DNA of 64,000 bases from Dactylellina haptotyla (lineage: Eukaryota > Ascomycota > Orbiliomycetes > Orbiliales > Orbiliaceae), in assembly GCA_031310005.1 (NCBI GenBank), contig CM062384.1, positions 806,001 through 870,000 of the forward strand, written 5' to 3'. The notes beneath the pieces are model-generated. The model worked only from the letters and a program-made list of their open reading frames with translations, made no database searches and had not been told where the DNA came from. This document shows positions 1 to 64,000 of the stretch, in pieces. The translations under genes were made by a program, and so were the position numbers. The first letter of the stretch is position 1; every line of letters begins with the position of its first letter.

Positions 1-1039
1 GTACCAAAGTAGAGGCTGTAATTCGCACCCTCTCTTGTTAATAACCTTCTTTCCCAAAAATCTATATCCACACCAGTAAAAGGAAGAGTTACTCACAATC
101 TTGGGCGCATCTTCGAATCTCAGTCTATCTGCCTTACTTCCAGTGTACCTCCCCGGCAGATTCAACACAGCGTATACTCCTAACAGCATACTACACAGCA
201 CGTGCAAGAGTTTCCACCACTTTGCGAAAGGCGCCTCCTCCGGTTGTTGCTGCTGCGGTTGATCTCCAGTCGTAGGCCCACCCGGCCCGAACCCGCCTCC
301 GAGCATACTACTCAGCAATTCAGGCGGGATGCCACCACCGGCGCCGTCCGGCCCACCCGGCGGCCCACCCAGTGGACCACCAGGCATGCCGCCTAGCATC
401 TGCTGCATCATCTGTAATAGCGGGTCATTCGCCATATCGCCAGGTGTAGCGCCGCCTCCGGGCGTGCCGAATAGCCCATTGCCTTGCATCATCATCTGGG
501 CTATCTGGTCGTCGCGTAGTGCGAATTCGGACTGTGATGGCGGGGTTGGTGGGGGTATCGAGTTTGGGGCATCGCGGATGCGGTTGGACACAGGGTGGTA
601 GAAATGTTCCGAGACTTCAGGGTCGGTGTCTGAGAGATCGGAGAAGGTGGCGGGTCTAGGGGCTGGAGTAGGGGAGTCTTGGAGTTGAGGGTCTATGTTG
701 ACGTCAGGGAGAGATTAGCTATCTGGATGATGTTCGGTAGCTCCGTGATGGCGGGGTAACGGTAGCTAGTCGTAACAGCCCATTTGACGCCATGAGCCAC
801 CCAGAATGACGGTATATGATATAGAACGCACCATCTTTCTTGTACCCGTCGCCAAAGCCGGCAGCGGTCCGCTGTGTCTGCGTGATCTTGCGTAGTCTAT
901 CGGCACCCTTCCCCATCTTCTGCTTCCGCATTTCACGGCGGATGCGCGCTTGCTCGCTAACGGAGAGCGGGGTCATCTGCGCCAGCGACTCATCGGAGGG
1001 GGTGGTCTGCTCGGGGGCCTGCGGGGTCGAGTCGGCCAT
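1..1039 (-). CDS. GET2: Get2-like subunit of the GET tail-anchored protein insertion complex (C-terminus cut by window edge)
   Basis: Get2 is the ER membrane receptor subunit that captures the Get3 ATPase carrying tail-anchored proteins. The model has exon 1 at 832-1039, exon 2 at 97-692 and the first bases of exon 3 at 1-15; both introns are GT-AG and keep frame (phase 1, then phase 0). The N-terminus has the family hallmark, a basic stretch near residues 30-50 (RIRREMRKQKMGKGADRLRKI), which in yeast Get2 binds Get3. An acidic, Pro-rich linker follows, then a low-complexity Gly/Pro/Met/Gln region, then a hydrophobic segment near the end of exon 2 that fits the first membrane helix. The remaining helices lie outside the window. 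The start is the first ATG in frame with the basic motif. Function rests on the motif and the motif-linker-helix layout; fungal homologues are weakly conserved outside them. Confidence 0.72.
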
Positions 1040-2970
1040 GATGGTGTGTAAGGAAATGATATCCTGAGGGTGGAGGCTTTGGAGGTGGTTGAGGTTGTGG
1101 TTGATTGGGTGGGAGGGATGATTGTCGGGTTAAAAGGGTCTTGGTGGCCGATTTGCTGGGCGACGTTTGGGTCAAACAACAACATCAAGCTGTGTGATTA
1201 GAATGACAATTAGTGCTCTCCAATATCCTTGACAGATATTTCACGAAAGCACTCCTGGTTGACTATACGGGAACACTTTTAAATAGAGAATATGATAGAG
1301 AGAGTCGTCTAGATATCTTTAAAGTTACCTGGATACCGATCGCTGGGCTCACGAAACACATTCAACACTTATTGTCAGGTTCGGATATTCGTTCTAGCCG
1401 TATAGATGCCATGTCATCCGACAAGAAACTAGTATCGTGGAAGAGCCACCCGGCCCGGTTGCATTAGCTAAAACCTGCGATGAAATTTAAAGTATAAACT
1501 AGTCGGACCGAGAGCTCGTTAGCTACGTTCGCCAGTCACCGGTCTTCAACTCGTCTCAGAATCAATATGTAAACAGCCATCGACAGGTTTGAAACTCGCC
1601 ACGTTAGTTCTATCGCAACGAGGATGGCCGTATTCTAGAAGTTCTCTGAATCAGAGTTTAGAATAAATGCAACCGTGTTAACATCACCGATAAATTTTGC
1701 TATGAGACTTCAGAACTAGATATCAATACTCGAATTATATGGAAGCACGTTTCACCGCTCGCACAACTAGCACATTCAACACTAAATTAAAAACTCATGA
1801 TGACCTATTATATCTGCCAGCAGATATCCAACATAGAATACATCATATGTACGGAATAATTTACCCACAGATATATATATCGATACACATCGACTGAACA
1901 ATATAATATTGATTGTATCGTCCGCGTCGACGTCAGGTGCACGTGTTGTCCGCCTTATGTTAGGTATGAATATCTATGAGTTGTCGAGCCTCTCTAGCTA
2001 AGTGTATCGCCAACTTCTGACCTCGCCGGACTCCGACACCCCCCGTGGGCCCAGTCCGCCCAAAAAGCCAGATATGATAGGAAATTCCAGATTAACTTCT
2101 AGAAGACTGCACGAAGCATCTCCCAAGTCCATGTCACAGGATTTCGTGCAGCAAGTACATGATCAGAAAACTGCGTGTTTTAACGTTTTGCATGCACGAA
2201 GCTTAAAAGGGGGGCCATGTGGTCCCGTTGGTTCGATGCAGGTTGACGTTATATTTGGAGTAAGTCCTTAAAGCACTCACGTAGATACCATGCGAAATCA
2301 GATAATACACTATCACTATTATGAGGGAAAAAAAAAGTTCCGCAGAGATCTTTCATCTGTGATGTTATCTATTGATATCGCATTCTGCTCCACCCACACA
2401 ACACCCCCTTGTAAATAACATGTGAAAAGTGTTCAATAGTAGCAAGGACAACTAAAAAAAAAAAAGTAAGACAAGACACGATAGTGGAACTTTTGAGAGA
2501 TCGATCGTAGCTAGCTAGAGATCGCGCGTTTGCGAAAGATGCAGCAGGAAAGTGGTAAAAGGGATTTTTTGGTTTTCACATGATAAAAAGGAGGGTACTT
2601 GAAAGTATGTAATTGAGTGAAAAAGAAAGCGTAACAGACATTATTTATCATCGTGCTAGGATGTGATGAAAAAAAACCTATAAAAATTATATAAAATAAA
2701 TAAAAAGAGCTCGCAAATAGCTAGGAAACCGTTGCTCATGGTTCGCGTGGACGCCGCCAAAAAACGAGAAAAAAAAAAGAAAGACAGAAAGCCAGACTCC
2801 AATTGAGAAACCGTGAATGCCCTACCGTAGTTGTCCCATATGCTAAACGAGATGACATTAAGAAAAAGAAAACAAAGACGGCTGACCGGATGGTAAGATG
2901 AGATGGGTATCCGAAGTAGAGTTGTGCTGCATCGAAGCAATGCGAGGGGAAGGAGGATATATCTCCACAT
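1040..2970. other. Intergenic, no gene seen
   Basis: This stretch separates the starts and ends of the flanking minus-strand genes. It is AT-rich in the middle (about 1500-1920) with short A-runs near 2330 and 2455. Open frames here (for example 2002-2271) have no recognisable domain. The part nearest 2970 is probably the 3' untranslated region of the bHLH gene. Confidence 0.5.
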
Positions 2971-4247
2971 CTAAGCAGCGCTGCCGCTGAGTTGCTTGAT
3001 TCGCTGCTGAAGGGTTTTGTTGCCCTCATCGAGCTGCTCTAAAAAGTTTGCGGCGTGTATTAGAATGGCGCTCTTGCTGTATCCGCCGCCTCTGAGCTCC
3101 GGCACGAGGTTGCAGAGGTCGTCGAATCCTTCTCGGATCAGGTTCCGTCGCTTCTGCTCGCTCTGGATGTGGTTCTCCCGCTTCTGCGCCTCTGATAGAT
3201 TCTCTCTCTTGGGGCCCTTTGGCTTCTTCTTCTTCTTGTTTTTCGAGCTAGTTCCCACGGGGCTCGCGAGGCCGTCTTTGGTAATTATGGATTTCGATCT
3301 CGACTTTGGATGTGGACTAGAAGACGAAGATTCCAAATCTTCCTCCTCCTCTTCGGATGTCTTCCTGTGGAAAGACTTTCTCCGCTTCGATGGTGAGACG
3401 ATATCCTCCTCATTTCCCGTGTCCTTGATGCCGGTGTAGACTCGGTCGGTGGACGGCGAGTTGACGGTGGTATTCGGGCCAGTGGTATTTCCCGAATACC
3501 CTCCCTTCGCGATCATGGCCATGGTTCTCTCGATTAGCATGTCTTCCTTTTTCGCCATCTCCTTGCTGCTCGTCGACGCCACGTATCCTCCAAATTTGAA
3601 GTTAGGATCCGACCCCCATTGTAAAACTGGAATCGACAAGTGGGGTCGGTCAGCCGGCGGGGCGCTGGGCGACTTGGTGGAGGCGACCTGATGTAGAGCG
3701 CCGAATGGGTTGAGGTTGATTTCACCTGGCGCTATCGACCCGATCTTCTCGTCATCGTCGTCTTCCTGTTTTAAAGCAAAAGTGCTCCGTTCCGAGCTCA
3801 AGGGAGTCGTGACCATATTTGTTGTTGTCAGAGCCGCGGGTGCGGTCGTTGTTGGTTGATATGGGTATTCACCGCTGCTCTCCTCCTGCCACCCCCACAT
3901 CATCGGATCCGGCAGCTTTGGGTCGAATAACGAGATCTTGGGGTCGAAAATGAAGGCGTTATCAGAGCCAGTGCCGACTTTGTCGAGAAAGTCGGCAAAG
4001 GCGCTCGTTTCCTGGTCATCGAGGAGAGAGGGGCCCGACGCCGGTGCGGGCGGCGGGGATGCAAAGGAAGCTTGGAAGAAGGAGGAACTGTCGAATTCGG
4101 GGACTGCGTTCGCACGATGTCAGCGCCTGAGAAACTCGCGTGCGACACGTTGTATAACAAAAAGTGAGTTTAAACAAGGCCACGGGCTATCTACTTACAG
4201 GTGAAAGGGTTCGTCATCATTGGAGGCGACCGAGTGGTCATTCTCAT
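2971..4247 (-). CDS. bHLH transcription factor
   Basis: Basic helix-loop-helix DNA-binding protein, predicted nuclear. Exon 1 is 4199-4247 (MRMTTRSPPMMTNPFT) and exon 2 is 2971-4103, joined across a 95-nt GT-AG intron in phase 1, giving about 393 residues. The bHLH lies at the extreme C-terminus (about residues 315-383): a basic helix with the ENHIQSEQKRRNLIREGF motif, an extended loop (VPELRGGGYSK), then helix 2 ending in a short leucine-spaced tail. H, E and R in the basic region predict E-box (CANNTG) binding. The N-terminal part is acidic and Ser/Pro-rich, with a run of glutamates and serines around residues 210-235. It resembles the small fungal bHLH group near Ino4/Mlx-like proteins, but I cannot name the orthologue. 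The frame stays open upstream of the chosen ATG to about 4526, so a longer N-terminus is possible. Confidence 0.88.
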
Positions 4248-4775
4248 GGTTGTCGCGGGGGCGGTTTTGGGTGTTTTGTGGTCGGGTTCGTAATTGTCTT
4301 TATGGGCGGCGAAGGCGCTGTTTCCGGAGCCGTTCGAAGCCGGGTATCTCGAAGCCACGGTTCGAGTTTTCAATTCAGGGAAGAATTGGTTCCAGAGCTC
4401 TGAAGCGTTTATCCCGGTATTTAATCTGATCCGTAGTCCTTTACGAACCAAGTTTGTCGGGCAGAATAATGTATTCAAAGATAGAACACACGGCGTAATA
4501 TGTAATGGGTGCAGACTTTTTTCCACTGCAGAAACAGGCAGAAGAATGTATTATGGCGGTGCTCGGGCTTGCTTGAAGCTAAAGTCCCCGAAGCTTATGC
4601 AGCATCCGCTTTCGAATGTGGAATTTGAACCGGGCCAGTGAACGGGCGAAGCAAAGCGAGCTTGTTCAGGTCCTAAGGCAGCGTTCGCAACTAGCTTTTA
4701 AACGGGTAGCGAAATTGAGAAGAAAAAAAACCGAGGTGTCGGGCGTTGGTCCGCTAGATAATTGAAAGGAAGCAG

Positions 4776-4794
4776 AATAATAATAATAATAATA
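4776..4794. repeat. (AAT)n microsatellite
   Basis: About six tandem AAT units upstream of the bHLH gene. It is seen directly in the sequence and has no evident function. Confidence 0.9.
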
Positions 4795-7700
4795 AAAAAC
4801 ACCAGGGTTGGATGCCAAAACGCGGAGAAGATGAGGGGAGTGTTATAAAAAAATTTCTGTGAGAGCTGAGGGGATGGTGCAGGAATTCGGGGTCCTTGTT
4901 AAAAGCAATATTGAACCTCGTGACAGGCGACGAAATTGTAACACCCGCAGCAAAAGAGGGAGACCAAAGCTGGGTTTTTTATTAAGAATGTGGGGGAGTC
5001 CTTGGCTTCAGTGGGAGGTACTCTTAAAGGCAGTATTCGAGACGAGTAATAGTTATTTGTCGTCAGCCTTTGTCAGTAGCGAGAAGTCTTATTGTCTTCG
5101 CTGGTAAGCCCGATTTATGGTCTGGTAAAGGGCGTCGAGGTTTGGCGGTACGGTGGAGCTGCTAGTGATGCAGCTCTGGTCAGCGGGTTCCAGAGGCACA
5201 GGGTTTTTCGGGTCGTTTGCAGCAGTCCAAGAGCTAAGTGAACCACACCCAGTTGCTGTATGTTTCAATCGAAGGGATCGTGATGAGTTTTTTTCTCTTT
5301 TTAATTTCTGTTTGACAGGTTGACAGGACAGGATAGGGTGGAAGCTGGCGATACCCGATATGGTGTTCTTTTTCAATGCAACAGCGTCGGGAATTTAGGT
5401 AAGGTGCTGGGTTCCATGCAAATGATTAAATAACGTGAACCAGGCTGTTCAAATACTTCGGATACAGCGAATGGTAACAAGTAGGAGGGAACGAATGTGG
5501 AACTGGTGTATCTGTAGAAGGTACTCTTGTACAGAAGACCCGAACTGAGAAGACAGAAAAAAAGCGCTAGCCGGGCGCATATATAACCTGAGGGTCGGAA
5601 GAATCTCCTGGTAAAAGCTCGAGCCGCCAGTTGCGCAAAATTCGGGTTTATGAAGTTTGCAAGGGTCGTGTAAAACTCGCGATCCCACGGCTCAAAATGG
5701 TTTTTCTTTTGCTTCCTTTGGCTATTGCAGAAGTGGATGTCGAGAGCTGCAGGCGAACTACCGAAGTTGGTTCGCTCGTATATCAGATCGGGACGGGTAT
5801 ATAACAGGACTGAACTACGTCGGTTGGGTAAAGTCGACGTCGCAGAAAAACAAGCTTATTTGTAGGGAATGGGGAGCCGAAACCCGTTGGGGGAAGACAA
5901 CAGTAATATAATAATATTATAACCTCGAACCCGATAAGATGGGCAGTCGATGATGCAGTTTGTTCGGACCGACTTGGGTGAGTACACTGGTAAGGAGAGC
6001 TTGCGGGGCCTTTTACAATGAGATCAGAGACAGGAATCCTCGAGAGACAAGGGCAGGAGGGCGACTAGTTAAACTAAACATCGATGTTTTACAGCTATCG
6101 AGCGAGACCTGGAATAGTATGTATGCCATTCCGATCGCAAAACACATATTTCTTTTTGAATTCAAAATCCCAGAAATAATTCGAAGTCGCTGCTGGGTGT
6201 CAGGGCTACCCCGCAAAAGAGGCATGTTGAGGCGCCCGTAACTGCTCGCTGCCCCTAAAATACCACCGCTAGAGTGCAGTAGACTCGCCCGTCCAATTTT
6301 GCAATTTAACGGGTGACAGCTCGATACGCAATACAGACGCTCTCCTAACTTCAGGCATCTACGGAGCAGACCCGTCTTGGTAGAGATTTGACGACCAGCA
6401 GCGCCACCGTTGTCGCAGATGATCCGATTCAATCCTGGCCCTGCATGCAAGCACAGGCCGTCCCCTTTCACATTCTTCAACATTTTCCAGACCACAAAAG
6501 CTCCCCTTCGAGCTATCGGTCTGTCTCGCAATCTCTGGCACCGTTGAAGGAATATTCCGCTCTCAGACCCATTTTCCTAAATATAACGTTTCTAACGTTT
6601 CGCTGCCTTCGAAAGCCTCCTCATACTCGCTTGATCTCATCTTAACGAATCCTGGGCCTGGGCTCTTGCTTCACGTCAATCTGTCGTGTGCATCGGCATG
6701 GAGGCTGTTAATTTCCAAGACACTGGCTCCTGCCGAAATCGATAATGGTGATTTTCTACCAATTGCAATTCCCCAATTCTTTCCCCCAGCTAAACGTCCA
6801 TCTTGCAGGCCTTGTTTCTCTTCGAAACATGCATCTTTCTAGACCTATTCCCTCCTAATCGATACGTCAGGCCGGTCAGGATCCAGGGGAAATGAAAAGA
6901 ATAAGAAAAGAGACCTGCAGCAGACAATCAAAAAGGGAATACCAGCTCGGGTAGCAAGGCCAATATTGAAATTTCCTTGACGCGCCATGGCCACCTCTGG
7001 AGGCATGTTCCTTCGCGCCGCCGGAGTGACAACCTTCCTGTTCACTCGCATGTGATTCTTGGACTTGCCGAAGAGGTGTTGACCAAGTCGGGGGCGGCCG
7101 GAACATCCACCTACCCCCTGGTCCGTGTCTTCGAAAGAACACACACCATAGCCAGAACACTATGCGGGGTGCAACACAGACTCGCAAGAAACACTGTCTC
7201 TACCTACCGACATGCTCGTTCAAGACTAAGGCTGGCGAAAATGGAAACGGAAAATGGAACGCACGGTTATTATGGCGCCTACATAGCGTATGCATTGTTC
7301 TGGATAGCGTGAGGGGTAAAGTAGAAAGTGGAACCACTGTTTTCTCTTTACGCTCAACGCACTCAGGAAGGAAAAATAACCGTCGTTTGAAATTACTCGC
7401 AGATCTTGGTGCACCTGTTCTGAGCAGCATGTTTCGAACGAAGCTTGATTGTTTGTGTGTGAGGTCCTTTACCCCAGGTCTTAGCCTTTGCCCCATATGG
7501 GGTACCCGTCCGATACCCATGCGATCCTTCGACAGAACTGGAAGTCAGCCCCGCGATGCCTTTCTTCCTTCCTTCTTTTTTTACTTTTCCTCCTCCCATT
7601 GAACCTTGCAAGATGTGAGAGTGGCCCGTGGCCCTACAATTTCCGAGCATTTCAAACTTTTTTTCTTTCATTCCCTCAGCATCTTTCGTGAGAAATAGAC

Positions 7701-9524
7701 AAGGAAAATGTGGGGAACAGGATAAGATTGTAGCTCATTTGTGTTCTGCGACGACGGTCTTTTCATTCCTGTCGGGATAAACCAGCTCTACCCTGTCGAA
7801 ATCGACATCTCGAAAAATAACCCACGGAAACTTAAACTCCCTTGAACCTGCGCCTTAGCTGCCGTTCCACACATCTTTTTTTTTCATGTCATGTAACCCT
7901 TTCGAAATTATCTTAACGATAAACGAGTGCGTGATAAACGTGCTGTCCTTGTAAATCTTGCTGCTGCTGTTGCCGCATGCAAACTCATGTGTCCATGATT
8001 ATGGCCTTATCCAGGAAAACGGGACGTTCAATTTTGTCTGCACAGTGAATTAACAAGAATATTAATAAGAACTTGCATGACGATCAGTAGTACGAACAAA
8101 AAAAAACGGTTGGGGAATCCATATCCGACCAATAAGCCTCCTCTGATTGCTATCCATTATGCTGCTGCTCCGGATTTTCCTCACGTTCGCTCGACTTTGG
8201 GGGAACGTATATCAAGTGCGCTAATGCACCGTGTAACTCTACCCGTTTACCAAGAAAAAAAAGAACCAAAAAAAGATGGTGTACCGCGGCTTCTCCAAAA
8301 TCACAGCTTTGGACCTCCTCACTCAAAGCTTTAGTAATAATTCTCCAAAAGACCGCGTTCTAGTCCCCATTCAACATTTTTAGAGTAGATCACATTGTCT
8401 TTTGGCCATTCGTCCGAAATATAGCGAGAGTGTGACATCTGGATACCCACCACCCCGTAGAGCTCCGAACGGTGCCTTACTCGTGGCGTATGGTAGATCG
8501 TGGAGAACTATACTCGGTTCCAAGTTTTTACTTACTGCTGCCAGGCGGAGGGTGGGCTCTCCCTTCCCTTCCGAAGTGATGTGAATCAAGGCTTAACCTC
8601 AACCGTACTATAACAGATCAATTAAGGTGTGCGATCGTTTCTCATGTAGCGGAACCATAGTGACAATATGAGAGACAGAGTGTGGCCCCACTATTGATGT
8701 ATATTTCTTGAAAAGATACCTCGGCATTTTTAAATTTGAGAGCTTAGGCTCGGACGCATCCCATACAAAACGGATGAAGCCAAGCTGAATGCAAAGGCGA
8801 AAATATAAGCTTCTGATAGCTGCTGGCTTGCTGTTTGCTCGTAAAGTTCCAAATGGGGAAATTCAGAAAGCTATGATGCATTTATTCTGTGATGCGAAAA
8901 ATGGGCGCTACGTTTAGACCCGTTCCTGCATATTCGACGAAGAGATAAAATGATCATTTGTTTCGTTTCCGCTCGTCCGGCGCGGGGAAAACTAGTCTAA
9001 GCTATATCCAGGATATGTTCTTTTCATTTGGAGGTCCGTAGACGTTATTTTATTTTAAATAGTGTGTGTGGCTGGGTGGTTGCTGCTATTGAAAGTGGTG
9101 GTGGTGGTGACCATAGACGTACCTACATACGTACGTGCAGAACTTGAGACTTTCGTTTCGCACCCCAGCGTATTTTCATCTTTGTGTCACGAGGGGAAGG
9201 GAAGGTTAAGCCATTCCCCCTTCCTGTATGCATGAACGGGACGAGAGACGAAAGCGGATGAGAGACGTTACAGTTTTTCTTTTTGGTGTGTGTGCTGGCA
9301 ATATATATGTATTTCCTTTCGCTCTCTAAATTTAGGTGGCGTTTCGGTGGCCGGCAGCCAGCCATTTATATATCACGTATATTGTGCAATATTTCTATAT
9401 TGCGCGCATACATATATTACTTGAGGCTCGAAGGTCTGTGCTGAATTGATACCTCCATGCTTTCGTATTTCTGGTACGCAAGGCACAATTTACGAGATCG
9501 GCATAGCTCGGGACCTTGGCAATG

Positions 9525-9546
9525 GGATGGATGGATGGATGGATGG
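9525..9546. repeat. (GGAT)n microsatellite
   Basis: Five tandem GGAT units in gene-free DNA, seen directly in the sequence. Confidence 0.9.
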
Positions 9547-11054
9547 GTTGATACAACCGAGAGATCTTTGGTAGGGTAGTTGCGGGAAGCAAGGCCAGGT
9601 CTTCGTGAGTGACGAAAAGAGATTTGGCAAGGGGGTAATTAAGCGGGTCGTTGTACTGCTGATGTTTGGGGCTGGAGTGATTGTTCCGGGTGGTGGGTGA
9701 GAATGTTCACATGCTGCATCGATGGAATTAGGGTTTATATGCACATGTGAAGGCTCCCGGGGGGGGGGTGCTAGAGGAGATGTGGGGAAGATGACTAACG
9801 ATGTTCGTGTAAAATTTGAACGTTAATGCTTGCCTGAAATACTTCTTCCTTTGACCTCTAATTATATCTTCCAGCTAGCGCACGAGAGTATGGAGGAAGT
9901 AATATCAACCAAGACTTTGAAACTGATCTGAAATTCATGGTGGCGAGATGGGAGATCATGCTTATTAGGTATATAGGATACCATTTGCCGGCAGACCGAG
10001 GCTCACGAGGAGAAATCGGACGAATGGCGAGAAGCGTTGAAAGCTACGGAGGGTTGGACTATCGAGCGTTTTTGCGATTTTAAGGAAGAATAGAGAGTTT
10101 ATACGGCGTGTCATTGACAAAAATCTCTTTGATGGGAATGGGCAGAAGGCGTGGCGACAAGTTAGGTGATACAATTGTGGTATTTCGGCTCCTATATGTT
10201 GTTCCGTTAGATGATGATATGCGCTCTTCTGGAATCATTTTGGCCGGCATATAGAGTATACCGTACTGAAGCAACTCGAATTTTCCTAGTTGCTCTATAG
10301 ATCTATTATCAAGAGGGGTATGAAACTCCTAATGATAAATTGACCTTTGGGGCAAATGTGACTAGGCAGACAGAACGAAAGCTTTGTCAATAAATTTGGA
10401 GTAATCTTTGATTATATATGCAGTGATACCTACATATTCTTGTAGTACTTAGTACCCAAGAGCTGAGAGTATCATAAATATAGAACTACAGGCCCAGTTA
10501 ACCATGCAGAGCACACGTATCGAACATCATAGATTATTTACTTCACCGAATTCAAGTAAAGCGTATGAATTCATGAATGTCTTAAGGCAGCTGTCCAAAG
10601 CTCACCAACACTGGCTTCCATAAAGCAGATGAGCATACATTTTACCGGAGATAAATCCTGCCCCAAAGGGGACAATTATTGTTTTCGCTATGTTAAAGTA
10701 GTATCATGCCCTTACAATACCAAGTATATTCATTTCTACCAGAAATTTGAATACAGCTCAAGAGCGCCAATAATACCTTACAAATATCCAACATATACAA
10801 CACAGAAGCCCCTGTCTATTGAGCCAGGCTGGTTAGGGTTTTAAACGCGTTGTGTGGATTACCCACGAATTTCGCTTCGTCGAAATACGAGATATTTAAA
10901 CTAGATTTAAAATGAAACAGGTTGACAAAAGAAGAGACCCTGGAAACAAGAGCTACTCGAAATACTTGTTAGAGCTATAGAGTATATGCTTATCTAATAT
11001 TCGATTCTCGACGATGCTATATTATGTTATTTTCTCTGGACAGCGAAGATCCAA

Positions 11055-11200
11055 GCGGGTTTAGCTCAGTTGGGAGAGCGTCAGGTCAGTTCTTTCTTGT
11101 TTACATTAACACCAGTTCGTCTTTACTAACTTCTAGACAGACTGAAGTCCACTTCAATCAATAAATCTGAAGGTCGTGTGTTCGATCCACACAAACCGCA
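11055..11200 (+). tRNA. tRNA-Phe (GAA) with two insertions
   Basis: Phenylalanine tRNA. With two segments removed it folds as a cloverleaf: acceptor stem GCGGGTT/AAACCGC (one mismatch, 5-68), D arm with TAGCTCAGTTGGG (A box), anticodon GAA at 11144-11146, T arm GTGTG-TTCGATC-CACAC (B box), and discriminator A at 11200. Insertion 1 (11085-11140, 56 nt) splits the anticodon stem between positions 30 and 31 and looks like a spliceosomal intron. Insertion 2 (11148-11164, 17 nt) follows G37, the usual site of nuclear tRNA introns, and contains TTC able to pair with the anticodon. A T-run at 11212-11216 gives a Pol III stop. Every base of the tRNA proper is present, so decay is unlikely. Confidence 0.9.
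11085..11140 (+). other. Spliceosomal-type intron inside the tRNA-Phe gene
   Basis: The 56-nt insertion has the exon-intron junction CAG|GTCAGT (one mismatch to the U1 consensus CAG|GTAAGT), a perfect TACTAAC branch motif at 11124-11130, and the 3' end ACAG|A, 11 nt after the branch A. Removing exactly this GT-AG segment restores the anticodon stem TCAGA/TCTGA. The first five intron bases (GTCAG) repeat the last five exon bases. It sits away from the position 37/38 site that the tRNA splicing endonuclease normally cuts. Splicing by the spliceosome is inferred, not shown. Confidence 0.72.
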
Positions 11201-11211
11201 GTGTCCTTATC

Positions 11212-11216
11212 TTTTT
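11212..11216 (+). terminator. RNA polymerase III terminator
   Basis: A run of five T residues lies 11 nt after the discriminator base of tRNA-Phe, as expected for Pol III termination. Confidence 0.75.
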
Positions 11217-11507
11217 ATATATCTTTACGTTTCCTTTTGGACTTCGGGGCATGGTCCACTAGATAGGTATTTATGTTATCACTGGGATTGAATAAGCCAA
11301 GAATTATCACGTTTTCGTAATCCTAGAACGATAGAGATTGCGATTTTAGAATTTTATCAAATTACTACATACAACAAAAATGAGTGTCAAGTAGTCTCAT
11401 ATAACTTTAGAAGGTTGTGGAGCCTCGCAGAAGGTGATCAAGATAGCATAGAAAATAACACCCGATATTTCTAAAATACCGCTCATAGAAATCCTGGGAC
11501 TACTTAA

Positions 11508-11936
11508 CTATGGAACACCTACTGCCCAGTCACAAGTGGCACCCCAAATGGCACCTGTTGGGTTGCTTGCGTCCCAAGCGGCGTCCAGGACGCACTGCCC
11601 GTTGTAGACTTTTATAGTGAATGATGCGTGTCCACCTAGGCTTGTATTACCCTCGTCATAATCGAACTTCCAGTCGTATACATCGTGGCAATGACCTCTA
11701 AGATTGTCGAGGTAACCACGACCATAGTCATCGTCCCAATCGCCCCAAGTATCGATTTTGTAAGTGCGCCAGCTACCAAGTCTTGAGGTTTCCACACATT
11801 TGAGCCAGTTGCCACCGCGCTTCTCAATTTCAGTCTTTTTGACTTCCACGGCAGCGGCGGCGTCAGCTTCGGCGGTAGGAATCGCCTTTAAGGCGGTAGC
11901 CAGCAGACTGGCGATGGCAAGGAAGGAAAGGTGCAT
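11508..11936 (-). CDS. Small secreted protein, function unknown
   Basis: A 142-residue protein with a clear signal peptide (MHLSFLAIASLLATALKA), a short propeptide ending in a Kex2-like KR before GGNW (about residue 40), and a mature domain of about 100 residues. The mature part has four cysteines, which could make two disulphides, and many Trp, Asp and Tyr residues (WGDWDDDYGRGY). There are no introns. I chose the ATG at 11934-11936 because it starts the signal peptide; an in-frame ATG 13 codons upstream (11975) would put hydrophilic residues in front of it. I do not recognise the family. Size, signal, Kex2 site and even cysteine number fit fungal secreted effector-like or antimicrobial proteins, but that is only a class resemblance. 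Confidence 0.75.
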   Translation of the reverse strand: MHLSFLAIASLLATALKAIPTAEADAAAAVEVKKTEIEKRGGNWLKCVETSRLGSWRTYKIDTWGDWDDDYGRGYLDNLRGHCHDVYDWKFDYDEGNTSLGGHASFTIKVYNGQCVLDAAWDASNPTGAIWGATCDWAVGVP

Positions 11937-11975
11937 ATTGGCTATGATGTTAAAGGGGTTATGGTTTGTCAGCAT

Positions 11976-14057
11976 AATTTTAGGTGATAATAAATTCGAT
12001 CAAATAAAGGATGCAACTTTTTGGATATATTTTACCTTTGGAAGTTTGACTTGAATAAGCTCTGCTTGGAGGTTTTCCTTCTTTCGTTTCTCGAATGACT
12101 CGGCTACTACTGTGATGTATAATCAACTTTTGAAGTTGAAGAAAAGGCTCGAGGCGGGTGTCTTTTTATAATCGAGGAGTATGGTATAAGGCCGCAGGGC
12201 GGGTTAAAAGGAGACTCTGAGTTCCCAATAAACCTCGTTAGGATTGAATTCTCGTATTTCCTGAATCATGATGCTGAAAATTCCGTCGCAACGGCCCGGT
12301 GTGCCATATACCTTGTGATGTCCATTCATGTTCATGATAGGAGATGGCTTAGATTAGAATTAGGTAACAATGAGCTCCAGTTCGCTCTTGGTTTCCTTTC
12401 GGTCCAAAGGCGCAGCTTACAGCGCCATGATTCGTTCGCATTGGGCGAAGGCCTGTTTCCCCTTTGGGAATTCCCTACCGATTGGGACTTCACAGAACCC
12501 TGTATTGGTTTATTTCGCGATGGATTACAGGTACCCTCCTTGTCGATTTACAACAGGAAAAATTGAAGTAATGGTTCAGTAATCAGCGTGAAACTTCGAT
12601 ATAAAACCAACCGAATCTTCTGGTTTACGTGACACATTTATATATTGATCGCCAATATTAAAAAATAATAATAATAACTTTTAAAATATTTTGGCTGGTG
12701 TGCATTGCTCCAGCAGGGATGCATGTCAACACATGGTAGTTGTAGTGTGTGGGGTATGATCACCATCGACTGTTAAATTAACAGAGTGCTCATGAGCTGG
12801 CAAAAAATATTTTGACCCTTCATTCTAACTTTTCTTGATCAATAATCTGCGAATGATTACGACTAAATTTCCTTTCAGATTTATGTAAATCTACTGTTTT
12901 CACGTGTAAATATGTTGTGGATTGCTTTGCGCACAAGTATGGGCTGAGTTCTTGATTTCCGAACGGGTATACGTATATACGCGGTATATCATTAATATTG
13001 CGATCCGTAAGCTCTGCCGGTTGTCCGACGGTCGGAGCATTTCTAAAGCTTATAAGGCGAATTAATCATCAATTCGGATTGAACGGATTAGTAAACTATA
13101 ATACTATAATATGGCCGATTAATGGCCTAATATAAACAGGGTCTACCAAGAAGTCGCAGTATGACTTTGTTCGTCCCGGATCTGTAGATGTACTAGGTCG
13201 GTCTTCGCGCTCCTTCAAGTCATATGGCGCAGAAGTATTTTCAATTCGAATATTTCAACCTTTAAATTTAACTATATCCCCAAAATCTACAATGCTCATT
13301 GTATTAGTCGATGTCTCGGTTTATCAATTGGTAGATGTAGTGCTATATTCTCGTCAAAGGAGCGCAGACTAGCTTGGGTGCCTTTAACGAGATATCATAT
13401 TGATAGTAGAGCGGCATCTAGACCCTCGCTCCCACAACCACTCCATGTCTTATAGTACTATATTCGCTGCTTAGCCCAAAGCCAAACAACGTCTTAATTT
13501 AGCTTTAGTCCGTAAGTGCCAGTTCACGTTTCTTGGAGATGTTGCCCCGCAACACACCAAATGCAGGCGGCGGAACCTGGTTGAAATATGAACACAATTG
13601 GTTAACCAGGGTCATAGGCGAACCAATACTTTTAGCGCTTTACCGCTCAACCACAGCAATGCAGTAGGAAATCCAAGAAAGACGTCGGACCCTTAACTTT
13701 ACTAATGGTTTAACACGTTCATGGTTTCATCCAAGGCATAATTCAGGGAGGCAGTGCGCCCGAAATGCAAACGAAAATGTAGGCCGCAGAGACTCTTCTG
13801 CGTAAGGAGCATTGGCGCAAAGACGGTCTTAAGAAAGTTAATATACCAGTATAGGGAAGCCTGAAATCAGGCTCTTTCTACTTTTCAGTGATTTAAAACT
13901 ACGATCTACTAGTGCCTATATGCACTAATTTTCACTGACTCTACATTCTTATATTTTGTTTTCTAGCCTTTCAGATAGTCTTTAGTGTTCCTAGCGGTTA
14001 GCGGTCTCAGCCATCTCTTTCGTTTTTGAGAGCATCGTTAGAGTATTTCTGGTTTAG
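11976..14057. other. Intergenic, no gene seen
   Basis: AT-rich DNA between the secreted protein and the ankyrin relic. It should hold the promoter of the minus-strand secreted protein (near 11940-12200). Two overlapping open frames around 12315-12582 have no recognisable features. Confidence 0.5.
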
Positions 14058-16194
14058 AAGGGCTCGGAGTTGGAGCAAACGTCGTCGGTGTCGTCGTCTT
14101 TGGTTTTCAAGCTGCGAAATTTATAGGCGAAACGGTTTCAAGATATGATGATTCCGAGGATGATCACGCCAGGCTCCTGGGCATCATACAAAACGTTACC
14201 CGAGTTCTTACAGACGTCAATGAAATATTTCGACCTAATAACGACAGAATAAAGTACTCACGACTTTATCAAACCGCGAAAAGATGTGAAGATGACTTGG
14301 TCAAATTTAGTACCAAATTGGAAGCATGGGTGGAACCCGGGAAACCGTCAAAGTTGAAGACCTGGGGTAAATTCAAGAGAGCTTTACTGGACAATAACTC
14401 CAAGAAATTCGAGACCGAACTGCAAACCCACTACAATCTTATAACAATCAACTTGTATATGCTTCAAATGTAAGACTCCCCTAATATCCCGCTCTACATA
14501 CGTGTTGTTTAGGGTCTGCAAGGCCTAGGGCGAGATCCGCCATTTCAGTGCTGGGGAGAAATTAAACTTTTTGTTGTTAAACTACTTAGCAAGAACCGGA
14601 AAAATCAAGTTGAGACGGCAAAGGCGATTAATTCAGGAATTGACAAAATATCAACCTCGCTTTCGGGAGTTTCGAGTATTCAGCAACAGACCATAGCCCG
14701 GATCGACGACGTTGGAAAATTAGTCAATAAACAGATACAACTCAACTCGACAGCCGTTCAGGGCCTAAACGCGTCAATAACATCCGGTTTTGACTGCGAT
14801 AAATGGGGAAGAAATCTCCTAATGGTACGCTATGGTGTTTTCCTTTTGAATAAAGAGTTCGAATCGAGGACTTGATGACTTTAGCGACTAATTATCTATA
14901 TTTAGTGCGCCTTAATGCCGCCACGGATAGGATTCCTAGATGATATAGACTACAGTTACAAGGAGATTCAACCTCTTGCAAGAAATCGACTTGAAATATC
15001 AGAATTTCTGATAGCTAACGGCGCCGATGTTAATCACGTGGACGATGGTACCGATATCTCACAAATTGGAAGCATAATTTGGGAAATTTTTGATTACTTA
15101 CTAGTATTAGGAAACCGAGATTTATTCCCATCCACTCGAGTGGAGGGAAACGCCGATGGTCTAAAAACGCTGATAGAACATGGCGCGAGCCTTTTTATTC
15201 GACCAGAAAATTTTGTGCAATATACGGAAGATAATAACCGGGTAAGTTGAGATATTTATCATTTCATCGTTGATTCATATTTTGACCGTGTTTGGATATC
15301 GATATTTAAAATTTTGGGAAAATCTACGTTTACTCTTGGACAAAGTTACTGAATATTTCGATATCAATGATTCTGGACACCCACAAGGGTTGCCTTTGCT
15401 CCATTTATTTGTCTGGTCCTACGCCGTGGGGGAGGTATGGAACGCTTACTCCAATGATTTAAAAACCGACAGGGATATAGATGACCATGAATTGCATTTC
15501 CGGAAAGATCTTTCTGACATTGAACGAATTGTAAATATGTTGGTTGCAAGCGGTGCGGATCCCTTGTCAAAATGCCTGGAAGGTGAGACTTGCCTCCACC
15601 TTGCGATAAATGCCGTCGTATCTCCGGATGCCAAACCTTTCTTGCCTGGATTGGCCAAATTGAGAGACCTTCTTCTATTTCTAATTGGGGATATTGGCTG
15701 CGATATACGCGCCAAGACGAATACCGGCATCTCAGTTTCAGACCTGGCGATTTCTCGAAAAGATCCTGGTGGGAGTTGTATTTGGCCTGCTTGGGTTGAA
15801 GTATTACTAAGGCTTGGCTATGATCCTCTCGAGGTAGCAGCCGATGGCATCTGCTTTGGACAAGTTGAATATTTGCTAAAATCTGCCCGTAAGTTTACTT
15901 TTTATTTGGCAAATACCCGATCGAGTCATCCTCCGTAGGTTCGCTAATGTTTCATTGTGTTTTCCTATTCTAGCCTCGAGCTATTGTCCTTGTGGGCTGT
16001 GTGAAAAATTCCCCGAACTTCCCATCCTTACTGAGGATCTACAGGAAGGAGTTATCCAAGCTTCATATGAGATCGAAGTCTGCCTTAAGAATAGTACTTC
16101 TTTAATGACTCGGGACCAGGGGAAAAGGGATTTAATGGATGCTTTGACCTTCTTTGAGAGTCTGAATGTTGCTTCTGATACGGTGATACAGTAG
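14058..16194 (+). pseudogene. Broken ankyrin-repeat gene with HeLo/SesA-like N-terminal region
   Basis: Coding segments: 14058-14469, 14513-14824, 14906-15241, about 15249-15888 and 15974-16194. The first encodes a helical region (VGVVVFGFQAAKFIGE onward) like the N-terminal domains of fungal NLR-type and ankyrin proteins; the later ones carry ankyrin repeats (FLIANGADVNHVDDG, LIEHGASLF, MLVASGADPL followed by GETCLHLAI). Splices at 14825-14905 and 15889-15973 are clean and in frame. Three defects: no ATG in frame at the 5' end (a TAG lies just upstream unless a tiny exon is missed); segments 1 and 2 cannot be joined in frame by any GT-AG pair I can find; and the donor at 15242 (GTAAGT) has no matching acceptor, so segment 4 is out of frame. 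Long intact stretches suggest recent loss. An assembly error or unusual splicing is the alternative. Confidence 0.55.
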
Positions 16195-16869
16195 GAGTTG
16201 GGAGTATTAAGAACACAGGCTATTAGATTATATTATTTATAGAGAACTTCTGGGTACAAGACAACATTGTAATCTAGGTAGAGACGTCGAAGCTCCGAAA
16301 ATTTAAATGGTTAACTGGTCATGATCACCTTTTAGCCTTCATGCTTCTGACATGGTTTAGTTGAGATTTTGGATGACTAGACCGGTATTGAAAACTAGGA
16401 AGACGTAATCAATTTGCTGGCCATTAAATTAAGGACAAATAAAACTGTCTATATATTTAGAGAATCGCTGACTTCAATACTAGTTTAGGTCGAGCCGCTA
16501 ACCAAAAGAAGAGTGCTAGCTGGCCTCATTTGGTGTTGTGTGTGACATTTTGGGCTGCGCCACGGGAAAGCGTGGCTTACCGAGGGGTGTTGTGGCGCAT
16601 GATGTTAGGAGGACAAGTCTCAACTTCCAGCATGGTCACTGGTAACTGTAGCACTAAGCTCACTCGTATGCCATTGGGAAGTCGGCCACAACTTCTACCA
16701 ATTCCACGTTACCATTCGCCAGCATCTTTCCCCTTCTTGTTACCTCGATAACCCTTTGCTTATCTATTAAATCACAGACTATCCCGCTGCAATTCTCCTC
16801 TGCCGCCGAGGACGTCATCCGAGCTTAACTCAGTCGAACGTGTTGGGCAACCGGTAAAATATATCCCAC
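16195..16869. other. Intergenic: SEC31 promoter region
   Basis: About 0.67 kb between the ankyrin relic and the SEC31 start. The last 150 bases before the ATG are pyrimidine-rich, as is usual for fungal 5' leaders. I see no other gene. Confidence 0.5.
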
Positions 16870-19800
16870 ATGGTGAATCTGCGAATCCCTCGGACGGCGA
16901 CTTTCGCCTGGTCGGAATCGTCATCACACCCATTAATCGCCACTGGTACCGTTGCTGGGGCCGTCGATGCAGATTTCTCGAACACTACCCACTTGGAGGT
17001 TTGGGATCTTGACTTGGATAGCGGTGTCAGCGAAGCCTCGGAACTTACACCTAAAACCTCTATCAATACCGATGCAAGGTATCACATATTCATATCCCGT
17101 GTTTATCACATTTAAGCTAACTTGGGAATGTCTTAGATTCTATGATATCGCCTGGGGCAACAGAGGGATCATTGCAGGTGGTCTTGAAAATGGGTCGCTC
17201 GATCTTTGGAAAGCAGATGACTTGCTTAACGGGCAAACGTTAGTAATGCCGTTCACGCGGTCTATGGTCCTGACTAATTGAAAGTAATGTTTTCTAGTGG
17301 GACCTTGGAATCGCTATCGAAACATACCGGATCTATAAAGGCGCTTCAATTCAACCCATTTAAAGACGAGCTACTCCTTACCGCTGGTGTAGGAGGCGAG
17401 GTAATTGGTTCCATAAAATACTGTCAATTTTAACTGCTAACTTGCCGTGTAAGATTTATGTATGGGACCTCAACAATACTGCCAATCCGTTCCTTCTTGG
17501 TACACGGGCCCAAAGAGCCGATGATTTCTCCTCGGTCGACTGGAATAAGAAGATACCTCACATCTTGCTTTCTGGTGGTAAAAATGGCTTAGTCACCGTT
17601 TGGGATGTCAAGCAAAAGAAGGAATCTCTTACATTAAGCCATTTGGGTAGAAAGGAAGTTAGCGCGGTAGCATGGCATCCTGAAAATGTGCGTTTATCTA
17701 CTCCCATGTCTATTTATAGCAATACTAACATTGTCGAAGGCAACGAAACTTCTCACAGCATTACCCGACGACTCTAATCCTGTTATCATGGTGTGGGATC
17801 TCCGCAATGCCAATGCCCCGGAAAAGGTAACCTATCCGCGAATCTTTGTACTTTCGGTTGGCTGACTCAAGGTAGATCTTGACTGGCCATGAACAAGGCG
17901 TTCTGTCGCTCGACTGGTGCAAACACGACCCCGATATTCTCCTTTCTTCTGGAAAAGATAACCGAACGATATGCTGGAATCCAAATTCGGGTGAAATGTT
18001 GGGTGAATTCCCAATTGGAACCAACTGGATGTTCCAGACCCGATTGAGTCCCAAGAATCCAAACCTCATGGCATCAGCTTCTTTTGATGGAAAGATCAGC
18101 ATCCAATCTCTACAGAATAAAGGACAGCCAGCGAAAGGAGATTCCACTTCTGGTGCACTGGATGGAGAAGACTTTTTCAACCAAGCTAGCTTCGACCCCC
18201 AAGGACCTTCATTTTCTTTGAAGCAGGCTCCAAGGTGGTACAAGCGTCCAGTCGGTGCATCTTTCGGTTTTGGTGGAAAGCTGGTTAGTTTCGGGACACC
18301 GGCAGGGCAACAAAAATCCACACTCAATATTACAACGCTCGCGGTTGAATCGGATGTACGCACTGCTACAGATGCATTCGAAAATGCCTTGAAAGGTGGA
18401 AACTTCGTAACGCTTTGTGAGCAAAGGATTGAAGAGCTTTCCGCAGAGAACGAAAAGGTTGAATGGACGATTTTGAAAACTTTGTTCGATTCGTCGCCAA
18501 AGAAAAAGCTCATTGAGTTTTTGGGGTTCAATACCGAAACCCTGGCGGAGGGTTCAAAAGACGAAGCCTCAAAGGATGGCAAGGCCGGTGATGCGCAAGT
18601 AAATGGCGCCTCAAGCCAAGAGCGACGTCTATCTGCCATCTTCGGAGGAGAAGAAGATGATGAATTTTTAACGGAATTGGCCTCAGGCAAAGGAGCCCAG
18701 ACAAGCAACCCTTTCAATATCTTCTCTGGAGGTGAATCCGATATCGACAAAAGTATCACAAGAGCCCTCATTCTTGGCGATTTCGAACGCGCAGTTGACA
18801 TATGTATCAAAGAGGATCGACTCTCAGATGCTTTCATGTTGGCTGTAGCGGGTGGCGAAAAATCGTTGAAAAGGGTTCAGAAGGCTTACTTCGCCAAGCA
18901 AACAGATGCGCCGAACTATTTACGACTTCTCTCATCTGTTGTGGGAAAAAATCTTTGGGATATTATTCACAACGCTGATCTTGCTGATTGGAAGGAAGTG
19001 CTCTGCACAATTTGCACTTTCGCGGAAGACAAGGAATTTGCAGAGCTTTGCGAGGCACTAGGGGAACGACTCGAAGAGGATCAAAAATCAAATAGCGAAA
19101 TCCAAAAACGCCAGGATGCAGCAACTTGTTACCTCTCAAGCTCCCGACTTAATAAAGTTATCGGAATTTGGATCCAAGAATACAAAGAATATGAGGCTGC
19201 TGCTTTGGCGAGCCCACCGGAGGGGTCGACTTCTTTCAGCATTCATGTTACGTCGATGCAACAATTGATAGAGAAGGTTACCGTGTTTAGAGAAGCAACA
19301 AAGTTTGTGGATCCAAGCATGGGTGCGACTTCAGACTGGAAGCTTGCTCCTCTCTACGACATATATTGCGAATATGCGGATGTTTTGGCAACCCAGGGTC
19401 AACTCGATATCGCCGCCAAATACCTAAACTTGGTGCCGGCAAAATACCAACCTGCAGAGATAGCGCGGAACCGTGTCAAGATTGCATCTGGTCAGGTTGC
19501 AACAAAGAAGCTGGCGAATACACGAAATATACCCGCAGCAATCAGAAGTACTACGAGGTCACCTTTCCCGAATCAAACTGCACAAGCAGCCCAGCCCGCA
19601 GCGAATCCATTCGCCAGCCAGCCAGTAATGGCCCCAACAATCGCTCCACAACCGCAATCTCAGCTACAACGTTCATATACTCCGACCCAGCAGACGCAAA
19701 CTTCGAGCAGGTACACTCCGGCCGCACCAACGAACACTGCGCCAAGCTACCAACCTCATAGTAGTGTGGCACCTGGGACTGTCCCACCATATGGTGGCTT

Positions 19801-21002
19801 TAATCCGAGTGCACCACCAACAAACATTAGGCCCCCATCCACAGGCACTCCCGTTCAGTCTTATATGACCGCCTCTCAAGGCAGCACTATAGGCTCATGG
19901 AATGATACTCTGGACGTGATTGATGCTCCTCGAAGGAGGACACCAGCACCTTCTGCTGGCCCTATAACTCTGCCGTTCCCCGGTCAAGCAGCAGCTAGCC
20001 CGTCTCCGCCTCCGTTAGGTAGACCTCAAGTGAATGCAATTCAGCCTCCCCCTAAAGCGGGACAATCATTTGGGGGTATTCCACAGGCGGGACCCGGTCC
20101 TCAATATGAAATCCCAGGAAATAGAGCCCAGAGCCCTTATGTTCCCCTATCGCCTCAACAAGTGCAACCTGGACCCGGCTCCATCCCAAACCGCATAAAT
20201 GCGGTGTACGCACCCCCACCCACCGTATCCGCTGGACCACCAAGCAGCCGTTACACCCCTTCAGTGCCGGCCCAAAACACACCCTCTGCAATGCCACCAG
20301 GTGGTCCTGGAAGAGGAATGGTACCACCTCCTACGGCAAATTCTTATACCGCTCCACCGCCTGTACAATCGATGTATGGTCAACCACCGTCTACACAACA
20401 GATGTACACTTCACCACCTCCCCCACAAGGGCCTCCCATGGCTGGGCCACCACCAATGGGCCCCCCCAGAGGATCTAGTGCAGCTGGATCTAGACCAGGA
20501 AGCACCGCTCCACCACCACCACCGAAAGCTGCTACCCCTAAACCAAAGCACCGTATGTAGAACGCTATTCAAATTTGCAAATTTTGCATTTACTAACAGA
20601 AATATAGCCAAGGGAGATCGGTCTCACATTCCCCAACACTCGCACCTCCTCTTTGAAATTTTGAGTGAGGAGATGGAAAGAGTTACAGCTGGCGCACCGG
20701 TATGTACAAATTTTATAGCACTATTTTGGGGCCTCGCTAATGATTTTAAACTATAGGCCGAGTACAAAGCTCAAGTAAGCCAACTTGGCAAGCGCTTGGA
20801 TACATTCTTCGATCATCTTAACAACGACGATTTGCTTTCTCAAGACCAAATTGGCAAATTGACGGATGTTTTCTCCAACGTCAGAGCTGGAAACTTCGAC
20901 TCGGCCACGAATGCATATGCAGAGGTGCAACCAGAGCTCGGAAGCTTCGGCGCAGTGCACAAGAAGTTGATCCAACTAAGCCAGTTTACCAGATCAGCGT
21001 AA
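16870..21002 (+). CDS. SEC31: COPII coat outer-cage subunit Sec31
   Basis: Sec31 pairs with Sec13 to form the outer cage of ER-to-Golgi vesicles and stimulates Sar1 GTP hydrolysis through Sec23. Eight exons: 16870-17078, 17137-17238, 17298-17400, 17454-17687, 17740-17826, 17876-20552, 20608-20699, 20757-21002; the total is exactly 1250 codons (1249 residues). Residues 1-340 form WD40 repeats ([61 protein letters not shown]). An alpha-solenoid follows to about 790, then a Pro/Gln/Gly-rich unstructured region to about 1137 (the Sec23-binding part in homologues), and a helical C-terminal domain. Length matches fungal Sec31. The small 5' exons and one giant exon are typical. An open antisense frame at 17761-18837 is a shadow. 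Confidence 0.97.
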
Positions 21003-21556
21003 GAGGGAAATAAGCAAGGTGGTTGTTTTTGACGTTTCAGCCTAACAAAAATTCTTGAGCATCGCATAATAAGCGGTAAGGTTACTGTTACTTGAAGACG
21101 TTTTTGAGATTCATATTATTTTTGTATACGAGCTTGCTTTTTGCGACGAATTAAAAAGGTCGTTTGTTTCTTGATTCTTAAAGACCATCAATTGTAAATC
21201 TTTGGTATCAGATGATACGTTTTCCAGAGCTGCGTCGTGATCAGTCTCGTACCTAGATTGAGACGTGATATGATTTTTGCAAGGTGAGGAGACGCAACAC
21301 AAATACTCCAGTGAGAGTGTCGTCATATTGGTCACCATGATGGGTGGCGATTTAATGCGCTTACCCGCGAGTATACCACTATAAAAGGAAAACATTTCGC
21401 CTCCTTCGTAGAATACGTCAATTACTTTATTCTCCACTGTTATATAGTACATAATTTATGACCTTACGCAGTACTGTTTAGTGAATATACCTTGTATCAT
21501 AACTTTTCTTTGTTACCTGTCCTACAAACCCTCCAAACACTTCGAAATTTCACGAC
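21003..21556. other. Intergenic
   Basis: SEC31 3' region followed by the short promoter of the next small gene. Open frames here show no features. Confidence 0.5.
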
Positions 21557-21900
21557 ATGTCGAGTAATAATACCACTTCTCAAATTAAACAAACGCCACC
21601 GGAACCACCAGCAGCTGATAAGTTGATGGACATCTGCCCGGGCGGAGATGCGCCTCAATACCCGCCCCATGGAAGTATTGATACAGAGCGACCTGATCCT
21701 GAGAAGGGACAATTGGGTGAGTGTTTTTATTCGCACATGGCCACAGTAGCGGCCATGCTCTGATAACGGTTCAACAAAATGAATCTCACGATAAATCTAA
21801 CGAATCCTGCATAGGAGGCGCTTCACGAGAGGTCCAAAGTTCTGTTTCCACGGTTTCGTCAGAGCGTACCTCTGATGGCAAAGCCAAACAGGAGAAATGA
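21557..21900 (+). CDS. Small hydrophilic protein, function unknown
   Basis: Two exons, 21557-21716 and 21815-21900, joined through a 98-nt GT-AG intron (GTGAGT donor) in phase 1, give an 81-residue protein. It is rich in Pro, Ser, Lys and Asp/Glu, begins MSSNNTTSQIKQTPPEPP and ends ERTSDGKAKQEK. It has no signal peptide, membrane segment or cysteine pattern, and I do not recognise it. Support comes from the clean splice that extends the frame, and from the compact position between SEC31 and a gene-poor stretch. It could be an orphan gene specific to this lineage. Confidence 0.5.
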
Positions 21901-23284
21901 GGCACGATATTTACCTAGCCGTTCATAAAAATAACGACCAATTATTTCGAGCATCTCGTGTCCGTGAGATTGGTGGAGTTTGCATGTATACAACATGTTT
22001 GCTTTGAATTTCGTAGCTGAAAATTTCTAGCCTCGAGGGAAAAGAGTTGATGTCCCTAGGATTTACCCTGTGGCGCCAACCGAAGAGTTCAAACTCGGAG
22101 AATATTATGTTTCTGCCTTTTATCGCAAAATACTTGCCAATCCTGAGGTTCTGTGTAAGATTAAGGGTATCTGTAGGATACATGAAATCAGATGTGTGTA
22201 TATCGAACTAATTTCTCGTGCCAACGGCATCTCTCCAGTCTTCTCCTTACTGCTAAGATCTTATCGATCGATCTCCGAATCGGATAGCCATCAGTTTGAT
22301 ATTTGTTTTAAGAGAATTCACCGCATTCCACGGTATCCGCCCGGGTTGGTTCAAATATCCAGTGTGCTAGAATTCCTTATTCTGCATTTATGAATATATT
22401 TTCCAAACTCATACTGGGCCACACTCCCTATCAGACATGCACTGGATTGAACCACAGCATCTCAGAGTCTAATATCATATTTTCCATGAGGCGCACCAAC
22501 ACCTATGACGACCATAAGACCAATTCGAATATTGGAGAAGCTGTGCGGCATATCAGGAGGAGCAACCGCGGCCGACGGTCTGCCATATTTACGATCAGAC
22601 ACAGCTGCAATAACGATCTTATGATCCTCATTCATACCTAACTTGTAGCAAGGATTGTCTTTCTTAAAAAGGTTGCGCTGGGGTGCGCGTTTCGTCTAAG
22701 AAAATGAGGCTGCGACAGGTATATGTTCGGTACTAAGTGTGCATATCTACCTCACAGTATACATCCGAGTAGCGACATCTTGATCTAGCAAGACAACCGA
22801 TATTAGTGCTTCGTACAAATAATATTAGAGGCTTAAATTTTCGGCATCTCGGCACAGGATTAAAACCTGGGGCCATCACTTCTTAAATTCTTAAGTTCAG
22901 AGGGAAAGAGAGGCGCGCGGCTAAAGGCACATTGCACTAGCCACCACAATTTAAATTGGAAATGGGTCTTTTGTGGTGCACAGCAAGTAATTTCTCTCAT
23001 GCATATTTTTCAGCCTCCTCCGGCAAGAAAACCCGGGCAGGAGCGAGAAATCCGAAACTCCTTGGGTTCTGACAAACGCTGGATTGACCTCCCATGGATG
23101 ATAGACACATAAGTTCCTGTGAGTCGTATACTCTACACTGACGTTGCGCAAATGCTTGCACCTAAATAGGGAAAATTGGACGTATTTTATACTGTAATAA
23201 TGAATGCAGCTAAGAAGTGAATAAAAGGTATCGTATTTGCAAATCGTGGATACACTCCTGAACAATCTAGAGGGAACAAGCAGT
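21901..23284. other. Intergenic, no gene seen
   Basis: About 1.4 kb. An open frame at 22070-22393 begins without a convincing ATG and shows no domain. Another at 22951-23322 on the minus strand overlaps the relic described next in a different frame. Nothing else is recognisable. Confidence 0.45.
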
Positions 23285-23490
23285 TTACTTCCCGAGAGCA
23301 ACTTCGTGCTGCTCAGGGTCAAGGCCGTCCTGTGTTGTGTACCACTCAGCGACGGTGTTTTCGGGTTGTGTTGGGACTTTATAATACCGCACCTTTCCTG
23401 ATTCGTCAGTCCACTTATGCAACGCCAGCTCGAGCTTAGATATCAAGCGCAAAGCTCATGCAAGCTCTTCGTTGACATATGCGCGCTGAA
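23285..23490 (-). pseudogene. C-terminal relic of an unidentified protein gene
   Basis: Reading leftward, an apparently protein-like frame runs RFLVFQRAYVNEELA, then a TGA, then ALRLISKLELALHKWTDESG and on to a natural-looking C-terminus (EQHEVALGK, stop at 23285-23287). The upstream part falls in another frame. The composition looks coding (few rare residues, helix-like LISKLELALHKW) and the internal stop plus frame change suggest a decayed gene. I do not recognise the family. It is divergent from ATE1 and about 110 bp away from it. Confidence 0.3.
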
Positions 23491-23603
23491 ATACTAGGAA
23501 CCGATCCGGAAACCTGTCGTTTGGGCTAGCGCCTTCGTTCCCTTCTCATCTTAACCTCCTTCGCCGTCTACAGTCTTTGGGAGCGGTCCCTTCCATCCCC
23601 ACC

Positions 23604-25515
23604 ATGCCTGACATCCGAGATCTTCTTGACAGCTTCACCATTATGTACCCGTACGGTAAGGCCCCGAATTCCCCGTGTGGTCGATCTTGCGGATTTGGAT
23701 CTAACAAGTTTTGGGTTTGCAGGCTGTAATGACAGCTCGTGTGGTTACTGTCATGTAAAAGTTGGCAGTGAGGACCCCTCTAGCTAGCTGCCTACCCCAC
23801 CAGACTCTAGAGTTTAAGGATGGGCTAATGCTCAAGGTTGCGTAAAGACAAATCATATATGATGTTGGCAGGTTTAGACGACGTAAATACAGTTCTTGGA
23901 GTCACGCCCACTGAATACAAGGCGCTACTGGATCGTGGTTGGAGGCGTTCCGGTAATATCCTCTATAAGCCGGATATGAAGAACTCGTGCTGCCAAGAGT
24001 ATACAATAAGGTGCATAGAAACGGTCCAACCCGGGATTAGAATGAAAATATTGACAAAATTTCCTTCACAGATTAGAGGCCGCTAAGTTCAAACCTGTGA
24101 GTTTTCAGAGCCCTTAAAGGCGGCGGTGTTTGGTTTTGACAACCCTTCATCGTAGCACGCAAAACAAAGAAGAACTGCGAACTCCTGGGCGAATCATATC
24201 CTGGGTATAGACTACAAGCGAGAACAAGCCCAGAAGTACCCACTGAGCCGAGAGTAAGTTTGACTTCTGCTATGTTAGGGTCTAGTTAATCAATCGCCTA
24301 TTTTAACGTAAACTAGAGAAAAGAAAAGAAAGCGCCGTGCACCATTCGACCTTTTGGAGAGAATCCACGAACCTGAGTATGAAGTACTAAAGCAGAAGAA
24401 CCCTCTAGAGCCTGCTCATAAACTTGAGGTCAGGCTCGAAGAAAATAATTTCACGCAAGAAAAGTAGGAGGCACATTAAATCCGGGTTTTGCTTCTCACT
24501 AACGGCTTGTAGATATGATCTGTTCCAACATTATCAAACGGTAATTCATAAAGACGACAATGTGAGCGAAGCAGGTTTCAAGCGGTTTCTCTGTAACAAC
24601 CCATTTAAACCAAAATACTCGGTTGATGAGAGAGGGAGAAAGATCGGGGCGTATCACCACTGTTACTATCTTGATGGCCGCCTCATAGCAATGGCGGTCC
24701 TCGATTTATTGCCAGATTGTGTAAGCGGTGTCTACTTCATGTAAGTCGGGATTTGGCGTATTCCATGAGCATAACCCAAAGGATTTCTAATACACGAAAC
24801 AGGTATCACACAGACTTCGCACAGTGGAACCCTGGAAAGCTAAGTGCTATGAGAGAAATCTCTTTAGCAATCGAAGGGGGTTATGAGTACTACTACATGG
24901 GTATAGAACTCCTCGTCTAGAACTTCAAAACTAAGCCCCTTGGCTAATTACGTCGATTCAGGTTATTATATTCATAGCTGTGTCAAGATGAAATACAAGT
25001 GTGAATATGGCCCTGGGCAGATCTTGGATCCTGAATATTATGGCTGGCACTCATTTGACACTGATTTCCGAACCAAACTTGACTCGCAACCTTACTATTC
25101 AAAAACAATGGAAGATAAGATCGCAGCCGGGGAGCCAGACCCAAGAGTAGATCCAGAAGAAGACAAACTGATGGAATTCATTCGGGCAACTCCTGCCAAA
25201 TGGAAAGAGAACGAAACCGCGTTTACCACGGAAATGTCTGGCATAATGAAGCTGCGAGAAATGGACCCGATACTTCATACAACATTAATTCTGGTTGGGC
25301 AACAGCCCGGAACCGCTGATGTATGTTTTCCTTTCGCCTGCATGGGATTAGCTAGGAATAAGAAACTAACCAGATTCGCTCAGATGCTCATGGATTGGGA
25401 AACGGGTGTTATTCAGAACCCTAGCAGCACGAAGCACAAATTAGCGGAGGTTATGGCGACTATTGGCAAGGATATCATGCCACGAGTTATAGTTTGCCTT
25501 GCCTTGAATCACTAA
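23604..25515 (+). CDS. ATE1: Arginyl-tRNA-protein transferase
   Basis: Ate1 moves arginine from Arg-tRNA to N-terminal Asp, Glu or oxidised Cys, marking proteins for the Arg/N-degron pathway. Ten exons: 23604-23655, 23723-23767, 23872-24010, 24072-24096 (25 nt), 24156-24253, 24317-24463, 24513-24740, 24803-24900, 24962-25320, 25384-25515; together exactly 441 codons (440 residues). The N-terminal domain carries the family's cysteine motif (CNDSSCGYC) and DRGWRRSG...[10 protein letters not shown]. The C-terminal acetyltransferase-like fold has [46 protein letters not shown] and [13 protein letters not shown]. Yeast Ate1 is a little longer. All introns are GT-AG. The frame inside several introns hits stops, so the gene looks broken unless it is spliced as given. 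The last 60 residues are divergent from what I know of the family. Confidence 0.93.
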
Positions 25516-26349
25516 GCCTCAGCCCAAATTCCTTTTCTCAACTTTGTAGATACATGTATCATCTCACAGTCCCTCCTTAGATGCGCTTAGCGAGCTGTAG
25601 ATCCTCGATCTAGCATATATATAGACACGGCATGAAGTTCACCGAATTTCGTTTTGCAGTCAAGTATCCACAATGCTAATGGGCGGTCCGCGCGTGAGCC
25701 CCAAGTGCTTGGCTCATTCCGCGGACAACACCTCAACCCCGTTACTACTGACCAGCCAAAAACGGACTGATAACTGTCCCGTATCGTTTCAATGATCCAC
25801 GTTTTTGTTAACAAATTTGCTTCCTGGTGTCATTACTCGTATACATTACGCGCGTACGAAAACGTACCCGTTTATTTCTCGTAATTGGCCCTAATAACGG
25901 GACTGGCTGAGACACGCTGTTAGGTTACATTAGTTCAGCTGTGCCAACAAAATGGTCGTTGACCGGCGTCCAATAGAATGAGACCCAAGCTACCAAAAAT
26001 GGAAGCCGCCCGACCTGAAACCAGGGGCCAGTTATTAGACCAGTGCAATGACGAGTTTTTGGGGGCGAACCGACCGACTGCAAAACCCCACTCCCTCCCA
26101 AAAATGGTAACTGGATTCTGCGGGTATATTCCCAAGACGCAAGCCACCCGCCGAGTGGCATAAGTTATTTCTGGGCTTTAGTTTTATAAAAGGCTCGCGA
26201 GACCCAGTTGTATTGACTTGCAGGGCCAAGTAAATTGTTATACTATTCAAAATTCTCATTCGATTCTCGTACGATTCTCATGCTTCAACTATTTCTTGTT
26301 ATCGGATTTTAATTCATGATTCTCGAACCTCCCTGGTGGACTTTTCCCG
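25516..26349. other. Intergenic, no gene seen
   Basis: About 0.8 kb between ATE1 and the glycosyltransferase. The part around 25840-26160 is more GC-rich than its surroundings but has no protein, inverted terminal repeats or other structure I can identify. Confidence 0.45.
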
Positions 26350-27450
26350 ATGTCTTCGTCATGCGTTAGCGTTCCGCGTCGCCAAACGCTCATTTTGATA
26401 AATGTGATTCTATTATTCGTATTCGTTTACCACCTCCCTCAAATTCACAATCAGAACTTTTTCCGGAGCACAGTCCAGCAGTCAGATCCCGATAGTGATA
26501 CAATATTACCGGAGCCACATTTCTACGACGAACCAGCAAAGTCAGGTTTAAGGACGACAGAGATTCAATCCCATCTACAGTCGCTAGCCAAAACTCTCTC
26601 ATCGACAACGTTTCCTAAACATATATACCAGACATGGAAATCCCTTACGCTACCTCAAATCGCTTCCGAGCGCCAGACGTCCTGGATCGGAAAGAATCCA
26701 GGGCACGAATATACTCTCCTATCCGACAACACGGCATTAGAATACGTATCTGAGAACTTTAACGCCACCGATCCCGAAATCGTCCACATCTACAAGAATC
26801 TCCGACAAAGGATCCTAGCCGCGGATCTACTGCGCTATCTTATCGCATACAAATCTGGCGGATTATATGTTGACATCGATACCATATGCTATGCGCCGAT
26901 AGACGAGTGGGTATCCGGTAGCATAGCTGGCCGACCGGACATCAAAATCGAAGATATCAATCTCGTTGTCGGGATGGAATTAGATGTGTTGGACCAGAGA
27001 AGATATCCGGATGACTGGGTCGCTCGAAACAAGTTCTCGGAACGGATACAGTTTCTACAGTGGAGTGTATATGCGAAGCCTGGCCACGAAGTATTACGAA
27101 GAATGATATCTTCAATTCAAGAAACTGTCCGCGAGGATGTTTCCGAACTTCCTTGGTGGAAATGGAGGGATGTTTCATCCCTGAAGTACAACGAACTGAA
27201 GATCCTGAACACGACAGGTCCGTTCAGATGGACGAAGGTTATCATGGAGTATGTTAGCCAAATCGAGGGAAGAGAGGTGGGGCTCGCAGAGTACAGCGGG
27301 ATCAAGGAGGCGAGGAAGATTGGAGACGTCCTATTCTTACCGGTGAACCGGTGGAGTCCAGGCGTGTCGCATAGCGATGCAGGACTCATTGATACAAGCT
27401 TTTTAATACATTACTATAGTGGCTCTTGGAAAGGCAACCTGCCATCATAG
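26350..27450 (+). CDS. GT32-family glycosyltransferase (Och1-like), type II membrane protein
   Basis: A 366-residue intronless gene. Residues 13-31 form a signal anchor (LILINVILLFVFVYHL), placing the catalytic domain in the Golgi or ER lumen. The GT32 signature is clear: FPKHIYQTWKS near residue 88, then AADLLRYLIAYKSGGLYVDIDT with the DXD metal and nucleotide-sugar motif (DID) at about 175. A C-terminal HYYSGSWKG is also family-typical. Members of GT32 are alpha-mannosyl- or other hexosyltransferases of N-glycan outer chains or sphingolipids. The substrate here cannot be told from sequence. Two N-glycosylation sequons (NATD, NTTG) lie in the lumenal part. It could be an Och1 paralogue rather than Och1 itself, because the family is large in filamentous fungi. 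Confidence 0.88.
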   Translation: MSSSCVSVPRRQTLILINVILLFVFVYHLPQIHNQNFFRSTVQQSDPDSDTILPEPHFYDEPAKSGLRTTEIQSHLQSLAKTLSSTTFPKHIYQTWKSLTLPQIASERQTSWIGKNPGHEYTLLSDNTALEYVSENFNATDPEIVHIYKNLRQRILAADLLRYLIAYKSGGLYVDIDTICYAPIDEWVSGSIAGRPDIKIEDINLVVGMELDVLDQRRYPDDWVARNKFSERIQFLQWSVYAKPGHEVLRRMISSIQETVREDVSELPWWKWRDVSSLKYNELKILNTTGPFRWTKVIMEYVSQIEGREVGLAEYSGIKEARKIGDVLFLPVNRWSPGVSHSDAGLIDTSFLIHYYSGSWKGNLPS

Positions 27451-27674
27451 ATAGATAGACGACTTATGACCCTAAGCGACAAAGCTTACAATTGTACAAC
27501 AGAAACGATAAAGTGTATTGTAAATAGATTAAAAAATTGCACTAAATTACATTTCAAGCAAAAATTTTGATTGCAATCTGACTTTGAATATATTGCACGT
27601 AACTATAGACAAGAATAAATACCAGGAGTTCTTTGAGCACAGTCCAGAACATTGCAATATCCTTCGCATCTACC

Positions 27675-28865
27675 TCACAGGCACTGATAGTAATAATCGT
27701 TTAGGACTTTACAACTACTTCCCGAGCAACAGGAAGTCGAGCCCGTCCAACCGATGCCACCACACTGACCATAGAGGGTAGCACAAGCGCCACCGGCTGT
27801 AGTGGTCTTAGTTGTGGTCTTAGAAGAATTCGTCGTGGTCTTAGAAGAGGTCGTTGTCGTCTTAGTTGTGGTTGACGTTGTCGTAGCGCTGGAAGATGGG
27901 CGTGGGCCGGCGCACCTCTGAACGAGGGCGGGGATACCAGAGGCGGCGTCGAGAGAATACGGATATGGTGGATTGACTGGGTCAGCTGTGGCCCACTCCT
28001 GCCCAGCAACGTTTCTGCTTCCCAACTTTCCAGTATCCTTATCTCCTGTCGTGCTGTCGTAGGTATTGCCTGAAGCGGCCGCGTATGCGTAGACATCGTA
28101 CATGAATAAGTGTGGACTGTTAACGCTCTTGAAGTAGTTGTTCTCGATGAGAACTGACCCATAGGAGCCGAAACCAATGCAGTATGAGTTTCCTGGAGAG
28201 TTGAAGTAGTTATTGTAAATATGACCTGAGCCATACATAACACGTGGCATGCGCTCGGCGACGTATTGTCCCCACCAGTTGTGGTGATAGGTTACGTGCA
28301 GCTTGCCCTCGTCATCCGGGTGGTCGCCGCCTCCAGAGCCAACCAAACTCGCCAGACGGTGGTCCAAGGAGCTACTGGAGTACCAGAACTTGCACCAAGA
28401 AACGGTTTGATAGTCGGACATTTGCGTGATATCTAGGAGGCCATCACCTGCATCCCAAATCTTAAGGTGGTCGTACCAGATATGATGTGACTCTCTGCTG
28501 GCAATTCCATCAACGGCACCTTTGACCTGAATGTTGAGATTCTTGATGATAACATTGCTAACGCCTTTCATATCGAAGCCTCCGATAATAGTGGCCTTTT
28601 CGTCTACTCCCTTGATGGTCTTATCACTTGTTATCGTAATAGCAGCATTAACAGTGATTGTACCTTTCACCAAGATAACCTTAGGTCCGGAATCTTTGGC
28701 CTGAGCGATCAAATCGGCAGATGTGGTAACAGTGACTGGAGAAGCACTTCCACCGCCAGTTGTAGTGCCTGAGGAAGCTGCAAAGCCGTTGACTGCAGGA
28801 TCTGGGCAGCTTTGTGCAGCTGCCAGGCCCAAGAGGGACAAAAAGGAGATTACGCTAACTTTCAT
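27675..28865 (-). CDS. Secreted pectate lyase (PL1) with C-terminal CBM1
   Basis: A 396-residue extracellular enzyme that cleaves pectate by beta-elimination. It has a signal peptide ([19 protein letters not shown]), then a PL1 beta-helix domain from about residue 20 to 315 with the hallmark [15 protein letters not shown] and TYHHNWWG, and the catalytic-region arginine in ERMPRV. A Ser/Thr/Lys linker (about 320-355, [14 protein letters not shown]-like) precedes a C-terminal CBM1 (about 360-396: [10 protein letters not shown], then [18 protein letters not shown]) that binds cellulose. One uninterrupted exon. Such a PL1-linker-CBM1 layout is known in plant-degrading ascomycetes and tethers the enzyme to the cell wall. 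Expression is probably carbon-source controlled, but I see no site I can assign. Confidence 0.96.
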
Positions 28866-30628
28866 TGTTACCGTTCGTATATAAAACCGTCAAAGTCTTA
28901 AAGAGAGAAAAGCCTTGGGCAGAAAGGGGTAATCTTAAGGATGATAAATAGAAAAACCTCTTTCTTCTAGATGCGATCATGGCTTCTATTATATAGACCT
29001 CTCTAAGGGCTCGCAAATAGCTAGGTAGGGAAAGGAAGGAACGTGAGCGAAGGATCCTCTCGAGGCAATACATCGAGTTTGCGGCAATATTGATCTTGTT
29101 CCTGGGCCTCGCGGATCTGCGAAGGTCCCGGGAGCAGCTGTCTAGTATCGCGATACCGAGAAATGGCATAGTAATAGTCCATATAGTTAAATTGTATACA
29201 AATTTCGGATTTCGGACCGACATCTTAACCTTCTAGCTTCCGCTTTAAGCTTAATAATCTGTTGATTACTGTCCGTTGATCCTATTTTGTCGGGTTTGAG
29301 AAATTTTGCATATTTATATCGCCTATATCGTATTATAATATAGTAAAATAGATATATTGGGAATCGCCAGACTAATCTGAGGCTGCGGGTTAGAAATGCG
29401 TAGCTGTGCATCTGTCCTGGTAAAGATCGGGTTGATCTTCAAGTGGAACCGTGGAACCGTTCTCAAATCCTTGGTATCGGTTCCTTAGGGCCGTCGCTTG
29501 AAAATCAGCCTCGTTAAACCTGAATCGAGGGATAAGGTTTTAAGCCATGCAGCTCGAATTTCTAGGATTTGGTACCATGGTAAGTCGCACTCACTCAATG
29601 AGAATGGGGAAACGAGGTGCGCCTAATTAAATCGGCTATTCTCAAACAAGGGCTTGACCTCACACATTCCAAGGCCATATTAATATTGTATGCATAAAGC
29701 AACCACGAAACTGTTCTATTCGATCGAGATCAAATCATTTGGAACAGGATCGCCGAATGACTGCACACATATTATTATCCTCAGCTGATTCTAACTCGTA
29801 AAAATGTCGAAATCTTCCCATAAAACTTTCAACATGAATTTTGTTGACCAATCCAGCCCCAAGATCTAGATCCAGGTTGGGCGCCGTATAAAAATCTCAA
29901 TCTAGATTATTTCTAACTAGCCTCAAATTCGGTTTAAGTTTCACCCGTTTCGGTACCCTAGAATATTGTGCGGATTCAGATTCTGGGGTGTTTGGGGAAG
30001 AGGCTAAAACGGTTGAATCGAACAAGCATGGGAAGCACCAGGAATGTTTCGAATTTCCATGAATCACCATCTTCAAGATGATCAATGCAGACCATCAAAG
30101 GTTCACAGAAAACAATAATGCAAATTTTATAATATATATATATATATATATCAAGGGCCGCGCATTCCCCGAGGCTTAAGCATCGTCAATTACGTTAATT
30201 AGCCTCTTCCACTATAATAGAAACCGGGCGGAAGCCGCCGTGAAGTCTCATAGCGGAGAAGGGCGCATCCTTCAGCGACAAGGGTCTGGATATTCGTTCC
30301 GTCGAGTGGGTAGCTACAATTCTGAACAAGCTGAATAAAGAAACCATGCATAGTTATTCTTCAGCACTGTGAAATGATTGGAATCTATATTATCGAGGGC
30401 TGCTTAAGTTGTGAAAATTGGGATGTTTAACGGATAAAATTTTGGGGATCTGTTGGTCTCGAAACCAGATCCAACACAAAACAAGATATATTCATCATCA
30501 AACTAATTGAACAAATGCCACCTCAAGACGCGAAAGCTACTCAACGGACGCACCCCGCAAGTAATTAAACAATACAAACAGAATGATATCGCCAGCCCTT
30601 ATACCTCTCTTACTGCACCCCCTTCGAA
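28866..30628. other. Intergenic, no gene seen
   Basis: About 1.8 kb. The first few hundred bases are the pectate lyase promoter. An (AT)n microsatellite lies near 30131-30151. No open frame here has a recognisable domain. Confidence 0.5.
30131..30151. repeat. (AT)n microsatellite
   Basis: About ten AT units, seen directly, in gene-free DNA. Confidence 0.85.
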
Positions 30629-32425
30629 TTACAAGCCATAGGTACCTGTTTGTACATCAAGCGCCTGAAGAGAGGCAGCGTCTCCTTCTTCGTCCGGGTT
30701 TGCTGCATGAACCCGCACGATTAGGTCTCGGTGTGCTTGAGTTCTCGGGGTAATAGTGCACTCGAATGGGGATGGATGCGAGATAGTACCAGGCGTCTGC
30801 CCCAGTGTTAGCTCATTTTCCTTACACGCATCCGGATCAATGTTTCTTTTAATATCGAAAACTCCCAAGGTTTGTGCAATCATAAGGTACATATTCGAAT
30901 CTGCAAGTTGCCTTCCGGGACAGATTCGCCTACCAAACCCGAATACAAAGGTATGCGGATCCTCTTGTGGATTCGGGCCTAGAAATCTCTCTGGATTGAA
31001 TCGATCTGGCTCGGGGTACCTAGTAGGATCGCGCGAGAACCAACCGAGAGAGGGCATGATGATTGATCCTTTTGGGATGCGATAGCCACGGAACACATCT
31101 TCCTCATCAGTAGAGTGTGGTAGGCCCAGGGGTGCGATCGGAAACCATCGCAGCGCTTCTTTAAGTACAGCTTCGATGTAAGGTAGATTGTCGCGGTCTT
31201 CAAATCCGGGCAACCGCATGGCGTCGGCGCCAATGACTCGATCGATTTCTTCTTGGGCCTTCCTCTGTACCTCAGGGAACAGCGACATTGCAAGGAAGAA
31301 AAACTCAAGATTGGCAACTGTAGTATCAGCGCCGCCACCGTATAACGACAACGCACTCCTTTTGATGTTGGCGATTTCAGATGGGCTACGCTCTCCGGTT
31401 AGGAGACCCTGAACATAAGATTGGTTCGCCATGCCCTGCGACATCATCTGCTTGGTGAATGCATATGGGGTATCGGTTGCCTGCGTGAGAATTTTCTTGT
31501 GCTCTCGCGCGAATCGCTTGAATTGGACACCAGGAAACCATTCGGGTATATACTCAAACCAAGGGAAGAGATCGACGGGCCATGCGCCAGCAATGGTCGC
31601 CTCACTGAAGCCGACCATCATCTCGTTAATAAGATCGATGAGAGGATCGCTGCCAATCGGATTCGTGTTATAACCGTAAATATTGGCCAAGATGAAGGAA
31701 CCGGCTTCGCTGTATGATATAAACCCAATCAATCAGCCAATTCCAATATGTTGATAAGTTTAGGACCATGACTAACAATTGAATATGAGATAAACGATCT
31801 TTCGGTGTCTCCATAGTACGATATAGGAATCGCTGCACCTGAAATTCAATCGCAGAATAATACTTTTTCACTGAGGTTTTGGAACCCATCTGCTTGGCAG
31901 CGAACTTTCGCTGGGTTCGATGGTTGACATTATTCCCTTCGAATCCCATCATACGTCCATAGCCACACCTATGGCAAGTTGGTTATTCTTATTAGCTTTC
32001 TCTTTAGAAGTAATTTTGTAAATGGGATTCGGTTAATGGAAGCCAGGATGGCATAATTACAGGTCAGAAGCGAATCTCATGTGCGGTCTCTCAGAGAATT
32101 TGGCGGACCGCTTTTCCAGAAGCTCAGATACGATCTCCCTATCGTGAATCACGATAATTGTTTGTCCGAATATCGTGATAGAACTGATTGGCCCATAGAG
32201 GTCTTTAAATTTCAACCAGTGTCGCCATTCTGGAACACCGGGAGGGGGAAGGTCGGACACATTGCCCAGTAACGGTAGCCCCTTCGGACCAGGAGGAAGA
32301 GGAAGTTTTCGCGGGGAGAGAAACTTTACGAGAAGCTTTCGAAAGATGAGTAAGGAACTGAGAAGAATGCCCCCGTATAAAACGGGTTTTCTGGCTATGA
32401 AATCATTCACAGAAAGCATCTTCAC
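30629..32425 (-). CDS. Cytochrome P450 monooxygenase (OrdA/CYP64-like)
   Basis: Three exons, 32061-32425, 31777-31968 and 30629-31709, give 545 residues in frame. An N-terminal membrane anchor (residues about 14-36) is followed by the proline hinge PLPPGPKGLPLLGN, targeting the enzyme to the ER surface. The I-helix oxygen-binding motif GGGADTT sits at about 310-316, the ExxR of the K helix at about 370-373 (EALR), and the heme loop FGFGRRICPG has its cysteine ligand at about 449. The first exon resembles the CYP64/OrdA type (O-methylsterigmatocystin oxidoreductase family), but family names in P450s do not fix the substrate. No polyketide synthase, peptide synthetase or terpene cyclase lies nearby, so it is a lone P450 rather than part of an evident cluster. 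An additional C-terminal tail of about 40 residues follows the usual end. Confidence 0.93.
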
Positions 32426-33190
32426 AGTGACTTTGTATCAATTGGAAGATCCTACTGATAAAACCGCAGTTTTCTCGGATATATAGATGCAATCAATCTA
32501 GGAATAGCAAATCGCAAAGAAAGTAATTTAAATTACGTTATCTGGAAAGGCACAAGGTTGTCTCCAGTTTACGAGATAAAGGCAAAACAGGCAACAAGCA
32601 TGGATTTCGCGAGGGGAAGGGCGGCTTAATATTTATTGAACATGGGGGCGCACGGTGCCCAGATGCCAACGCTGCAGCGCACGATACAGCGTTGGAAGGT
32701 CGCCTATCAAAATCCTGCGCAGTCGAATATTCCTTGACAATAATATTATTTTATGAACCAGCATCATGCAAAACTTTATTTTATCCAACCAGTCACCGAA
32801 TGGAATTGTTTATCAGCCGTGATAATGCATGCAGCTTGATGTCTTGGAATTCGAGGGCGGGCCAGATATTTGGCGTTTTGTGTTTTTGGTCGAGAATGTT
32901 ATATGTCGACAACCTGGATTGGAATTCTTATCCGAGAGGCGCTTTTCTCTGTCGCAGAATACGCCTCTAGATCTAGACCAAAATTTGGCTAGGTTAGACG
33001 GGGCCGACCACACTAACCTTGGTTGATCCGAACATGGCGTTAGGCCAGGGAGTAGAATACTAATCAAGCAAAAACTCGGGACCAAGCCTGTGTTGCAGAG
33101 AGCTTAAACAAAGTTTGATGCGCGATGAAGCTAAACGGACAATGCAATGGTGAAAACAGCGGTTCCCAGGATTTCGTTCCAGTTCATTAC
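32426..33190. other. Intergenic, no gene seen
   Basis: P450 promoter side plus AT-rich DNA. Open frames near 32692-33085 have no recognisable features. Confidence 0.45.
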
Positions 33191-33612
33191 TCAATATTGG
33201 CAATGGCCATTTTGCGGTGCAACGGTAGTCTTGATCACAGTTTTTGTCACTGCGCAAGTGCCAGTAGGAGCGCTCCAGTCGCCTAGTCCTGGCAAGGTTA
33301 GGTTAGTATCTCCACCATAGAGAGCATCACATGGACATTGTGGGTTTTACTAAATACATGATCCATATTTTACTGCACTGGGTTAGCAGTTCCTCCATAA
33401 GTAGTTTTGTCTCTGAGTTTGCGCTTTTTTTAATATTGCATGGAGCCCTGCAAATCTTCTGGCGATCGTGATCTCATGATTGATTTTAAAGGCTTGTATT
33501 ATAATAATTCCACCGCACTAACATTAGTCTTCTACTAGCTCGCCGTTGTGGCTGGAAGCAAGACCAGTATATGCATACTCTTTCTTAGCGTATATTTGAG
33601 GACACAACGTGG
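33191..33612 (-). pseudogene. Decayed WSC-domain-like gene fragment
   Basis: Read on the minus strand, 33612 downward gives CPQIYAKKEYAYTGLASS, then a GELVED-like stretch interrupted by TAA (33524-33526) and TAG (33518-33520) inside C-stop-C-G-G, where intact WSC domains have CWCG or CYCG. Further on comes a C-terminal piece with CPCDALYGGD, a Thr/Val tail and a stop at 33191-33193. WSC domains are cysteine-rich modules of secreted or wall-sensing proteins. The TAG can be explained by TGG to TAG (a G-to-A change), the pattern expected from repeat-induced point mutation or cytosine deamination. The two pieces are not contiguous in one frame. The family assignment is tentative. Confidence 0.35.
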
Positions 33613-33679
33613 GGGGTAGAGAATTTCTGTTGACTACTAAGATATGAAGCTGAATTTCAGTGCAGATATTCACTGTAAG

Positions 33680-36600
33680 TTCCTTTAGCTTCCGGTAATC
33701 AATTCATGAATAGACTCACCGATATATTTCCTTTAACTTAAGGTTTGTATATTGGTAACATCCAACCTATCTATAGTTGTCGACTTCCGAATCCGAATCA
33801 TTGGGTGTTGCAAGGAAGGTCGAATCCTTGTAGACACCCGACGCGGCCCCACTACGGCCGCCCTTCGTCCCGTTAGCGTTTTAGCAAGGGACATTTGCTC
33901 TCAGATGCAAGTTGACAATCTTAACCAACTCAAGACTCACAATAGCATCGTGATTGCTCAATAAATTATTTGAACCACCGCAAGAGCGAATCTTTTTCTG
34001 CTTGTGTTCTTACAACTAACAGCCCGTCTAGCAACGTGACTAGATTCTTACAGTAATGGAGCACCGCCAGGGACAGCATAAGGGAAAATCCAACCTTTGT
34101 AACAAGCAACGCATTTCGCAATAGCCATCTCAAGTATCACGGATCTCGCGATCGGTACCTCCATTGCGAAGTGCTCTAGTCTATTTCTGGAATGCGGGCT
34201 TGCGCATAACTACAGCAGCTATATTATCTCATACTAGAATAAACCCGTGTATTGCATAGCTATTAATTGTGTACGATTGCATGATACAAAACTTACTTAT
34301 CAAAGGTCTCACTGTTTATCAATTTCTCGCTTCGAATTCGCGCGGAGCGTTTGGCTTACAAGACAACTCATTGCATTCTGGGAAATAAATTTAAACCCCG
34401 TTTGACAAAAATCATAAGTTTGCTTGTTCAGTGAATTTGGACTGGCTTTCAAACATCTGAGTAGCCAGCGAAGCCCTAGCAGCCGAAGTAAACTTGGAAC
34501 GCATGGTGCAAATTAAAAAGAGTGTGGGAAAGTATTCTGAAGAAGCACTTCATAATTTTTTTGATTTGAAAAAGAATGGCACCAGTCTCAGTAGTTTGCG
34601 CAATTGCTCCACAGAGTAGTGTTGCACACATCTCCTCCCTAAACGCTCAGTGGCCATTAATGTCGAACTGCATATCGCGTGGCCAGCAAGTGGTGCGCGC
34701 CTTCGTGGCATGAATGCGCATTTTCCGACCATTGATAGCATCTCCCTCCCTTTTTCGCGCTAATGCACTCGATTTGTGCGAAGTTACATTGGTTGGAGTA
34801 TCTAGAGGTTTTTTTTTCAATATTGTTAAAAACATCTATAAATTAATACGACGAAGTTCGGGTTCTCCTCAGTGCTCCTTCCAATTCCAAAATTTGGGAC
34901 ATCTCCCACTGCAGGTACCAGGTGGGTTTGATAGTGCAGGGTGGCTACGTTTGCAGGTAATATATTGCATATCTCGATCCAGTCAAAAAGATTTCATGTT
35001 ATTTTACATTGGCACACTTTCAATCTTCGCACGAGAAATTTAAGTCGGGCGAAAACCTGAGGACGATGAACATTATTCACGCGGCGTGGCTACGCACCAG
35101 CAACACCCGTCAGGCAGAATTTGGTAGTTTTGACTAAAACCATGAATTCGAGCTAGCGCGCGAACTCGGGCTTGACAACTCAAAATCTCCGGTTACAGCC
35201 CATTCCATAGTGTAAATTCTCAAGACTACAAGTCGTTTGAAGTAAATTTTAAATTAGCCGACGAGGTTAAAGAAGTTAGAAAATTCGTCTCACTGCTACT
35301 AGAGAGACTCCTTTCGGCACTCCGTGTTTGTAATACGGCTAAGAAACTTTTATTTCGTAATCTCTGGCTCAAGCGCAAACTGAGCCTTCGACGCAAGTGC
35401 GACCCATCCGAGTGACCCTTGTGATTCTCTCCGGAATCTTCGATGTTACTTCGAGTTAAACTTTCCGAGCAACCTCGCCTCTTTGTTAGGCTAAATGCCG
35501 GGGGAGTCTATCCGTGGCAACGGCGTGCATTCGACGGAATTACTCGAAGCACCCTAGTTCAAATATTGGCATGGGGTATATTAATATACAAGAAATCCCA
35601 ACTCGCAACAGCCTTACTAGATCTTCAATTATTCAATTCGATACCAACCTTCTGACCTATACTTTCGGCTTCAGGTACGCAGATGCGAAAACGATCAGAA
35701 CAAGCGGAAGTGACAAAAATGACCCGGTTTCCAGTAACTAATGGAACCGTATTGATCGGAACTTTGGGATCAGTATTCCGTCCTGGCTAAGCTCGAGCCA
35801 TGAATCCTGGAGATCGATTTAAATCGATCTCGTATTGGCACGGGCTATATCCAGTCAATTGTTTATTTTCCGTCCATATGGTCCTTGCAACTGGTGAGCG
35901 GCCGAAATTGAAAACGTACCCCTGAAATTGGGGAGTCTATAACCTAAGATACTCAGATGGTATGAACTGAATTCGTTTTGAGACCTTTGTCAATGCCACT
36001 CGTGAGTAATAATGTCTTACGAAAGCTTTACAAACGTCGTATTAGTTCTGCGATGGCTAAGATGGTGGACTAACGCAATCCGCTTGCAATTTCAACGGAA
36101 CTGCTAAGTCTAACAAGTTCGATTCCACCTAGCAGTCCGCATATATGCGTACCGACGACTATTAGCAAACTTATAAGCGAAGACAGTATTCATTTCGTAC
36201 ACAAATTCTATCAATAAGCTACCGGCTGCAAGCTAATAACTGGCATTTGAGAATCATGTTTAATCCGGAAATGGCCTGAAGTTTAATTTGCGCGTGAATA
36301 TTCGAGTCAGAGTGTTAAGAATCTTAATTCGGAAGAACATCGAAACCAGAGGGATATAAATAGATATCGTGGGCTTCAAAATTACCAAAGTTCTTGTGAA
36401 CAATACGAGTTTGGGCATGTTGTCGCAGAAGTTTGACACAGATATATATATAAAAGGTTTATTGACACCCGTAGGCGTATATTGTTTCAAACTCAATTTT
36501 TATCGGTCCGAAGGTCGGCAAAACCTTCGGTAGCAGGAGAGAGAAAATGGAAAAGTCAAATTTTCGTATCTTCGGCGACGATAGAACCCGTTTGGTCGAC

Positions 36601-36733
36601 CTCGAAGTATTCTATTAAGTCTACAATCGTTTGGACGTCGACCCTGAACATATAATATATTACCAACAATTCTAAAGTCAGAAGTTTCTCTTATCCCCTC
36701 GATTAGGGCGGGCCGCTTCCTTGCGCCGTAAAT
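33680..36733. other. Gene-poor stretch
   Basis: About 3 kb without a supportable gene. Short open frames (33752-33964, 34714-35043, 35443-35741) show no domains. A tRNA-like pair of Pol III box sequences lies at 36054-36126 and is discussed among the findings. The region is AT-rich and probably old, decayed DNA. Confidence 0.45.
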
Positions 36734-37680
36734 ATGATATCTCCGGAGAACACTACGGCCGATCATGGCGAGCAACCACAGCAAGACATAGCCATCGAAG
36801 CTGATAACCAACTTCGTCGCGCCCGAGCCCTCGCAATCTCGCGGATTTACCATTCCGGTCACCATGCTAAAAGCGCCTCGCATATCGTTGAAATCCCGGC
36901 CGCAAGACCAAAGTTGAAATCGAGATCATCCTTGCCCGAGACGAGGCTGCTAGGACATGAAATCGAGAAGAGCGGCTTACCCTCCAATCTATTCGATCTA
37001 AATCATCTAGACGCAAATAAGGTATTTGTGAGAGATGAAGCTAGAGAGATCACACACATCTTTCACGTAGATCCATGCCCCGAGGCAAGAGGCGGTGATC
37101 CTGATCGCGGGGTTTACTATACTACTTTTACAGGTCGGTTGGCTGTATTGAAATTCTTCGGCGATGGGTTAGGGTGGAAAGGGCTATCAATGTAGGAAAT
37201 CTTCAAAAGCAATGACCTCTAGCGAACACTTATTAACATCTAGATAGGTGGCAACAGGAATGTGAGGCGCGTGAAAGACTGAAACGATCCGGTGTCCTGC
37301 CGGAAATATTCCTCTCTGGTGAAGTTACCCTTGGGAAATTTGGCAACAGGACATGTCGCGGGTTTGCTATTGTTATGGAGAGAATTGAAGGACAAGTGCT
37401 ATCGAACTCAGAAATGACGCCCAAGGAAAGACGAGAACTTGAAGTAGCGCTTCTGAAGATAATGACAGTTATCAGAGAGCATAATATGGTACACGGAGAA
37501 CCAAGACGGAGGAATGTCATGTGGGATCGAGAAAGACAGCGAGCCGTGTTACTGGACTGGAAGGAGTGGTGGGAGAACGACTACGGGTTAAAGCCGCATC
37601 AGAGAGAAATCGAAATCATTATGGCCTCAGATAAAATCACTCGGCAGGCATCCAGAAGGCATTCTTACGGCAGCATCTAG
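36734..37680 (+). CDS. Protein-kinase-like / phosphotransferase-fold protein
   Basis: Two exons, 36734-37191 and 37248-37680, joined by a 56-nt intron in phase 2, give 296 residues. The C-terminal half has the layout of a small kinase-like fold: a hydrophobic helix (ELEVALLKIMTVIREHNMVHGEPRRRNVMWD) carrying the catalytic-loop-like HGE...N, then AVLLDWKEW as the metal-binding DxD/DFG equivalent. The N-terminal half has a Val/Leu-rich strand with LAVLKFFG (lysine in the nucleotide-binding position) and conserved-looking FHVDPCPEARGG. Such proteins are common in filamentous fungi and mostly uncharacterised. The canonical Asp of HRD/HGD is Glu here, so activity is uncertain. The substrate cannot be told. 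Confidence 0.72.
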
Positions 37681-37770
37681 CATTGCCTGCTATATTTTCT
37701 ATATTGTACACATTTTAATTAGTAGTATATACAAAGTCTATCTTTATGTGTATATGTACATGTACATAGT

Positions 37771-38610
37771 TCACGGCCCTGGTATTATCTTTCCTGGGGT
37801 CATAGAGGTATCCTTCGCGAGGACAATTTCCTTCAGAGGAACCTCAATTCCAGCCTGTTGCATCTCGCGAACTTTTTGTAGTTTATATGGTAACTTGTGT
37901 TTCGAGTTTATCAGCTCTTGCGCATACTCGGGGGTGAGTTTCTTCAATCCGATGACCGGTGGATCGCCTTTCTTCACGAACTCGTAGATTCCTAATGCCA
38001 CCACTATGTTAGCCGTGCGGTCCTTCGCAATGCTGGTACCAATAGCAAACCTACCGGGCATCTTAGCTGCCGCCAACTTGAAAGCATCTCTCGCAATCTT
38101 CTCGTGGATATCTCCCTTCAATTCAAAGATAACCTTCATGACACTGACTCTGCTAGCCCAATGGTCGAAGCTACCCTTTCCTCCACCCATACGCATCTCA
38201 TTTCCCTTCTTCCAAATGGGTATACCGGCGTTAACCCGCATGAAAAGCCGATAATTCATACCACGAAGTCTTTTACGGATGGTTTCTTCGCCGTTTTTCA
38301 GTTGGGATGCGGATATACGTCGGTGGTGGTCGACCATTCGAAGTCCAAAGTCACCCCATACAACGGTCGTGCCACGGACTGAACCACCAGTGGCAACGTG
38401 GACCTGACCACGACGGTACCGACGGTTATCAACATTCTGGGGCATCAACCAGGTAGCATTTTGCGGCGTCGTGGAGAAGGCTCGGATCGTAGGAGGGGCC
38501 TGATACGGTTTGAGGCTGCGGAGGAGTGTGGATGTTGAAGCGGTGAGGGTCGATGCCGTAGCTGGCTTGGCGAAGGCCGGAAGGAGGGCGGAGAGGGTTA
38601 GCCAGGCCAT
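37771..38610 (-). CDS. MRPL16: Mitochondrial large-subunit ribosomal protein uL16m
   Basis: A 279-residue intronless gene for the mitochondrial L16 protein, which sits near the peptidyl transferase centre and tRNA sites of the mitoribosome. The N-terminus (about residues 1-50) is a mitochondrial targeting sequence rich in Ala, Ser, Thr, Leu and Arg and nearly free of acids. The L16 core follows at about 58-200: RRYRRGQVHV, GDFGLRMVDHHRRISASQLKNGEETIRKRL, MGGGKGSFDHWASRV (the conserved GGGKG loop), then the KLAAAKMPG helix. A C-terminal extension of some 70 residues is usual in fungal mitochondrial homologues. The short gap to the plus-strand kinase-like gene (90 bp) means convergent, possibly overlapping, 3' ends. 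Confidence 0.96.
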   Translation of the reverse strand: MAWLTLSALLPAFAKPATASTLTASTSTLLRSLKPYQAPPTIRAFSTTPQNATWLMPQNVDNRRYRRGQVHVATGGSVRGTTVVWGDFGLRMVDHHRRISASQLKNGEETIRKRLRGMNYRLFMRVNAGIPIWKKGNEMRMGGGKGSFDHWASRVSVMKVIFELKGDIHEKIARDAFKLAAAKMPGRFAIGTSIAKDRTANIVVALGIYEFVKKGDPPVIGLKKLTPEYAQELINSKHKLPYKLQKVREMQQAGIEVPLKEIVLAKDTSMTPGKIIPGP

Positions 38611-39320
38611 CTGTTAGATCCCTCCGGGCCTGTACTTCAATTGAGGGTTTCTAGGTGTAGAAATGGCGCCGTCGAGGCTATCGCATTGTCGCAGGGCTGT
38701 TGTCGTCGCAAGTTCGGGTTGATGTTTCTTGCTACAAATTTCAATGCGGCAGGTCGACAACGCAGATATTACAACAAGCAAGATTTTTGTGTTGTCTGGC
38801 CTGCGAGACCAAACAAGCACCAATAACCGAAACGCGAAGAACTAGCATGGGCCATATGAGAGACGCTCTCTAAGATTGCATTTTCAGTCAGGGCAATATG
38901 ACTGGTATCTTCAATACACACGGGATAGAGAGTACTCTGGTGATTGACAGCTTATTCGCCCTTAACTCTAAAGCTAGCCTTTGCGTATTTTACTACAGGC
39001 CAACCCTCACAGGAGTAGGCGGTCGAACATCCTATTTTGACAATATAACGTTAAAGAGCGTTTTTGTATTCGAATGCGATTCTGGCGAAACCAAGCTGTA
39101 ACCAAGCTAGAGGAGGGGTCAGCTACAAATATAAATATCCATTTCATATAAAAATTAACTTGTCATAACATGTCAAACGCTAAGTACACAATTCATAAAG
39201 TTCGGCCATTCCAAATTCCCAAACTCAGACCCTGCCACGGAAATACCCGGTTGACTAAGATTTCAGGTCCCCAAAGTTCTCCCTGACAATCTAGTAGTCG
39301 ATTCCAACTTTATTGGCACC
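38611..39320. other. Intergenic
   Basis: MRPL16 promoter and 3' region of the next minus-strand gene. No supportable coding region. An open frame at 38898-39101 has no recognisable features. Confidence 0.45.
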
Positions 39321-40241
39321 CTACGATTTCTGTCCGTACTGTGAGTACGAGGCCCGGTAGTTTTCATATCCATTCGCAGCAGCAAGTTTCTTCTGCATAC
39401 TCTTCTGCTTCCTGGTATGAATGGTGATGAAAATCCAGATAATTATCCCTATAACCGCGAAACCAGCAGTTGCTATCGACGTATACCACGAGCCAGTCTA
39501 TATCTCCATATTAGTACCAGAATTGACCAGTCGGCGTTTAGCGAAAACCCATCACACCGTAGAGAACTCACATTGGTCTGACAGATCATATCATAATTGA
39601 TCTTATTCTCAAAGTTTTGCTGAATAGCCACAACAGAGGGATCCTTCGAACACGCGAACGTCCAAATATCATTCCCCGAAGCCGCCACTTTAAACGACCC
39701 CGCTGTGGTTCCCCAGACGATCAGATGCCCGATGGGACTAAGCAGCTTGATGTAGCTACTCCCAGATGCAACTCTATCCGCCGCCTTCCTACCACAACAG
39801 TACGCCAATAATACGCAGGTGTTGAATATCAACGTGACACCCGCGACCCCGGCCATAACGTACGTCGGCCACAGCTTAGGATTAGACCCGAACGGTCCGG
39901 TTCCGTTGACCTGTTGGTGCTGATTGACGATGAATTGATCCAAAGTGAAGGCCATGATACCGCCGACGGCCAGCGAAGCCATCAGGTTGACGACTCGTTC
40001 GAAGACTTGCAGGTTGAATACGCGCTTTTGGCTTTTCTACAGCGCGAATAAATCATATTAATATCAACCCTCAAGAATTTGTGAATGTAGATTACGAATT
40101 TCTGTAACTTACGCCCAACTTCTTGGCCAGCGCGGCCGCCTTTTCGACATCTTTGATATCCTGCTTTGGGTCGTATCCGAAATCGGTTGACTGGTGGTAG
40201 GTGGCGGTGGGGTCCTGTCCCAGAGCGTCGTATCCAGACAT
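39321..40241 (-). CDS. Four-helix membrane protein, MARVEL-like
   Basis: Three exons, 40113-40241, 39572-40036 and 39321-39497, give exactly 257 codons (256 residues). The N-terminal 60 residues are hydrophilic (MSGYDALGQDPTATYHQS). Four hydrophobic segments follow: LMASLAVGGIMAFTL, YVMAGVAGVTLIFNTCVLLAYCC, LLSPIGHLIVWGTTAGSF, and YTSIATAGFAVIGIIIWIFI. A basic, Tyr-rich cytosolic tail ends the protein (ENYRASYSQYGQKS). This arrangement fits the MARVEL fold of fungal eisosome and membrane-organising proteins (Nce102/Sur7-type), but sequence identity to a named member is not evident to me. Both introns are phase 0. I infer plasma-membrane or endomembrane location. Confidence 0.82.
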
Positions 40242-42215
40242 CTTCGCGGCGTAGAAAATTAAATATATACTTAAAGCGAAAGATTTATCTGTCTTAAAAG
40301 AAAAACCGAAGGATAACGACTATGGATCACGGAGATAGAGATGAATTTAAAATGCGCCTACTGAATTCAAAAAAAAGTCGAAGAGGGGAAAAGGCTACGT
40401 CCGACATACTTATATTAGCTGTCAAAACTGAAAACCGCTAAGGTACATATGCAGCAGCTATTGCGGCTGAGCGATAGCGAGAAATCCGCATTTGCACGTC
40501 CTTGGCTAGTTTGATACCGAATTTGCGATATATCTTTGTGCAAGCTAAGGGTACCTTTCAAAAACGCCACCGGCTCGGCTTTTTGGCTGTGGTAGGCGTG
40601 TCTCCTCCGTGGGTACTCAGGGCTCTCAGAATATTGAGACCTTGGTGCACTGTGTAGTTCAGCCGCTGTGGGCTAGTTTTCTGGTCTAGGCTGCTTTCGA
40701 GCGCTTGTTTGGAGTTCGTTATCGGTTCGCGGACAAACCACAGACCGGCCAACTCGGGGAGTTAGAAGGCCCTGAGAGACGTTCTTGACATCTGAAGTCC
40801 TCTCAAAATACGAATTGGCACAAGAAGGGGAGATTACATCGAAGCTATCCTGTCAAAATAAAGCTTCGGGCTAGCAAGTCGATGTCTGACCCTTTCTCAA
40901 CGGCTTCTCAACGGTCGACTGTGGAGATCGTCAACTTTACTTACTTCTCAGCTGGTGCCCCACCGGCGAGCACTTTGTTAAGCTTTCCTGGCACAAAGCT
41001 TGTGTTCTTTGCCACGGACTTGTCGCCAAGCTTAGTTCACAATGCTATACACCTCCTAGCGTTCGTTCGTTCCCCAGACCTCGAGATCACGCAGACACGT
41101 AAGTCCAGGAGCACCGTTTCCAGATGCGGACTGTCTCCGATGCGCGATACCTTGAAAGCACCCATAAGAAAAACCTCAGGCAGGATCCAGGTTCCCTCTG
41201 TCGGCAAACGAAAAATTCCCATGAGTGGAATAATCCATATTTCATATCTGCGAGTTTTAAGTTATCCGGTTGCTGGGTGGGGCTTGCACGGCCTGATAAG
41301 GCAGAAAGAGCCTTACAACCCGGCTTTTGTTACCTTCGATTCGCCGTTCACCAACGCCGCCACACAAGAACGGAATTCAGCCAGTACACCAATCAGAGAC
41401 AAGTATTTCAAATTCCTGGAAATGCACGTCCGTTCGACGGAAAATGCACATGCATAAGACTAAAGAAAGCAGGGCATCGTCTCTGAGATATTCATGCACC
41501 TGTGCTTGGCGACGTAATTTATCGTGATTCGAATTTCGGATTTTATCTTGATATGAGATGCCATTGGTCGAACCAACTATAAAGAAAATTGACAGGTTGA
41601 TATTATAATTAATTTTCAAATAAAGACCAACCTCAGCCGTAATAAGTTAGAGCAATACTATATCATCGGGTTTCAGGATGCGACTTATAAAGCTCTAATA
41701 AGTATACCTTCAGCCTTATCAGGATCCACTGGTTGTATGGGTTATGAACCCTCTGGAGCATGCATCCGAATATCCGCTCCCTCGTTGCTGATTGGACTGG
41801 GTCCGAATATCTGCAGTATCTGCTCGTGATTGACCATAATACTTCAATAATACACGGTTTATGAACAGAGTGACCTAGTTCCCGTCTACCCAACTCGCTG
41901 GAGACGGGTCTTTGAGTATGGTAGCTAGTTCAGCCCTATGATCAGCGAGGCGCATTCTTTTTTCTTCTATCTACGTCTTGACCAATTTGGAATTTCGGAA
42001 CGCTAGTTAAATGTCACTCGTCATCAGCGGGACTTCCCGAGCATGATGATTCATTACTGAAAGTCGGGTTGCAGCGCACGGGTCTATTAGCTAAGAGCCA
42101 ACTTTGGCCGAAAGAGTGAACGTTTATGGCATTATGTTCGCCCCTAATATGTATAATATAATTGAATTCTAAAGATTTGAGTATGAGTTACAATGTTTTC
42201 TGTTTGCCCGCTCCG
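40242..42215. other. Intergenic with one weak ORF
   Basis: About 2 kb, including the promoter of the MARVEL-like gene. The only coding candidate is the frame at 40882-41457, listed separately. The rest (41490-42215) shows nothing. Confidence 0.45.
40882..41457 (+). CDS. Hypothetical ORF (weak)
   Basis: A 191-codon frame starting at an ATG (MSDPFSTASQRSTVEIVNFTYFSAG) with no domain I recognise. The first 73 residues look reasonably protein-like, with a hydrophobic stretch LVHNAIHLLAFVRSPDLEI. After a GTAAGT at 41099 the composition becomes basic and less convincing, so the true gene may end or splice there; a second frame, open from 41124, overlaps it. It may equally be chance or a relic. Confidence 0.22.
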   Translation: MSDPFSTASQRSTVEIVNFTYFSAGAPPASTLLSFPGTKLVFFATDLSPSLVHNAIHLLAFVRSPDLEITQTRKSRSTVSRCGLSPMRDTLKAPIRKTSGRIQVPSVGKRKIPMSGIIHISYLRVLSYPVAGWGLHGLIRQKEPYNPAFVTFDSPFTNAATQERNSASTPIRDKYFKFLEMHVRSTENAHA

Positions 42216-43963
42216 CTAAATCTTCCCTTCCGTCTCATTAACATATCGTGCCTCCGCACCATTGATGGCGATCATGTTGCTCTTGGCTTTGTTCATAGTC
42301 TCCTCCCACTCGTCGAACGGAACAGAATCGTAAACAATACCACCACCTATAACAATACTCATATTAGCCTTCCCCCTTTCACCAAAAAAGAAACCCAAAA
42401 TACGGAATATTAGAACTCACCCGCTTGTAGATACGCAACCCCATCTTTAACAGTCATAGTCCTCAACGCGATACAAGTATCCATATGATCATCGTAGCCC
42501 CAATACCCGACCGCACCACCGTAAACCCCCCTCTTCTCCCCCTCGCACTCAGCAATCAGCTCCATAGCCCTAACCTTCGGCGCACCGCTCACCGTTCCAG
42601 CCGGGAAAATGCTCCTGAACGCATCGAACCGCGTTTTATCCTGCGCGAGGATCCCGCTGACCTGGGAGACCAAGTGCATGACGTGCGAGAAGCGCTCGAC
42701 GTTCATGAGATGGTCGACTTTGACGGTCAAGGGGTCGCAGACACGGTTCACGTCGTTCCGCGCGAGATCGACGAGCATGACGTGCTCGGCGCGGTCTTTG
42801 ATCGATGCGGATAGACGGGCGGCGTTGGCGGCATCTTCTTCTTCGGTTTCTCCGCGGGGGAGGGTGCCGGCGATTGGGTGCGTTACTATCTTAGAGTTCG
42901 TGGCTTTGACGAGGAGTTCCGGTGAGGCGCCGACGAGGGAGAAGTCGGCGCAGTCGACGTAGAAGAGGTAAGGGGAGGGATTGACGGTGCGGAGGTGGCG
43001 GTAGATGTTGAATGGGTGGAGGGTCGTGGGGCGGGCGAAGCGTTGGGAGGGGACGGCTTGGATGATGTCGCCTTTGACGATGTGTTCTTTAAGTTTGAGG
43101 ACGTGGGCTTCATAGCCGGATTGGCCGATGTTGGATGTGTATTGCTGGTTCGGGACGATGGCGGGCTGCACTGGGAGGGGCACAGTCGGTTCGACGATGG
43201 TGTTTACGACGAGCGTTAGGTTGGCGTGGGCGGTTTCGTAGAGGGCCTTCAGATCGGATTCGGAGGGCGAAGGTGTGGTGAGGTGTAAGTGTGTGATGAC
43301 CTGGACCTTCTGAAAGAAATGGTCAAAAGCGACGATGGTATCGAAGAGCATGAAGAGAGCTTCCGGGACATGCAAGATATCCTTCAGAGGTCTGGCCGTC
43401 TTCGGTTCAAAGTATTTGACACAATCGTAGGCAACGTAACCGATAGCACCACCGGACAAGGGAGGGAGCTTCATGCCGGGGATCTTTGCTATCCGGTACT
43501 GGTCCAGCTCATCTTGGAGGATTGTGAGAGGGTCGGTTTCCGGTCCATGACCAGGACCGGTCTTGATAATCTTTCGAGGTTCTATCAATCACTTTAGCAA
43601 CGGCTAGACATCACCGCATCCAGAGTGTGGCTTACCGCTCCCGAGGAAGCTGTATCTTCCGATTGAACCAGTATTTGGAGCAGACTCGAAGAGAAACGAG
43701 TTTGCCGGCTTAGTTCTGTATCCGAATACCCATTAGATCCAGCCATCTTTGAATTGTTTGGGAGTGAATGCCCCAGCATACTTGTGGGTGAGCTTGAGGT
43801 ACGCTCCGGAGGGCGTTAGCAGGTCGGCAGGTATCGACGTGCACAGCGGGTAGACATTCGGGGCATTCTCCTTCTGGGAATTGGCCTTGATGAGCTCGGA
43901 GAGCGTCTCGAACGACGGCTCGACTTGGATCTGCCAGACTCGCGAATCCGTTCCCGTTAGCAT
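42216..43963 (-). CDS. TRP2: Anthranilate synthase component I
   Basis: First step of tryptophan synthesis: chorismate plus ammonia (from the glutaminase partner) gives anthranilate. Four exons, 43782-43963, 43636-43715, 42421-43581 and 42216-42346, total exactly 518 codons (517 residues, the usual size). The N-terminal domain carries the feedback-site region (IPADLLTPSGAYLKL, then GSIGRYSFLGSEPRKIIKTGPG). The chorismate-binding domain includes GGAIGYVAYDCVKYFEP, GDIIQAVPSQRF, HPIAGTLPRGETEEED, MLVDLARNDVNRVC, FPAGTVSGAPKVRAMELI and YGGAVGYWGYD. These match a catalytically complete enzyme. The start is the only ATG in frame before a stop. A TGACTC core lies 375 bp upstream, consistent with CPC1/Gcn4 general amino-acid control. 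The small third exon (80 nt) is easily missed. Confidence 0.97.
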
Positions 43964-44671
43964 GCTTGGTTGCGTTCTGCGTCAATTGAGGGTGCAATTG
44001 GAGAAGTAGGCACCTTCATTGTGATACTCTTTTATGGACACTGCCGTCGGTTGAGAGGGAAATGCTGTGTAACGCAGTGCGCGGTGCTGGCGGTTGTCCT
44101 GCGCTCCCGTCGCAGAACCAAAAGACAGGAAGCAGAGGAAGAATCGACGGCCGACATGCTTCCAACAAGTGTCGTCTGGTCCTGAAATGAGTCGTTCGGT
44201 TGCTGCTGCTTAGCGGGCCGAAAGTTTATCCACTCTTTTTACCCACCAGGGATCCCAGCCCCCGGGTAGCTATGGCCCCGGGGTGCTCCGGGAACATGCC
44301 TCCCGGGGGATGAATCCGCCGATATCGCGACTGCCAGTGACTCCGATGGCAACAGAGTGAATCAATCGGACGCAATCTCCCTAACTCTCTGTTTTACAGT
44401 AGTTCGTTCATTTCCGGTGGGTTGTGTTACCGGGATCCAGAGGCCGCTGAAAGCTGCCCAGCATGTTGTTGTGCTGTTGAATATGCCACTATTATTCCAT
44501 AATAGTCTTTCATCGCAGATTGGAACAACCAGAAGAATAGATTGCCAGTTGATCTAGCCCTCGTAGGCATAAAATAACAAAATAATATATAAAAACTACC
44601 TAAAATGCCAGGAAATATTAAATATATCTACAGAACTTTTACCACCCTTTTCTCAACAATGCCCAAATACT
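43964..44671. other. Intergenic: TRP2 promoter
   Basis: About 0.7 kb between the LYS2 stop and the TRP2 start, both on the minus strand. It holds the TRP2 promoter with one Gcn4-type core and a GC-rich block near 44255-44310. No gene seen. Confidence 0.6.
44338..44343. promoter_or_regulatory. Gcn4/CPC1-type core (TGACTC) upstream of TRP2
   Basis: TGACTC is the core of the bZIP site TGACTCA bound by Gcn4/CPC1, which induces amino-acid genes on starvation. Here the seventh base is C, not A. It lies 375 bp upstream of the TRP2 ATG. A six-base match is weak alone; its place before an amino-acid gene is what makes it worth listing. Confidence 0.35.
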
Positions 44672-47600
44672 CTAAGCCACGATAGCTCCCCTTCCACCAA
44701 TTTCCTTCATCCTCTTCATAGACCTCTCGCCAACATTCACACTAGGCAGGGCCTTCCCTTCCTTGCCATCCGGCTTCTCCAAGAATCCAATCTGCACCAA
44801 ATATGCCAAATATGTCCCCATCAACCCCTCATCAACTCCGCTCCCCTCCATCCAAGCCTTCTCGTACCTCTCCAACGACTTCTTCGCATTCGCATCATCC
44901 AACTCTGGCGCCTTGGTACTCTGCGGTAGATTATCACAGACAAAGTGCAGCAGCGGATACAGCGCATTATCCTTACTGATCTCCGTTACATGTCTCTCCA
45001 ACGCGATACGCCAGGGGATATAATCCACCCGGTTGACGCCATACCCGTACGCGCTCAACGTAGACAGGAACTCGTTGAAACGCAGACGCGGGTGCGAGGT
45101 GACCTGCGCCACGGCCAACGGTGTAGCAGGCGGGTAGAACGCCGAAGCGACGACCACGCGGGCCACATGGTCGACGGGCACCATGTTGACGGTATTGTGG
45201 ATGTCCGGGGTCTGGCCCAGCTGGATGCATCCCTTGATCATACGAACCAAAAAGTCGTCCGTATTTGTAACTATATCATCGCTCGGTCAGCATGTCTCAT
45301 ATTTCATCGGTAGAATAAAGGATACACACCTCCAGTCACCGTATCACCGGTAATGTAACCAGGTCGCACGATCGTTCCCGTCAAGCCCCTCTTTCCGGCT
45401 TCTCGGGTGACGTACTCGCCTACCCACTTGCTCTGTCCGTATCCATTACCCAGACCCTTAGCTGAGCCTTCTAAATCGTCCGTTTCGGGGACACCAGCTC
45501 CACCTGCCTCTAGGATGGTATCCGACAGAGCAACATAGTGATCGGTGTCTAATACCGAGGTCGATGACACGAACGCAAAGCTCTTTGGCTTGCCTGTCGC
45601 GCATAGGTTGATAGCTGCAAGAGTACCGAAAACGTTTGGAGCTCGCAGAGTAGTGTAAGGATAAACCCAATGCACCTGTGCACCATTGTGAATAACAAAG
45701 TCTGCCTCCGAAGCAACTTTATTCCATGTTGCCTCGTCCATTCCAAGCTTGTCTTTCCCAAGGTCGCCAACAACCGGGACGATACGATCAGCCCAGGAAT
45801 CTGACCATGTATCATAGGCTTCACAACTAGCTTTGATTCTGTCAAATCCCTTCTCAAGTGTTTCAGCTCTAACGTGAGCGTAAACCTTCACCTTGGGCGA
45901 CTCGCGATTCAGAAGCTCTCTCAGCAGGAAAGCTCCAAGGAAACCTGTGCAGCCGGTCAAGAACACATTGCACTCCTTAGATTCATCAATTGCGGGCGCA
46001 GCATTAAACTTAGCCGGTAGCTTGTTAACGAGCTCTTTGGCGTCTTTAGCATACTCTGACTCCTGGTCTGCAGTGGTAGTAGAATCTGGTGCAGTTTGCA
46101 ATCCAATTTCAACACTCTGACTGATTCTTTCAACCTCAGTCGCCAATCCACCGAGCGTTGGTTGCTTGAACACTAATCCAAGTGGGATTTCAGCAGCGAA
46201 CCTATTCCTAACCTCGAAGATCATACGAGTCGCAAGGATGGAATGGCCACCAAGATCGAAGAAACCATCGTTGAGCTGAATCTTTTCGGTGGCCATCGGC
46301 AACAATGACTTCCAGATATCTCGCAGCGCTCTAGCCGTGGGCGACCACTGCGCATCATAAGCGTCCATAGGTTCACCAGCGGTAGAAGTAAGTCTTCTTC
46401 TTCTTCCGCTCGTCGCAGCCGCGAATACCGCCGTATCTGGGAAAGGAAGTGCTGGTTTGTCGACCTTGCCGTTTGGATTGAGCGGCATGCGAGCCATAGG
46501 GACAACCACGGTTGGAACAGCGTACGAAGGTAGCTTGGTCGCAAGGTACTTCTTAATATCCTGAATTAACTTCCTGTACCTTCTCAGCCTGCGGATGATA
46601 TCATTATCCACATCTTCATATCCATCCACAGCGGTCTCGTCTGCACTCTCCATGGCATCCAACTCGTCGTTTTGAAGTGGGACGATGTACGAAACCAAGG
46701 TTGGTTCTTCGTCCTTATCACGCTTGACAAGAGTAACGTTTTCTCTGACCAGAGGATGTTGCGAAAGGTGGGTATCGATCTCTCCGAGCTCGATTCTGAA
46801 TCCTCGAATCTTGACCTGGTCGTCGGCCCTACCGGAGCATTCTACGTCGCCGTTGGGTGTATAACGTCCCAAATCTCCACTTCGATACAACCTATCTCGG
46901 GGTCCCATATAGAAGGCTCTCCAGGGCTCGTTTCCACCGGATTCAGACTCCTTCCACTGATCCTCGGGTACGAACCAGTTCTTGACGAACTTCTGTCCCG
47001 TGAGTTCCGGTAGTTGCAGGTAGCCTTCTGCTAATCCAGCAGCTCGAACGTACAACTCTCCGATCTCTCCAACACCGCAAATTTGGGTTCGATCATGTCG
47101 GTTCACCACAAGCAGCTGGACGTCCAGCATACCTTTGCCGGCAGCGATAACATCCTTCTGCGACTGGCTGAACGTGGAATCCTTCGCTAACGATGGGATT
47201 TCCAAGTATGAGACGGCACGCTGCGTTTCAGTTGTTCCGTACATGTTAACAACATTAACATTCCGGGCTAATGTCTGCAAACGCAGGCAATCACGCTTGG
47301 TGAGGATATCTCCGACGAAGAAAGCGTGGTGGAGAGATGGAATTTCAGCTGTCGCCTGAGCGCTTAGTAGCTGACCCATAGCAGGTGTCAGATGCGTGAC
47401 AGTGCACTGGTTCTCCGCCATCCATTCCGCCAAACGACCTGGTGTTCCGATATCGTTCATAGTTGGAACATACAATCTCGCACCGAGGAATAGAGGTGTG
47501 AACATGTCTCGTTGAATTGGATCGTGAGCAATACCACTGAGCATGGTGAAACGGTCATTCTCAGAGAGTCCAAAGGTTTCCGCCATCCATGGGAAGTAGT

Positions 47601-49124
47601 ATGTCAGTGAGAAGTGTCGGCCGCGAACACCCTTAGGGATACCCTCGGATCCTGAAGTGAATGATAGTGTTGGGTTGCTGTCTGGGCCGACGACGACGCC
47701 TGGGTTTTGAGCTTTGAGCTCGGCCTGTGGAGCGAGAATATCGTTTCCTTCTACATCTTTGCCGCCGAGGAGGGTACCATCAGCTTGGATGGCCAAAGCC
47801 GGGACTCGGGTTACCAGGGAAAGTTCATCCTCGATGTACTTTAACACGGTTGGCGATAGTGTTCCCGCCTTCTCGATTACCACCAATGCCTTCGGTTTGG
47901 CGACACTCAAATAGATATTTTGTCGATTTGGTGGGTATTGGGGATCGATAACTGAGAACGTGCCGCCAGCCTTCAAAACACCAAATACGGCAACGACCAA
48001 GTCTACCCCTCTGTAGGCATATACCATGACTACATCTCCTAGCTTAATACCAGATTTGATAAGATGGTGGGCGAGGATGTTCGACGCCTCGTCAATTTGC
48101 TGATATGTGAATACCCGCTCCACAGAATCAGACTCTGTGAAATCAGGTGTCTCGACGACACACGGCCTATCCGGATGCTTCTTGGCATTCGCAGCAAATA
48201 TGTCGTGAATAGCCCCACGAAAGGTACTCCAGTTAAGGTTCTTCTTAGGATCCGGCAGGATATCCTTTTGCGTCGGTGTGATTAACGAGATTGCGCCGAC
48301 ACCCACTGCAGGGTTTGCGGCACCGATTTTAACGATCTGTAGGAGCTGGTCGATCATCATTGATATTCTGGCCTTGCTGAATACCAACTGATTGTAATGC
48401 GCTGAGAGCGTGATATCCGGTATTAAAGCCGAGGATCTCAGAGATGTGGTTTGTGATAACGGTTTGAGCTCGACGTAGATGTTGAGGTCGGTGTTGAGCT
48501 CGTTGGAGGCGAGGAACTGCTTGGACGGCGCATCCGGGGCATGGTAGAGAGACAGGCGGAATAACGACGGGGCGGTCTTGGACTTGGATTTCTTCTGCAG
48601 GTACGAGAGGAGGGCGGAGAAAGGTACAGCGTCTGCGGCTCCGACTTGTTCGGCCTATTTGGATAATAAAGTCCAGTTTAGTAGTTGGTCACGCAGAAAT
48701 TTTCGTGAAGATTGAGAAACACCTTCTGGACGGCCTCCAGCACCGAAATGAAGGTCGTCTGGCCGGTAAGGGGCAGCCGTAGCACATATGGTTCTTTGGT
48801 CTCCGCGCTTGTAGCAAGACTTATGTCTTCGTCTCCCGTGATCCTGAACGCCAGTATTGCGAACGCTGCGAGAAGAATTGTGAAGGGCGAGGCGTGATTC
48901 GAGCCGTCCGTGATTGCCAATTGTAACAGAGAAATACGGGTACTCTCGGGCAGCGTGATCGAGTGCACAGCTTCGACGACCCTCGACTCAGCTGGCTTTG
49001 GGTAATCGGCGACGGACGTGAGGGATGCGGTTGTGAGGTTCTTGAGCCTATCAGCCCACCGCTCGAGGCGGGGCTCGAGGTTCTCGCTGGTCACTTGAAC
49101 TGAGGCCATTGTAAAAGGGTTCAA
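44672..49124 (-). CDS. LYS2: L-2-aminoadipate reductase (large subunit)
   Basis: Reduces 2-aminoadipate to its semialdehyde in the fungal lysine pathway, using ATP, NADPH and a phosphopantetheine arm added by Lys5. Three exons, 48723-49124, 45330-48654 and 44672-45270, give 1442 codons (1441 residues). In order: an N-terminal condensation-like region (1-220), an adenylation domain with TSGSEGIPKGVRG and GRADDQVKIRGFRIELGEID, a carrier domain with the attachment serine in DGFFDLGGHSILATR, and a reductase domain opening with the NADP-binding VFLTGCTGFLGAFLLRELL and ending with QSKWVGEY, RPGYITGD and TNTDDFLVRMIKGC. An in-frame ATG five codons downstream (49109) is an equally good start. It lies upstream of TRP2 on the same strand; co-transcription is not implied. 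Confidence 0.97.
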
Positions 49125-49720
49125 TTGACCGATTGTACTGATCTAGTGGTGAACGAAGGAAAGAATAGTCAGGCCCCGGGATTTAAAGAGCCATTGACTG
49201 GCACAGCTGGCTGCTCGAGGGGGAGATGCGTCATACGATGTCCGTGATTGATAAAACTGGACCGCCGGCATCGGTTGCCAAATGCCCCACCACCACTCGC
49301 CGTCCGATGTCTTGCGAGGGGCCAACACAAGTCGGCGTCTCCTTCCGAGATGGCTCTTAGTCCACCTTGTCCGTTCGTCTCCCAACCTCCTTCCTTCCCA
49401 CTTGCCATGGTAGTCCCCACTAAAGCATTTCGAGATCGGGTCTCACAAACGGTGTATCAGAATATGTTAATGGAAGGTGTTCTTAATGCACGAAAAACTT
49501 TTCTGGAGCCTCTATTCCCAGTATGACGGTACCGCTAATTAACAAAAGAAAAGGTAATATGTACACACATTATCAGTTTGAAAACTTCCTCCCGCATGCT
49601 AATCGAAAGATAGACACTGCCCGTATGCCCATATGAATACATATATAGAAAAAATACAAATATGAATGAATACAAATGCCTCAAGGCTGTACCAAAAACT
49701 TATTATGATTGGAATTTTGC
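49125..49720. other. Intergenic: LYS2 promoter
   Basis: About 0.6 kb between the 3' end of the cis-prenyltransferase fusion and the LYS2 start. I looked for TGACTC/GAGTCA cores and found none; there is a TGCGTCAT near 49226. No gene seen. Confidence 0.5.
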
Positions 49721-51724
49721 TTATGCACCGAATCGTCTATTCCGCTTCGACAAGTCCAACAGACTTCTCAAGAAGGTCGACTGCTGGAGAGCCGGCCAGT
49801 TCTCCTCGACAATGGCGAATTCCGCGTGGTGGGACTCCCATAGGGCGAATCCGCTCAGCCTGTTCTCGCCACTGGTTCTTAATATCGCATCGATAGTTGG
49901 CAGACCCAGCTGCGCAGAGTAAATCTGGCGGGAAATATCCGCCTCCGTAACCGCCTCGACAGCTTCTTCCAGAGAAAGACCGTCGTGCTTGATTTTCGCG
50001 CTGACAGCCATCTTGGTGGCACGGGTAACCTCGGAGCGTCCACCGTAGCCGATAGCAATCTGCAGGTTGAACTTGGTGTTGTTCGCAGTAGCAGCTTCCG
50101 CTTTATCAACCACTTCATTCAGATAGTCGGGAAGGATAGACCTGTCACCGACGACTCTAAAACGGACATCTGGTATCGAGAAGCCCGTGTCGCCCGTCAT
50201 CATCTCACGGATGTAGTCAGCCATCATAGAGAACAAGGGGTTAAGTTCTTGAGGGCCTCGCTTCAAGTTGTCATCCGAAAGAGCCCAGACAGTCAGGTTC
50301 TCAACGCCAGAGCTGAAAGCCCAGGACATGACTTGGAGAAGTTTGTGGGCACCGACTTGGTGACCTGCAAGGACGCTGCCCAGGCCATTACCCTTTGAGT
50401 AGCGACGGTTGCCATCCATGATGACGCCTAGATGTCGTGGTGGGTGGCCAGGGCTACCTGCAAGCTTCCCACGGTAGTACGAACATTTAACCATTTCCAC
50501 GGCGTCGTGCCGGAAGCCAGGGATCTTTGGCATGGGTCGTTCGTCTATCGCCATTCTGGGCAGGTGGGCTTCCATATCTGCAAACCGTCGGAGAGTGTGG
50601 CCGGGGAGGTTCACAGGGACACCTTTCTCTTTGATACCGAATATTTCGCGGTATAAATCGAGAGGAACACCCGCCATACGAGGGTTTCCGGCGACGAGGA
50701 GGTCGAGCGTGCCGTCAAAAGTAAGCTCTGAGGGACAGAGACTGTAGTGGAAGTAGGAGAGGAAGGAGTGTACTTTTCGGACGCACCACCAAGCCGCGTG
50801 TTCGATACGGTTCTGGTGCTTTATGCTGTTATGATCTAACACATTGGTCGCAATCTGTTTTACAAAGGTCCTGAGAAGAGCCAACTTGATTGAGGTTATC
50901 GGTTTTCTCAAAAACTGTCCGTAACCATACTTTCGAGCTTCGGTACGAAGACTGCAAAGTCTGGAATTCCAGATGTAAAACATCAACGGCTCATCGGAGT
51001 CGAGAGGTATTTGACTTCGTAGGTATTCTTCGATTTCAACCATGGTGTTCGGTACCTTTCTACCGATGTCTTTGGTGTTCAATTTGTCCGCAATGCCCAT
51101 AATACCCTTGACGATTCCGTCAATTTCTTCTGGTGTAATATGGCCCAAGAGTTCATGCGCCTTTACCATCCCGTATACAAAGGTTGCGAAAACCAGAACG
51201 TTGTTCTCGAACACAAATAACGGGATGTTACGGTGGAGCTTCTGCAGCCATTTGATAACCTGCTGTCTTTCGCTGCTGTTGGAACGGATGACGATGTAGA
51301 TGAAACCGAGGGTACGAATTACACGGCGCCAAGGGTCCGACTTGTATGTGCTGTGTGCTTTGAGGGCTTTCGCCATTTCGGGATGCGATAGTTGGAGAGC
51401 GGAGGCGATGAAGACTGCAGCGACCATGATGTCGCCACGGTCAAATAGGGCATGTAGCTCCTCGAATGAGGGGTATTTGTTCCGCCATATCATCCGAGTA
51501 GATTTGACATCTTTCCATCGTCGATAGAGTTTGATTGAATAGTGTGTAATCGTGATAGCTGTAAAAAGGAAAAATACAAGCAGAGTGCTTGTCAGTAGGA
51601 CTATTGTCGAATCCATATTGCTCAGGTTGATTGACGGCATTCCGGCCAACAGGGAATTTAGAAGTTTGACCATCCTTATATAAACCCTTCCAAAATACCC
51701 GGTTTTGATAAGTAATATCGACAA
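49721..51724 (-). CDS. cis-Prenyltransferase fused to an MpaB/rubber-oxygenase-like N-terminal domain
   Basis: A 667-residue intronless protein. The C-terminal part (about 431-667) is a complete cis-prenyltransferase (UPP/dehydrodolichyl diphosphate synthase family, which extends farnesyl diphosphate with isopentenyl diphosphate). Seen: HLGVIMDGNRRY with catalytic Asp 437, GHQVGAHKL, ALSDDNLKR (for the usual FSTENWxR), FNLQIAIGYGGR, RTSGENRLSGFALWES and the basic C-terminus RNRRFG. The N-terminal part has a membrane segment (about 40-60) then a helical region (80-260) with ALQLSHPEMAKALKAHS, SDPWRRVIRTLGFIYIVI, IKWLQKLHRNI and VLVFATFVYGMVKAHELL, which resembles the MpaB/Lcp oxygenase domain formerly DUF2236 (PF09995). 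The cis-prenyltransferase call is firm; the oxygenase-like call is from pattern memory. The protein may start at an internal Met (17, 29 or 37). Confidence 0.85.
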   Translation of the reverse strand: MSILLIKTGYFGRVYIRMVKLLNSLLAGMPSINLSNMDSTIVLLTSTLLVFFLFTAITITHYSIKLYRRWKDVKSTRMIWRNKYPSFEELHALFDRGDIMVAAVFIASALQLSHPEMAKALKAHSTYKSDPWRRVIRTLGFIYIVIRSNSSERQQVIKWLQKLHRNIPLFVFENNVLVFATFVYGMVKAHELLGHITPEEIDGIVKGIMGIADKLNTKDIGRKVPNTMVEIEEYLRSQIPLDSDEPLMFYIWNSRLCSLRTEARKYGYGQFLRKPITSIKLALLRTFVKQIATNVLDHNSIKHQNRIEHAAWWCVRKVHSFLSYFHYSLCPSELTFDGTLDLLVAGNPRMAGVPLDLYREIFGIKEKGVPVNLPGHTLRRFADMEAHLPRMAIDERPMPKIPGFRHDAVEMVKCSYYRGKLAGSPGHPPRHLGVIMDGNRRYSKGNGLGSVLAGHQVGAHKLLQVMSWAFSSGVENLTVWALSDDNLKRGPQELNPLFSMMADYIREMMTGDTGFSIPDVRFRVVGDRSILPDYLNEVVDKAEAATANNTKFNLQIAIGYGGRSEVTRATKMAVSAKIKHDGLSLEEAVEAVTEADISRQIYSAQLGLPTIDAILRTSGENRLSGFALWESHHAEFAIVEENWPALQQSTFLRSLLDLSKRNRRFGA

Positions 51725-53900
51725 CGTACCACCCTTGTGTATATTATTTGCAGGACAGGTAAGGAATGTAGGAATGGATGTGGCTATTTATTCCCTATCA
51801 GCCGACCCATACGGCAGGGCCCAAGTTGCCATTCCATTCCATATCTAAAAGTCTGATCGAAAAGTCTGATCGAATAGTCTGATAGCAATCTCCCTTTTTT
51901 TTCTCATCACAATAGGATATAGGCAATTTCAAAATTCTTATGGTCTCGAAAATATGTATCCGGGTTTCCCTTACGAGCTCTGGACGATCTGATCCCGACT
52001 CGGTGTTACCTCTTTCGCAATCCCTGTCACAGCTGAATCAGTCTTTCAAAACAATCGGTGTCTCCTTGTTACTCAACCCTAATTCGCTCCGTTTCCTGGC
52101 GGAGGTTTTTTTCCCGCTTCCATCTGCACCCGAAAGTATCTTTCAATTTGCTGCAGACCCTGTCAAGCTGACACAATCACTTCGCCTGCATGGCCGAGTC
52201 CGAGCTGAGAGGTGTGGTAAGAAGGAACAAACGAAAACCTAGGAAAGTCTGACGAGGCCCTTGCTTCCAATTGACGTCAAAGGTCCCTGTGTAAACTTAA
52301 AGCCAATCTAAGCGACCAGGTGATTACCAGCAAATACCACGCTGATGCCTCAATCCAACTCAGAGGCTTCAAAATCGCAGCTAGCAGAAATATCTCCAAA
52401 TTCTTCGAAAAAGCTCTCCAATCTGCCACAAAGTAATAAAAAGGCTATACAGCTGCACACCACATCGGGGTGGATACACGGAGGCGTACGGAACCAAGAT
52501 CTATGTGTTTTTTCCGGATCTAAACTAAAATTAGCTGGACGATTAGCGAGCTCGAACTCTAAAAAGACAGGTGCATACGCGCCGCGATCTATCAATTATG
52601 ATGCACGTAAAATCTTTTTCTAGCAGGTTGAGCACCGCAGCTGCAGACCACACTTTAGGGCATCGAAACCGAACTCAAATTTGCGATAGAAAACATATAT
52701 TTCGCTCGCTCCTCGTGGGGGCATTTCCTTCGTTTGATACCTGGTTGTACTATTTCCAGCCGCAACTACTAGCTAGCTACTCTTCGGTTACCCCTGGGAA
52801 TGAAATATTAGTTGGTTCTGTACTAGAGGAGCTTCCAGCGAGTGAGACACTGTTGAAGCCTGTCCTCCCACACAACAAACCCTACACAAATTAAACCCAT
52901 GAAGAGTGGGAAGCCCATTTCACCCCTGTCCTTGACGAAGCTAATGGAACAGACCCGTCCGGAAAACTCCCATTGTTTTTACTGGCGAGAACTGGCGAGA
53001 TCAACACCAAGGTGTCAGGGTCCTGTTCCTTAGCCTACGGTTTGCTACCACAAGTCGTCCCCAAAATCTCCTACTACGCACGCACAGATAGTTTCAAATT
53101 GGAGGATCTGGCGGCTGCGATAGCGATTCGCAAATATGCATTCTCACATGTCTTTCCAGAATCGTCTCTAACTCCACATATAATAATACGTCGAATAAGT
53201 ATAATTGTCTTATTATTGACTAGGAAGCCCTAAACCCCAAGGATATTGAGTGCTTCAAGGCAATAAATCCCCATATAACCTCGAGAATTTAATTTGGAGG
53301 GAAACGGCTAGTCCGAGATATCAATTCTCCTCAATTATTAGCTCGGTATCAAAAAAAATATTTAGCGCCGTAGCTTTGTCCGCATATTCAAGGTTAAGGA
53401 AGGTGCAAAGGCTTCTGTGACGTGGCGCACAGGAATGCAGGAATTGATATCAGAAGGGTATCGATAGTGTACTTTCGGCCTCAGAGCTCAGCTAGTTCAA
53501 TCGCTAGAAAATGGTTTGCGGGTCTGGATCTAGATCTCGTTGATAAAATTTTCCGATCATGCAGCCAAACGAGATCTATCGCGCTCGTAAATTCCAAACT
53601 CTCACAGCGAAAATGTGCGATATTACGCAACAAGGTGGTTCTATGCAACATTTCGAATATTTTCTGGAAGACTAGTGGACGCCATAAGACCTCTTGCAGA
53701 AGGCGTACGCGCCATCCGCATGGCACGAACCTGCATGACCGAAATCGTGAGTGATCCGACTAAATTTCAAGATTAGGTACGTGTACTAAAATAAGTACTT
53801 ATATAACCATCAACAATTGGTGCCTAACTCCCAACCTCATCGAAAATATCGAATAATTACAGAATGCTCTAAATAACAACGCTCGTGACAGGTGATGAAA
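51725..53900. other. Gene-poor stretch with possible relics
   Basis: About 2.2 kb. The first part is the fusion gene's promoter. Open frames at 51940-52242, 52345-52623, 52571-52894 and 52907-53233 have protein-like segments but no domain I recognise and no joining splice signals I trust. A frame at 53422-53754 has an F-box-like hint (LDLDLVDKIFRSCSQTRSIALVNSKL) too weak to call. Confidence 0.4.
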
Positions 53901-56518
53901 CTAAACATATGATTTACTCCTCCTGGCCAAACTCCCATTTCTCGTGAGTCCGATACTTCCAACTTGGCCGTCAGCGTTCAAATCGCCAATAGTACCAGGC
54001 AACATCTCTAATTTCTTTTTACCCCCTCGAATGAGATCTTCTGGGCGGATATCGACATTTTCGTCGATATTCAATCCCAGAACAAACATATTGAAGGTGT
54101 TCAACTTTGCCGTCCAGCGCCGTCGGAATTGGTATAGCGCGGAGAGCGTCGCAATTGCCAGTGTCCAGACGGCGAAGATAGCTAATACCACCTCAGGCGG
54201 GAGCACTCCTCGCACCAGAACTTTCCGCGGCCTACTCAGCGTGACATTAGGATGGTACCAGCTCAGCGAAGTATCATCCGTGCCGTCGTACATTAATTGC
54301 AAAGCATACGAATGGTGGATTCTCAATAACGTTTGCCTGAGATCATCCGCCTGCATAACGCCAGTCGAGTATTCATTGCCCTCCGCATCATCCCTTCTTC
54401 CCCTCCAAAGGAATCCCGTAGTTGTGAGCAAGTTGTAATACCAATCGGTAAATAAGCCGGGGATCGATCCATAATAACTTATAAGTCGTAATGTATCAAT
54501 GATGTAGTATCTAGCCGATATAACCCGATTGAAAACCCCATGTTCAAACCGCAGCGGGGAACTCCTATCCAATTTACTTTCCCGTCTCCCAAGCTCAGTC
54601 GGTGTGAAATTCGAGTACAATGCTTTGGTTCCGTCCACATCGGCGAACCCGATATCAGAACTGGCATAACAGCGACACCCAATGGCAGTTTGGTTTCCAT
54701 ATAGGCCTCGTAGGTCTCGCAGTTCATGCCCTTCAAGACCTCGAACCGGTACCGTAGCATTCTTTATCGGCGCTGCATAAGTATCTTCGAAAAAATGCTC
54801 TCCAGATATCTCCTGCCATAACACAACTTCCAACAGAACGGGCTTGTTGATTCCTGGGATCTGTTCGCCATTTGCATAGCTTCCATATCTATCTCCGCGG
54901 GTAACAGTGAGATTGTTATATGGTATACTAACACCAACCTCCATTGTCCCATTCAGATTCAGTTGTTCGTGAAACCGATAACCTTCGATAGCTAATATCG
55001 ACGTATTGACTCTAACCAAGGTTACTATCGTCGACCCATTACTCTTGTCGCCAGCAGGATAGTATAAACCCGAATCGTAGCTAGGGACACCTCCAACAAA
55101 GGTCGACAGATTTTGGCGTTGATTTAGTATAGTAAACTCCGATGTGGAATTCACAATACTACAGTTGTAACTAAGCAGGAGGCCGAATATTCTGCCCCCA
55201 ACGTATGGTTGGTCTGCCTGTGGTGCCAGGAATATGGGAGTAGTCGCATCGTCCGGCATCATATTCTGTGTGGTTATGTTTAAAGGCGTCGAGGAGCCCT
55301 CCAAGGTATATAGTTGACCTCGAGGTAATCGGCCAGTGAACCCATTTGTTCTTCCACGGGTTTCTCGAGTTAAAACCAACTGCGCGTTTCTTTGACTACG
55401 TAAATCGAAATGATAGATGTCAGCATCGATATATCCGAACGAATTTTTCTAATAACCAATACCGCTCTTACTTAAAAGTACTCTCATTCCGGCCAAGTAC
55501 CGTTGCACCGGTCAAGCCTGCTCTCAAATCCAGCTCGACTCCATCCACCGTTTGCATGGTAAGACCAGCCAATGGCCAAGCCACAAACCCAATAACATTA
55601 AGCAGGGAGAGCAAGTTCCAAAGTCGGCCGTTGTTCTCTTTCGTAGTCGATCGATTCCTGACCACCTTCCAGATGCTTTTCATCCAGGCGCTAGGATCCG
55701 CGAAACTACTAGCCGCTAACTCTAGAAGTCTAAGATATCACGATATTTTAGCACATTTGACTACATAAATTGCACTCATTGGATATGACAACCAGCTTAC
55801 ACTCTCGCATTCTTCGGTGTCCACCACCCAGTCATTGCCATTGACGCGACCGATCCTGATAAAGAGTATGTGCCGAGATTTAAACCGAACGCAGCCAGTA
55901 CGAACCACGAATAGTTCACAAGTTCAGCATTGTCAAGATACCCTTGAACAATCCACGCATCACCGCTGTTTTCCGGATATCTCAGCCATCTCATGTATGT
56001 GAGGATATAATAGACCAGCAGTGCGATCGGAACAAAAATGGAAAGCAGAGCCCGAGGAATAAAGCGGTCGAGAGGTTGACCATTCTGGTTGACACCGGTG
56101 CCAACGGCTGGAGACTTATTTCGTGATTTCGAATGTCAGAATCTTGCCATCAAGTGAACTATTATTTCTCAAGGGCAGTACCTTGCCAGTTTTTTCTACG
56201 TGTGTAACATGTGGTTGCGAATCCTTTCTAATCTATATATTAGTGGTAAGTAGTCTCCTCGCTACAAAGTGGTATTCGAAAGTAAAGTAGGTATTAACGA
56301 GGACGTACTATATTGGTAGAAGGTACCGGTTTCCTCTGGACATTTGATGTACTTATTTGATCTGGTGTTTGATGAGTGGTTTCGCCCACGCGCGTGGGTG
56401 AAGAATTAGAAATCGAAGGAGAAATACTGCTGCCCGTTGACATTCTTTGGAACGACCGCTTCTCGTCAGATCCTATTGGGCTTAATAGCGCAGTGTGAGC
56501 TTCTTGCTTTGACGACAT
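53901..56518 (-). CDS. Multi-pass membrane protein of unknown function
   Basis: Five exons, 56309-56518, 56182-56232, 55801-56114, 55472-55729 and 53901-55395, give exactly 776 codons (775 residues); all four introns are GT-AG and frame-consistent. The N-terminal 100 residues are hydrophilic and Ser/Thr/Pro-rich (cytosolic). Three hydrophobic segments follow: ALLSIFVPIALLVYYILTYM, YSWFVLAAFGLNLGTYSLSG and LLSLLNVIGFVAWPLAGLTM. A large region of about 420 residues with many N-glycosylation sequons (NITT, NCSI, NLST, NLTV, NATV, NQTA) and paired cysteines is probably extracellular or lumenal. A last helix (VVLAIFAVWTLAIATLSAL) and a basic tail end it. I do not recognise the family; such large glycosylated proteins with one C-terminal helix are frequent and uncharacterised in ascomycetes. 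Confidence 0.85.
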
Positions 56519-59500
56519 TTTGAACCGAAACGCTGTTTAAAAATCCCTTTGCCAAGATCAACCTCCCATATAAAGCTTATAAATTTTCAAGTTACCGCTG
56601 CCCCAGCGGATACAAGGCACCTTCATCTTGTCGCGCGGGTAGATAGTGGACATATTATATATTCCCCTCCTACAATATTGCACACATAATCAGGAGCTCG
56701 AGGACCTCTTCTGCAGACAAAATCTTGCGCCCCCTAGAAAAGGGAAAGGTGCAGTGAGTGATACGGAATAGTGCAAAACTTAACATACAAATGTTCAACA
56801 TGAGCCTGTCAAATCCTAGAAACAAGCCAAGCTTGGTAACTGTGCCGCGCTTATACAGATTCTGCTGACTGTCGCACGCAGTCGGACACGCAGCCGGTTA
56901 TCAGATTCTTGCCTAATTCTGATCGCGGGACCTAAAAATACTCCTCCTCCTTTCCGTAAGGGAATTGGGCGACGCATACATGCAATTAAGTATCTCAAAT
57001 ACTGTGAGCGTTCACTTGATTGTTCGCTTCTCAACTGAGGGAATCGGCAGGTGCTCATGATCCGATATAAACTTGCCAAGCGCGCGTAACACGAAAGACG
57101 AGCAAGGGTAGAGTTTTCTCAGTATGTAAATTCAAGCTTATAGATTCGAATGAAAAGGACTAAAAATCCATTCAATAATGATACAAAATGAAATTTTTGA
57201 ATTGTGAAGCTTCCTCGTATCGATCATGTTAAAATTGTCGCATTGGTGTGGCTTGGCACTAATGTGGATGGTATTTGCAATGCGGAGTCATTCAGGCACT
57301 GTGCCACATCTAAGGCTCTCGAGAATTGTCCCGTTGACCATGAGCCGCCTTGGCTTACTTGGAAATATACTTGGAATGGTATCATGCCATTACTGTCACT
57401 AGTCCCAAAATCTGGAAATGCAGTCCTCAAGGTCGTAGATTTTTCTGCGTACTATTGCAGGGATGTCGTACATCCAGGCCCAGCCAGTTCGCATGTAGGT
57501 GGTGTGTTGAGTGCAGCGCGGAATATTGATTCCTCCAATTCACACACTGGAGATATCTGGCTTACTTAATCTGATATCAAGCGCTTTTATCCAAGTACCG
57601 TCGGAATATAGATATCGATGATAACCACCGCTTTTCATATTCCCACAATCTCTATTGAAGAAACGCCCTCCAATACTACATCCCTAGATCACAGCTCTAA
57701 CGTAGCTAACCTAAGATTCTAGATTGTCTTGGGTCATACTGGATCATCCCCGATCACATTTATTAAGGAATCGAAGGAGATGGAAATATAGCCAATGAAG
57801 CCAGAGCTCTACCATGCATATCCGCAGACAGTTCTACAGTTCAAGACGCTGCGGCAAAATTTCGAAGATCGGGAGTCAGGATTGAAGAGTCTCCACTGAA
57901 CGAAAAGAAGGATGAACCCCACTTTCCCGATCCAACCTCGCCGATGTCCCTTTGGTGGAACCATGCGGTGTCGATTGGACTCTCATGCTTCTCGTTAGCG
58001 TGTTGAACACCAATTTTTCCTCGTCCAAACCCATAATTTTTGCCAAAATTTCTTAGCGTCGGAAATTAGGTGCACCAAGCGCCTCAAACCCAATATCACA
58101 GGTTGCAAGCACCCAACGGGGAGAAAAAAAAGTAGCACCAACTCCAAGCTAGCTAGTCAGTTAGGTCTCGCACTCCAGGTTACCTATATTAGCTTCTTCT
58201 TCTTCTTGGTTTTCCCTTTTCCCCTTCCATTACTGTTGGTAATCTGAATAAACCCCACTTTAGGATATCTGTGCCTGGATTTTCGTTTGTCATCGATGGA
58301 AGAATCGGTTGAAATCAGAGAAATATCCCTTGGGCAGAAAGGCCTTAGCTTGCATCAAAGTACCTCTTAGCGTGCCATGGCAAACGGCCGACGGCTCAAT
58401 TTTTCTGGTTTCGAAATCTCCAGAGAAGTCCTCTTCTGTATGGCTCGTATCGGAACACTCGGGAGGAGTCGTTCCTACAACGCCCCTCACGGGACACTGA
58501 TATCATTCCGCTGCGACAGGCCGTTCGATCAGAGGAAAAAAGGTGGTGTGTTGGCGCAATTGCAATCTACAATCGATCGGAGTGCGATAATAGGGTAAAG
58601 CATGTTCGAAGTGAAGATGCAATGGAAGCTTCCATCTCTGCGAGAAAATCTGCACGCGAGCTGCCTGTGTTCTCGACAAATTTTCTCCATCAGCACGTAG
58701 TGGTGGGCAAAGCATTGGTAGCGGTGTGCGTGGAACCACTTTTCAACTTCTACCCGGATGTATTCAAACATCCGCGGGGAAGGGTGTAGTTGAGAGGAGA
58801 GGCAAGGAAAGTGAGGATAAAATTCTAAATTATAAGCTTAATCTTTCGATACGAGCACGCGTGCCCGCGACCCATATCACAGCCAGGAAGGAAAAACGTG
58901 CGAAATCCCGTCCTTCAGGTTGGCTATCTGGATACCGATATATGCATGAAGCACAGCATCTGTGCTTGCGCCTGGGGGAAGAAAGAAGCAAGGTCCTTGT
59001 GTTTTTCGCAACCCACTTGGGCGATTTTCTACTGCGATAGGCCTGGCCTGGCACTGGCTGTGAACCGAGGGATTGGAAACCAATCCGCTCGACGAACGTT
59101 TGGGAACATCACTCGAAAACCGCAGAGAGGGTGACATGGGAGGACTGGCCCCAGGAGCAAAAACGAGCAAATCAGCTCCCCGGGATTGCCGGACGCCCAC
59201 CCTTGGAAGCTACCTTACGCATATGGACGTAGCTTCGAGCTTCTCTTGCATGATGCATGGCTCTCCCATGGCGAGGGGCAATACTTTTTTTGTTGACCGT
59301 TGGCACTTAAAATTTTCGAGGGACACACTTTTTTTTTGATAGCACCACCACAGATATACATGAGACTAGTGATAAAAAGGTCGGCCGTCGGTGTTAGGCG
59401 GAGCTGTTCGCCTCGCTTCTTCTCCGAAGCGGCCGGCACGTTGTCGTCGTCGTCGCTGAAGCAGTCAATCAGAGGACCGGGCTCTCTCGCCTGGGCGAAT

Positions 59501-60651
59501 TGAGGTGGATGGGACGTCAAGGCGCATCGGTGAAGAGGGTTCGTGATCTCCCGACGATGCATACAGACCAGCGTCCGGATGGGTACTGGTACATGAATAC
59601 ATGAAGATGGCTCCAATTGACGGTCGGGGATTGCTGCACCATGCGCGTGTTAATTGATGTAAACGAGAGAGAGCCCGGTCCTGGCTAACTCGGAATTCGC
59701 AAGGACCAATTTATTTTTTATTTTTTTCCCATTGTCGTCCGTCCTCCTCCTCCGCCAGAATCTCGACTAGCAGACAAGCTCGAAACACCAAGTCTTTTTT
59801 TATATACCCCTCCACCTCACCTCCAACCATCTGTCTCTCTTTCGTTTTAGAAGAACCACTCCTCCCCCCCTTCCACCATGCCGAACCTCAATCCTCTCTC
59901 GTAGTGCTGCCTCCGTCTCTCCTCTCATTGTCCCTCTCTCCCTCTCTTTTCCCTCGTTTGGCTTGCTGCTGTGGACCCCAGGACTGGTCCGGTAATAGTA
60001 ATACTTCGGTCTCCTATACCCGACTGAGAGAGAAAAAAGCTTAGACTTTTTTCTTCGCACCACTACTGCTACACCACTAGCTACTACTCTCCTCCTCCTT
60101 CTCCTCGCCCTCCTCGTCCTCCTCTACCCCCCAAGAAAACCCACCCCCAGATCCGGCGGGACGTCTAGGCACCTTGCTTGGGTCTTGTTGCGTGACCCCA
60201 AACGAGAAAAACTCTTTCTCCTCGGTGCTGGAGGTTTCTCTCTGCCTCGTCCAATTCCGCCAGAACCGCATTCTTTTCTCCTCGTGCCACGTCTTTTTTT
60301 CTTTTCTTTTCTTTCTTCTTCCAATCGTTCCGGAATCCTTCTCGAACAGCCTACCTGGGTGCATTCGTTTTTTCTCCAACCGGAACGGGACCCTGTTCGG
60401 ACGACAGCTCAGGGCCTCACACTCACCTCAGCTCAAACCCGAACATCCCTTATAGCTTAGCTCCCAACAGCCAGAAACTCTACCCAGAGGCCGAAAACTC
60501 TCCAGAAACCGTCGGGAGGTCCGGACCTGCACACTTCCAATTCCGAGTTCAAATAACCGCTCGTTCTCTCCCTCAGTTCCAAATATCGCGAATCCCCCAG
60601 AAACCCGACATTTCCCCAAAAAACCCTACCGCGGAACGGTAGACAGCAGAC
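56519..60651. other. Gene-poor region and long pyrimidine-rich leader
   Basis: About 4.1 kb. A retroelement relic lies at 57733-57960. Other open frames (57204-57569, 58309-58771, 58726-59200) show no domain I trust. From about 59730 to 60350 the plus strand is strikingly rich in C and T, with runs of CTCCTC and CTTTTC, and is most likely the promoter and 5' leader of the Nudix gene. Confidence 0.5.
57733..57960 (+). mobile_element. Decayed RNase H fragment of a non-LTR retroelement
   Basis: The plus-strand frame near 57739 reads W-I-I-P-D-H, then a TAA, then GIEGDGNIANEARAL, close to the RNase H motif of fungal LINE elements (W-x-P-G-H-x-G-I-x-G-N-E-x-A-D-x-x-A). The internal stop and the changed glycine fit mutational decay. 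No reverse transcriptase or ends are recognisable nearby, so only a short remnant is left. Short motif matches like this can arise by chance. Confidence 0.35.
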
Positions 60652-61427
60652 ATGGCGCAGACTTCGACAACATCATACGCCCAGTCGAGTTCGAGTGCAC
60701 ACCAGAGATCGATGGAAGCTCGCGTTGGGAGGACAAAACAACGTAATTTCTCTATTCCCCTGAAAAAACCCATATAATACCATAAGCAATACTCTGCACT
60801 TTTCGCGAAGAATTGTATGCGCACAGCATACTTTTTTCTTCAACAGAAACCCGCGTGTGGTTCTACTCCTGTCCAAATATCCGGGTGGAGACACGAGACG
60901 ACGTTCTCGCCTGGCTTCTCCGCAGTCAAAATCCCCCTTCAAATTGAGTTTTGGCACAAAAGTCAAAAGATTTACTTTTTCGCAACCCAGAAGCTTACTG
61001 TTTACTCTTTCGAATAGGCTACGCTACCGACGGATCCCGCCTCGTCGCCGGAATCGTCCCCCTATCCTCGGATAAAACCAAAGTCCTAATCGTCGAGTCC
61101 ACACGGAAACCAAACGGCTGGGTCCTGCCCAAAGGCGGTTGGGAGACGGACGAAGATACAGCCGAGCTCGCGGCGCAGCGGGAAGCGTGGGAGGAAGCCG
61201 GCATCACAGGAAAGGTCACAAAATCGCTAGGCCAGATCCGAGATAACAGGACGACTGTCAAGGCGATCTATATGTTCTTCGAGATGATTGTCGGGGAAGA
61301 ATTAACCGAGTGGCCCGAGATGAAGAAGAGGAAGCGGAAGTGGGTCTCATATAAAGATGCATATGAGAAGTTTGGAAGCAGGTCAGAAATGCTAGAGGCA
61401 TTAGACCGGTCGAGTATAGCAAAATAA
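60652..61427 (+). CDS. Nudix hydrolase, diphosphoinositol polyphosphate phosphohydrolase type
   Basis: Two exons, 60652-60742 and 61018-61427, with a 275-nt intron in phase 1, give 166 residues. The exon 1 end SMEARVGRTKQR runs straight into YATDGSRLVAGIVPLS in exon 2, a junction matching fungal Aps1/Ddp1 proteins. The Nudix box is at about 70-93: GGWETDEDTAELAAQREAWEEAGI, with the REAWEE metal-binding glutamates intact. There is one extra residue between the first conserved Glu and RE compared with the textbook spacing; the same spacing occurs in yeast Ddp1 as I recall it. Family members hydrolyse inositol pyrophosphates, diadenosine polyphosphates and short polyphosphate, and so affect phosphate signalling. 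The first exon is short and would be missed without the splice. Confidence 0.92.
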
Positions 61428-63054
61428 AAAAAAAAGACTCGAAGCGATAATAGTGGAGACGTTCAAAACGGTATAAGGAGGAAGCTCCAAACGGAGACCG
61501 CATTCCTCAGCCTAGAAACGAGGGGACCCGAGAAGGCATCGAGAGCCCGGGAACGCGTGAAGCGCTCTCCTACTTACTTCCTCGTTTCCTGTTCACTTTT
61601 CTGCTTCTTCGCTTTTACGGTTTCTTTATTCGTTTGCTTTGCTGCGACCATAGTATAATCTCCAAAATCCAGGTTTTATTTGCTTTTCGCTTTTAACCAA
61701 AAATTAAGCTCGGGAAACAAAAACGGTTCTACAGGCGTTCTTGCACTTTATCCTACCCTCAAAAGATCTCCATCTCCTTTGCTTTTCTTCTTTCTTGTTT
61801 CAATCTATATTGCGCAAGGAGTTCGATGTCTACTGGCTGTATACTTTGATTTCTGCAAATGGTGCTTGGCCTCTTTCTCCTCCTTCTCCCTCCTTGTATC
61901 TCATAAATGATACATTTCCAAACCTTTTCTTTTCTTTTCTTTTTCTTTCTCGATAGAATAGAACCATCTACGACAGACAAATAAACAAATCCAACGAAGA
62001 GAATTAGACTTTTCGGAATTTTGGTATCCCACGCGGAAGCAAAAGTACGAAAGCTGGTGTCTAATATTATCCAATTGATATCCAAACCCCGTTCAGAAGA
62101 GCTATCTCAATATTATTTCGTGATCCAATAGCAGACTGTAAACATCGACAAAATCGAATATAAAACGACCAATCCGAACAATTAATATTCTGCCACATGC
62201 GCAGCTATACCTATAAAAGCGCCTCGATATCTATAGCTTCCAGCTGGTATGCATGCATAACATCCAATGTTAACCACCAACAGATATCCGTGCACACGAC
62301 CCATCCCCCAATTCGCAGAAACCTGGAAGCCGCAAAACGAAACGTTGTTTTGAGCCGTCCGCGTTCTTGGAAATTCTAGAAACATGCGGTCATACGTTGA
62401 CCCTCGCCCCTGTGGCTCCAATTATACGTACAGACACAGATATGTCTGCCGCGGTGTCGTCCGGCCCCCATGCGCATCTGCGCGGTCAAGGACCAACCTT
62501 GCTCGTCCGTCGACAACCGAAACGAAACCTCCGCCCACCCGGCCCGGACGACGCAGACGCAGATCTTCTCACAAGCTCTCCTTGTGCCCTTTGGAAAAAG
62601 AAGACCCATTGGGTCAGAAGGTGGGGGTTTGTTGGCTGCAGGTGGAATTCTGTAATACCCCGCCATTGATTAAAATCTGCCGTATCAGCACCACGATCCG
62701 CATACCCATTGCCCCGCCAGAAAGTAGTAATTACTTACTCCCTACCCCATTCCCCGTATAAATCTTACCTAACAACCTGCATTCCCCCAAGACTCTTCTT
62801 CTCTTCCAAGAATCCTTCCCCCATATTTCCTCCTCAACATCTTTAAAAAGAAAAAGGAGATCGGGTTTTGATATCTCCTCGGAAATACCATATAACCCAA
62901 CCCACACAGCTCCCAGCTCAAGCTCAAAACTCCATCCAATTACCCTCTCAGCTCGCGCGCACGTGCCCGCATCATTCGATCGGAGTTCAAGAATCCTCCA
63001 AGTTTCGAAAATATAATTAAATCTTCTTTCCTTCCCGGGGTATAATTGATAACT
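61428..63054. other. Intergenic, no gene seen
   Basis: About 1.6 kb between the Nudix and UreG genes. Pyrimidine-rich tracts occur near 61560-61630 and 61780-61960. The region upstream of 63055 is the UreG promoter. A long minus-strand open frame at 62731-63540 is a shadow that overlaps UreG exons 1 and 2. Confidence 0.5.
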
Positions 63055-63879
63055 ATGTCTCAAACGCACTCTCACGACGGTGGGGCAGCACACTCCCACG
63101 ACGGCTTCAACGCGCAAGAACACGGCCATTCCCATGAAATCCTCGACGGGCCCGGGTCCTACCTCGCACGTGAGCTGCCAATTGTCGAGGGCAGGAACTT
63201 CAAGGAGCGGGCGTTTACCGTTGGTATCGGCGGGTATGTGTAGTTTCTTTTGCGCTCTGGCTGGTTTTTTATGACGTACGCGGGGTGTCGCATGACAGGT
63301 CCGAACTGCATCCGCGGCGAGGTTGACGGGTTCTGTCCGATGTCTATACAAACAAAGAAATAATCGAAACGACAGAGGAAAGACGGATATGCAATGAAGT
63401 AATTGAATTAATAAAGCTAATGGATCGAAATAATTGATTCGCAGGCCTGTTGGATCCGGCAAGACGGCGCTAATGCTTGCCCTCTGTCTCGCCCTCCGCG
63501 ACAAATACAACATTGCCGCCGTCACAAACGACATCTTCACCCGGTATGATTATATTCTCAGTTCTCTCCCATAGCCCTTCTATCCACATACGAAAGATTA
63601 TATTATAATTGTAAATATATACTAATCCTACTATTTCAATGAAACAGGGAAGACCAAGAATTCCTCGTCCGCAATTCCGCCCTCCCATCAGAGCGTATTC
63701 GCGCCATCGAAACCGGCGGGTGCCCACACGCCGCCGTTCGCGAAGACATCTCGCAGAACCTCCACGCGCTCGAAGATCTCCACAAGGAGTTCAACACGCA
63801 AATACTCCTGATTGAATCTGGTGGCGACAATCTGGCAGCGAATTACAGCAGGGAACTGGCAGACTTTATCATCTACGTT
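63055..63879 (+). CDS. ureG: Urease accessory GTPase UreG (5' part; gene runs past window end)
   Basis: UreG is the SIMIBI-class GTPase that delivers nickel to urease with UreD, UreF and, in bacteria, UreE. Exons seen: 63055-63233, 63445-63543 and 63648-63879; a donor at 63880 (GTACGT) leads out of the window. The N-terminus is His-rich ([13 protein letters not shown]...HGHSH), a likely nickel reservoir common in fungal and plant UreG. Then [17 protein letters not shown] (P-loop), [15 protein letters not shown] (Mg/switch region), [15 protein letters not shown] (the conserved CPH nickel site) and [10 protein letters not shown]. About 170 residues are present of some 280. The start ATG follows a pyrimidine-rich leader. 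Urease itself and the other accessory genes are not in the window. Confidence 0.96.
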
Positions 63880-64000
63880 GTACGTTTTTCAATCCTCACC
63901 ATTCCCCCTTCTATCAGATATCCACACTTCAAAATATTACCCCGAAAAGGATATAACATGCGAAATCAATGCATTTCCCCCCTTTCTAACAAAAAACAAA

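Follow-up and report, generated by a model that had tools for sequence, protein, structure and literature searches.

How can a tRNA be made from a gene that is interrupted twice, once at the customary place beside the anticodon and once, within the anticodon stem, by a sequence with the marks of a pre-mRNA intron? The question is raised by a locus of Dactylellina haptotyla. In the stretch of DNA analysed here (the window; 64,000 nucleotides, C6:806001-870000), a complete tRNA-Phe(GAA) is spread over positions 11055-11200 of the plus strand, with inserts of 56 and 17 nt. An earlier note on this DNA had counted all 73 tRNA bases, and the sum of the exons (11055-11084, 11141-11147 and 11165-11200) and the calls of ARAGORN bear it out. 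Exon 1 (tRNA positions 1-30), which holds box A (TAGCTCAGTTGG), is identical in three paralogs; exon 2 (positions 31-37), delimited by comparison with paralogs and by ARAGORN, holds the anticodon GAA; exon 3 (positions 38-73) holds box B (GTTCGATCC) at about 11180-11188, and is followed by a TTTTT at 11212-11216 that is, from its sequence, a likely Pol III terminator. The 17-nt insert (11148-11164), after position 37, is the normal tRNA-endonuclease intron that the note took it for: ARAGORN recognises it, all four tRNA-Phe genes found in the genome have an intron there, and a TTC within it is able to pair with the anticodon.

The 56-nt insert (11085-11140), between tRNA positions 30 and 31, is of another kind. 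It opens with GTCAGT (11085-11090) in the exon context CAG, contains the branch-site motif TACTAAC (11124-11130), whose branch A would be 11129, at a distance of 11 nt from the end of the intron, and closes with ACAG (11137-11140). When 11085-11140 is deleted, the call of ARAGORN is a tRNA-Phe(gaa) interrupted by a 17-nt intron, and when both inserts are deleted, a 73-nt tRNA-Phe(gaa); with the inserts retained it names the locus tRNA-Ile(aat). Scans of the whole window with ARAGORN in bacterial mode and with Rfam at its gathering threshold called no tRNA, and Rfam applied to the locus alone gave a tRNA match of 42.7 bits. Because CAG is repeated, several shifts of the insert would restore the tRNA; only one of them gives an insert bounded by GT and AG. 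Folding of the pre-tRNA gave an uninformative z of -1.46. Elsewhere in the window (49721-51787, minus strand) lies one open frame with domain matches to mpaB/rubber-oxygenase and cis-prenyltransferase, which may be a fusion or a pair of neighbouring genes.

A search of the genome for paralogs (39.8 Mb in 11 contigs; all four candidates scored) found four tRNA-Phe genes, including that of the window. Two of them, C2:1275k and C2:1276k, are uninterrupted at 30|31 and retain a canonical intron, and these two genes thus define the edges of the 56-nt insert, so that its boundaries and signals stand as the earlier note had given them. The fourth gene, at C2:2854k, answers the note's proposal to look at the other copies: at the identical site it has a diverged GT-AG insert of 60 nt. 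The remainders of the two insert-bearing genes are identical at 89 of 90 positions, and both inserts begin with GTCAGTT, carry TACTAAC at the same distance, 11 nt before the end, and close with AG (ATAG in the paralog, ACAG in the window). As wholes the two inserts align better than any of 500 shuffles; once the donor and the stretch from branch site to acceptor are taken away, 79 of 500 shuffles align equally well. Retained signals within diverged bodies are the pattern that is expected if selection acts mainly on splice signals. An ACAC-AGTTC in the body is also aligned between the two, and part of the likeness may therefore be plain common descent. ARAGORN names the C2:2854k gene Phe when both introns are taken out and Tyr(gta) when the canonical one is left in, as it likewise does for the two insert-free genes.

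The existence of insert-free copies bears on one alternative, which is that the insert-bearing genes are dead or silent, pseudogenes whose tRNA is supplied by other copies. The earlier note had reasoned that intact tRNA-Phe copies carrying the whole supply would make this a silent insertion; two of the four genes do lack the insert, and to that extent a silent Phe insert is possible. The exons of both insert-bearing genes, however, are identical to those of the insert-free C2:1276k, and the splice signals stay while the bodies drift, neither of which is what decaying genes would suggest. More informative for this alternative are the other tRNAs of the genome that have inserts of the same form.

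Two tRNA-Leu(CAA) genes, one with a 64-nt insert (C7:305940-306113, plus strand) and one with a 78-nt insert (C1:3300865-3301053, minus strand), are likewise split at 30|31, in both cases by GTATGT...CTAACATA...YAG. Without their inserts the genes are identical at 106 of 111 positions; any likeness between the insert bodies is weak, 34 of 500 shuffles aligning equally well. With the GT-AG inserts deleted, ARAGORN calls both as Leu(caa) with a canonical intron, and when the two tRNAs are paired by hand, a U-U mismatch remains in both anticodon stems, at 29-41. A search of the genome with the GT-AG-free sequence, in which all 13 candidates were scored, found these two genes only, both interrupted at this one site, and no intron-free Leu(CAA) copy; within the limits of that search, the escape by way of a silent copy was thus not found. 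On these sequences tRNA-Leu(CAA) is a stronger case than tRNA-Phe. UUG codons could alternatively be read by a tRNA-Leu(UAA), the gene for which we read in locus L039 and which ARAGORN names Ile(tat).

The fifth case differs in its site. A tRNA-Arg(ACG) gene (L097; C1:2328182-2328316, minus strand) carries a 63-nt insert, GTAAGA...GCTAAC...CTAG, at 57|58, after the TTCG of the T-loop. Spliced, it is called by ARAGORN as a 72-nt tRNA-Arg(acg); unspliced, it receives no call, and in Rfam neither this locus nor the unspliced C2:2854k Phe gene has a tRNA match at E up to 1. The insert is present in one of the three full-length Arg(ACG) genes found and the other two are intron-free. L097 has U4-A69 where both intron-free genes have C4-G69, a compensatory pair in the acceptor stem that again speaks against a pseudogene. 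The intron divides the B box of the exons, and a B-box-like AGTTCGATTCT lies inside it. Since half of the four Phe genes and two of the three Arg(ACG) genes lack the insert, such inserts could be tolerated in little-used copies, and the Phe and Arg inserts may stand in minor copies. Given the intact exons, the compensatory pair and the Leu(CAA) genes, we nonetheless consider it very improbable that the insertions are simply dead or silent.

The spliceosomal reading of these inserts can be set against introns of the same genome. In three protein searches the top match was a D. haptotyla protein, at 99% identity for anthranilate synthase, 93% for Sec31 and 96% for a P450, which puts the genome in the Orbiliomycetes, among the nematode-trapping fungi. 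Spliced alignment of D. haptotyla proteins to three window genes gave 12 introns of 49-92 nt (median 57.5), with CTRAY in 11 and YAG in 10. A further comparison comes from U6 snRNA, of which the genome has two matches. The better, which we take as the main gene (L104 ~265-435; C3 ~3497864-3498034), has a 67-nt mRNA-type intron, GTAAGT...GCTAAC...TTACAG, directly upstream of CGATACAGAG; its 3′ exon is confirmed by the Rfam alignment, which continues upstream into the intron, and the 5′ exon is presumably where its resemblance to S. pombe U6 would put it. The other match (L076, C1:6867785-6867885, minus strand) has no intron, looks diverged in its 5′ part and is perhaps a pseudogene. The U6 intron contains a B-box-like GTTCGAATCC, a situation echoed by the intron of L097, and the S. 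pombe U6 intron holds a B box. The six RNA-gene introns (five in tRNA genes and that of U6) are 56-78 nt long, within the range of the protein-gene introns; all six begin with GT and end in YAG, in each of them CTAAC precedes the end by 11-18 nt, and RCTRAY occurs in five of the six as against 10 of the 12 protein-gene introns. Their donors are GTCAGT (twice), GTAAGA, GTATGT (twice) and GTAAGT. The inserts thus have the GT/YAG ends, branch motif and host-like length and signals of U2-type introns, the exception being GTCAGT, whose C at +3 is present in none of the 12 protein-gene introns of the window. The host genes, for their part, look like functional tRNA genes: they have box A, box B and T-runs after all five, and their spliced products are called as tRNAs, excision of the GT-AG insert alone giving Phe(gaa), Arg(acg) or Leu(caa) in four of the five, with the C2:2854k gene as the exception.

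A different possibility is that the inserts are additional tRNA-endonuclease introns, cut at 30|31 by the Sen complex as in archaea, red algae and nucleomorphs, with GT-AG and TACTAAC incidental. To our knowledge, an intron in the T-loop, such as that of the Arg gene, fits no rule of fungal tRNA endonucleases, and the inserts are not at the canonical site, 37|38. GT, CTAAC and YAG occur in all five tRNA inserts and are retained while paralogous bodies diverge, which tells against their being incidental. Precedent does exist, since non-canonical archaeal tRNA introns include 30/31 and ectopic tRNA introns are present in C. merolae and G. theta, according to the account in PMC4090602. None of the five inserts passed a strict 4-bp bulge-helix-bulge test, but neither did the two canonical introns to which it was applied, so that it does not discriminate. 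We regard cleavage of this kind as very unlikely here. Least credible is a mobile, introner-like or transposon remnant with GT and AG at its ends by chance: the 5′ end of the Phe insert repeats the flanking GTCAG and the Arg insert ends near a GTTCGAT copy, as duplication-based gain might leave them, but the Phe and Arg loci, used as queries against the genome, brought up no further copies of the inserts except the Phe paralog, and such an element would account for the origin of an intron and not for its removal.

Chance resemblance can be put in numbers. Of the 127,889 56-mers on both strands of the window, 444 (0.35%) start with GT and end with AG, and 40 (0.03%) additionally have CTRAY 8-40 nt before the end; for stretches of 56, 60, 63 or 66 nt, GT...CTRAY...AG occurs in about 0.03%. 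We infer that it is not by chance that such inserts occur in three kinds of tRNA, and in every one of the five intact genes that have a non-canonical insert. This count leaves out a 41-nt Arg fragment on C6 and four odd tRNA-like sequences (L172, L173, L175 and L176). The latter have a good T-arm but mismatches in the acceptor stem at about positions 5-6, and three of them have CTTCAC in the presumed anticodon region; they are possibly degenerate tRNAs or a tRNA-derived element.

The five introns are a lower bound, because several isotypes were not recognised in our census of the tRNA genes. The Rfam model RF00005 gave 63 matches (63 of 1538 first-look candidates scored), 62 of them above the cut-off and 12 of those on C11, and a search with the genome's own tRNA types gave 41 (40 of 51 candidates scored), with 15 from the Leu search (13 of 13). 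A first exact B-box pattern had 79 sites as against 29 for its reversed control (six on C11, 11 in known genes, the other 62 read); a second had 64 as against 32 (two on C11, 14 in known genes), and among 20 sites read of the other 48 no tRNA was called. Nine tRNA sequences used as a DNA query matched just four initiator tRNA-Met genes, already known. By our tally about 74 nuclear tRNA genes were seen, among which no Trp, Tyr, Cys, His, Pro, elongator Met or Val(AAC) genes were recognised; the published genome, under the name Monacrosporium haptotylum, has 40.4 Mb and 149 predicted tRNA genes (PMC3828140). C11 (249,811 bp) is likely mitochondrial. Its tRNA matches repeat at a spacing of about 140.71-140.72 kb (89180 and 229899 are an example), as they might if the assembly had gone almost two times around a circle of about 140.7 kb. 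Against public collections of prokaryotes and viruses, a long Phe pattern had no matches and a shorter one had 38 and 4 sites, none of which, on examination of all 42, continues as tRNA-Phe; a gapped Phe pattern had no matches in viral contigs.

These observations lead us to propose, with a probability of roughly 0.86, that the 56-nt insert of this nuclear, Pol III-transcribed tRNA-Phe gene is genuinely a spliceosomal intron of the U2 type, and one of at least five in tRNA genes of this genome, two in Phe and two in Leu(CAA) genes at 30|31 and one in an Arg(ACG) gene at 57|58. The earlier note had reached the spliceosomal reading from the Phe locus alone, and it gains support from the diverged Phe paralog, the GT-CTAAC-AG inserts of Leu(CAA) and Arg(ACG), and the mRNA-type intron of U6. 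In such a scheme, Pol III would transcribe the gene from box A and box B as far as the T-run, the nuclear spliceosome would excise the GT-AG intron and so restore the anticodon stem, and tRNA endonuclease and ligase would afterwards free the Phe and Leu precursors of their canonical introns. That the genes are transcribed and spliced, that the steps follow this order and that tRNA supply may depend on the spliceosome is here what the gene structures suggest. We lean slightly toward the further view that in this fungal lineage the spliceosome has to act on a Pol III pre-tRNA before cytosolic tRNA-Leu(CAA), and a share of tRNA-Phe and tRNA-Arg, can be produced, with two unrelated splicing machines working in series on one tRNA and the spliceosome directly gating supply. 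A tRNA requiring both machines would, if true, tie pre-mRNA splicing to translation through tRNA supply, and would mean that the spliceosome can accept a tRNA precursor made by Pol III. The introns would also add new examples of structured RNAs that have gained introns, and tRNA finders may miss or misname such genes, as ARAGORN did in giving Ile, Asn or His, or no call at the Arg locus.

It is informative to view these introns in light of known systems. The earlier note knew of no established spliceosomal intron in a nuclear tRNA gene, and among the literature matches listed, by title and start of abstract, none reports one, although earlier reports are possible. The string "spliceosom" is absent from the text of a review of tRNA introns (PMC4090602) and of the tRNAscan-SE 2.0 paper (PMC8450103), and a 2026 review describes tRNA splicing as spliceosome-independent. 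Archaea, Cyanidioschyzon and nucleomorphs have extra tRNA introns at sites like 30/31, sometimes beside a canonical intron; in the archaea and Cyanidioschyzon these depend on a bulge-helix-bulge and the tRNA endonuclease, and in nucleomorphs the removal route is said to be unknown. Unlike the introns described here, none of these is credited with GT-branch-AG signals in the relevant parts of those sources (PMC4090602, PMC3978253). The rDNA of lichen fungi, as outlined in PMC8527467, also has ectopic spliceosomal introns in genes for stable noncoding RNAs, one of them 57 bp, but the hosts are rRNAs and not tRNAs. Another point of comparison is given by fungal U3 snoRNA introns, whose donor is mostly GTRWGT, branch RCTRAC/RCTRAY, acceptor YAG and branch-acceptor distance 6-36 nt in the rules outlined in PMC5832005; the six RNA-gene introns here fit these rules, GTCAGT being the least usual donor. 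U3 is a Pol III transcript in the same account, as would be the hosts here, although it is not a tRNA, and its paralog introns are almost always very similar, whereas those described here have diverged. Finally, the mRNA-type introns of fungal U6 snRNA, as in S. pombe (PMC10484740), are likewise GT-AG introns with a branch site in a Pol III gene; here, in contrast, the host RNA is a tRNA, which normally has a splicing route of its own, independent of the spliceosome.
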